Of a stretch of 41,849 nt of DNA, positions 1 through 41,849 are shown one piece after another (within the stretch, counting starts at the first letter, position 1; each line of letters starts with the position of its first letter). The notes under the pieces were generated by a model. It was given only the letters and a program-made list of their open reading frames with translations. It was not told where the DNA came from and did no database searches. Source of the stretch: Caldifarciminota bacterium (lineage in GTDB: Bacteria > Hydrothermota > Hydrothermia > LBFQ01); assembly GCA_015490465.1 (NCBI GenBank), contig WFXS01000122.1, forward strand, positions 1 through 41,849, written 5' to 3'. The position numbers and the translations under genes are program-made.

Positions 1-119
1 CGGATATGCCATGCGTCGCTACTCATACCATCAAACCCGCAGTCGGTCTCCCACTTAAACCTGCGACAACGACAGGGCCGGGCTAAGTGGCAAACGGGCG
101 GGGCTGCACTGTCTACGAT

Positions 120-330
120 TGAAATGGGCGGGTCGCACGGCCTGACGTACGGACGTTGTGCGGTGGATACTTCTCAGGGAGGGAAGTTACTCCCCATAAT
201 GCCGCCGAAAGTACCTGAGATGGACGCCGTCTTAACCTCTTGCCCTTCGGCCAATCGTTTACAAAGCAGAACACGTAGACCACGAAGTCTATCCTCCCTG
301 CTTCCCTTGATGTTGTCCCGCCGAATATAC
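120..330 (-). ncRNA. Candidate structured RNA (unclassified), possible promoter at ~324-329 on the minus strand
   Basis: Nested perfect inverted repeats: TCTCAGG(172-178)/CCTGAGA(214-220) enclosing GGGAAG(181-186)/CTCCCC(190-195); AAGCAG(264-269)/CTGCTT(298-303) enclosing TAGAC(276-280)/GTCTA(287-291); minus-strand TATATT at 329-324; no convincing ORF. Confidence 0.3.
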
Positions 331-424
331 CATAATTTTACTCAGGACTTCGCACCCCACAAAAACAGAGTTTGCACTTATGAGGTTTTGGGGCGAGGGG
401 CAGATGTACGCATACCCGTTATAT

Positions 425-991
425 TCACTTGAAAATTCCCTTCAGGTCTATCTCCAGTCCCTCCAATACCTTACTCTTAACCTTACCCTCTACCTCAGCC
501 ACGCTGAAAATCTCATATTTTCCCTTGTCGTTCAGAACCCACACCTCAATAGCCCTCTCCTCAGGATAAACGATCCAGTACTCCCTGACCCCAAACCTCT
601 CGTAGATACTCTTTTTAACGACCGTATCCCTCCGCACTGTAGCAGGAGAGATTATCTCAACTACCAGATCGGGAGGTCCCATTATGGCCTTCTCGCTTAT
701 TATCCCAAGCCTGTCCTTAGAGATAAAAACGATATCGGGCTGTAGAACGTATCTATCCTCTAAAACCACGTCTATGGGGGACAGTAAGACCTTCCCCGCA
801 TTTTCACGCAATATAAAAGCCGAAAGAAGCAAGAAAATCCTCCCCACTATGTCCTGATGCAAAGGCGTAGGTGCTGGCATCTCTTCCAACCTCCCGTTTA
901 TAACTTCATAGCGTTTGTCATCTGTAAGACGAAGGTAGTCCTCGTAGGTCCAGACCTTCCCCTTCGGCCTATCCTTAACCGCCACAGTCAT
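425..991 (-). CDS. Uma2 family (DUF820) restriction-endonuclease-like protein
   Basis: YEVINGRLEEMPAPTPLHQDIVGRI, LQPDIVFI, GPPDLVVEIISPATVRRD, YERFGVREYWIVYPEERAIEVW; preceded by GGAGGT Shine-Dalgarno and TATAAT. Confidence 0.85.
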   Translation of the reverse strand: MTVAVKDRPKGKVWTYEDYLRLTDDKRYEVINGRLEEMPAPTPLHQDIVGRIFLLLSAFILRENAGKVLLSPIDVVLEDRYVLQPDIVFISKDRLGIISEKAIMGPPDLVVEIISPATVRRDTVVKKSIYERFGVREYWIVYPEERAIEVWVLNDKGKYEIFSVAEVEGKVKSKVLEGLEIDLKGIFK

Positions 992-1222
992 CTTTAACCT
1001 CCTTCAGCGCAAAATTATACTCCCGAAACGCCACCGTGTGGGCTGGATACCCCTTCATTTCAACTATTTTAAAATGTCGTCCGGGTACGTTTATAAACCA
1101 TATCCCCGTGAGCGAAAACCTACGACGTGGCAAGATCCGTCCTTAGCAGATAGGTGGCAGATTCCTAAGGGAACACCAGCCTTCCGTGTAAGGAAATAAT
1201 CCCCCTTACAATTGTCGGCGTT

Positions 1223-2596
1223 ATGGCTCTGAGGTACTCCAAATGCGGTCTTCCTGCGATGACGGTTGAGGTGAAGGGGTTGGGGGTCAGGTGTTCCGAG
1301 TGTAAGAGGGAAGAGGCCGTAATAGAGTTGAAGTACGCCCGGAAGAAACTCTGCCCGAAGTGTTTTACGGACTTCTTTGTACGCCGGGTAAAACGTACGG
1401 TTGAGAAGTATCGGATGTTCGGACCCAAAGATAGGGTGGCCGTCGCCCTTTCCGGTGGTAAGGACAGCGTTGCCCTTTTAGACGCCCTGAAGCGGGCCTT
1501 CCCGGACCAGGACATCGTCGCCTTCTACATAGACCTCGGCATACACCACTACTCATCCCACCTGAAGGAGAAGGTAAAGGCTCTGACCGACAGACTGGGA
1601 GTACCCCTGTACATCTACGACCTCAAGGAGCGCGAGGGGTACGTAATAGACGACTTCCTCACCACGAAGTTCCGGAGCAAGATGTGTTCCGTGTGCGGTA
1701 TAGTCAAGAGGGCGGTCTTCACCCAGATGGCGAAAGAAGTGGGGGCGACGGTAATGGCTACGGGCCACAACCTTGACGACACCGTGGGTACCATGCTCTC
1801 GGCCTTCTTTGCCGGGGACTTTGAGTCCATAAGCCGCCTCAGGCCCGTCCTCAAACCCCTCGTTCCGGGTCAGCCCAAGAAGGTAAAACCCCTCTTCAAT
1901 ACCCCGGAGATGGAAGACCTTTACTACGTCGTTATAAACGACCTCCCCGTTCAGGAGTGCCACTGCCCCCACTCCTTCGGTGCATCCGTCAGTAAGTACA
2001 AGCGCATGCTTGACGAGATGGAAAAGAGCAACCCCAACGTCAAGTTCCAGCTCCTCTCCGTTTTCCTCAAGAAACTGGTTCCCATGTACGAGAAGGTCAA
2101 GGAGATGGAGGAGGAGAGGACTCAGGTCTTCCTTGAGGTGAAGGAGTGTAAGGTGTGCGGACTGCCAACGTCCTCACCCGACGGTATATGCTCAAGGTGC
2201 CGCAGGGTGGCGATGCTGAAAGAGAGGGGCGGCCAGAAGGTGGAGATCTCTGCGGAGGAGGTGAGGTCCCTCATGGAGGAGGGGAAGCGGGTGGTGTTCG
2301 TTGACGTAAGGTCGCCCTCCGCCTATCGGATGGAGAGGATACCGGGGGCCATAAACGTTCCGAAGGAGGAGTTTGAGTTCAATCAGAGGAAGGCCATAAA
2401 GAAACTCCGGAGGAAGTACGGTAAGGGTACGGTATTCGTCACCTACTGTTACGCTGGCAGGGAGAGCTACCCGGTTGCCGTGGCCCTGAGGAGGGGAGGT
2501 CTGAAGGGGTACAGTCTCCTTGGCGGAATAAGCGAATGGAAGGAGAAGGGTGGCGAGGTTGAAACCAGCGATGCGGAGGTGAAAACCGGTACGTAG
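1223..2596 (+). CDS. TtuA/Ncs6-like tRNA 2-thiolation ATPase fused to C-terminal rhodanese domain
   Basis: SGGKDSVALL PP-loop, N-terminal CxxC motifs, CSVCGIVKR, ATGHNLDDT, C-terminal CxxCG...CxxC, then VDVRSPSAYRMERIPGAINVP...YCYAGRE...GGISEWKEKG rhodanese. Confidence 0.85.
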   Translation: MALRYSKCGLPAMTVEVKGLGVRCSECKREEAVIELKYARKKLCPKCFTDFFVRRVKRTVEKYRMFGPKDRVAVALSGGKDSVALLDALKRAFPDQDIVAFYIDLGIHHYSSHLKEKVKALTDRLGVPLYIYDLKEREGYVIDDFLTTKFRSKMCSVCGIVKRAVFTQMAKEVGATVMATGHNLDDTVGTMLSAFFAGDFESISRLRPVLKPLVPGQPKKVKPLFNTPEMEDLYYVVINDLPVQECHCPHSFGASVSKYKRMLDEMEKSNPNVKFQLLSVFLKKLVPMYEKVKEMEEERTQVFLEVKECKVCGLPTSSPDGICSRCRRVAMLKERGGQKVEISAEEVRSLMEEGKRVVFVDVRSPSAYRMERIPGAINVPKEEFEFNQRKAIKKLRRKYGKGTVFVTYCYAGRESYPVAVALRRGGLKGYSLLGGISEWKEKGGEVETSDAEVKTGT

Positions 2597-2597
2597 C

Positions 2598-3410
2598 CTA
2601 CACCACGACCTCCAGACTTATATCAACGGGCAGGGCCGCCTTGGTAAGGGTGCCGACGGATATCCTGTCCGGCTTCAGGGAGGCGTATTCCGATACGTTC
2701 TGGAGGGTTATACCACCGGAGATCTCCACCTTAAACCCCATCTCCCTCGCCATAGGTATGGCCTCCTTTAATATCCCGATGGGCATGTTGTCAAGGAGTA
2801 CCCAGTCTACCTGAAGACCCTCAAGACTCGCAAGCTCTTCCACGCTCTCAACCTCCACGATGAGGGGAGTATGTGGCCTTACCCTCCTGAAGTTCCGAAC
2901 GGCATCCCTTAAGGATCCGGCTATCCGCTTGTGGTTGTCCTTTATCATGGCTATTTCGGAGAGGGTGAGACGATGGTTGTACCCTCCTCCAGCGCGTACG
3001 GCGTACCTGTCGTAGTAGCGCAGGAGTGGCATGGTCTTGCGGGTGTCGTACACGGGTACTCCTCCTGCCCTCTTCACGAACTCGGCCGTAAGGTGGGCTA
3101 TCCCGCACATCCTTGAGAGGACGTTCAGAAGCGTCCTCTCAATTAAAAGTACGTCCCACGCAGGCCCCGATATCTCCGCCAGAACTTCCCCCGGACCGAA
3201 CCTCTCCCTCTCCCGCACCTTCTGAGCAATCCCTATGGAAGGATAAAGCCGGGTTACGGCCTTAAAGAGCGGATCGGCGGCCATGATACCCTCACCCTTC
3301 GCCAGAACTACCGCCCTTACCCTGCCGTTGGGAACGGTACCTGGGGTCGTTATATCCCCGAAGGGGGCGTCCTCCCGAAGGGCCAGACGGAATACCTCCA
3401 CCGGATCCAT
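2598..3410 (-). CDS. nadC: Nicotinate-nucleotide pyrophosphorylase (carboxylating)
   Basis: EDAPFGDITT, TRKTMPLLRYYDRYAVRAGGGYNHRLTLSEIAMIKDNH, IEVEVES-like VEVESVEEL, EISGGI. Confidence 0.93.
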   Translation of the reverse strand: MDPVEVFRLALREDAPFGDITTPGTVPNGRVRAVVLAKGEGIMAADPLFKAVTRLYPSIGIAQKVRERERFGPGEVLAEISGPAWDVLLIERTLLNVLSRMCGIAHLTAEFVKRAGGVPVYDTRKTMPLLRYYDRYAVRAGGGYNHRLTLSEIAMIKDNHKRIAGSLRDAVRNFRRVRPHTPLIVEVESVEELASLEGLQVDWVLLDNMPIGILKEAIPMAREMGFKVEISGGITLQNVSEYASLKPDRISVGTLTKAALPVDISLEVVV

Positions 3411-3457
3411 CTCAAGGGAATTTTACAGTGGAAGTCCTTCGGGCTTACAATTTATTA

Positions 3458-4462
3458 ATGCTTCCGTTGATAGCCTCTCTCCACAGGGCGGCGTGGCAGG
3501 GGGACGTTGAGAGGGTTATGAGGGAGGTAAAGCGGGGTGCCGACGTCAACGGGTACGACGAACGGGGCGAAACTCCCCTCATATCCGCTCTGAAGGGATG
3601 GTACTACGGCCCATCCGTTCGCCTCGGCCCCTTCATCCTGAAGATGCGGACTCCGGTTAAGGTCAACGGGTGGGAACTGGTCGTCCGCTACCTCCTCTCC
3701 CACGGAGCAGATCCCAACCTGCGGGAGGGGTACGGGGACAGCCTCTGCCCCCTACACTGGGCGGTACGCATCGGGGAGAGGGCGGTTAAACTCCTCCTCA
3801 GGTACGGGGCCGATCCCGAGTGCCGTGCGTCCGGGGGAATATCTCCCCTTCATTACGCCGCCTTTTACGGTAGTGTTGATGTGATAAAGTCCCTCCTGAA
3901 GGCCGGAGCGGACGTTAACGGCAGGGACGATGAAGGACGCACCCTCTTACATTACGCGGCCTACAACTGCAGCATGAACGTTATAAGGTACCTTGAGGGG
4001 GTACCTTCGGTGGACTGGGGAGCCGTGAGCAAAGCAGAACACACGGTAGCCATGTACGCAACGCACAGGTGTAAGGCTGAGGACGTATTGACCCTTGCTG
4101 TTGATAGAGGGAAAAACGTGCTTCACAGGGACAGGAAAGGCCTGAACCTCTTCCACTGGATGATATTGAACGCCGAGAGGGAAGATGAAATAGTGAGTTT
4201 AATAATCTTCGCCTACGGTGAGATTCCCGGACTCTTAGAGGCTAAGGTATCCCCCTGTGGCATAAGCGGCCTCCACCTTGCGGCCATAGCCAACAGGCCG
4301 CGGACGTACTTATACTTACTTCGGATAGGCCTGAAGGACTACCCGGTTGACGTGCATAAGTGCTTTAAGAGCGCTCCGGAGGGTAGGTTCTACGCCCACC
4401 AGCTCCTGAAACTGAACTCAAAGAAGTTCGTACCCGAAAAGGAACGTCCGGCTATCTTCTAA
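3458..4462 (+). CDS. Ankyrin repeat protein
   Basis: Repeats such as GISPLHYAAFYGSVDVIKSLLKAGADVNGRDDEGRTLLHYAA; ATG at 3458 follows TACAAT by 6 nt (GTG at 3428 is an alternative). Confidence 0.85.
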   Translation: MLPLIASLHRAAWQGDVERVMREVKRGADVNGYDERGETPLISALKGWYYGPSVRLGPFILKMRTPVKVNGWELVVRYLLSHGADPNLREGYGDSLCPLHWAVRIGERAVKLLLRYGADPECRASGGISPLHYAAFYGSVDVIKSLLKAGADVNGRDDEGRTLLHYAAYNCSMNVIRYLEGVPSVDWGAVSKAEHTVAMYATHRCKAEDVLTLAVDRGKNVLHRDRKGLNLFHWMILNAEREDEIVSLIIFAYGEIPGLLEAKVSPCGISGLHLAAIANRPRTYLYLLRIGLKDYPVDVHKCFKSAPEGRFYAHQLLKLNSKKFVPEKERPAIF

Positions 4463-5028
4463 CCCTCCATCAGGGTATCCGCAAACACGCCCATGAAGGA
4501 AACGTAAAAGACCCCCATAACCGTTAAAAGACCCAGATTGACGACCGGATCCCCACCGGACAGGTACCCGTAGAAACCTACGAGGAGGGGAACCTGAAGC
4601 ACGGCCGCAATGAACCCCATGCTCACGCCCGCCACCTCCCCCATGGCCGACGTGAGGGTACAGAGGAGGGAGGAGGAGAGGGTCCACACTGCTATACCGG
4701 GGGCGAAGGCGTACACCGGGGCGGAGGACACCACCGATACCACGGCGGAGACGAGAACGTTGAGAATGGACGAGACCACGAAAACGACGGCGGACATAAG
4801 GAACAGGGTCCCGGAGTTCCCGTACCGCATCGTAAGGCGATATACCGCACCGTCCTCCCAGAGCGCCCGCGCCACTCCCTCCGCTACGGTTATGCTCCCG
4901 ACGAAGGTGGCCATACTTAAGGAAACTCCCCACTCCACCCCTATCAAGGATAGGAAGATTACGAGGGCGAAGGAGACGGAAAAGGGGATGAGTATCCCCC
5001 TCCTCCCCTTCAGGAAAGACAGGAGCAT
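4459..5028 (-). CDS. Integral membrane protein, possibly CcmB-like heme exporter permease
   Basis: About six hydrophobic segments; APGIAVWTLSSSLLCTLTSAMGEVAGVSMGFIAAVLQVPLLVGFYGYL resembles CcmB layout; start ATG overlaps upstream stop. Confidence 0.4.
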   Translation of the reverse strand: MLLSFLKGRRGILIPFSVSFALVIFLSLIGVEWGVSLSMATFVGSITVAEGVARALWEDGAVYRLTMRYGNSGTLFLMSAVVFVVSSILNVLVSAVVSVVSSAPVYAFAPGIAVWTLSSSLLCTLTSAMGEVAGVSMGFIAAVLQVPLLVGFYGYLSGGDPVVNLGLLTVMGVFYVSFMGVFADTLMEG

Positions 5029-5573
5029 CAGACCTCCACCAACACCCACTCGCCGCTTCCGCGCAGGTAATCCCAGACCGTATCGTCCACTGGAAGACCG
5101 AGGAGTTTCCGGCGCAGGATCTCCATGGTCAACTGATGGGTAACTACAATCACGTTCTCCCATCCCCTCTTACGGGAGTAGTTCAGAACGTCCTTTACGA
5201 AACCCTCCGCCCTCTCGGCCACGTCAAGGAGGCTCTCCCCCCCCGGCAACCGGAAGTCAACCGTGAGGGCCTCCGGATGCTCCCTCTTTATCTGTTCGGA
5301 GTACGCTCCCTCCCATTCCCCCATGTGCCTCTCCCTTATACGCCAGTCGGAGAGGAGGGGAACCTCCCCGTACCTGTTCAGAAGCAGCCTCCCCGATAGC
5401 ACAGCCCTCTTGAGGTCGGACGTGTATATCACGTCCGGACGGATGGGTATATCCTCCGTCGCCTCCCAGAAGCGGGTGAGGGCCTCGGGGTAAGGCTCAA
5501 CGTCGGACCACCCCTGAAGGCGTTTGGCGTCGTTCCATCGGGTGCGGGCGTGCCTTATAAGTACGAACCTCAT
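5028..5573 (-). CDS. Histidine phosphatase family (phosphoglycerate mutase-like)
   Basis: FVLIRHARTRWN, YTSDLKRAVLSG, MGEWEG, PGGESLLDVAER, VVTHQ. Confidence 0.9.
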   Translation of the reverse strand: MRFVLIRHARTRWNDAKRLQGWSDVEPYPEALTRFWEATEDIPIRPDVIYTSDLKRAVLSGRLLLNRYGEVPLLSDWRIRERHMGEWEGAYSEQIKREHPEALTVDFRLPGGESLLDVAERAEGFVKDVLNYSRKRGWENVIVVTHQLTMEILRRKLLGLPVDDTVWDYLRGSGEWVLVEV

Positions 5574-5968
5574 CAGAAGAAGAAGGATAGCTCCCTCTGG
5601 GCGTTCTCATAGGAGTCGGAGGCGTGGACGGCGTTCCTCTCTATGCTCTCCCCGAACACCGCCCTTATGGTTCCGGGCCTCGCCTCCTTCGGGTTCGTAG
5701 CCCCCACGAGTTCCCTTAAGGCCTTAACGGCGTTCTCCCTCTCAACCATGATACCGACCACCATACCGCTGGTGATGTAGTTCACGAGGTCGTCAAAGAA
5801 GGGTTTGTCCCGGTGTACCTCGTAGAACCTCTCGGCCTCTTCCCGGCTGAAGTGCTTACTCTTTATGGCCACGACCTTAAAGCCGTTCTCCTCAAGCATG
5901 GATATTATCCTGCCTATAACGTTACGGGCGGTGGCGTCCGGTTTGATCATCAAAAGCGTCCTCTCCAT
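5573..5968 (-). CDS. ndk: Nucleoside diphosphate kinase
   Basis: ERTLLMIKPDATARNVIGRII, HRDKPFFDDLVNYITSGMVVGIMVERENAV, GATNPKEARPGTIRAVFGESIERNAVHASDS. Confidence 0.96.
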   Translation of the reverse strand: MERTLLMIKPDATARNVIGRIISMLEENGFKVVAIKSKHFSREEAERFYEVHRDKPFFDDLVNYITSGMVVGIMVERENAVKALRELVGATNPKEARPGTIRAVFGESIERNAVHASDSYENAQRELSFFF

Positions 5969-6044
5969 AGGCGGCGATTATACCGGCGTCGTACTCGCAG
6001 GGGTCCCCCGATCCGGGCGTATCCTTCTTTATAATACCAGCCCG

Positions 6045-7874
6045 ATGCCGAGAAGGTACATAGCAACTGACTGTGGGAGTACTACCACGAAGGCCATAAT
6101 GGTGGAGAAAAAGAAGGAGGGGTGGAGGCTCATAGCGAGGGGTGAGGCGCCCACTACCGTAGAGAAACCGTTTGAAGACGTGACGATAGGGGTGAGGAAC
6201 GCCGTAAGGGAACTGGAGGAGATAACCGGAATAAGGTTGTTAGACGAGAAGGGAAACATCATAAAGACGGAGGAGCCAACGGAAAAGGAGGGGACGAACA
6301 TCTACGTATCAACCTCCTCCGCCGGTGGGGGACTCCAGATGTTGGTGGTCGGGGTGGTTAAGAACATGACGGCCGAGTCGGCCGCCCGCGCTGCCCTTGG
6401 CGCCGGTGCCATAGTTATGGAGATCATTTCCGTTGACGACGGGAGGAAGCCTTACGAGAAGGTTGAGCTTATAAGGAAACTCCGACCCGACATGATCCTG
6501 CTCGCTGGTGGGATTGAGGGGGGTACGGTCAAACACGTGGTGGAGCTGGCGGAGCTGATCGCCGCGGCCGACCCCAAACCCCGCTTCGGCTCAACCTACA
6601 GGATGCCGGTGATATACGCCGGGAACTCTCAGGCGAGAGAGGAGATAAAGCGTATCCTTGGCGACAAGGTCGCCCTGTACATAGTGGACAACATCCGTCC
6701 CACGCTTGACACCGAGAACCTCCACCCGGCCCGTGAGAAGATCCACGACCTCTTCCTTGAACACGTGATGCAGCAGGCACCGGGGTACGCCAAACTCATG
6801 GAGATGGTGGACGCCCCGATCGTGCCGACTCCCGGAGCCGTGGGCATGCTTATAGAGAGGGTCGCCAGAAAGGAGCAGATAGAGGTTCTGGGTGTGGACA
6901 TAGGCGGTGCCACGACGGACGTCTTCTCCGTCTTCAGGAACTCCGAAGGGGAACTCGTATTCAACCGTACGGTCTCCGCCAACCTCGGCATGAGCTACTC
7001 CATATCCAACGTGATGGTAGAGGCGGGAATAAGGAACGTCCTCCGCTGGGTACCCTTCAAGATAAGTGAGTCCGATCTGAAGAACCGTATCCGCAACAAG
7101 ATGATCCGTCCCACGACCATCCCCATGACCATAGAGAGCCTGATAATAGAGCAGGCCATCGCCCGCGAGGCCCTGAGGCTATCCCTTGAGCAGCACAAGA
7201 TGTTCGCCACGGAGCTGAAAGGGGTACAGAAGGGTGGAGATATAGCCCGCGCCATAGGTGGGGAGGACGAGGTAACCCTCGTAAACATGATGTCTCTCAA
7301 CCTGATAATAGGGTCGGGTGGTGTACTCTCCCACGCCCCCCGCAGGGTTCAGTCCGCTCTGATGATGCTTGACGCCTTCCAGCCGGAGGGGATTACGAAA
7401 CTCGCCGTTGACAGCATCTTCATGATGCCCCACCTCGGTGTGATATCAACCATAGACGAGGAAGCGGCGTGGGAGGTCTTTGACAGGGACTGCCTGATAC
7501 GTCTCGGTACTGCCATAGCCCCCAGGGGCGTTGAAAAGGAGGGCAAACTCGTACTTAGGGCTAAAATAGAGTACCCCGACGGCCACACCGAACACCTTGA
7601 CCTCAACTTCGGTGAGATCAAACGCCTTGACCTACCCCTTGGGGTAAAGGCAAAGGTTTACCTTGAGCCGGCGAGAGGCATGGACGTGGGTGAGGGGAGG
7701 GGTAAGAAGATGATGGCGGAGGTGGAAGGTGGCATAGTCGGCCTGATATTTGATGGCAGGGGAAGGCCGATCCAGATACCCGAAGATGAGCATAGCAGGG
7801 TAGAGAAGCTCCTTGAGTGGTTTGAGGCCCTTCAGGTCTACCCTCACCTTGAGAAGGTAGCTAAGGCGGCGTAG
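6045..7874 (+). CDS. Glutamate mutase MutL/GlmL-family ATPase (ASKHA fold)
   Basis: ATDCGSTTTKAIMVE, TSSAGGGLQMLVVGVVKNMTAESAARAALGAGAIV, LLAGGIEGG, VLGVDIGGATTDVFSV; ATG 9 nt after TATAAT. Confidence 0.85.
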   Translation: MPRRYIATDCGSTTTKAIMVEKKKEGWRLIARGEAPTTVEKPFEDVTIGVRNAVRELEEITGIRLLDEKGNIIKTEEPTEKEGTNIYVSTSSAGGGLQMLVVGVVKNMTAESAARAALGAGAIVMEIISVDDGRKPYEKVELIRKLRPDMILLAGGIEGGTVKHVVELAELIAAADPKPRFGSTYRMPVIYAGNSQAREEIKRILGDKVALYIVDNIRPTLDTENLHPAREKIHDLFLEHVMQQAPGYAKLMEMVDAPIVPTPGAVGMLIERVARKEQIEVLGVDIGGATTDVFSVFRNSEGELVFNRTVSANLGMSYSISNVMVEAGIRNVLRWVPFKISESDLKNRIRNKMIRPTTIPMTIESLIIEQAIAREALRLSLEQHKMFATELKGVQKGGDIARAIGGEDEVTLVNMMSLNLIIGSGGVLSHAPRRVQSALMMLDAFQPEGITKLAVDSIFMMPHLGVISTIDEEAAWEVFDRDCLIRLGTAIAPRGVEKEGKLVLRAKIEYPDGHTEHLDLNFGEIKRLDLPLGVKAKVYLEPARGMDVGEGRGKKMMAEVEGGIVGLIFDGRGRPIQIPEDEHSRVEKLLEWFEALQVYPHLEKVAKAA

Positions 7875-7897
7875 GTACCGGCGGTATAATCCGTACC

Positions 7898-8557
7898 TTG
7901 TACCTCGTAGTTGACGCCGGGAACAGCTCCGTTAAGGTAGGCCTGTTTAAAGGTAACCGCCTCGTCCTGCGTATAACTTCATCTTACGAGAGTATTCCCT
8001 CCGCCGGAAAACACCTCTCCCTACTGGGATACGATAGGGGTCTGATAATATCCGTGGCTTACGAATTGAACGATTATCTCCTGCGATTCTTCCCCCGATC
8101 TCACCTGCTGATACCCTCCCGTCTATCCTTACCAACCCGATATTCCCTCTCCACGCTCGGCCCGGACAGGCTGGCGGCCTCCTACCCCTTCATCGTCAAA
8201 AAAACGAGTGCGATCGTGGCCGTGTGCGGTACGGCCGTTACGGTGAACGTGATAAAGGACGGTGTATTTCTCGGTGGCCCAATATTCCCCTCCTTTGACA
8301 AACTCAGATCCGCCTACCTATCACTTTCCATGATGGGGAGGAAACTCCATCCCGACAGCCTTGGGGCCATAGAGGACGGCATAAGGTACGCCATCCTCGG
8401 AGGGGTAAGGGAAGTTATGAGGGATATGGAGAGGAGGTACGGAATAAGGAGGAAGTACCTTACGGGTGGATGCGCCCACGCCCTTAAAGTGGGTGGAAGG
8501 ATAGTTCCGGACCTCGTTCTCCTCGGAGGCAGGATGCTTCTGGATAGGATCGTTTAA
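7898..8557 (+). CDS. coaX: Type III pantothenate kinase
   Basis: YLVVDAGNSSVKVGLFKGNRL, LGPDRLAASYPFI, VCGTAVTVNVIKDGVFLGGPIFPS, LTGGCA; TTG start 7 nt after TATAAT. Confidence 0.88.
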   Translation: MYLVVDAGNSSVKVGLFKGNRLVLRITSSYESIPSAGKHLSLLGYDRGLIISVAYELNDYLLRFFPRSHLLIPSRLSLPTRYSLSTLGPDRLAASYPFIVKKTSAIVAVCGTAVTVNVIKDGVFLGGPIFPSFDKLRSAYLSLSMMGRKLHPDSLGAIEDGIRYAILGGVREVMRDMERRYGIRRKYLTGGCAHALKVGGRIVPDLVLLGGRMLLDRIV

Positions 8558-8576
8558 CGACTTTACAATTGCTGCC

Positions 8577-9443
8577 ATGTGGGTGAACACGCTGAAGACG
8601 TTTGTCCTCCTTACGGCACTAACCCTGATACTGGTTTACCTCGGTAGTTATTTCGGAGGTTCAACGGGCGGGCTTATAGCCCTTACCTTCGCCGCGATAA
8701 TAAACTTCGCCTCGTGGTTCTACTCCGATAGGATAGCCGTGGCCTCCGTCGGAGCGAGGGAGGTGAGCAGGGAGGAGACTCCGGACCTTCACGCTATGGT
8801 TGAAGAGGTGGCCATGGCCGCCGGTCTCCCGAAACCCCGCATATACATCGCCCCCATCCCCCAGCCCAACGCCTTCGCCACGGGCAGGGATCCCAAACAT
8901 TCGGCCGTCGTATTCACAGAGGGTATACTCCGTCTTCTGAACCGTCGGGAGTTGAAGGGGGTGATAGGCCACGAGCTCGCCCACATAAAGAACAGGGACA
9001 TACTCGTAATGTCCGTCGTGGCCACGGTCGCCGGTGCGATAATGTTCCTTGTGGACATGCTCCGTTGGGCGGCTTTCTTCGGTTTCGGTGGCAGGGACAG
9101 GGACCGCGGCAACCCCCTCGTCCTCCTCGGCATGATAATCGTCCTTCCGATAGTTGTCCTCCTCATAAGGCTGGCCATATCTCGCGCCAGGGAGTACCTC
9201 GCGGATTACTACGGGGCGAAGTTCACTAAGGACCCCGAAGCCCTCGCCAGCGCCCTTGAGAAGCTGGCCTTAGGTGTTCAGGCCGTACCTTCCGAGGTAC
9301 CCCAGCACATGTCCCACATGTTCATAGTTAACCCCTTCTCCGGGAGTTTCCTCGCGGAACTGTTCTCCACCCATCCCCCCGTTGAAAAGAGGATCAAACG
9401 CCTGCGGGAACTGGCCCAGGACCCCTCCTTCTTCCTCTCTTAG
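8577..9443 (+). CDS. htpX: M48 family metalloprotease HtpX
   Basis: PKPRIYIAPIPQPNAFATGRDPKHSAVVFTEGIL, GHELAHIKNRD, AREYLADYYGA. Confidence 0.95.
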   Translation: MWVNTLKTFVLLTALTLILVYLGSYFGGSTGGLIALTFAAIINFASWFYSDRIAVASVGAREVSREETPDLHAMVEEVAMAAGLPKPRIYIAPIPQPNAFATGRDPKHSAVVFTEGILRLLNRRELKGVIGHELAHIKNRDILVMSVVATVAGAIMFLVDMLRWAAFFGFGGRDRDRGNPLVLLGMIIVLPIVVLLIRLAISRAREYLADYYGAKFTKDPEALASALEKLALGVQAVPSEVPQHMSHMFIVNPFSGSFLAELFSTHPPVEKRIKRLRELAQDPSFFLS

Positions 9444-10291
9444 GGCAGGAGGGATCGGACCGCCCCCTTGAGGGCCATAACGCTCCCACCGTACCTGAGG
9501 CTTTTGATGGCGTAGTATAGGGAGACTTTCCTCCGCTTCGTACGGCCAAGGCGATAGGAGAGGGCGCCGTAAAAGTGGGCTTTAACCCTCTTTAACAAAT
9601 CAGACGAGAGGTGGGACGAAACCACGTTCATAAGGGTTTCGTAAAGAGTAACGACCCTCTCCGACTGGAGCGCCCGCAGGCTGTCTCTCCTGTTCTGGTA
9701 GTGGATGAGGCCGGGTAAGTCCTGAAAGCGCAACAGACCTTTCATAACTAACCTCACGGACAGTTCCCAGTCTTCCAGTAGGGTCAACCTCTCGTTGAAC
9801 CCCCCCACCTCAAGGAACGTATCCCTGCGTATAAGCAGGGCGCCGACCTGAAGGACTATACCGTCCCGCGAGAAGGGGAAGAGTATCCTGTCCTTCAGAG
9901 GTCTCTCCGAAGGGGCGTAGGCGAGGCCGAGGGTCTCACCGGTACGGGCGTCCACCACCACGACGTTGGAGAAGACGGCCTGAGCCTCTTCCTTCAGGAG
10001 GTACTCCACCTGAGCGTCCAGTTTGCCGGGGGTGAACTCGTCGTCGTCGTCAAGGAAGGCGATAAATGGGGCATCAGTCATTTTGGCCAGCCTGTTGCGT
10101 ACGATGGATGGGTTGCCCGTGTGATTGAAGCGGACGACCTTTGCACCCGGAATATCCAGACGAACCGGGGGGTCGCTTCCGTCGTCTCCTACCAGTACTT
10201 CAACCTCTACACCGTTCTTCAGGGCGCTCTCCACCGCCCTCCTTACCTCGCGGGGGCGGTTGTACGTGGGTATCAGAACGGCGACCCTCAC
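9440..10291 (-). CDS. Glycosyltransferase family 2
   Basis: VAVLIPTYNRPREVRRAVESAL, VLVGDDGSDPP, FIAFLDDDDEFTPGKLD, LTLLEDWELSVRL. Confidence 0.92.
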   Translation of the reverse strand: MRVAVLIPTYNRPREVRRAVESALKNGVEVEVLVGDDGSDPPVRLDIPGAKVVRFNHTGNPSIVRNRLAKMTDAPFIAFLDDDDEFTPGKLDAQVEYLLKEEAQAVFSNVVVVDARTGETLGLAYAPSERPLKDRILFPFSRDGIVLQVGALLIRRDTFLEVGGFNERLTLLEDWELSVRLVMKGLLRFQDLPGLIHYQNRRDSLRALQSERVVTLYETLMNVVSSHLSSDLLKRVKAHFYGALSYRLGRTKRRKVSLYYAIKSLRYGGSVMALKGAVRSLLP

Positions 10292-11241
10292 TTAAGGAAC
10301 CTGTATACCACCATCCCCTTCCGGGAGGCGGCGTAGATGTAGTCCCCCTTAACCACTATGTCAAAGACGTAGTCCCCCTTGTATATCGGGGGCCTGTACC
10401 GGGCCACCTCCATCTTGCGGAAGGGATCCACGACGCTCACTCCCCCGTCACCGAAGGCCACGAATATCAGCTTGTTTATCGCCCTCACGTTCAGGGCGGA
10501 GCCGGGACCCTTCGCCCACCTTATTTCCTTCGGAGAAGAGGGGTCGGAGATGTCAAATAGCTGTACCCCCTTCCTTCCGAGGGCAACGTACGCGACGCCC
10601 CCCTCAACGTCAACGCTTATGGCGAAGCCACGGGTCGGAGCCTGTCCGATGAGTCGCGGCCTTCGGGGGTTGGAGATGTCGTATATCTTGAGGCCGTCCC
10701 TACCTGCGGCTATGTAGGCGTACCTGCCCTTTACGGTTATTCCGCGGGTGAACCCACCCGTCTTCGTAAGACTTACTAACCGTGGCCTCCGGGGGTTGGA
10801 GATGCTCACTATAGCGAAACCGGAGTCTCCGACCGTGACGTACAGGTAGTTCCCCCTCAGGAGGACCTCCATCGTCGTATCGGGGAGTTTCAGGGTATAG
10901 ATCTCAGATGCCGTATTGGGGTTGGATATGTTGAAGACAGATAGGCCCTTGTACCCGTGGCCGACGTACAGGTACCTCCCCTTTACGGCTACGCCGAGGG
11001 GCATATTCGTGGTGGTTATGGTTGCCTCACGGTAGAGACTCTCCGGTTTGGAGACGTCCACCACGAATATTCTCCGGAGAGACGTGAGGTAGGCGTATCT
11101 TCCACTAACGTCCAGAGCGAAGCAGGGGGTGGGAAGCCGCAACCTCTTCACCAGAGTCATGTTGAGGGAGTCGGGCTTGTACTTGTTCTGGGAAAGTGTG
11201 TCTCCCCCCCATACCTGCGATAACAGGCTCAAAAGGAACAT
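10288..11241 (-). CDS. LVIVD-repeat beta-propeller protein
   Basis: Repeated GRYAYIAAGRDGLKIYDISNPRRPRLIG units; start set to ATG 11241 (7 nt after TAAAAT, followed by signal-like MFLLSLLSQVWGG). Confidence 0.85.
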   Translation of the reverse strand: MFLLSLLSQVWGGDTLSQNKYKPDSLNMTLVKRLRLPTPCFALDVSGRYAYLTSLRRIFVVDVSKPESLYREATITTTNMPLGVAVKGRYLYVGHGYKGLSVFNISNPNTASEIYTLKLPDTTMEVLLRGNYLYVTVGDSGFAIVSISNPRRPRLVSLTKTGGFTRGITVKGRYAYIAAGRDGLKIYDISNPRRPRLIGQAPTRGFAISVDVEGGVAYVALGRKGVQLFDISDPSSPKEIRWAKGPGSALNVRAINKLIFVAFGDGGVSVVDPFRKMEVARYRPPIYKGDYVFDIVVKGDYIYAASRKGMVVYRFLK

Positions 11242-11261
11242 AGCCGTTATTTTAACGTCGG

Positions 11262-11690
11262 ATGCCATCCTTAGAATTTGCGGTGCGATTTGTAACCCGG
11301 TCCGGTGAGGAGACCGAACTCCTTGGCGAGTACCTATTCTGCAGGCTTACCCGAAAGTACCGCACCTTTCTCCTGTATGGAGAGATGGGAAGCGGTAAGA
11401 CGACTTTTGTCAGGGGGTTCGTTCGCGCCGCCGGATACGATGGGGTGAGAAGCCCCACCTTTACGATGGTAACCGTATACCCCACGCCTTTAGGCCGTAT
11501 ACATCACGTGGACCTCTACAGGTTGCAGGGGGAGGAGGACTTCTACACCCTCGGACTACTGGATGTGCTGGATAGGGAAATCGTAGTGATAGAGTGGGCG
11601 GAGAGGCTGCCCCTGAGGGTGGAGGGCGTGAGGCTGAATTTCTCGGTTGTGGGAGGGAACGAGAGGGAAGTAAGTGTAAGTCTGCTTTAA
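11262..11690 (+). CDS. tsaE: tRNA threonylcarbamoyladenosine biosynthesis ATPase TsaE
   Basis: FLLYGEMGSGKTTFVRGFVRAAGYDGVRSPTFTMVTVY, HHVDLYRLQ, VIEWAERLP. Confidence 0.93.
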   Translation: MPSLEFAVRFVTRSGEETELLGEYLFCRLTRKYRTFLLYGEMGSGKTTFVRGFVRAAGYDGVRSPTFTMVTVYPTPLGRIHHVDLYRLQGEEDFYTLGLLDVLDREIVVIEWAERLPLRVEGVRLNFSVVGGNEREVSVSLL

Positions 11691-12394
11691 AACCCCTTAA
11701 AAACCCTCACGTCGGTACTTTCCGGAACCAGACCCTTTACGGAACCCCCGGTTATCACGCACAGGGTGGACAGGACGTCCGCCACAACCGGATCTCTGGC
11801 CTTCACGGCGCATACGATCCTCCCTCTTACGACCTTCCCCTTCAGTGGGTCGTAGATATGCGGGGTCGTGTCCTGAGTCCTCGTAGTGGAAGATACGAAA
11901 AGGAAACCATCCTTCAGATTCACGTCGCCGAGGGGTGTGCCGTCCGGAGAAACGACGGGTACCTCCACCTCGTGGGAGGAGTATATACCGCTCCCACCGA
12001 AGTTTATAAAAGCGCTATCAAACTTAAACTTCTCCAGAAGCAACCTGAAGAACACCCCCTTCGCTATCCCCCCCGGATCAAACGTCGTTCCCTTCGGAAA
12101 GTACCAGAGATTCTCCTCCAGTCTCACGGGTACCTTACCCGGACTCCTGTAGAAGGGATCAAACCTGCCACCCGTTTTCTCCCGCCACTTCATGGACTCA
12201 AGGAGGACGAGGTCGGTTTCGTACGGTACCGTTAAGGTCTCTCCCTCTGATACCCACCCTTCCCAGAAGGGTCTCCAGAGACTGTCAAGCCTTCGGGCGA
12301 GGGTAAAGACGCTATCCACATAACGCTCCGGGACGACACCCACGTAAAGAAGCGTCCCCATTACGTACTGCGTCCGGGTCAGAAGTAGTATCAT
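11687..12394 (-). CDS. apbE: FAD:protein FMN transferase (ApbE family)
   Basis: TQYVMGTLLYV, GGRFDPFYR, FDPGGIAKGVFFRLLLEKF, FINFGGSGIYSS, DVLSTLCVITG; ATG 12394 overlaps upstream TGA. Confidence 0.85.
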   Translation of the reverse strand: MILLLTRTQYVMGTLLYVGVVPERYVDSVFTLARRLDSLWRPFWEGWVSEGETLTVPYETDLVLLESMKWREKTGGRFDPFYRSPGKVPVRLEENLWYFPKGTTFDPGGIAKGVFFRLLLEKFKFDSAFINFGGSGIYSSHEVEVPVVSPDGTPLGDVNLKDGFLFVSSTTRTQDTTPHIYDPLKGKVVRGRIVCAVKARDPVVADVLSTLCVITGGSVKGLVPESTDVRVFKGF

Positions 12395-12846
12395 AGGAAC
12401 ATCTCTTTGAGCGTAGCCCCCATCATGAAGAGTAACCCTCCTACCATCAGAAGGGAAGATACGGGTTTTAAAAGTACGAGACCTTCGGGGCCGAAGCGCA
12501 AAACCCACGGCATGAGGACGAGGCCCAACATTCCTGCGGCCGTAATCACGACTACCGCTACCTTCACCCATCCTCTCATGGACGTGAGACTGAAGAAAAA
12601 GGCGCTCACTAGGAGGAGGACGGAGGTTATGAAGGAGTGGAAGTGAGAGACCTCGGCGAGTTGGAGGGAAGTTTTAGGGTACTTCATAAGTTCTTCGTTC
12701 CCCCTGTAGTAGGTAAGGAAATCGGCAGGCGTCCTACCCACCTTCAACTCCACTATTACGAGAGCGAATACAAGCCCAAGCACAGCGAGAACGCAGAAAA
12801 AGACGTAAGCCACCTTAAAGGATACGTCAAGTTCCCTGAGTCTCAT
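12391..12846 (-). CDS. Small membrane protein, about four TM segments, His-containing
   Basis: Hydrophobic profile; embedded between FMN-binding protein and ApbE with overlapping starts/stops. Confidence 0.6.
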   Translation of the reverse strand: MRLRELDVSFKVAYVFFCVLAVLGLVFALVIVELKVGRTPADFLTYYRGNEELMKYPKTSLQLAEVSHFHSFITSVLLLVSAFFFSLTSMRGWVKVAVVVITAAGMLGLVLMPWVLRFGPEGLVLLKPVSSLLMVGGLLFMMGATLKEMFL

Positions 12847-13334
12847 CTTCCGAACACCTCCCTGTAAATTATGAGCGCCCTCTTAACACCCAACGATATT
12901 GACCTGACGGATATGGTGGCACCGGCTATGTTGGGTACATCTTTCCCGGGCTTTATGGGGTCGTCGGCCCCCTTACCTCTGAAGTTCTTCAGGAACCTCC
13001 GGTTCCCTATCTGGTAGCCGTACTCCTCCCTGTAGGCAAGGATCTCAACCTCCATGACCCTTCCCTCCGGCGATATGACAACCATGAAGGTTATGGGCAG
13101 ATGCTTACCCTTTATGTCGTCCACGAGGGCCGTCTTTATCAGGGTATCCCCCCTGTATCCGCGGTAAAAGATCAGGACCTTGCGGGATGGCATGGGAAGG
13201 CGGTGCTTTTTAAGTACCCTCTTTACCCTGTCGTTCACCTTCACCTTTACCGTCTCCACCCTCTCAACGTCGGAGAGTACCCGTTTGAGGGCGCTATCCG
13301 GATGAACGAACCACGTACTGGAGAGCAGGATCAT
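12843..13334 (-). CDS. FMN-binding domain protein (RnfG/NqrC-like)
   Basis: ITFMVVISPEGRVMEVEILAYREEYGYQI...DVPNIAGATISVRSISLGVKRAL (AGATIS flavinylation-like motif). Confidence 0.8.
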   Translation of the reverse strand: MILLSSTWFVHPDSALKRVLSDVERVETVKVKVNDRVKRVLKKHRLPMPSRKVLIFYRGYRGDTLIKTALVDDIKGKHLPITFMVVISPEGRVMEVEILAYREEYGYQIGNRRFLKNFRGKGADDPIKPGKDVPNIAGATISVRSISLGVKRALIIYREVFGR

Positions 13335-14104
13335 AACCTTATACCGAATATGGTACGGAACTCAGGTCCACCCACTGGGAGCGCGGTTACGGAGATTGAG
13401 AACTTCGGTGATGAGTAGTGGATAACGGGACCGAAGAGCATTTCCGAACCTTCAGGTGAACCTCCCGGCAGGAGAGAACCGCTCCACCCTCTGGAGTTTA
13501 TAGCCTCAAGGCCGAGGCTCCAGTTTCCGATCCTGTAAGAAATCCCACCAGTAATTTCAAAGATCGCACCCCTCTCAACCTCCGTTTCGTATCGGGTTTC
13601 CGATCCTTCGGTTACGGCTCTGGCGATGTACTCCATCTTCTGGGCCAGTATCAGGTTGGACGCCAGAACGAAGTTGCCGAAGTTCCTGCTCAGGAGGAGT
13701 TTCTCCTCAAACTCGGTCTCCCTCGGTGAGTAGGTTACCTCACCGTACATTCCCAGGCCCACGGGATGAAAGGTCGGGTTCAACATACGGTATATGAAAG
13801 CGGCGGACAGGCCCGGCTCAAAGTAGTATTCGGCCTCCCTCTCCCCGATCCGATACCGGCTCTTCAGGTTCAGGTACAGGTCAAGGGTAAGCCGGGGCGA
13901 TATCGCGAACTCCACCTCCGTGCGGGTGTAGATTAGGGAGGAGTACCCTCCATCTCCGCCGTGCTGAACGGTTACCCACTGCTCGTACTCAACGAGACCT
14001 TCGGGAACGGGATCGGTGGTATAGGAGTACGTGAATATCCGCTCATGCGCGGACAAGCTTCCAGCCGCAAAAAGCAAAGCGAAAAGTACGGTTATCTTCC
14101 TCAT
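13331..14104 (-). CDS. Secreted, probably outer-membrane beta-barrel protein
   Basis: Signal peptide MRKITVLFALLFAAGSLSA; alternating amphipathic strands; terminal aromatic/hydrophobic residue pattern. Confidence 0.6.
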   Translation of the reverse strand: MRKITVLFALLFAAGSLSAHERIFTYSYTTDPVPEGLVEYEQWVTVQHGGDGGYSSLIYTRTEVEFAISPRLTLDLYLNLKSRYRIGEREAEYYFEPGLSAAFIYRMLNPTFHPVGLGMYGEVTYSPRETEFEEKLLLSRNFGNFVLASNLILAQKMEYIARAVTEGSETRYETEVERGAIFEITGGISYRIGNWSLGLEAINSRGWSGSLLPGGSPEGSEMLFGPVIHYSSPKFSISVTALPVGGPEFRTIFGIRL

Positions 14105-14203
14105 GGAGGTGGTATTATAGAGGGGTAAACCCGACTAAAATGGTCAGGATTATGCGAACCCGTACCGTTATTCAGCACCCACGCACACCTTAGGATTAAC
14201 AAC

Positions 14204-15493
14204 GTGAGACCTCTGAGCGTCAGGATGAGACCGAGGGCTATGGAGGAAGTGGTAGGGCAGGAACACCTGATAGGTGAAGGTAAACCCCTGAGGGTGATGT
14301 ACGAGAGGGGAAGGCTTTTTAGTATGCTCTTCTGGGGTCCTCCGGGCTGTGGAAAGACCACCCTGGCCCGCCTGGTAGTAAGGAGGTCAGGCCTCCCCGT
14401 TGTTGAACTATCCGGGGTTGATGCCTCGGTGAAGGATCTGAGAAAGGCGACCACCGGTTATATGGGCAAACCCGTAGTGCTATTCCTTGACGAGATCCAT
14501 CGCCTTAACAGATCTCAACAGGCGGCTCTACTGAGGGACGTTGAGGAGGGAAGGGTCATACTCGTGGCCGCCACAACCGAGAATCCCTCCTTTGAGGTCA
14601 TCTCGCCCCTTCTCTCCCGGATGGTCGTCTATCGCCTTGAACCCCTGAGGCCGGAACACTTGAGGATACTGCTTGAGAGGGTGTTTTCGTCTCCCGAAGG
14701 GCTGCCGGGTTTTGACATGGACGAGGAGGCAAAGGAACTGGCCGTAGCCATGGCCGGAGGGGACGCCCGCGTTCTGTACAACCTCCTTGAGATAGCATCA
14801 GCTCTGGCCGAGAGCAGGGGAGAGAGGAGAATAACCGCCGAAGATATAAAGGTCGCCGGGGCGAGACGTACGAGGTACGACAAGGGAAGGGACGAACATT
14901 ACGATACCGTCAGCGCCTACGTAAAGGCCATTAGGGGAAGCGACCCCGATGCTGCTCTGGTCTATCTGGCGAAGATGCTTGAGGGAGGGGAGGACCCCAT
15001 CTTCATAGCCCGCAGGTTAGTGATTCACGCCGCGGAGGATATAGGCATGGCCGACCCCACGGCCTTACTCGTGGCCGTCGCCGCTTACCACGCTGTACAG
15101 CTGGTGGGCCTTCCGGAGGGGGCGATACCCCTGGCCGAAGCAACGGTCTATCTGGCCGCCGCTCCCAAGAGCAACAGCGTTTACAGGGCGTTAAAGAGGG
15201 CAAGGGAAGTTGTAAAAAAACATCCAACCCTCACGGTTCCCCTCCATCTTAGGAACCCGGCTACCCGCCTTATGGAGGAGATGGGGTACGGCAAAGGGTA
15301 CCGGTATCCCCACGATTACCCCGGTAACTTCGTCCTTCAGGACTACCTTCCGAAAGAACTGAGGAACGTACGGATATACGTTCCGGGTGATGAGGGGTAC
15401 GAAAGGCGGGTGAGGGAGAGGCTCAGGAGGTGGTGGAGGAACTTCAAGAGGCACTATAAGGGAGACGATCACGAGAATAAACCCTCAAATTAA
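14204..15493 (+). CDS. rarA: Replication-associated recombination protein A (RarA/MgsA AAA+ ATPase)
   Basis: VRMRPRAMEEVVGQEHLIG, LFWGPPGCGKTTLARLV, LFLDEIHRLNRSQQAALL, LVAATTENPSFEV, IRGSDPDAALVYLAKMLEGGEDP; GTG start. Confidence 0.95.
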   Translation: MRPLSVRMRPRAMEEVVGQEHLIGEGKPLRVMYERGRLFSMLFWGPPGCGKTTLARLVVRRSGLPVVELSGVDASVKDLRKATTGYMGKPVVLFLDEIHRLNRSQQAALLRDVEEGRVILVAATTENPSFEVISPLLSRMVVYRLEPLRPEHLRILLERVFSSPEGLPGFDMDEEAKELAVAMAGGDARVLYNLLEIASALAESRGERRITAEDIKVAGARRTRYDKGRDEHYDTVSAYVKAIRGSDPDAALVYLAKMLEGGEDPIFIARRLVIHAAEDIGMADPTALLVAVAAYHAVQLVGLPEGAIPLAEATVYLAAAPKSNSVYRALKRAREVVKKHPTLTVPLHLRNPATRLMEEMGYGKGYRYPHDYPGNFVLQDYLPKELRNVRIYVPGDEGYERRVRERLRRWWRNFKRHYKGDDHENKPSN

Positions 15494-15547
15494 CCCGTTT
15501 ACCCTTCGCAACAACCGTTCCCACTATCGCATACGCATCTGTACTCC

Positions 15548-15586
15548 AGACAGGTGTATAATATCAACCTGTCTACACTATAGACA
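15548..15586. promoter_or_regulatory. Overlapping operator-like inverted repeats spanning a TATAAT box
   Basis: AGACAGGT-N11-ACCTGTCT (15548-15574, N11 contains TATAAT 15557-15562) and TGTCTA-N5-TAGACA (15570-15586), both perfect. Confidence 0.6.
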
Positions 15587-15598
15587 AAGGAGGGAAAC

Positions 15599-16192
15599 AT
15601 GAAAGACAGGATAAACGGGATACGAAAGGAAGCAAGGGCCAGCTGGTGGGAGGACGGAATAACCGAGATCGTGGCGGGTCTCGGCGTCCTCGTCATAGGT
15701 TCCATCGGCATCTCAGGATACGCCCTTGAGGGCAGGGTTCCGCCATGGTCCTACGCCGTCTTCATCCTCCTGATGGTCGCCCTGGCCTTCGGTATAAGGT
15801 GGGTGGTCCTATGGGCAAAGGAGAGGTGGGTATGGCCGCATACGGGCTACTCCGTGGTTAAGGGGAGGGGCGGGAAATACCTGATCCCCTTCTACCTGAT
15901 CGTCTTTGCCCTTCTCGCTCTCGCATTCCTCTTCCCGTCCTACACTCCGATAGTGGGAGGGACGATAGGAGCCGTAATTCTGGTATCCCTCGCCCTCTAC
16001 AACGGCCTACGGCGGTTCTACGCCCTCGCCCTTCTCTCCTTCGCCTTCGGCATCCTGCTCTACTCCGTGGGTATACGGGACGATAGGGCGACCTTCTTAC
16101 TTCTGATCGGTGTCGGATCCGTCATGTTTTTCCTTGGCGTCCTGCGCTTTGCGAGGTTCAAAAGGGAGGTAAGTTCCGTCCATGAGGGATAA
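15599..16192 (+). CDS. Multi-pass membrane protein of unknown function
   Basis: Six or so hydrophobic segments; AAGGAGGG Shine-Dalgarno 5 nt upstream. Confidence 0.75.
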   Translation: MKDRINGIRKEARASWWEDGITEIVAGLGVLVIGSIGISGYALEGRVPPWSYAVFILLMVALAFGIRWVVLWAKERWVWPHTGYSVVKGRGGKYLIPFYLIVFALLALAFLFPSYTPIVGGTIGAVILVSLALYNGLRRFYALALLSFAFGILLYSVGIRDDRATFLLLIGVGSVMFFLGVLRFARFKREVSSVHEG

Positions 16193-16496
16193 TCTCTACA
16201 GTAAACTGTCCTCCCTTGATAGGACCATAAACGAGCCTGCACGTCTCTCCATAATGGCAGCCCTCTACGACCTCAAGGAGGCGGATTTCGTCTTCCTCCA
16301 GAGGCTGACGGGCCTGACCCGCGGGAACCTGTCCGCCCACATCTACAAACTCGCCGATAAGGGTTATATAGCCGTAGAAAAGAGGTTCGTCGGGAAGAAA
16401 CCCGTAACCGTGTGCCGCCTGACCCCTGAGGGTGAGAGGGCCTTCAGGGAGTACGTGAGGGTCCTTGAGGATCTGGTCAAGGGTAAGGGGGATTAG
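16182..16496 (+). CDS. Winged-helix transcriptional regulator (MarR/ArsR-like, small)
   Basis: EPARLSIMAALYDLKEADFVFLQRLTGLTRGNLSAHIYKLADKGYIAVEKRFVGKKPVTVCRLTPEGERAFREYV. Confidence 0.88.
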   Translation: MRDNLYSKLSSLDRTINEPARLSIMAALYDLKEADFVFLQRLTGLTRGNLSAHIYKLADKGYIAVEKRFVGKKPVTVCRLTPEGERAFREYVRVLEDLVKGKGD

Positions 16497-17479
16497 ATAT
16501 CGGGCATGGAGGGGAATATACGCCTTATCCTCTCCCAGTTATCCATCATCCACCGGGCGGTCCTCTTTACCCCCTCCTCAAGGGAGGTGGTGGGTTGCCA
16601 GCCGATCGCTCCGGCTATCTTGCTCACGTCCGCCTTCGTTACGGGGAGGTCCGCCCTGTTGAACTCGTACCTCTTCAGGTTGACCTTCCTTCCCGTGTAC
16701 TTCTCAACGAGGGATATAAGGTAGGTTAAGGGGTGGTCCTCCCCGTTGCCGACGTTAAAGAGGTCGTACCCTTCAACCCTCCGGAAGGTGAGGTACGTGG
16801 CCTCCGCCACGTCGTCTATGTACGTGAAACTTCTCCTCTGGGTACCGTCCCCGTAGAGGGGGAACTCCTCACCCGATAGGGCTGAGTATATCAGCTTGAA
16901 TACGCTCATATCCGGCCTTCCGGCCGGGCCGTAAACTGTGAAGTAGCGGAGTACGTAGGCCTCTATCCCGTAAAGGTGATGGTAGGTATATAGAAGGTTC
17001 TCGGCGGCCTTCTTACTTACGGCGTAGGGGGATATGGGCCTGTCCGTCTTCATGTCCTCACGAAAAGGGGGGGTATGGCCAGCGTAGATGGAGGAAGTGG
17101 ACGCCATGAGGATCTTCTTCACCCCCGCTTTCCTCATACCCTCTAAGATGCGGAGTGTTCCTAAGGTGTTGGCCCTGAAGTAGGCTTCCGGGTCCCTTAT
17201 ACTGGCCCTTACTCCGGCCTTCGCCCCTATGTGGAGGATACCCTCCAGATCCGGCGTTATCACCCTCTCAACGTCCTCCTGCCTTGTAAAATCCCCCTCG
17301 TAAAAGGTGAAGGAGGGGTACCCGTTCAACCTCTCAAGACGCAACAGTTTGTACTCCTTCGGATAATACGGATCAAGGTTATCCATACCTACGACCCCGT
17401 ACCCCCGTCTGAGGAACTCCTCCGCAACCCTGCTCCCTATGAACCCTGCCACACCGGTGATAAGGACCTTTCGGGACAT
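16493..17479 (-). CDS. NAD-dependent epimerase (UDP-glucuronate 4-epimerase-like)
   Basis: KVLITGVAGFIGSRVAEEFLRRGYGVVGMDNLDPYY, STSSIYAG, SPYAVSKKAAENLLYTYHHLYG, RYFTVYGP, RSFTYIDDVAEATYL. Confidence 0.92.
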   Translation of the reverse strand: MSRKVLITGVAGFIGSRVAEEFLRRGYGVVGMDNLDPYYPKEYKLLRLERLNGYPSFTFYEGDFTRQEDVERVITPDLEGILHIGAKAGVRASIRDPEAYFRANTLGTLRILEGMRKAGVKKILMASTSSIYAGHTPPFREDMKTDRPISPYAVSKKAAENLLYTYHHLYGIEAYVLRYFTVYGPAGRPDMSVFKLIYSALSGEEFPLYGDGTQRRSFTYIDDVAEATYLTFRRVEGYDLFNVGNGEDHPLTYLISLVEKYTGRKVNLKRYEFNRADLPVTKADVSKIAGAIGWQPTTSLEEGVKRTARWMMDNWERIRRIFPSMPDI

Positions 17480-17501
17480 AAAGACGGGATTGTACGGGGG
17501 A

Positions 17502-17798
17502 CTACAACCTGAGATTATCCGCCCATACCCCTACGAACGGTAGGGGTTCAACCGATCCCCTCATGGCCTGGACGATACCGAAGAGAGTCAGGTACAGGAG
17601 AAGGACCAGACCGAGGGGAGCGAGGACCGCCCAGCCCACAACGGGAACGAACCTCCACACGAAGAGCCACACCAACCAAAGGGAGGAGAGTACGAAACCC
17701 TGCCTTATGTGGAAGATTACGAAGTTGTCCTTGGGTAGAAAGAGGACGACGATAAAAAAGAAGGGCAGGTAGGATAGGGCGGCCAGAACCCTGCTCAA
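17502..17798 (-). CDS. DUF4870/Tic20-like small membrane protein
   Basis: LAALSYLPFFFIVVLFLPKDNFVIFHIRQGFVLSSLWLVW; TTG start overlapping gatC stop (TTGA). Confidence 0.65.
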   Translation of the reverse strand: MSRVLAALSYLPFFFIVVLFLPKDNFVIFHIRQGFVLSSLWLVWLFVWRFVPVVGWAVLAPLGLVLLLYLTLFGIVQAMRGSVEPLPFVGVWADNLRL

Positions 17799-18052
17799 GT
17801 CTTCCTGCCTATAGGGGATAGGAACCGTACGTATCGGCCTTCGGTGTCGGGAGCGAGGGCGTATATCTCCGGGAAGGTCTCCCCCGGCTCGTCCTCCCTC
17901 AGGCGCGTGTACCCTTCGTGAACGGAGAAGAGAGGTTCAACGTCCGGTACCTCACCGAGGGCGTTTATAAACACGAGGATCCTCTCAAAGTCTTTCTGCA
18001 GATCTTCGTCCGCCTCAAGGCGTGCCAGTTCCCCTACCTTCTTTACGTCCAA
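17795..18052 (-). CDS. gatC: Asp/Glu-tRNA amidotransferase subunit GatC
   Basis: DVKKVGELARLEADEDLQKDFERILVFINALGEVPDVEPLFSVHEGYTRLREDEPGE; start placed at TTG 18052 because the longer ORF runs through tRNA-Gln. Confidence 0.85.
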   Translation of the reverse strand: MDVKKVGELARLEADEDLQKDFERILVFINALGEVPDVEPLFSVHEGYTRLREDEPGETFPEIYALAPDTEGRYVRFLSPIGRKT

Positions 18053-18124
18053 CTGGGGCGGGAGGACTCGAACCTCCACTACCAGATCCAAAGTCTGGCG
18101 TGCTACCGATTACACCACGCCCCA
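18053..18124 (-). tRNA. tRNA-Gln (TTG anticodon), CCA not encoded
   Basis: TGGGGCG/CGCCCCA acceptor, D-stem GTGT/GCAC, anticodon arm CCAGA CTTTGGA TCTGG, T-arm GGAGG TTCGAGT CCTCC, discriminator G; TATAAT at 18139-18134. Confidence 0.96.
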
Positions 18125-18145
18125 AAGGTTAAAATTATATCCCCG

Positions 18146-19318
18146 TTATACGAACTCCGGTTCTATCTGAACCGCCTGCTTTAAGTAATCGTAGGCCTTC
18201 CTTATGAGGTAGCGGCTCCGCAGTTCGTCGTACTTACCCCTCTTCTTAGCCTCCTCAAGGAACTTTTCGGGGTCAGCCTTACCCTCGTCCTTGAGGTACT
18301 GGATTATCTCCTCGTCCGTTATGTCAAGCTCCTTCTCCTCTATGAGTTTGAGGATTATCAGGTCCCGCGCCACTATGAAGGCGGCGTTCTGAAGGGCGGC
18401 CTCCTCCACCTCCTCCGGAGGGACCTGCTGGGCTATCTGGGGCTTTATGTCCTTATAGACCTGATAAACGAGCGAAGGGGGAGGATCAAAGGGGGACAGA
18501 CGCAATATCTCCTGAATTATGGCGTTTTCCAGTTCAAATTCGGCAACCTTCTGGGCTTCCTCAACCAGCTGCTCCTTTATCTTCTCTCTCATCTCCTGAG
18601 GGGAGGTGTATCCGAGGAGTTCGGCGACCTCCTCGTCCGACGGGTACTGAACCTCAAACACCTTCTTTATGACGTAAACCTCCTCCTCACCCTCCTCCTC
18701 GCCGGGGAGAACGACCTCGTCCCCCACCTTCTTTCCGAGAATGGCGTTGTAGAGGTCCTCGTCCAGTTCGTCCGCCCTCACGTATATACGGGCGCGCTTC
18801 CTCTCCCCTTCCTTACCGTCCTTCCGCGTAAAGAACTCCGCCAGGACCACGTCCCCCTCTCTGACCTCCCTGTCAACCGACTGGAGGGTGGCGTTCTCCT
18901 CTTTGAACTCCTGTATCTTCTCCTCAACGTCGGCGTCCGTTATCTGTTTTATCCTCTTTTTGACCCTTATCTGGGATGGATCCGGAAGGACGATCTCCGG
19001 ATAGATCTCAAACTCAACCGTGAACTCGTAGACGTCCTCGCCCTCGCTCTGGGCTTTGACCCTCGGGGAGGATATGAGCCTCCATCCCCTCTCCTCTACG
19101 AGTTTCTTTATCTCCTCGTTCAGGGCGTCAATAACGGCCTCCTCCCGCACCTCCTTTGCGAACCTCTGCTTAACTACGGATACGGGAACCTTCCCGGGTC
19201 GGAATCCGGGCAACTTTACCTTACGGGCGAGCCTCCGGGCAGCCCTGTCAACGTACTCCTCTACGGTTTCCTTTGGTATGACTACCTTTTCCTCTTTCAG
19301 GGACTTCCTCTCATCCAT
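18146..19318 (-). CDS. tig: Trigger factor
   Basis: LARKVKLPGFRPGKVPVSVVKQRFAKEVREEAVIDALNEEI, C-terminal SurA-like chaperone region. Confidence 0.92.
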   Translation of the reverse strand: MDERKSLKEEKVVIPKETVEEYVDRAARRLARKVKLPGFRPGKVPVSVVKQRFAKEVREEAVIDALNEEIKKLVEERGWRLISSPRVKAQSEGEDVYEFTVEFEIYPEIVLPDPSQIRVKKRIKQITDADVEEKIQEFKEENATLQSVDREVREGDVVLAEFFTRKDGKEGERKRARIYVRADELDEDLYNAILGKKVGDEVVLPGEEEGEEEVYVIKKVFEVQYPSDEEVAELLGYTSPQEMREKIKEQLVEEAQKVAEFELENAIIQEILRLSPFDPPPSLVYQVYKDIKPQIAQQVPPEEVEEAALQNAAFIVARDLIILKLIEEKELDITDEEIIQYLKDEGKADPEKFLEEAKKRGKYDELRSRYLIRKAYDYLKQAVQIEPEFV

Positions 19319-19374
19319 AAGCGGCTATTCTACTGTAGAAATCCGGACTTATCCCGCCGTTAAAATACACCTGC

Positions 19375-20025
19375 ATGCTCCGTAAGTTCTGCATTTTCCT
19401 CGTGGTATGGGCGATACTGTGGACGCTTGTAGGCTCCCTCTATATAGGAAGGGTCGGCGTTTCCGCCCTGTTTAAGGACAGGAAGTACACCTTTACACTG
19501 ACGAGGGAAGGGCTAACCAGCTCCATCCGTGAGGTGGCCAAACTCGTAGTCTTAGAAGTTCAGAGAGAGTACGAGGTTCAGGATACCGTCTCCCCCATTT
19601 TTAAAGGTCCCCTTATGGTCGGAGGCCGTAAAACCGTCCTAAAGTTCGTCGTCACCTTCCGCCTGGCCTTTGACGTGTCCAGAATAAGGCCTCAGGACGT
19701 ATCCCTTACATCGTCGGGGGATACCTTAAAGGTTGAGGTAGTACTGCCGGAGCCGGAGGTTATGGTTTCGGTAGATCGGTGGTGGGTGGTCTCGGAGGAG
19801 GTGGGTATATTCGGTACGCCCATGAGGTCCTACGAGGCCTCTCCCGTATTTGACTACATCCGTAACGTGGCCCGTAGTCGCATGAAAGAGGAACTGTCCG
19901 GGTGGTACTCGGAGTTATCCGGACGGATAGAGAAGGTTATGGGTAGGCTCCTCACGTCCCTCCTCGGTAGACCGGTACGGTTCAAGGTTAAGGGGTTCAG
20001 GGTAATACCGCAGGAAACCAAGTAG
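19375..20025 (+). CDS. DUF4230-like membrane-anchored protein
   Basis: Single N-terminal TM; VKLVVLEVQREYEVQDT...FVVTFRLAFDVSRI...TLKVEVVLPEPEVM. Confidence 0.7.
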   Translation: MLRKFCIFLVVWAILWTLVGSLYIGRVGVSALFKDRKYTFTLTREGLTSSIREVAKLVVLEVQREYEVQDTVSPIFKGPLMVGGRKTVLKFVVTFRLAFDVSRIRPQDVSLTSSGDTLKVEVVLPEPEVMVSVDRWWVVSEEVGIFGTPMRSYEASPVFDYIRNVARSRMKEELSGWYSELSGRIEKVMGRLLTSLLGRPVRFKVKGFRVIPQETK

Positions 20026-20061
20026 CCATAAGTGAACCGTCCTGCCGTAGAATAGCCGGCT

Positions 20062-20601
20062 ATGGCCCTTTACGAGAGGTATAAGAAGGAGATAAGACCC
20101 AAACTGGCGAAGGAGTTGAACCTTAACATAATGGAGGTACCCCGCATAGAGAAGGTGGTGGTTCACGTAGGATGGGGAAGGGAGGCCCTTGAGGACCCCA
20201 AGTCCCTTGAGGTGGTGGCCCAGGAACTCGCCATGATTACGGGGCAGAAGCCCGTAATTACGAGGGCGAGGAAGCACGTGGCCCAGTTCAAGCTCAGGAA
20301 GGGAACGCCCATAGGCGTAAAGGTCACCCTGAGAGGGAAGAGGGCGTACGACTTCCTTGAGAGGCTCATAAACTTCGCCCTTCCCCGTGTGAGGGACTTC
20401 AGGGGACTCCCGAAGGACAGGTTTGACGGCAGAGGGAGCTACAACTTCGGCCTTGAGGAGCATACGGCCTTCCCCGAGGTTGACATAGACAAGGTACAGC
20501 GGGTTTTCGGAATGGACATAAACATAGTCACCAGCGCCGATAACGACGAGCTCGCCTACAGGCTCCTTGAGGCTCTCGGATTCCCGTTTGAGAGGGATTA
20601 A
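20062..20601 (+). CDS. rplE: 50S ribosomal protein L5
   Basis: RYKKEIRPKLAKEL, MEVPRIEKVVVHVGWG, TGQKPVITRARKHVAQFKLRKGTPIGVKVTLRG, ALPRVRDFRGL, FDGRGSYNFGLEEHTAFPEVD. Confidence 0.97.
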   Translation: MALYERYKKEIRPKLAKELNLNIMEVPRIEKVVVHVGWGREALEDPKSLEVVAQELAMITGQKPVITRARKHVAQFKLRKGTPIGVKVTLRGKRAYDFLERLINFALPRVRDFRGLPKDRFDGRGSYNFGLEEHTAFPEVDIDKVQRVFGMDINIVTSADNDELAYRLLEALGFPFERD

Positions 20602-20621
20602 CATCCGTAGAATCCCCTGTC

Positions 20622-22010
20622 ATGAGGAGATTTATTCCCGTTTTCACGCTTTTGTTTGTGATCGGTTGCACGTCAACGGGTAAGAAGATGGAAAAGACGA
20701 CCGGGACCATAACGATTAAACCCCTTGTTAAGAAGGAAAAGACCCTTCCCAACGGTCTGCACGTTATAGCCGTTAAAAAGGACAAACTTCCCATATTCCA
20801 CATGCAGCTCACCATAAGGGTAGGTTCCCTTCTGGATCCGGAAGGGAAGGAGGGCCTGGCGAACTTAGTGGGGGTTATGGTGGACGAGGGTACCAGAAAC
20901 AGGACGTCCGAACAGATAGCCTCGGAGATAGAGGAGATGGGAGGTTCCTTCAGCGTGAACGTAGGCAGGACTCACACCGAAGTGACGATAAGGTCCCTCA
21001 CGGACGACGCCGATAGCATGCTGGCCATAACGTCCGATATAGTTATGAACGCCACCTTCCCCGAAAAGGAGTTCCAGAGGGAAAAGAGGAGGCAGAAGGC
21101 GTCAATCCAGAACAGCCTTAGCAACCCCAACTACGTGGCCAGTGTGAGGCTTTACGAGCTTACCTACGAGGGAACCCGCCTCTCCCATCCGCCTGAAGGG
21201 TACGTGAACTCCGTGGATAAGATAGAGCGGGGAGATCTGGTGGAGTTCCATAAGAGGTACTGGAGGCCGAACATATCCTACGTGGTGGTGGTCTCCTCCC
21301 TTGAGCCGGACGAGGCCATAGCAAAGGTGGAGAAGTACTTCTCCGGTTGGGAGAAAGGGGATGTGAACCTCCCGTACATACCCCGGTACAAGAGGAGAAA
21401 GAAGGTTGAGATATACCACATGCCCGGACTCAATCAGGCCTACGTACGTATGGCCGCCCCGGTTGACATACAGAGGAACTCACCGGACTGGAACGCTCTG
21501 CGGGTGGTCAACTACATACTCGGCGGCTCCGGTTTCTCCAGCAGGATCCTGAAGAAGATAAGGGTGGAGAAAGGCTACGCCTACTCCGCCTACTCCTACG
21601 TAATTCCCAACATACCGTGGAAGTCCCAGAAACTCCCCTCCATCTTCATAGCAGGACTTGAGACCCGCACGGAGACGGCCGAGGACGCTGTCCTCACCCT
21701 CCTTGACCTGATAAGGGAGGCGAAGGAGAAGGGGTTTACGGAGGAGGAACTTGAGGCGGCCAAGAGCTTTTACAACGGCTATATAGCCCGTACCTCCGAA
21801 ACCTACAGTCAGGTGGCGGGCCTTATATCCACGCAGTACGAGTACGGCCTTCCGGACATGTTCTGGATTAAGGACGTTGAGGAGATCAGGAGGTTGACCC
21901 TGAATAGGGTTAACGGGGCCGCCCGGAAATACCTGAACACGGACAGGTACGTCCTCCTCATAGTGACGGACACGACGAAGTTCAAACCGGAGAAACTGCC
22001 GAAGGACTAA
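20622..22010 (+). CDS. M16 (insulinase-like) family lipoprotein lacking HxxEH
   Basis: Lipobox VIGC; LPNGLHVIAVKKDKLP, RVGSLLDPEGKEGLANLVGVMVDEGTRNRTSEQIASEIEEMGG, ILGGSGFSSRILKKIRVEKGYAYSAYS. Confidence 0.88.
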   Translation: MRRFIPVFTLLFVIGCTSTGKKMEKTTGTITIKPLVKKEKTLPNGLHVIAVKKDKLPIFHMQLTIRVGSLLDPEGKEGLANLVGVMVDEGTRNRTSEQIASEIEEMGGSFSVNVGRTHTEVTIRSLTDDADSMLAITSDIVMNATFPEKEFQREKRRQKASIQNSLSNPNYVASVRLYELTYEGTRLSHPPEGYVNSVDKIERGDLVEFHKRYWRPNISYVVVVSSLEPDEAIAKVEKYFSGWEKGDVNLPYIPRYKRRKKVEIYHMPGLNQAYVRMAAPVDIQRNSPDWNALRVVNYILGGSGFSSRILKKIRVEKGYAYSAYSYVIPNIPWKSQKLPSIFIAGLETRTETAEDAVLTLLDLIREAKEKGFTEEELEAAKSFYNGYIARTSETYSQVAGLISTQYEYGLPDMFWIKDVEEIRRLTLNRVNGAARKYLNTDRYVLLIVTDTTKFKPEKLPKD

Positions 22011-23380
22011 CCGGCACAGCAGCTCATATCCTCAACGTCCCTATCAAAGGCGAGGGCTGTAAGCCTAAGGCCTTCGGTGTGCGCAAGGTAAGGGAAGAAG
22101 AGGTCGGTTATATCCTTAACCGTCATACCCGTGGCCAGGGCTACGGTCGTTGTCATGATCATCTCCCCGGCGTTCCTCATAACGGCTCTCACACTGAGCA
22201 ATCTCCCGTCCGTACCCCTCAGTACCTTTATAAACCCTCGGCTTTCGGGGTGAATCCCCTCAGCCGGGACCTCTGAGGCGGGAAGGACGACCTTCTCGTA
22301 CGTTGTTCCCCTCATCTGCAACTCCCTCTCCGTAGGGCCAACACCGGCAACCTGCGGATGGGTGAATATCACGAAGGGAACGGCACCGTAGTTTACAGTC
22401 AGACCGGAGCCTGTCAGGGCGTTCAGGGCGGCGACCTTTCCCTCTCTCGCGGCCACGTACACGAACATCGGGGGCCCCGTCACGTCCCCCGCGGCGTAGA
22501 CGCCGGGTACGGAGGTCTCCATACGGCCGTTCACCTTAACGAACCCGTTGCCGTACGTTTCAATCCCCACCTCCTCCAGACCCATATCGCCCGTATTCCC
22601 GCGCCTTCCCGTGGCTATAAGGAGATGGCTTCCTTCTATATTTGTACCATCTCCAAAGGTGACCCTGATATCCCCCTCTCTTCCCTCTACTCTCTCCGGG
22701 AACTTTCCGGTAAGAACGTTCACCCCTTCATCCCTCAGGATTCCTTCTATCTCTGCAGACACGTCCCTATCCTCGCGGGAGAGGAGGCGTTTGCTCCTCT
22801 GCACTACAGTTACCTTACTCCCGAACCTCCGGAAGGCCTGGGCCATTTCAACGGCCACGTACCCCCCTCCGAGGACGATCAGATGGGAGGGTAACTCCCT
22901 GAGGGAGAACAGGTTCCGGTTCGTCAGATAGGGGACCGAGTCTATCCCCTCTACCTCCGGTACGTTCGGGGACGACCCCGTTGCTATTACAACGGCTCCC
23001 CCCTCCACCTCCCTGTCCCCGACCAGAACCCGCTTCGGGGAGATGAGACGGCCCCTCCCCACTATCACGTCAACCCCATTCCTGGCCAGTACGTCCACGT
23101 ATTTTTCCTTCCGGTACCTTTTAACCAGTCTGCTCAATCCCTTCATAAGTGCCGGAAAGTCTTTAACGTGGGCAGAAAACTTAACTCCGGGGTAATCGTC
23201 AGACTTCAGCAGTCCGGCGACCTTCAGGAGGTACTTTGAGGGTACGCACCCCACGTTGACGCACGTTCCCCCTATAGGGCCGTCGTTTATCACTCCAACT
23301 CTGGCACCCATCCGGGCGCCCTCTATGGCCGCGGACGTCCCGGCGGATCCCCCACCCAAGATCAGGAGGTCGTACCCCAT
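22007..23380 (-). CDS. merA: Mercuric reductase (no N-terminal HMA domain)
   Basis: LLILGGGSAGTSAAIEGARMGARV, GGTCVNVGCVPSKYLL, VYAAGDVTGPPMFVYVAAREG, C-terminal RDVEDMSCCAG vicinal cysteine pair. Confidence 0.9.
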   Translation of the reverse strand: MGYDLLILGGGSAGTSAAIEGARMGARVGVINDGPIGGTCVNVGCVPSKYLLKVAGLLKSDDYPGVKFSAHVKDFPALMKGLSRLVKRYRKEKYVDVLARNGVDVIVGRGRLISPKRVLVGDREVEGGAVVIATGSSPNVPEVEGIDSVPYLTNRNLFSLRELPSHLIVLGGGYVAVEMAQAFRRFGSKVTVVQRSKRLLSREDRDVSAEIEGILRDEGVNVLTGKFPERVEGREGDIRVTFGDGTNIEGSHLLIATGRRGNTGDMGLEEVGIETYGNGFVKVNGRMETSVPGVYAAGDVTGPPMFVYVAAREGKVAALNALTGSGLTVNYGAVPFVIFTHPQVAGVGPTERELQMRGTTYEKVVLPASEVPAEGIHPESRGFIKVLRGTDGRLLSVRAVMRNAGEMIMTTTVALATGMTVKDITDLFFPYLAHTEGLRLTALAFDRDVEDMSCCAG

Positions 23381-23616
23381 CCGAATATCTCCTTAACCCC
23401 CTCCGGATCAAAACCCACGACCTTTATTTCACCGTCCACGACGAGGGTCGGAACGGCTTTTATCCCGTACCGATCGGCGAGGGCGCAACAGGACCCATCC
23501 CGGCACTCCTCCGCCCTGTGTATTACGAGTTCGGCCCCTTCGGGCAGGTACTTACGGACGACCACCTCCATACGGTCGCACAGCTTACAGTCTGCTCTGA
23601 AGAGTTCAACTTTCAT
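23362..23616 (-). CDS. Glutaredoxin/thioredoxin-like protein
   Basis: KVELFRADCKLCDRMEVVVRKY...GIKAVPTLVVDGEIKVVGF; CxxC plus SCC. Confidence 0.75.
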   Translation of the reverse strand: MKVELFRADCKLCDRMEVVVRKYLPEGAELVIHRAEECRDGSCCALADRYGIKAVPTLVVDGEIKVVGFDPEGVKEIFGWGTTS

Positions 23617-23662
23617 GCTATAAGTTTAGCGTTGCCCCTGTGTCTATAGGTGATCCGATTTG

Positions 23663-23983
23663 ATGGTACCGTCTACCTTAAAATACGGTGTGGCCGTATT
23701 TGAGCTGCCTGAGTGTTGCCATCCCCGTAGTCCGTGCTGTATAAAGTACGGGCGCAGCAACGGAAAGCAGACCTACTACTGCAGGAGGATGGGAAGGCGC
23801 TTCGTCTGGGGAGGCAGGTGGAACAGGTACTCCGAGGAGATGAGACGCAGGGCGTTAGAGCTGCACCGCGGGGGTACGAGCATACGGAAGATATCACGGG
23901 AGACGGGTATACCTTTCAGTACGGTAAGAAGGTGGATAAAGGATTACGAAAACTCCCGCGGATATTCCACCTCAAGCAGGTAA
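23663..23983 (+). pseudogene. IS1/InsA-like transposase N-terminal remnant (zinc ribbon + HTH) without DDE domain
   Basis: CCIKYGRSNGKQTYYCRRMGRRFVWGGRWNRYSEEMRRRALELHRGGTSIRKISRETGIPFSTVRRWI; last zinc-ribbon Cys apparently lost (CRRMG); truncated into truA 3' end. Confidence 0.55.
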
Positions 23984-24684
23984 AGACCCCACGGTGGCGC
24001 GGGTGTTAGCTTATTTATCCTCTCCCCCGTCTCAAGGGATCGGATCACGTCCTTAACGGATACTTCTCCTTCGCTCAACGTTACGGAAAGGGAGGCGAGG
24101 AAACGAACCATCTTACGCAGGAACCTGTCCCCCTTGACGTCCATGAAGGCGTACTTTCCCGTGTAACCAAAGGTTATGTCGTAGAGCGTGCATATACCGT
24201 TCTCCCGTTCGTCGGCGGAAAGGGGTTTGAAGTTGTGCGTACCGAGGAGGACCTTCATCCCCTCGTTCAGGGTTGGAACGTCGGGAAGGGTCCTGACGTG
24301 CCATACCCTTCGCCGCATGAGGGGGTCGTACTCTCCGGAGAACAGGTACCTGTAGGTCTTGGATATGGCGGAGTATCGGGCGTGGAACTCGTCCGGTACC
24401 ACCTCCACCGACTTAACGTAAACGTCCTCCGGGAGCATACGGTTGAGCTTGTACCTGAGATCGGAGATCTGTACCCTGAGGCGACCGTTCACCTTAACGC
24501 TGGCGACGTAGTTTATGGCGTGGACGCCGCTATCCGTTCTACCCGCCCCTACGAGTTTGTACTTTCCGTCTATCAGATGGCTTAACACCCTCATTATCTC
24601 GCCGGATACGGTCCTCCTGTTCGGTTGGTACTGCCAGCCATGGAAATCGGTGCCGTCGTAGGAGAGGACGAGCTTGAGGTTCAT
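23944..24684 (-). CDS. truA: tRNA pseudouridine synthase A
   Basis: LKLVLSYDGTDFHGWQYQPNRRTVSGEI, GAGRTDSGVHAINYVAS, FHARYSAISKTYRYLFSGEYDPLMRRRVWH; ATG 24684 follows TACAAT. Confidence 0.94.
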   Translation of the reverse strand: MNLKLVLSYDGTDFHGWQYQPNRRTVSGEIMRVLSHLIDGKYKLVGAGRTDSGVHAINYVASVKVNGRLRVQISDLRYKLNRMLPEDVYVKSVEVVPDEFHARYSAISKTYRYLFSGEYDPLMRRRVWHVRTLPDVPTLNEGMKVLLGTHNFKPLSADERENGICTLYDITFGYTGKYAFMDVKGDRFLRKMVRFLASLSVTLSEGEVSVKDVIRSLETGERINKLTPAPPWGLYLLEVEYPREFS

Positions 24685-24710
24685 CTTCGGGGTATTGTAA
24701 ACTGGACACC

Positions 24711-24729
24711 TACCATAACGGTTATGGTA
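24711..24729. promoter_or_regulatory. 19-bp perfect palindrome upstream of truA
   Basis: TACCATAAC G GTTATGGTA, overlapping the -35 zone of the truA promoter (-10 at 24699-24694, minus). Confidence 0.5.
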
Positions 24730-24967
24730 TCCCCTCCTGACAGCAAAAAACGGTATACGGTGTTCCCAATCTCGTCGGCTGCGTTTAGTGTCATCACCCT
24801 TTCGTGATGCGTACAAAGATCGGCAAAATTCCCTACCTTACGATACGCTTAGGACTCCGATCGTTATTTCGTTCCGTTTATCCGGTAAAACGTTGAGGGT
24901 ACCTGGAATTTCAGGGAGATTCCCCTCCACACATCCTGCTTATACAACGGGGGTATAATCCCCTCCC

Positions 24968-25300
24968 ATGAAAGGTGGTAAGGTCCTCGCTGTAGTGCGT
25001 CCTCAGTTCGCCCCCGGCTTCCTCCTCGCGGGCGTGGAGGTATATGAAACGGAAGATCCCCGGAGAGCGGAGAGAAAGATAAGGGAACTTCTGAACGACC
25101 CCGGCGACTATTATCTCGTGGTCGTTGACGAATATCTGGCGGAGCAGTTCTCAACTCCCACTCTCTCCCGCATGTTCTCCAGTACCGAACCCGTCTTTAT
25201 AAACGTGGGGCTTACGGGTACGAGCGACGACGACATCATCAGGGAGATCCAGCGTCTGGCACAGGAGGCCCTCGGCTACGCCATAAGGATTGACGCATGA
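24968..25300 (+). CDS. V-type ATP synthase subunit F-like protein
   Basis: KVLAVVRPQFAPGFLLAGVEVYETEDPRRAERKIRELLNDPGDYYLVVVDEYLAEQ. Confidence 0.6.
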   Translation: MKGGKVLAVVRPQFAPGFLLAGVEVYETEDPRRAERKIRELLNDPGDYYLVVVDEYLAEQFSTPTLSRMFSSTEPVFINVGLTGTSDDDIIREIQRLAQEALGYAIRIDA

Positions 25301-26058
25301 GAAAACTCTTTCCGGTTTTCATAGCGTTGCTCTACCTATCCTGCGGTCAGGGGGTTCTGCCTTCCCGTCCCCGGATCTCCGGTGTATGGGGGGATCCCAC
25401 GGGGGAAAAACTGGAAATTTACTGGTACTTCCTTGAGGGGGCGGATCGCTACGAGGTTAAGGGGATAGATGAGAAGGGGGAGTACAGCGTACTCTACGAG
25501 GGTACGGACACGTTCGCCGTGGTTGGGGACAGGTATCCCTCCTACACGGTCGTGGCCTACGCCCCATCCGACTTACAGGAGAGCGATACCGTTAAGGTCG
25601 TTCCCGTGGAGGGTTCGTTCCAGATTCACGCCCACGGCTCCGGTTTTGAGAGCGCCGTATGCTACGATATAGACACCACCTACGAAAACAGGCTGAGTAC
25701 ATGCAATCCTGAGAGCGGTGAGGTACAGCCCAACATCATCCTCCTTCTGGACAGCCTCTCCTTTATATCTCCCTCTAAGGACACGACACGGTTCGGCCAC
25801 AAGCGGCTCCTCTACTCCTCCGGAGGAGGAGATATGGCCCCCCTACCACCTTCCGGATACGCGGACACCTTCCCCGTAGTCGCAGGTGAGACCGTGGCCG
25901 TATGGATAGACGGGGGTATAGCAGACACCTTTGACCTCACGGACAACGTGGTGAGAGTGGTCGTGGACAGCCTGTACGTTGGGGACGGTAGCAGGGACTC
26001 AATAAGCGTGTGGGTTAACATCAGATACCAGATTATACCGAGATTGAGATGGTACTGA
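25297..26058 (+). CDS. Putative lipoprotein of unknown function
   Basis: Lipobox-type N-terminus MRKLFPVFIALLYLSCGQ; Fn3-like strand-rich sequence. Confidence 0.65.
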   Translation: MRKLFPVFIALLYLSCGQGVLPSRPRISGVWGDPTGEKLEIYWYFLEGADRYEVKGIDEKGEYSVLYEGTDTFAVVGDRYPSYTVVAYAPSDLQESDTVKVVPVEGSFQIHAHGSGFESAVCYDIDTTYENRLSTCNPESGEVQPNIILLLDSLSFISPSKDTTRFGHKRLLYSSGGGDMAPLPPSGYADTFPVVAGETVAVWIDGGIADTFDLTDNVVRVVVDSLYVGDGSRDSISVWVNIRYQIIPRLRWY

Positions 26059-26978
26059 CACTTCTGCTCACCCAGACCTACAAGGTGGCCTTCATAGACA
26101 TGGAGAAGGTGTACAGTGAGTACATAGACCTGAGGGATGCGAGGGAACAGATCCTGCGGTACAAGGCTACACTTGAGATAAGGAGGGATTCGGTTAAACA
26201 CCGTCTGGACTCCCTGCAGGAGAACCTGATAAAGCAGTGGCCCATGTTGACGGATGCCGAAAAGATACTGAGATGGCAGGAGATAGAAACGACAAAACGC
26301 AGACTTGACAGTATAAACCGCACCATAATCCGCCAGGTGGAGGCGAAGTCCAAGGAGGTGATGGCCCCGTACCTGAAGAAGGTGAGAGAGACGGCCAAAA
26401 AGATAGCCAGAGATATGGGGTACGATGCCGTAGTTGACATAAACGTTGCCCTCTGGGTGGACCCTCAGCACGACATTACGTCCCTCGTTCTGGACGAACT
26501 GAACCGTGCGCATAAGGCTGCAGGTCTTGTGCTTAAAAAGGTTATAGTATTTCCGTTTAAGGAGGAGGATACGCGCACCCATTCGTGGGGATTAGGGGAT
26601 TCGGCCCAGGTCGCCATATACCGGGATCTGAGCGATAACCCCAAACTGGACCTGATGGATCCGAACCGGGTAAACGAGGTACTGAGAACCCGCGGATACA
26701 GTAACTGGCGTAATCTGGACGATAGGGTGGTCTTCTCCGTTGCCCAGGCCTTTGCCCCGGACGTTTACATATTCGGTAAGGTGAAGTCAAAGTCCGAGGA
26801 GAGGGTTGACGTGAGTCTGGCCGTGTACGACGGCAGGACGGGGCAGGTGGTGAAAGTAGGGGAAGCGGAGCTTAGGGAGAGCGTTAGCGACGTCCAGAAG
26901 AGCGGGGACTTCACGAATATAGTTACCCAGATGGCGCGTAGACTCATAAACAAGTACCTCTCACAGTTCTCCAGATAG
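26049..26978 (+). CDS. OmpH/Skp-like domain fused to CsgG/LpoB-like domain
   Basis: YKVAFIDMEKVYSEYIDLRDAREQI...MGYDAVVDINVALWVDPQHDITSLVLDELNR then VIVFPFKEED...GDSAQVAIYRDLSDN..LMDPNRVNEVL...FAPDVYIFGKVKSKSEERVDVSLAVYDGRTGQVV. Confidence 0.65.
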   Translation: MVLTLLLTQTYKVAFIDMEKVYSEYIDLRDAREQILRYKATLEIRRDSVKHRLDSLQENLIKQWPMLTDAEKILRWQEIETTKRRLDSINRTIIRQVEAKSKEVMAPYLKKVRETAKKIARDMGYDAVVDINVALWVDPQHDITSLVLDELNRAHKAAGLVLKKVIVFPFKEEDTRTHSWGLGDSAQVAIYRDLSDNPKLDLMDPNRVNEVLRTRGYSNWRNLDDRVVFSVAQAFAPDVYIFGKVKSKSEERVDVSLAVYDGRTGQVVKVGEAELRESVSDVQKSGDFTNIVTQMARRLINKYLSQFSR

Positions 26979-27001
26979 CCTTTCGGGGCTATAATTTTAT
27001 C

Positions 27002-27340
27002 GTGTTCGGAGAGGATCTCAGGCGTCTTCTGGAAATATTGCGGGAAAAGGCGGGGGAGGACGTGGTCGTACTGAACATACGCCCGATCAATCCTGTCATA
27101 GGAGATTACTTCGTCATAGCTACGGGTTACACGACGGATCACCTTCTGGATATGGCGGAGGCCATACGGTCGGAGTTTGGAGGAAGGTTAGAGGGGAACG
27201 AACTCTCCTCGTGGGTTATAGTGGATCTTGGTGATATTGTCGTCCACCTGTTCCTCCCCGACGCCAGAGCCTTTTACTCCCTTGAGGATCTCTACGGTGA
27301 TGCCGAGGTACTTTACTCCGAAAGAGAGGAGGTCGTGTGA
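27002..27340 (+). CDS. rsfS: Ribosome silencing factor RsfS
   Basis: LREKAGEDVVVLNIRPINPVIGDYFVIATGYTTDHLLDMAEAI, EGNELSSWVIVDLGDIVVHLFLPDARAFYSLEDLYGDAE; GTG start. Confidence 0.92.
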   Translation: MFGEDLRRLLEILREKAGEDVVVLNIRPINPVIGDYFVIATGYTTDHLLDMAEAIRSEFGGRLEGNELSSWVIVDLGDIVVHLFLPDARAFYSLEDLYGDAEVLYSEREEVV

Positions 27341-29316
27341 AAAGGATAATAGAGTACGTTGAACGCCAGGATCCGCTTCTGGCTCTTGCCGTAATACCCA
27401 TCTCCATAACTTTCCGGGGCATCCTTGAGGGATCCTTTGAGATACTGCGAAACCTACACTTTCAATCCACACTGTTTAAGTCCTTTCTGTTCTTCTTCCT
27501 CCATCAGGGAGCGTTTTATTTTGCCGCGTTCGTATGGCTCTCCGTTATAGTCGCCCTCTTCTCCGGTAGGAATATCCTCAACACCTTTAAGTTCGTCGCC
27601 ACTTTCTCCCCTATAATCGTGCTTCCGCCCCTTGTTGATCTGCTCTTCGGAGGTGGATACAGGCTCAGGTATATCGTATCGTGGAAGGATGTGGGAGAGG
27701 TCCTGACGGGTTTCTTCAACCCCTTCGTAAAGCTCTCCGGAATAACCTACGGCATGCGTCTGGAAATCACTCTGGCCATGCTCGGTCTGGCGCTGTACGC
27801 CTACCTCTCGCGACGCAGGGTGATGGACGCCGTTCTGACCGCCATATTCACCTTCTTTACGCTCATGTTCGTCGGTTCCCTGCCCGCCGTGGTAATAGGA
27901 CTGACCGGGACACCTGACGTATTCAGGCCGGAGTTCACCTCTCTCCTCCCGGACGACACCCTCCGCTACTCTCTGTTGGAGGTGTTCGCGCTCGCCCTGG
28001 GCCTAATTGTCTTCGCCTTCATGTACAGGAGGGAGTACGCCGTAAGCGTTCTTACCCTGCGCATACAGAAGTTGCCTTTCTACCTCGTAATGGGTACGGT
28101 GGGCTTCGTACTCGGATGGAAGATAGGGGGGGAACTGTGGCCCCACCCTTTCAAGAACCCCTTTGATTACCTTGCGGTTGTAGGACTTTTACTTGGGCTT
28201 ACGTTCGCCCATCACTTCGGCGTGATGGTCAACGATTACTTTGACGTGAAGATAGACGAGGTGAACAGGAAGAGGACGCCCCTATCCTCGGGAGTCATAT
28301 CCTTTCGTGAGGCGAAGGTCACGGCGGGTGTACTGATGGCTATGGCCATGGCCACGTTCCTGTCCCTGAACTGGGACGCCTTTCTCCTCGGTCTGGCCCT
28401 ACTCGGCCTGGCATGGGTGTACTCCGCCCCTCCGATACGGACGAAGCGCATGTACCTTCTGGGAACCCTCACCCTCGCCCTGATAGCGCTCTTCTGTCAG
28501 TATACGGGCGCGTCCCTGTGGGTGATGGAGAAGACCCTTCTGGTTTATCCCCCAGAGGTGGCCCTCGCTACGGTCGTAGGGGTCACCTTCGGTTTCATGG
28601 TCAAGGACGTGGAGGACGTGGAGGGGGACAGGCGTTTCGGAGTCCGCACGAACTACACCCTTTTCGGCATAAAGGTGGGCAGGATACTCTCCGGCACCTT
28701 TACCGGTGGGGTTTTTATACTCCTTCCTCTCATTCTCGGTCTCCCGAAGGCCCTGATGTTCGCCGTTCCCCTCGGTCTGGTAGCAGGCTTCGTAGCCAGC
28801 AGGGAGAGGTTCTACGAGCATGCCCTGTGGCTGCTCTTCTTCCTACTTCTCGTACCCCTCTCGTACATGTACATCAAGAAACCTCCGAAAGCGGCGATGG
28901 AAATCGGGAGTTTACGTACGTATAACCACTACAACTACGCCGTGTGGTCCTTCCGGAAGGATACCGCCTTAGGTCGTCGGGTGTTAGACAGTTTACTTAC
29001 ACTCCTTCCCTGCGATCACAGGCTCGTTTCCCTGAAGATGAGGTACCTGCGGGATACGGATCCCGGCTCAGCCATGAGGTATTACCGGGATGTGAAAGGG
29101 AAATGCAGGTTGAACGGCGAGATAATCTACGCTGCTGCCAGCGCCGCTTTCCGTGTGGGTGATCTGGACACTTCCGAAGAACTCGCCCGTATATCCGTAA
29201 GGGCAGGGGAGATAAGGGCGTTGAGACTCCTCGCCGTGATTTACAAAAGGAAGGGAATGCTCTACGAGGCCTCGTTGTACGAAAGGCGCTTCAGAAGACT
29301 CGCTCCTAAGATGTAA
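27337..29316 (+). CDS. Yip1-like + UbiA prenyltransferase-like + TPR-like fusion
   Basis: N-terminal multi-TM domain; MVNDYFDVKIDEVNRKRTPLSSGVIS and MVKDVEDVEGDRRFGVRT Asp-rich motifs; C-terminal helical repeats; GTG start. Confidence 0.7.
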   Translation: MKRIIEYVERQDPLLALAVIPISITFRGILEGSFEILRNLHFQSTLFKSFLFFFLHQGAFYFAAFVWLSVIVALFSGRNILNTFKFVATFSPIIVLPPLVDLLFGGGYRLRYIVSWKDVGEVLTGFFNPFVKLSGITYGMRLEITLAMLGLALYAYLSRRRVMDAVLTAIFTFFTLMFVGSLPAVVIGLTGTPDVFRPEFTSLLPDDTLRYSLLEVFALALGLIVFAFMYRREYAVSVLTLRIQKLPFYLVMGTVGFVLGWKIGGELWPHPFKNPFDYLAVVGLLLGLTFAHHFGVMVNDYFDVKIDEVNRKRTPLSSGVISFREAKVTAGVLMAMAMATFLSLNWDAFLLGLALLGLAWVYSAPPIRTKRMYLLGTLTLALIALFCQYTGASLWVMEKTLLVYPPEVALATVVGVTFGFMVKDVEDVEGDRRFGVRTNYTLFGIKVGRILSGTFTGGVFILLPLILGLPKALMFAVPLGLVAGFVASRERFYEHALWLLFFLLLVPLSYMYIKKPPKAAMEIGSLRTYNHYNYAVWSFRKDTALGRRVLDSLLTLLPCDHRLVSLKMRYLRDTDPGSAMRYYRDVKGKCRLNGEIIYAAASAAFRVGDLDTSEELARISVRAGEIRALRLLAVIYKRKGMLYEASLYERRFRRLAPKM

Positions 29317-29343
29317 CGATTATTCCCACCGTATAATTCCGGC

Positions 29344-30057
29344 ATGTTAGTATTGTTTATTAACTACTCGTCCATACCCCCGGAGGGCTACGCGGGGGAT
29401 CCACCCAACAACCGCTACTGTACCTCGTGCCATACCGGATCCCTTAACTCAGGTCCGGGCTGGGTGACAGTCAGGGGGCTTCCCGCCACATACGATCCGG
29501 CTACTACTTACACTCTGACGCTGGTGGTTTACGACACCACCGCCGCCCGCTTTGGCTGTGAGATGGTGGCCAAAGATACGACCGGAAACGTGGTGGGAAG
29601 TTTTACGCCCGTTGGACCTAACACGACGGTGACATCGGGTGGTTACGCCGTACACGAGAACGCCCCCTACGCCGTAGACAGCTTCGCCTTCGTCTTTGAG
29701 TACACCACACCGGACGCGTCCACCTACTCCGGTCCAATCGTGATATACGCCGTAGGAAACGCTGCAGATGGAAACGGTAGTACGCTGGGTGATAACGTCT
29801 ATTCCTTCGTGGATACCCTGCTCTCAACCACGGACGTGTCCGAAGTAGTCAGGGCGGGTGGAGTGATGCTGAATGGTCGGATCCTGACCGTAGAGGCCAG
29901 AGGGGAGGTCGTGGACGTAAAGTTGTACGGTAAGGACGGCAGGATGAAGAGGGTGTTCACGGGTATAGTTTTCGGAAGGAGGAGTATACATCTCAAAGAC
30001 GGAGGCGTACTCGTCGTAAAGATGGGGAAGAGGGTCAGAGTGTTCAAGGTCCTATGA
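29344..30057 (+). CDS. CxxCH-containing choice-of-anchor-V-like protein with possible T9SS-type C-terminal domain
   Basis: IPPEGYAGDPPNNRYCTSCHTGSLNSGPGWVTV; C-terminus VVDVKLYGKDGRMKRVFTG...IHLKDGGVLVVKMGKRVRVFKVL. Confidence 0.6.
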   Translation: MLVLFINYSSIPPEGYAGDPPNNRYCTSCHTGSLNSGPGWVTVRGLPATYDPATTYTLTLVVYDTTAARFGCEMVAKDTTGNVVGSFTPVGPNTTVTSGGYAVHENAPYAVDSFAFVFEYTTPDASTYSGPIVIYAVGNAADGNGSTLGDNVYSFVDTLLSTTDVSEVVRAGGVMLNGRILTVEARGEVVDVKLYGKDGRMKRVFTGIVFGRRSIHLKDGGVLVVKMGKRVRVFKVL

Positions 30058-30707
30058 GGATCCTCATAACGGCGAGCAAGAGGGAGAAGGCCAAGAACTA
30101 CGTCAATTACTTCTCACCCCTCGGTGAAGTGGACGTTATAACGCCGGAGGAGGCCCGGATGCCGGAGTTTGATTTCTTAGTTCTATCCGGGGGTGAGGAC
30201 GTACATCCGAAATACTACGGCGAGGAGATAAGGTACCCCGACCTCGTGGAGGTGAACGAGGGGCGGGACAGGATGGAGCTTACCCTTATCGGTCGCGCTC
30301 TCCAGAGGAGGAGGCCCGTGGTCGGTATATGCAGGGGCATTCAGATCCTTACCGTATTCCTCGGAGGACGCCTGTATCAGGATCTCGGTATGGAGGGGTT
30401 CAACGCCGGAATGCACAGAGTGAAGGAAGGGGACGCCTACCATCCCGTGAAGTTCTTTGGCGAATTCAGGGAGATTTTCGGGGAAAGTGGTGAGGTGAAC
30501 AGCCGCCACCATCAGGGGATAAAGGATCTTCCGGCCGCTCCTCCGGATCTCGTGGTGTTAGCACGGTCGGACGATGGCCTGATAGAGGCCTTCCGGTCGG
30601 AGAGTCTGAGGGTCCTGGCCGTTCAGTGGCACCCGGAGAGGCACCGCAGTCCCATTTCGGAAAGGCTCCTTGAGTACGTCCGGGAGTTCATAGGGCGTAC
30701 GGAGTAA
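30054..30707 (+). CDS. Class I glutamine amidotransferase, peptidase C26 (gamma-glutamyl-GABA hydrolase-like)
   Basis: LVLSGGEDVHPKYYGE, RDRMELTLIGRALQRRRPVVGICRGIQILTVFLGG, VNSRHHQGIKDLP, LAVQWHPERH. Confidence 0.92.
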   Translation: MRILITASKREKAKNYVNYFSPLGEVDVITPEEARMPEFDFLVLSGGEDVHPKYYGEEIRYPDLVEVNEGRDRMELTLIGRALQRRRPVVGICRGIQILTVFLGGRLYQDLGMEGFNAGMHRVKEGDAYHPVKFFGEFREIFGESGEVNSRHHQGIKDLPAAPPDLVVLARSDDGLIEAFRSESLRVLAVQWHPERHRSPISERLLEYVREFIGRTE

Positions 30708-30741
30708 GGAACCCACCGGCCTTATAATATACACCTCAGGC

Positions 30742-30815
30742 GCGCCCGTAGCTCAATAGGATAGAGCACCTGGCTACGGACCAGGAGGTTGGGGGTTCGA
30801 GTCCCTCCGGGCGCG
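30742..30815 (+). tRNA. tRNA-Arg (ACG anticodon), CCA not encoded
   Basis: GCGCCCG/CGGGCGC acceptor, anticodon arm CCTGG CTACGGA CCAGG, T-arm GGGGG TTCGAGT CCCTC, discriminator G; TATAAT at 30723-30728; T-run after. Confidence 0.97.
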
Positions 30816-30847
30816 TTTTTTCGGGTGGTTTAGAACACGTCAGCCCT

Positions 30848-31495
30848 CTATTTTAGGAACGTACCTATGCTTACATGTCCACGTCTTACCTTGAGTCTAT
30901 ACTCATACCACAGAACTCTGCTGTCCATAATGAGAGAGACGCTTGCAAAGTACTTCCCATGATGGAGAGATAGATCGGCCAGGTAATAGCAGAAAAATAT
31001 CCTGCATCCGAATCTGTATCCGTGTCCTCCTATCCCCATACCGATAGATAACACCTCGGGATAACCGAATCCCATAACCGCTTTCATAACATCTGTGTAT
31101 ATAACTCTCTCAAAGTAGGAGCTTCCGAAAAACGTAGATAGGTGCAGATCCGCACCAATTCTGACTGCTCTGGTATGGGATGCGACCTTTAGACCGACCC
31201 CTATCCCCGGCATTACGTCCGTTCCCGTCTTATCGCCCGAATACCACCTGAGAGTTCCTGAAAGGTTAAGATAAGGTTCAACGTCAACGAGAGGTCTTAT
31301 GAACAGAGACCTTTCTATGAGGTATACCGGGTTGTATCCAAGTTTTACGTTTACCTGAGTCCCCCATTTCTGGTACACTCTACCGTATATCTCGTCTCTT
31401 CCCACGAATCCGGATACACCGGCTACAACATTTATCCCATCTCTTACAAAAGACCCATCGTAAATAGGTGCTGAGGGATATATGAAGTAGAACAT
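30848..31495 (-). CDS. Hypothetical beta-barrel-like protein, possibly N-terminally truncated
   Basis: Strand-rich sequence with alternating hydrophobic residues, no recognizable signal peptide. Confidence 0.45.
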   Translation of the reverse strand: MFYFIYPSAPIYDGSFVRDGINVVAGVSGFVGRDEIYGRVYQKWGTQVNVKLGYNPVYLIERSLFIRPLVDVEPYLNLSGTLRWYSGDKTGTDVMPGIGVGLKVASHTRAVRIGADLHLSTFFGSSYFERVIYTDVMKAVMGFGYPEVLSIGMGIGGHGYRFGCRIFFCYYLADLSLHHGKYFASVSLIMDSRVLWYEYRLKVRRGHVSIGTFLK

Positions 31496-31750
31496 AACGG
31501 GGAAAGTGTAAGGCAGAAGCCCGTACTACATGCGGATCCTTGGCGTTAAATATTAGGAACCCTTTACGCTGTACCTCTTTCGTTAGTAATAGACGGACAA
31601 AACTTTAAGCCTGGTCCTCTCTACGCAAACCGGCGCCCTATTCTGTATTCCTCTTATCAAAAACCCTTTCAGGCGTAGATTAAGGGAATTAGCCCTGGCA
31701 GATACACAGTCCACAACTCCAAAGTATACGTAATAACCGGGATAAGTTTA

Positions 31751-32848
31751 TCAAATCCTCCCCAATATTGCCCTTATCCGGTAGGCGCTCCTAATGGCGT
31801 TAATTCTAGCCTCCACTACCTTCAGCCTCACCTGAAGCAGGTCGTTCTCAGTGAAAAGGTAGTCCGTGGTACCCGTAGCGGTCGTCCTGTACCTGTCAAA
31901 CTCCGACCTGTACGCCGCCTCAAGCTCCCGCAGGGCCTCCTTCAATCTCCTCTCCCTCTCAAGGTTGGACAGGTACCTGCTGTACTCGGACGAGATCAGA
32001 GCCTTCAGCCGGGAGGTCTGACCCTCGTACCGAAGGTTTGCACCCTCGTACTTCCTTGAGTACTCCTTCAGGTTGCCGAAGTAGGCGGGGAGCCACAGGG
32101 GAACGACGAGGGAGAGCGAGAAAGAAAGCCGGCCGTCCGCGTAAAGCACGCCGGGGGCAACGGTGGGGACGAGGGAGAACAAGGCGGCCCTCTTTTTGAG
32201 GTTGGCCGCCTTCCTCTCGTACTCAAGACGGCTTATAAGCGGTGAGGAGAGGACTTCCCTCTCCAGCTCCTCAAGGGGCGGTAGGGAGTCAAGTTCGGGC
32301 ATGGAAAGGGTGTCTATATCCCTGCCGTAGAAGTAGCGGAGCATATCCCTCCTGGCCCGTAGTTCCGCCTCGGCCGTCTCCAGGTCCGCCTCAACCGTCC
32401 TTATGCGGGCGATTATGCGGCTTAGGGAACTCCTGTCGGCCTTGCCCGTCCTGTAAAGTTCTCTGACGCTTTTTTCGGCGGCTTTGAGGTTCTTTAGTAT
32501 CTCCTTCAGGATACGCACCTTCTCACTCAAGAAGTACGCGTCTAAATAGGTGTCTATGGCCTCAAGGAGGAAGGCGTTCTCAAAGCCCACGTACTCCCAC
32601 ATCTTCGCCCTCTCCTCCTCCCTCGCGGCCAGAGCGTTGAAGGGCCAGGATAGGGGAAGGGGCTGGTTTATGGAGAGCGCCCCCGGCATGAACATGGCGT
32701 TGTAGGTCAGGGTGGGCTGCGGTGGGAAGAGGGACTTCAGGCTTCTGCCGGAGTAGGACTCTGCCATCTTACGGGCGGAGAGGACGTCCGGGTGCTTCCG
32801 GACCTCTTTGAGGTATTCCTGCAGGGTTATTCCGAGAAGAAGTATCAT
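31751..32848 (-). CDS. TolC/CusC-like outer membrane efflux protein
   Basis: Long amphipathic helices, ARKMAESYSGRSLKSLFPPQPTLTYNAMF, LSFSLSLVVPLWLPAYFGNLKEYSRKYEGANLRYEGQTSRLKALISSEYSRYL; adjacent to CusA. Confidence 0.85.
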   Translation of the reverse strand: MILLLGITLQEYLKEVRKHPDVLSARKMAESYSGRSLKSLFPPQPTLTYNAMFMPGALSINQPLPLSWPFNALAAREEERAKMWEYVGFENAFLLEAIDTYLDAYFLSEKVRILKEILKNLKAAEKSVRELYRTGKADRSSLSRIIARIRTVEADLETAEAELRARRDMLRYFYGRDIDTLSMPELDSLPPLEELEREVLSSPLISRLEYERKAANLKKRAALFSLVPTVAPGVLYADGRLSFSLSLVVPLWLPAYFGNLKEYSRKYEGANLRYEGQTSRLKALISSEYSRYLSNLERERRLKEALRELEAAYRSEFDRYRTTATGTTDYLFTENDLLQVRLKVVEARINAIRSAYRIRAILGRI

Positions 32849-35800
32849 CTCACCCTCCCGTATACGACCTTATAGACCGCGGGCAGGACGATTAGAACGA
32901 GTATAAGGGCGAAGAATACCCCTCCTATCATGGGAGCGACGAGCCTCTTCATAACCCTCGCCCCTATCTCCGTCTCAAACATTATTGGCAGGAGGGAGAA
33001 GAATATCGTCATGGCCGTCATAACCTTGGGCCTTAGCCTCTTGAGGGCGCCCTCGTGTATCCCCTCTATGGGGTTGTCCGGGTGGTTCTTCAAGCCTATG
33101 TCCATAAACGTGAGCATTATAACCGCAAGCTCCGCCGCCAGGCCGAGGAGGGCTATGACACCCACCCAGGCCGCCACCGACATCTTGTAGCCGAGGAGGT
33201 ACATGAGGCCGAAGGCCCCGAAGAGGGTGAATGGAATGGAGAGGAGGACGAGGGCGGACTTGAAGAAGGACCGAAAGTTCATGTAGAGCAGTATGAAGAT
33301 GGAGAGGATGGCCAAGGGAAGTATGAGGCGCATCATGCGGGAGGCCCTCTGGAGGCTCTCGTACTGGCCGGAGAAGACGTAGGCGTATCCGGGGGGAAGT
33401 TTCAGCTTCTCTTTTATCTCTCCCTTCGCCCTCTCAACGTACTCGCTAAGACCCACGTCAGGCTTGGGTACGACGTAGACGTAGGAGGCGACGAGGCCGT
33501 TGTCGCTCTTTATGACGGCCGGACCCTCCGATATCCTTATATCCGCCACATCACCGAGGGATACCACAGCCCCCGTGGGGGTCCTGAACTCAAGGTTGGC
33601 TATGTCCTCTATCCGGCTGCGGAAGTCCCTCGCCAGCCTCACCCTTATGGGGTACCTCTCCCTCCCCTCAACCGAGTAGGAGAGGGGCATACCCCCGAAG
33701 AGCCTCGCCACCGTCTCCGTTATGTCCGACACGTTAAGGCCGTAGGCCGGGAGGACGTCCCTCTTCGGCTCTATATCCACGTACAGCATCCTTGAGGACC
33801 TGTCCGCAAAGGCCGTCTGGGTTATCTCAAGGCCGCTCAAGATCCTCTCAACCTCAACGGCGAGGCTCTCAACCCTCTGGGGGTCGTCCCCAAGGACCTT
33901 TACGCCGACGGGCGTCCTTATACCGGTGGAGAGCATATCCACCCTTATCCTTATGGGCATCCCCCACGTGTTCACCCATCCGGGGAACTGTACCTTTGAG
34001 TTGAGTTCGGCGATTATCTTCTCTATGGTCATTCCGGGCCTCCACTCCTTCCTGGGCTTCAGAAGGATCGTCGTCTCTATCATGGAGAGGGGAGCGGGGT
34101 CGGTTGAGGTCTCCGCCCGTCCTATCTTGCCGAAGACCCTCTCCACCTCCGGGACGCTCTTTATTATGGAATCCTGCTTCCGGAGTATCTCAAAGCCCTT
34201 ATCAAGGGGTACGCCGGCGACGGAGGAGGGCATGTAGAGGATGGAACCCTCGTTTATGGGGGGCATGAACTCGGAGGGAAGCCTGCGGAGGATGAAGAAG
34301 GAGAGGACGCTCAAAATAATGGCAACGCCTATTATGGGGTAGGGGAAACGGATGGAGAGGTTGAAGATAGGCTCGTAGGCCTTCATAAGGAGGCGGTTTA
34401 TGGGGTTTTCGCTCTCCGGCTTTACCCTGTTCGGTATCATGAGGAGTATCAGGACGGGCATGAGGGTTATGGAGAGGAGGGAGGCGACGGCCATGGTCAG
34501 GGTCTTGGTGAAGGCGAGGGGTCTGAAGAGCCTGCCCTCTTCGCCGGTGAGGGCGAACACCGGCAGGAAGGATATCGTGATTATCAGCAGGGAGAAGAAG
34601 AGGGAGGGTGCCACTTCGGACAGGGCCTTCTGGAGGATCTCCAACTTCTCGCTGAAGTTCTTCGGCTGTCGCTCCTCAAGGTGCTTGAAGGCGTTCTCAA
34701 CCATCACTATGCCGGCGTCTATCATTACGCCGATACTGAGGGCCATCCCTCCGAGGCTCATTACGTTAGTGGTTATCCTCAGGAAGTACATGAAGATGTA
34801 CGGGATGATCAGGGCGAGGGGGAGGAAGACGACTATGGGGGCGGACCCTCTTAGGGTGAAGAGGAAGATGGCCACAACTATGAGGACGATAACGGACTCC
34901 TTTATCAGGGTCTTTACGAGGGTCTTGACGGCCTCCTTTACGAGTTCGCTCCTGTCGTACGTGATCACTACCTCAACGCCCTCCGGGAAGGAGACCTCCT
35001 TGAGTTTCTCCTTTACGTTGTCTATGACCCTCAGGGCGTTCTCGCCGTTCCTCATTACAACTATTCCGCCCACCACCTCACCCTTGCCGTCAAGGTCGGC
35101 CATCCCTTCCGTCAGGGCGGCCCCCCTCTGGACGACGGCCACGTCCCCTAATTTCACGCTGGCACCCGTCCCCGGGTCCGTCTTCAGGACAGCCCTTTTA
35201 AGGTCTTCAACGCCCCGAATGTATCCCAAAGCCCGGATTATGTAGTACCTCTCCGACACCTCTACGACCCTTCCGCCGCTCTGGGCGTTGGCCTTCCTAA
35301 CGGCCTTTAAGACGTCGTTTAGGGTAAGGCCGTACTGCCTCAACTTGTGCGGGTCTATGTCTATCTGGTACTCCTTCAGATAGCCTCCAACGGGGGCTAC
35401 TTCCGCCACGCCGTCGGCCTCAAGGAGGAGGTACCTAAGGTAGAAGTCGTTGAAGGACCGCAGGGATGCGAGGTCGTGCCTTCCGGAGGTATCCACTAAG
35501 GCGTACATGAACACCCATCCGAGGGCCGTGGCGTCCGGACCCAGTTTCACCTGCGCCCCCTCCGGTAGGGTTATGCCGGATAGGTACTCCAAGACCCGGC
35601 TCCTCGCCCAGTACATGTCCGTCCCGTCCTCAAATATGACGTAGATGAGGGACTTGTTGGGCATTGAGAAGCCCCTAACGGCCTTGGTCCTGGGGACGGA
35701 GAGCATAGCCGAGACGAGGGGGTAGGTTATCTGGTCCTCAACGGTTGAGGGGTCCTGCCCGTCCCACCTCACCTCTATTATCACCTGCGTGTCCGATATG

Positions 35801-35919
35801 TCCGGTATGGCGTCAAGGGGGGTCCGCACCATCAGGACCACCCCCAAGAGGACGGTAAAGGCCACCGTAAATAGGGTCAAAAAGGGATTCCTTAGGACCC
35901 AACCTATGAACCTATCCAT
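32845..35919 (-). CDS. cusA: CusA/CzcA heavy-metal RND efflux pump (HME, Cu/Ag type likely)
   Basis: MDRFIGWVLRNPFLTL, PDAIPDISDTQVI, VVMRNGENALRVI, SLGGMALSIGVMIDAGIVMVENAFKHLE, WGMPIRIRVDMLSTGIRTPVGVKVLG. Confidence 0.95.
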   Translation of the reverse strand: MDRFIGWVLRNPFLTLFTVAFTVLLGVVLMVRTPLDAIPDISDTQVIIEVRWDGQDPSTVEDQITYPLVSAMLSVPRTKAVRGFSMPNKSLIYVIFEDGTDMYWARSRVLEYLSGITLPEGAQVKLGPDATALGWVFMYALVDTSGRHDLASLRSFNDFYLRYLLLEADGVAEVAPVGGYLKEYQIDIDPHKLRQYGLTLNDVLKAVRKANAQSGGRVVEVSERYYIIRALGYIRGVEDLKRAVLKTDPGTGASVKLGDVAVVQRGAALTEGMADLDGKGEVVGGIVVMRNGENALRVIDNVKEKLKEVSFPEGVEVVITYDRSELVKEAVKTLVKTLIKESVIVLIVVAIFLFTLRGSAPIVVFLPLALIIPYIFMYFLRITTNVMSLGGMALSIGVMIDAGIVMVENAFKHLEERQPKNFSEKLEILQKALSEVAPSLFFSLLIITISFLPVFALTGEEGRLFRPLAFTKTLTMAVASLLSITLMPVLILLMIPNRVKPESENPINRLLMKAYEPIFNLSIRFPYPIIGVAIILSVLSFFILRRLPSEFMPPINEGSILYMPSSVAGVPLDKGFEILRKQDSIIKSVPEVERVFGKIGRAETSTDPAPLSMIETTILLKPRKEWRPGMTIEKIIAELNSKVQFPGWVNTWGMPIRIRVDMLSTGIRTPVGVKVLGDDPQRVESLAVEVERILSGLEITQTAFADRSSRMLYVDIEPKRDVLPAYGLNVSDITETVARLFGGMPLSYSVEGRERYPIRVRLARDFRSRIEDIANLEFRTPTGAVVSLGDVADIRISEGPAVIKSDNGLVASYVYVVPKPDVGLSEYVERAKGEIKEKLKLPPGYAYVFSGQYESLQRASRMMRLILPLAILSIFILLYMNFRSFFKSALVLLSIPFTLFGAFGLMYLLGYKMSVAAWVGVIALLGLAAELAVIMLTFMDIGLKNHPDNPIEGIHEGALKRLRPKVMTAMTIFFSLLPIMFETEIGARVMKRLVAPMIGGVFFALILVLIVLPAVYKVVYGRVR

Positions 35920-36538
35920 CCTTGCCCTCCAGTATCGCCCCTACCAAAGGGGGAACCCAGCACAGGTTGGCTGCGATGGTCTCAAGGGAGACGAGTATCT
36001 GGGTCGTGGGTGAGAAGCCGAGCAGACGGGCAGTCAGGAGTCCTATGGGGACTATGAGGATTATCAGCAAACTCGCTACGGAGACGGGGTTCTGTAGGTA
36101 TCTTACGAGGCCGGGGAGGATTCCCCCCTCACCACGGGCGAAAAATAGGAACATGGATAGAGTGGCGCCTATCTGGTCGCCCATGGCGTAGAGGTAGGGT
36201 ACGTAGAAACTCTTCCACGAGTACATGTTTATCCCGGCGAGCCTACTTCCCCAATCAACCACCCACGGTAGGGCTATGCCCAGGAACTTACCCCAGCCGT
36301 AGGCTTCGGCGAGGGAGCCGGCCCCTCCGAGGAGCCTGTTCTTTATAGCGAAGATCCCCTCAAATATGCTCTCCCCCTCACCGGCGAACGTGCGCACAAT
36401 CCACTCGCCTATCGGGTTCCTCTGAAGGTTGAAGGTGTCAAGGATGTAGGCGGATACGAGGCTAAGGGCGTATCCACCCAACGTAAAGAGTAGGAGTTCC
36501 CTGAAGCCTTCCCTCTCTTCCCTTTCAGTGTCCGGCAT
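35912..36538 (-). CDS. Unknown multi-pass membrane protein inside the Cus operon
   Basis: Four or so hydrophobic segments; GGAGG-rich SD before ATG 36538; overlaps both cusB and cusA. Confidence 0.7.
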   Translation of the reverse strand: MPDTEREEREGFRELLLFTLGGYALSLVSAYILDTFNLQRNPIGEWIVRTFAGEGESIFEGIFAIKNRLLGGAGSLAEAYGWGKFLGIALPWVVDWGSRLAGINMYSWKSFYVPYLYAMGDQIGATLSMFLFFARGEGGILPGLVRYLQNPVSVASLLIILIVPIGLLTARLLGFSPTTQILVSLETIAANLCWVPPLVGAILEGKDG

Positions 36539-37919
36539 GGCCTCCACCTCCCATCCCTCTGAAGTTGGCTTCCGCGTCTATGAAGAAGACACCGGAGGCT
36601 ACGACCTCTTCTCCCGGCCTAAGGCCAGATACGACATAACCGCCCTCAACGGGCGCCACCACCTTAACGTACCTGACAGTGAAGGTGTTCTTTCCCTCCC
36701 GCACGTAGACGTAGTCCCTCTTCCCTGTCCTTATGACGGCGTCTAAGGGGACGAAGATGCCCCTGACCGCCCTCTTGACCTCAGCAACCCTTATCTCACC
36801 GTCGTAGAAGTCCCCTCCGCTGAAGACGGCCGTGAACTTGACCGTCCTCGTCCTCCCGTTTACCGACGGTGAGATCTCCGTTATCCGGGCCTCTATCCCG
36901 TCAATCACCACCCTGTCCCCAACCTTCAGGTGTCGGGCCTTGCCCTGGGGTACCTCGCCGACGAAGTAGAGGAGGTTGCCGGAGAGTATCTCGTACAGGG
37001 GGGTGTTGGGCCTGAACTCCTTCCCAACGGATACCATCACTCTGGCGACCTTACCCGAAACCGGAGACCTGAAAACGGCCGTCGTGTCCCTTACGTCCCC
37101 CGGTGAGACGCCGTAGAGACGGAGCTTTTCCCCGGCAAGGGCGAGGGCAAGGCTGTCTCCGGTCTTCCGGGCCGCCTCGTACTCCCCGAAGGCCCGCAGT
37201 ATCTCCGGCGAGTAGAACTCAAAGAGGGGTGTCCCCTTCGCCACCCTTCGGCCCTCCCTATCCACGAAGACCTTCGTTATGTATCCGGAGAAACGGGGTA
37301 CCACCCTGTAGGTACCCTTGGGGGCGTACCGGATGACACCGGCCGCCCTTATCGTAAGCGGCACCTCCGTAGAATCCACCCTGAAGGTGGAGACGTTGAA
37401 GTGGGCGAGTTTGGCCTGCGGAACCGTAAGGGAGGGACCCATATCCATCCCCTTCATATCATCCCCCTTCATCTCCTGCATACCATGACCCATCTTTGAG
37501 TGATCCATACCCTCCATCCCTTCGGACGTCCCGGCCTGCTGGCCAGCCCTGAAGGGGACGTTTATCTCGGTCTTCAGGGTCTTCCCTCCTACCTTTGCTA
37601 TGACCTGCCAGGAGCCTTCCATACTCACGCTCACCTTACCCTCGTACCTCCCCTTGCCCTTCTTCTTCAGGTCTGCTATCGCCCTCATCTCCGGCATTCC
37701 GGGCATGGGGGGCATGTAGAGGTAGAACTCTTCCAGGTCGTCCGGAGGATCAACCTCAACCTTTATGCGGTTTATACCGACGTTGATTTCACCGTTGGAT
37801 GAGTAGAGCTTCACCGTATAGCCCTCCCCCTTGAGGGTCAGAAGTTCGGTGTAGTCCCCACCTCCGCACGCAACCAGAAGCACCGGCAGGATGACCGGCA
37901 GGTATCTACTAAGTTTCAT
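36525..37919 (-). CDS. cusB: CusB-like RND periplasmic adaptor with N-terminal YtkA/FixH-like domain and Met/His-rich linker
   Basis: Lipobox VACG; YMPPMPGMPEM; GMEGMDHSKMGHGMQEMKGDDMKGMDMGP; GYITKVFVDREGRRVAKGTPLFEFYSPEI; FRSPVSGKVARVMVSVGKEF. Confidence 0.88.
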   Translation of the reverse strand: MKLSRYLPVILPVLLVACGGGDYTELLTLKGEGYTVKLYSSNGEINVGINRIKVEVDPPDDLEEFYLYMPPMPGMPEMRAIADLKKKGKGRYEGKVSVSMEGSWQVIAKVGGKTLKTEINVPFRAGQQAGTSEGMEGMDHSKMGHGMQEMKGDDMKGMDMGPSLTVPQAKLAHFNVSTFRVDSTEVPLTIRAAGVIRYAPKGTYRVVPRFSGYITKVFVDREGRRVAKGTPLFEFYSPEILRAFGEYEAARKTGDSLALALAGEKLRLYGVSPGDVRDTTAVFRSPVSGKVARVMVSVGKEFRPNTPLYEILSGNLLYFVGEVPQGKARHLKVGDRVVIDGIEARITEISPSVNGRTRTVKFTAVFSGGDFYDGEIRVAEVKRAVRGIFVPLDAVIRTGKRDYVYVREGKNTFTVRYVKVVAPVEGGYVVSGLRPGEEVVASGVFFIDAEANFRGMGGGGHAGH

Positions 37920-37958
37920 AGTAGATATTCTAAGGGGGAAACCGTACCCGTGGGGGGA

Positions 37959-38531
37959 CTACCTGACACCCACACCGAAATCGTACACCAATTTACCGCC
38001 CATGAACCCCTGATAGAGTACGAGAGGAAGGGAAACCAAAAGTAAGATCAGAAAGGCGTACCTGAGCGTCCTGTTGGGAAGGAAGGCGTACACGAGACGT
38101 AGCAGGAGCAGAAGGCCGAACACTCCGGCAAGGAGGAGGCCGAAGCTCTCGTGGGCGTGCAGGAGACTCTCAGCCTCGACGCTTATGGGAAGGTCGTACA
38201 TCAGGTTGTGGGCGTAGGTCCCGCTGAGAGTTGCCGAGACAACCGCGGCGGACGTGATGAAAACGGAGGTCCCCTCTATCAGGTCGGGGGGACGACCTTT
38301 CAGGAGGTACATCACCTCAAGCAGGGCGAGGAAGAAGGGGAAGGCCATGGCGAAGTGTGCGAGGGCGGGGTGGAGCTTTACACCTTCGGGGTAGATGCGG
38401 CCTTCCACCTGATCGGAGGGGGATTTTTCCGGTTGCACTTCAGTCCGAACCGGAACGGTGTCCGCTTTCAGGGTATCCGCCGCCTTACCGTGCTGGGCGT
38501 GGGCGAGGAGGAGCAAAATACTAAGTTGCAT
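37959..38531 (-). CDS. DUF2231-like membrane protein
   Basis: GVKLHPALAHFAMAFPFFLALLEVMYL, HAHESFGLLLAGVFGLLLLLRL. Confidence 0.7.
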   Translation of the reverse strand: MQLSILLLLAHAQHGKAADTLKADTVPVRTEVQPEKSPSDQVEGRIYPEGVKLHPALAHFAMAFPFFLALLEVMYLLKGRPPDLIEGTSVFITSAAVVSATLSGTYAHNLMYDLPISVEAESLLHAHESFGLLLAGVFGLLLLLRLVYAFLPNRTLRYAFLILLLVSLPLVLYQGFMGGKLVYDFGVGVR

Positions 38532-38552
38532 AGTGGATATTATAGGGGAGGG

Positions 38553-38624
38553 TTTTAAAGATCAGGCAAACGGGATTTGAACGACTGCCGCCCGTTCAGA
38601 ACTTATCTCCATAGTCGTTTTTTT
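38553..38624 (+). ncRNA. Candidate small structured RNA / leader with pseudoknot topology and T-run
   Basis: AACGGG(38569-38574)/CCCGTT(38591-38596) interleaved with AACGACT(38580-38586)/AGTCGTT(38613-38619), then T7 (38618-38624). Confidence 0.4.
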
Positions 38625-38640
38625 ACTGAACCTCTGTGAA

Positions 38641-38787
38641 ATGGCAAGGTTGGATGATTACAGGGGAATGGTGGAGGTTATTGAGAGGAACGGGGAGGAC
38701 TTCAGAGTAAGGTGTTCGTACGATAGTAGACTGATACAGGTAGCCCACTACAGGAATCAGGTGGGGATCGTTAGATACCTCACTTAA
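38641..38787 (+). CDS. 48-aa ORF, IF-1-like N-terminal half (possible mini-protein or pseudogene)
   Basis: MARLDDYRGMVEVIERNGEDFRVRCSYDSRLIQVAHYRNQVGIVRYLT; resembles the IF-1 pattern MA..D...G.V.E...N..FRV....AH....IR.L. Confidence 0.35.
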   Translation: MARLDDYRGMVEVIERNGEDFRVRCSYDSRLIQVAHYRNQVGIVRYLT

Positions 38788-38994
38788 ACACATCCTCAAC
38801 CTTCCGTCCGATTCTCTTGCCAAAGAAACTCCGGGACTACCTTTATACTGTTCACTATCAGTATGGTCAGGATTTCTTCCATTTTTATGCCCCTGTTCCT
38901 CGGTAGGAGATATCCCCGGGGCAAGGTCTTTCCTAATTTTTAATGTTGTCCTGATAAGCTAAAGTGGAATTTTAATGCATCGCAAAAGTGATAT

Positions 38995-39552
38995 CTATGC
39001 TCCCAGCAACAACATGGACAGAAACGACCCCCACACTCCGAGGGTGAGGTTCTCCCATCTCGTGGAGAACATCTCCACGATACCTACGGCTGCCCCTATC
39101 AGCAGGAGGTCGGCAGGTTGACCGAAGACGATACCCACGAGTCCGCTCCAGAAGACGAAGGCCATGAACCCCAACAGGCTCTTACCGTTCACTATCTTCG
39201 GACCACCGAGCGTCCTACCCACTACCGACGCGAGGGCATCCCCCGGTATGGATACCGCCAGACCTATCAGAGCGTACTTTCCGAACAGGGTAAGTGAGAG
39301 TGCAACCCCGAGGGCCATACGCGTGGCGTCGCTGACGTCCCGCCTCTCCCTCTCCTTTATGAACCTGCCCGTTGCCCTCTCAAGGAGATCGTAAAGGCTC
39401 GCGTACCGGGGAAACAGCAGACGGGAGTAATCAAGGTACGCTATGTAGAGGGCGGAACCCCACGTGAGAACGGGGTCGGAGAGGAGATAGAGAACCACCG
39501 CGTAGTAGTAGGCCGAAAGGTGAAAGGACTTTCTGAATAACTCACCGCTCAG
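38995..39552 (-). CDS. Dolichol/phytol kinase-like (SEC59/VTE5 superfamily) membrane protein
   Basis: ELFRKSFHLSAYYYAVVLY, GDALASVVGRTLGGPKIVNGKSLLGFMAFVFWSGLVG; start uncertain (ATG 39639 in ORF track; in-frame CTG 39552 overlapping the upstream TGA). Confidence 0.7.
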   Translation of the reverse strand: MSGELFRKSFHLSAYYYAVVLYLLSDPVLTWGSALYIAYLDYSRLLFPRYASLYDLLERATGRFIKERERRDVSDATRMALGVALSLTLFGKYALIGLAVSIPGDALASVVGRTLGGPKIVNGKSLLGFMAFVFWSGLVGIVFGQPADLLLIGAAVGIVEMFSTRWENLTLGVWGSFLSMLLLGA

Positions 39553-40310
39553 AGCGTGTATCCTACGAGATAGGTCACGAGGCTGTCCGATGAGGTTATC
39601 GCCACGTTCTTTACCGGCCCTATTCCGCTCTTCCACCATATCTTAAGCAGGGTTATCTCCACTCCGAGACTGCACACCCCTCCCTTTATGAAGTAGTCCA
39701 CCCTCAGGGACTTCCTGTACTCCTTTGTGCCGTTGCTGAAGCGTTCCGTAACGGGTTTATACGATATATCCTCGTACCCCTGGGCCTTCGCCCATATATC
39801 AAGGACGAGGGAACACGTATCGCTCCCTATTATGATCTTTCCCCTGCTCCGGGTCATGATCCACTCGTTCCCGGGGCGAACGTACAGGGGCAACCAGTTC
39901 ACCAGTACGCTGTCCTCCTCATAAACGAAGTAGATCATCTGACTGCCGTACGGAATACTATCCGGGAAGAGACCCTTTGTAGGAAGCCACTCCTTTATGA
40001 AGGGCCTGTGGAAGAATACCGTGTTGGTGTCTTCAACGAGACCGGCGTAAGAACTTTCGTGTCTCTTGTAGACCCTCCACGCCCTTACCTCCTCCTCTCC
40101 GAGGCTATCCGAAACGGTTATCGTAGTCTCCTTTATCACGACTATGGAGTCCAGAGGCACGGGGAGGGTGTCGGGGTAGTCCGGCGGAACGTCCTCCTCG
40201 TAGTACCAGACCACCCCCTCCCCTATAGGGTACACGAAGAAGTCCTCGGGCAACCCCCTGTATCTGCACCCCAACGGTAGAAGTGCAAATAGGAGGAGCC
40301 ACCTCTTCAT
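39549..40310 (-). CDS. Putative lipoprotein of unknown function
   Basis: MKRWLLLFALLPLGCRYRG lipobox. Confidence 0.65.
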   Translation of the reverse strand: MKRWLLLFALLPLGCRYRGLPEDFFVYPIGEGVVWYYEEDVPPDYPDTLPVPLDSIVVIKETTITVSDSLGEEEVRAWRVYKRHESSYAGLVEDTNTVFFHRPFIKEWLPTKGLFPDSIPYGSQMIYFVYEEDSVLVNWLPLYVRPGNEWIMTRSRGKIIIGSDTCSLVLDIWAKAQGYEDISYKPVTERFSNGTKEYRKSLRVDYFIKGGVCSLGVEITLLKIWWKSGIGPVKNVAITSSDSLVTYLVGYTL

Positions 40311-40316
40311 GCGACC

Positions 40317-40805
40317 TTAGTGGTGTTCGTGGCCGCCTTCACCGTGGGCGTGTCCGTGTTCCAGCTCCTCCGGAGTGGCATCCCGTACGTTCAGGACCTC
40401 AATCTCAAAGACGAGGTCCCTGCCGGCGAGCGGGTGGTTCAGATCCACCACCACTTCGTTCTCCCCAACATTAAGGACGGTCATCCTTATAGGACCTTCT
40501 GGCGTACTCGCTTCAAGGTTCATACCCTCACGCAGATCCAGGTCTCCGAAGAGATGGCGGGGTATAACCTGAACGAGCTCGTCGCTTCTTGGCCCGTAGG
40601 CCTCCTCCGCCTTGAGGTCTATGTCTCGCTTCTCACCGGCCTCCATACCCATCATCTTCTCCTCAAGGGCAGGTATGATCTGCTGACCGCCCACGAGTAT
40701 TGTCATGGGCTCACCGTAATCCTTGCTGCTCTCAATGACCTCCCCGGTTGCCTTATCCTTAAGGGTGTAATGGAAGGTCACCACTTTGCCTTTTTCAACC
40801 TTCAT
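40317..40805 (-). CDS. slyD: SlyD-type FKBP peptidyl-prolyl isomerase
   Basis: VVTFHYTLKDKATGEVIESS, GGQQIIPALEEKMMGMEAGEKRDIDLKAEEAYGPR, NHPLAGRDLVFEIEVLNVRDAT, His-rich tail HGHAHGEGGHEHH. Confidence 0.93.
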   Translation of the reverse strand: MKVEKGKVVTFHYTLKDKATGEVIESSKDYGEPMTILVGGQQIIPALEEKMMGMEAGEKRDIDLKAEEAYGPRSDELVQVIPRHLFGDLDLREGMNLEASTPEGPIRMTVLNVGENEVVVDLNHPLAGRDLVFEIEVLNVRDATPEELEHGHAHGEGGHEHH

Positions 40806-40986
40806 AAGTGCTGTATTATACGGGTGCCTTCGCCGGTTTCAGGGAAAGGTTAAAAGATAGGTGCAACTCCGTGCGATAGGATATCTGATATTGGGTACTA
40901 TAGCGTGATATATCGCATCCGCCACTTCTATCGGGCAGCAGAAAAACGATAAACGGTATCCGTAGTCCCTTTACCGTCTTGCTTCA

Positions 40987-41003
40987 CCGGAATATCTTTC
41001 CGG
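40987..41003. promoter_or_regulatory. Perfect inverted repeat near the -35 zone of the reverse gyrase promoter
   Basis: CCGGAA-TATCT-TTCCGG; -10 TAGAAT at 41023-41028, ATG at 41036. Confidence 0.4.
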
Positions 41004-41035
41004 CTTAAACATATTACGAACGTAGAATACGGGTA

Positions 41036-41849
41036 ATGCCTCTGATGATAGTTAAGCGGGGTTGTCCCAACTGCGGGGGACCAATCACGGACGACCGCCT
41101 CTCCATGGGCATACCCTGTTACAGGTGCCTTCCCCAGTACGGCCACGCCCGAACCCTTAGGAACGTGTGCGAGAAACTTGAGAGGGTGGAGCATCTGCGG
41201 GAGTACTGCGAGGCCGAGAGGGGCCTTGAGAGGTACGAAGAAATGTTCGTTAAGGCGGTGGGCAGGCCGTGGTCCCTCCAGAGGACCTGGATGAAGAGAG
41301 TCCTGAAAGGCCATTCTTTCGCCATAGTGGCACCCACAGGCGTAGGTAAGACCACCTTCGGTCTCGTAACCTCTCTCTACGTACCCGGTAAGGCTATCCT
41401 TATATTCCCCACCAGACTCCTTGCCGGTCAGACCTACGAGAAACTTGAGAGGATAGAAGAGGAACTGAAAACGGGCAGGAGGTTGCTTCTTTACGAGAGT
41501 AAGAAGAGAGTCAGGGAGAGGTTCCTCAGCGGCGACTGGGACGTCCTCGCTGGCACGAACATGTTCTTCCACAGGAACTTTGAGAACCTCATGAAGTTCT
41601 CCGGGGAACTCTCCTTCGTTTTCCTTGACGATATAGACTCCTTCTTAAAACGGGCGAAGAACGTTGACCTTCTTTTTAAACTCCTCGGCTTTACGGATCG
41701 GGACCTGAGAATCGCCCTGAAACCCGACAAGGACGAGAGGGATCTGGAGTACCTTGAACGGTTGAGGAGGATGAGAAGGAGAACGGTTCTGGTGGTATCC
41801 TCGGCAACTTTAAAGCCACGGACTACCCGGGTCGCACTCTTTAGAAACC
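41036..41849 (+). CDS. rgy: Reverse gyrase (N-terminal part, runs off window)
   Basis: Zinc finger CPNCGG...CYRC; SLQRTWMKRVLKGHSFAIVAPTGVGKTTFGLV; DDIDSFLKRAKNVDLLFKLLGF; VVSSATLKPRTTRVALFR. Confidence 0.93.
   Translation, partial: MPLMIVKRGCPNCGGPITDDRLSMGIPCYRCLPQYGHARTLRNVCEKLERVEHLREYCEAERGLERYEEMFVKAVGRPWSLQRTWMKRVLKGHSFAIVAPTGVGKTTFGLVTSLYVPGKAILIFPTRLLAGQTYEKLERIEEELKTGRRLLLYESKKRVRERFLSGDWDVLAGTNMFFHRNFENLMKFSGELSFVFLDDIDSFLKRAKNVDLLFKLLGFTDRDLRIALKPDKDERDLEYLERLRRMRRRTVLVVSSATLKPRTTRVALFRN

Follow-up and report, generated by a model that had tools for sequence, protein, structure and literature searches.

tRNA-Gln(UUG) directly abuts gatC in a Caldifarciminota genome: one case of an order-wide architecture in which tRNA 3′ processing probably yields leaderless mRNAs

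In bacteria, tRNAs can be found in operons with mRNAs, for example with tufB or secE, and the mRNA in such operons has a spacer with an SD sequence. In mitochondria, tRNAs are said to punctuate the transcript, as in the model of Ojala, Montoya and Attardi (cited in PMC4633059). In Nanoarchaeum equitans, RNase Z cleavage of tRNA-sRNA precursors, and of a tRNA half located upstream of valS, makes the 5′ end of the downstream RNA (PMC3491384). Moreover, many bacterial genes are leaderless, lacking an SD sequence and having an mRNA that begins at or shortly before the start codon (Zheng et al. 2011, PMC3160421; for mycobacteria, PMC4633059; for P. acnes, PMC3848588). None of the open-access papers searched describes tRNA punctuation at the scale of a bacterial genome, and we found nothing on point for a tRNA-Gln/gatC linkage, for tRNA-mRNA transcripts with RNase Z, or for leaderless genes of WOR-3. 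To our knowledge, there is no bacterial case of tRNA punctuation on such a scale.

Here, we describe a locus within a stretch of 41,849 nucleotides (the window; contig WFXS01000122.1 of assembly GCA_015490465.1, Caldifarciminota bacterium). We compared the genome of the window (G000) with the others of its genus (six genomes in all, G000-G005), with a member of another genus of the family (G006), with the next family of the same order (G009), and with two class-level outgroups (G012 and G018). The locus comprises the following features.

18134..18139, minus strand: −10 box TATAAT of the tRNA-Gln/gatC unit, read directly and kept in the six genus genomes
18053..18124, minus strand: tRNA-Gln(UUG) with U1-A72, discriminator G73 and no encoded CCA (ARAGORN and Rfam RF00005)
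17795..18052, minus strand: gatC, 85 aa, with a UUG start directly after the tRNA discriminator (Pfam; start kept in seven genomes)
17502..17798, minus strand: predicted membrane protein of 98 aa (ORF list; conserved 3′ of gatC in the genus)

The spacer between TATAAT and the tRNA, read directly on the minus strand, is TTTAACCTT (9 nt), and the minus strand from 18052 reads TTG GAC GTA AAG AAG, which is the start of gatC. The first-pass annotation, which had placed the box at 18139-18134, the tRNA 9 nt further on at 18124-18053 and the UUG at 18052, was correct to the base: the Rfam tRNA model (69.4 bits) has exactly these tRNA bounds, and the ARAGORN bounds (18052-18125) are one base too wide on either side. 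Its identification of the peptide read from this UUG as GatC also held, as the product passes the cut-off of Pfam PF02686 (38.9 bits; cut-off 23), while scoring below that of the stricter model TIGR00135 (36.3 bits; cut-off 47.1); this is the only GatC detected in the genome. In the window genome, tig lies immediately 5′ of tRNA-Gln on the same strand. We recognised no standard −35 box upstream of the TATAAT, and found neither an SD sequence nor a TANNNT box just upstream of the gatC start. The TTG start of the gene for the 98-aa membrane protein overlaps the gatC stop (TTGA), and this gene is probably on the same transcript as gatC; in the frame examined, it is intact in five of the six genus genomes, and its product has no Pfam or NCBIfam match. 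GatB was found over its cut-off in 12 of 12 genomes and GlnRS in 0 of 12. Thus, tRNA-Gln is presumably charged via the GatCAB route.

We looked for the adjacency of tRNA-Gln and gatC in related genomes, as the first-pass annotation had suggested, and found it in each of the six genus genomes as well as in G006, that is, in seven of the seven family members in which gatC was found, with a UUG start in every case. Since the junction recurs throughout the genus and in another genus, it is not a chance arrangement. The gap between tRNA and gatC is 0 nt in five genomes (four of the genus and G006) and 1 nt in two (G002 and G003), where one extra T stands between the tRNA and the TTG; the frame through the tRNA is lost in these two genomes, and TTG-GAC is retained. 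We found no tRNA-Gln next to gatC in the other relatives with a gatC neighbourhood examined. A TATAAT is present 9-13 nt 5′ of tRNA-Gln in all six genus genomes despite differing flanking genes: the upstream gene differs in relatives (e.g., G001, G003 and G004), and the gene 3′ of gatC encodes the 98-aa membrane protein in the genus and is folE-like in G006. Because these flanking genes change while the junction persists, the tRNA-gatC unit outlasts its neighbours. We also note that G004, whose DNA is 95-97% identical here, has an extra 1.3 kb between tig and tRNA-Gln (JALWYV010000042.1; L032:3575-4900), with a 19-bp promoter stretch repeated at either border; the window has this stretch once (18134-18152) and lacks the segment, as if the segment had been lost (or gained) through recombination between promoters.

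Our survey covered tRNA genes from G000, G001 and G006 (one family), from G009, and from the two outgroups, whose tRNA sets are partial; we defined the gap as the distance between nucleotide 73 (with the tRNA 3′ end set at T54+19) and the first start codon that belongs to a long ORF. Gaps of 0-3 nt were found at 10 of 47 tRNAs in G000 (binomial P = 1e-5), 10 of 40 in G001 (P = 8e-5), 21 of 43 in G006 (P = 4e-20) and 14 of 42 in G009 (P = 1e-14), or 21-49% of the tRNAs, compared to 1.8-5.9% in the random-position control. The class-level outgroups had 0 of 32 and 1 of 35 such tRNAs, and their sole case appears to be an ORF running through the next tRNA. For short genes these counts are low estimates, since genes such as rpmG, which follows tRNA-Trp with a gap of 3 nt in G000, G001 and G006, fall below the ORF length limit. 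Chance may account for a few of the counted ORFs; the ORF 3′ of tRNA-Val(GAC) in G000, for instance, matches no Pfam model and overlaps with a terminator-like hairpin. As a group, the abutting ORFs are real genes: most of those tested do match a Pfam model (16 of 20 in G006 and 8 of 9 in G000), and in many of them the domain begins at residue 1-8 (residue 2 in semialdehyde dehydrogenase, 3 in PRPP synthetase, 5 in PdxT, and 6 in MurA and Rrf2; in G009, 2 in HMGL-like and NDK, and 1 in L31), which leaves no space for an alternative start. Several linkages are common to both genera of the family [Cys-Rrf2, Lys(UUU)-murA, Ser(CGA)-prs, Asp-Gfo/Idh, Lys(CUU)-OmpA-like, Leu(UAA)-DUF4321, Glu(UUC)-purB and Thr(GGU)-pdxT], and the abutting genes are functionally mixed, including murA, purB, prs, nuoH, Rrf2 and rpmB. 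The tRNA-Gln-gatC junction is one case of this order-wide architecture.

A TAWAAT box is concentrated 6-10 nt 5′ of start codons in 94 of 735 longer ORFs in a G000 sample that still contains spurious frames, and in 71 of 289 in G006; in the four members of the order, the share of longer ORFs with the signature of a leaderless gene driven by its own promoter is about 9-25%. Thus, leaderless mRNAs appear to be common in the lineage. Where a −10 box was recognised for a tRNA, it is mostly 8-14 nt away from nucleotide 1 on the 5′ side. If transcription starts about 7 nt after a −10 box, the tRNA 5′ leaders would be a few nucleotides long, in agreement with the earlier suggestion that the tRNA may carry almost no leader. 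The abutting protein genes have neither kind of signal: an SD sequence was present at 0 of 41 junctions in the family and 1 of 14 in G009, and no −10-like box (TANNNT) was found within 20 nt of the start at any of 55 abutting junctions, gatC included, so that these starts rely on neither an SD sequence nor a promoter of their own. We considered a GGAGG in the T-stem as a hidden SD sequence for gatC, and rejected it because it lies about 20 nt from the UUG, which is too distant, and none occurs at the 41 junctions.

The choice of start codon depends on the gap. Within the family of the window, all 20 genes with a gap of 0-1 nt begin with UUG; the start is UUG (12) or AUG (2) with a gap of 2 nt; AUG (5) or UUG (2) with a gap of 3 nt; and mostly AUG with a gap of 7 nt or more. 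UUG initiates poorly on leaderless mRNA in M. smegmatis (PMC4633059) and makes up just 3% of leaderless starts in P. acnes (PMC3848588). Genes in the surveyed genomes that look leaderless from their own promoter start mostly with AUG, with a UUG share of about 10-17% in G000, G001 and G006; relative to these genes, UUG is enriched in the abutting genes of G000 (Fisher P = 5e-6), G001 (P = 1e-3) and G006 (P = 3e-10), with no significant difference in G009. Among family tRNAs, CCA is encoded in 0 of 130, N74 is C or T in 130 of 130, and N75 is T in 41 of 41 abutting and 81 of 89 other tRNAs. If the trailer must be YU(U), then UUG would be the sole possible start when a gene touches the tRNA, and in the abutting genes, judging from the letters, the UUG start would double as the tRNA trailer. 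Two linkages form a series: Glu(UUC)-purB has a gap of 7 nt and AUG in G000 and G001, and a gap of 0 nt and UUG in G006; Leu(UAA)-DUF4321 has a gap of 10 nt and AUG in G018, 3 nt and UUG in G009, and 1 nt and UUG in G000 and G006 (the G009 and G018 proteins are DUF4321-like, matching the model only below its cut-off). These series support gradual compaction.

Some further observations concern the tRNA genes themselves. In several families of the class, tRNA-Leu(UAA) is linked with the gene for a DUF4321-like membrane protein (L187, L099, L244 and L270). Many G000 tRNAs with no abutting gene are followed directly by C/T and a run of T, e.g., CTTTTTTTAT (loci include L096, L104, L106 and window positions 30741-30816), as though the terminator hairpin were supplied by the tRNA itself; in such tRNAs, C74 alone of CCA is often encoded. 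Tandem tRNA-Pro(UGG)-like genes number two in G000 (L082/L107, C6) and three in G001 (L200, C46), and some of these, with low scores, are possibly decaying copies.

We consider it probable that tRNA 3′ processing yields a leaderless or nearly leaderless gatC mRNA, as part of a genome-wide tRNA punctuation in the order. The TATAAT just 5′ of the tRNA would drive tRNA-Gln(UUG) and gatC as one transcription unit, with a tRNA leader of only a few nucleotides; a cut after G73 would free tRNA-Gln, to which CCA would then be added; and the remaining mRNA, beginning at the gatC UUG, would be translated as a leaderless mRNA. Genome-wide, a cut after N73 would give a tRNA and a 5′-phosphate mRNA carrying 0-3 extra nucleotides, with a predicted trailer Y74-U75-U76 that overlaps or directly precedes the start codon. 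Cleavage should come before translation, because the 30S subunit would be unable to load at a start codon in contact with a folded tRNA. This explanation, of which we infer the co-transcription, the exact cleavage site, the enzyme and the leaderless initiation at UUG, is based on the sequence and its conservation, the frequency of the junctions, the codon and trailer statistics, and the leaderless signature of other genes. Of the first-pass reading, the placement of tRNA-Gln and gatC behind one promoter, and of the UUG start directly after the discriminator base, is supported. The claim of a leaderless gatC mRNA made by processing fits the biology of the lineage, since the linkage is kept in relatives and leaderless signs are widespread, and its cleavage step would have to proceed with no RNase Z over the cut-off in 12 genomes.

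As to the nuclease of this scheme, no RNase Z exceeded the TIGR02651 cut-off in 12 genomes, while the same model passes in all 14 control genomes. Canonical RNase Z was not detected in G000-G005 or G007, although no surveyed tRNA encodes CCA, and G001, G002, G003 and G005 had no RNase Z match of any strength. Weak RNase Z-like matches of the MBL fold occur in some genomes and are missing from four of the six genus members; the only MBL candidate followed up in G000 (L108:14243-14953) aligns with half of the model, and most of the genus lacks it. In P. acnes, endonucleolytic cuts occur at tRNA 3′ ends, yet there is no obvious tRNase Z (PMC3848588). Initiation at a 5′-terminal UUG also counts against the scheme, given the poor performance of such starts in mycobacteria (PMC4633059) and the preference for AUG in the promoter-made leaderless genes of these genomes.

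The lack of RNase Z could instead mean that the tRNA-gatC RNA is translated uncut, or that each transcript becomes either tRNA or mRNA, so that maturation and gatC translation compete; exonucleases may then trim the 3′ side and destroy the mRNA. Such a reading would accord with the complete absence of RNase Z matches in four genomes, and with the 18 of 47 G000 tRNAs in which a run of T directly follows the discriminator and which require trimming only. Nevertheless, we regard both variants as unlikely, since initiation on a folded tRNA-mRNA, with the acceptor stem touching the start codon and no SD sequence, is sterically improbable, and an either/or fate would be costly at a junction carried by many housekeeping genes (murA, purB, prs, rpmB). 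We give still less weight to transcription of gatC from a start site inside the tRNA gene or by read-through from tig, which we think very improbable: tig does lie just upstream on the same strand in the window genome, but relatives such as G001, G003 and G004 have a different gene there, and the 55 abutting genes lack a TANNNT box near the start. Finally, the ORF list holds a longer, mechanical gatC ORF that begins inside the tRNA at TTG 18091, and its frame is open in the window. The earlier reading that this ORF would require translation through the tRNA was right, and there is practically no chance that it is a real gatC with an N-terminal extension: the 1-nt shift in G002 and G003 alters the frame through the tRNA with TTG-GAC kept, which rules out a start inside the tRNA and marks the longer ORF as an artefact, and the GatC start in G009, of the next family, aligns with UUG 18052.

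A different question is the purpose of the pairing, where plain genome compaction, with downstream genes reusing tRNA promoters and no regulatory meaning in the pairing of tRNA-Gln with gatC, seems to us rather likely. Such reuse would be possible because leaderless translation requires no 5′ UTR, and the mixed functions of the linked genes and the stepwise closing of the DUF4321 and purB gaps speak for it. Against it, the tRNA-Gln-gatC pair, like other pairs, was kept while both flanking genes changed. Compaction can hold together with the cleavage mechanism and counts solely against a special coupling. The coupling of tRNA-Gln maturation to GatC synthesis that had been proposed for this locus is weakened, as the same junction occurs at many unrelated genes, and a regulatory coupling specific to gatC is, in our judgement, unlikely. 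The pairing of substrate and enzyme is attractive and kept across the family, yet it requires no special explanation given so many unrelated tRNA-gene pairs. As to the cleavage mechanism in its furthest form, we see even chances that the punctuation is mitochondria-like and chromosome-wide, with the trailer being both mRNA 5′ end and UUG start, and with tRNA 3′ maturation licensing the translation of housekeeping genes, gatC included, possibly via a novel 3′ nuclease.

If confirmed, this architecture would be a free-living counterpart of mitochondrial tRNA punctuation, would show how, thanks to leaderless translation, genes can make use of the promoters of tRNAs, and would tie tRNA maturation to the expression of essential genes. 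It would also pose two puzzles: which nuclease cuts without canonical RNase Z, and how the ribosome initiates at a 5′-terminal UUG. Annotators should be warned, since gene finders can extend abutting ORFs into the tRNA.

Among the known systems, bacterial tRNA-tufB and tRNA-secE operons resemble these loci, where a tRNA and a protein gene probably also share a transcript, but here the gap is 0-3 nt, there is no SD sequence, and up to half of the tRNA genes are involved. The N. equitans precursors would share the RNA 5′ end made by cleavage at a tRNA, but occur as isolated cases in an archaeon, and the product is mainly a C/D box sRNA rather than an mRNA. The likeness to bacterial leaderless genes extends to the promoter box, as many genes of the window genome have a TATAAT-like sequence some 10 nt ahead of their start; at the tRNA-linked genes, however, the 5′ end would arise from tRNA processing rather than from a transcription start, and the start codon is UUG, not AUG or GUG. 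In mitochondria, as here, tRNA genes border protein genes directly, so that mRNA 5′ ends would be set by tRNA excision, the mRNAs would have no leader or almost none, and CCA is not encoded. In contrast to mitochondria, this is a bacterial chromosome, and each unit has its own promoter, with a TAWAAT 8-14 nt upstream of most tRNAs rather than a single genome-length polycistronic transcript; moreover, the start here is mostly a UUG that overlaps the trailer, and the 3′ nuclease is putative. Thus, because its units have their own promoters and excision is putative, the architecture of this order is not a member of mitochondrial tRNA punctuation as defined there, but works like it.
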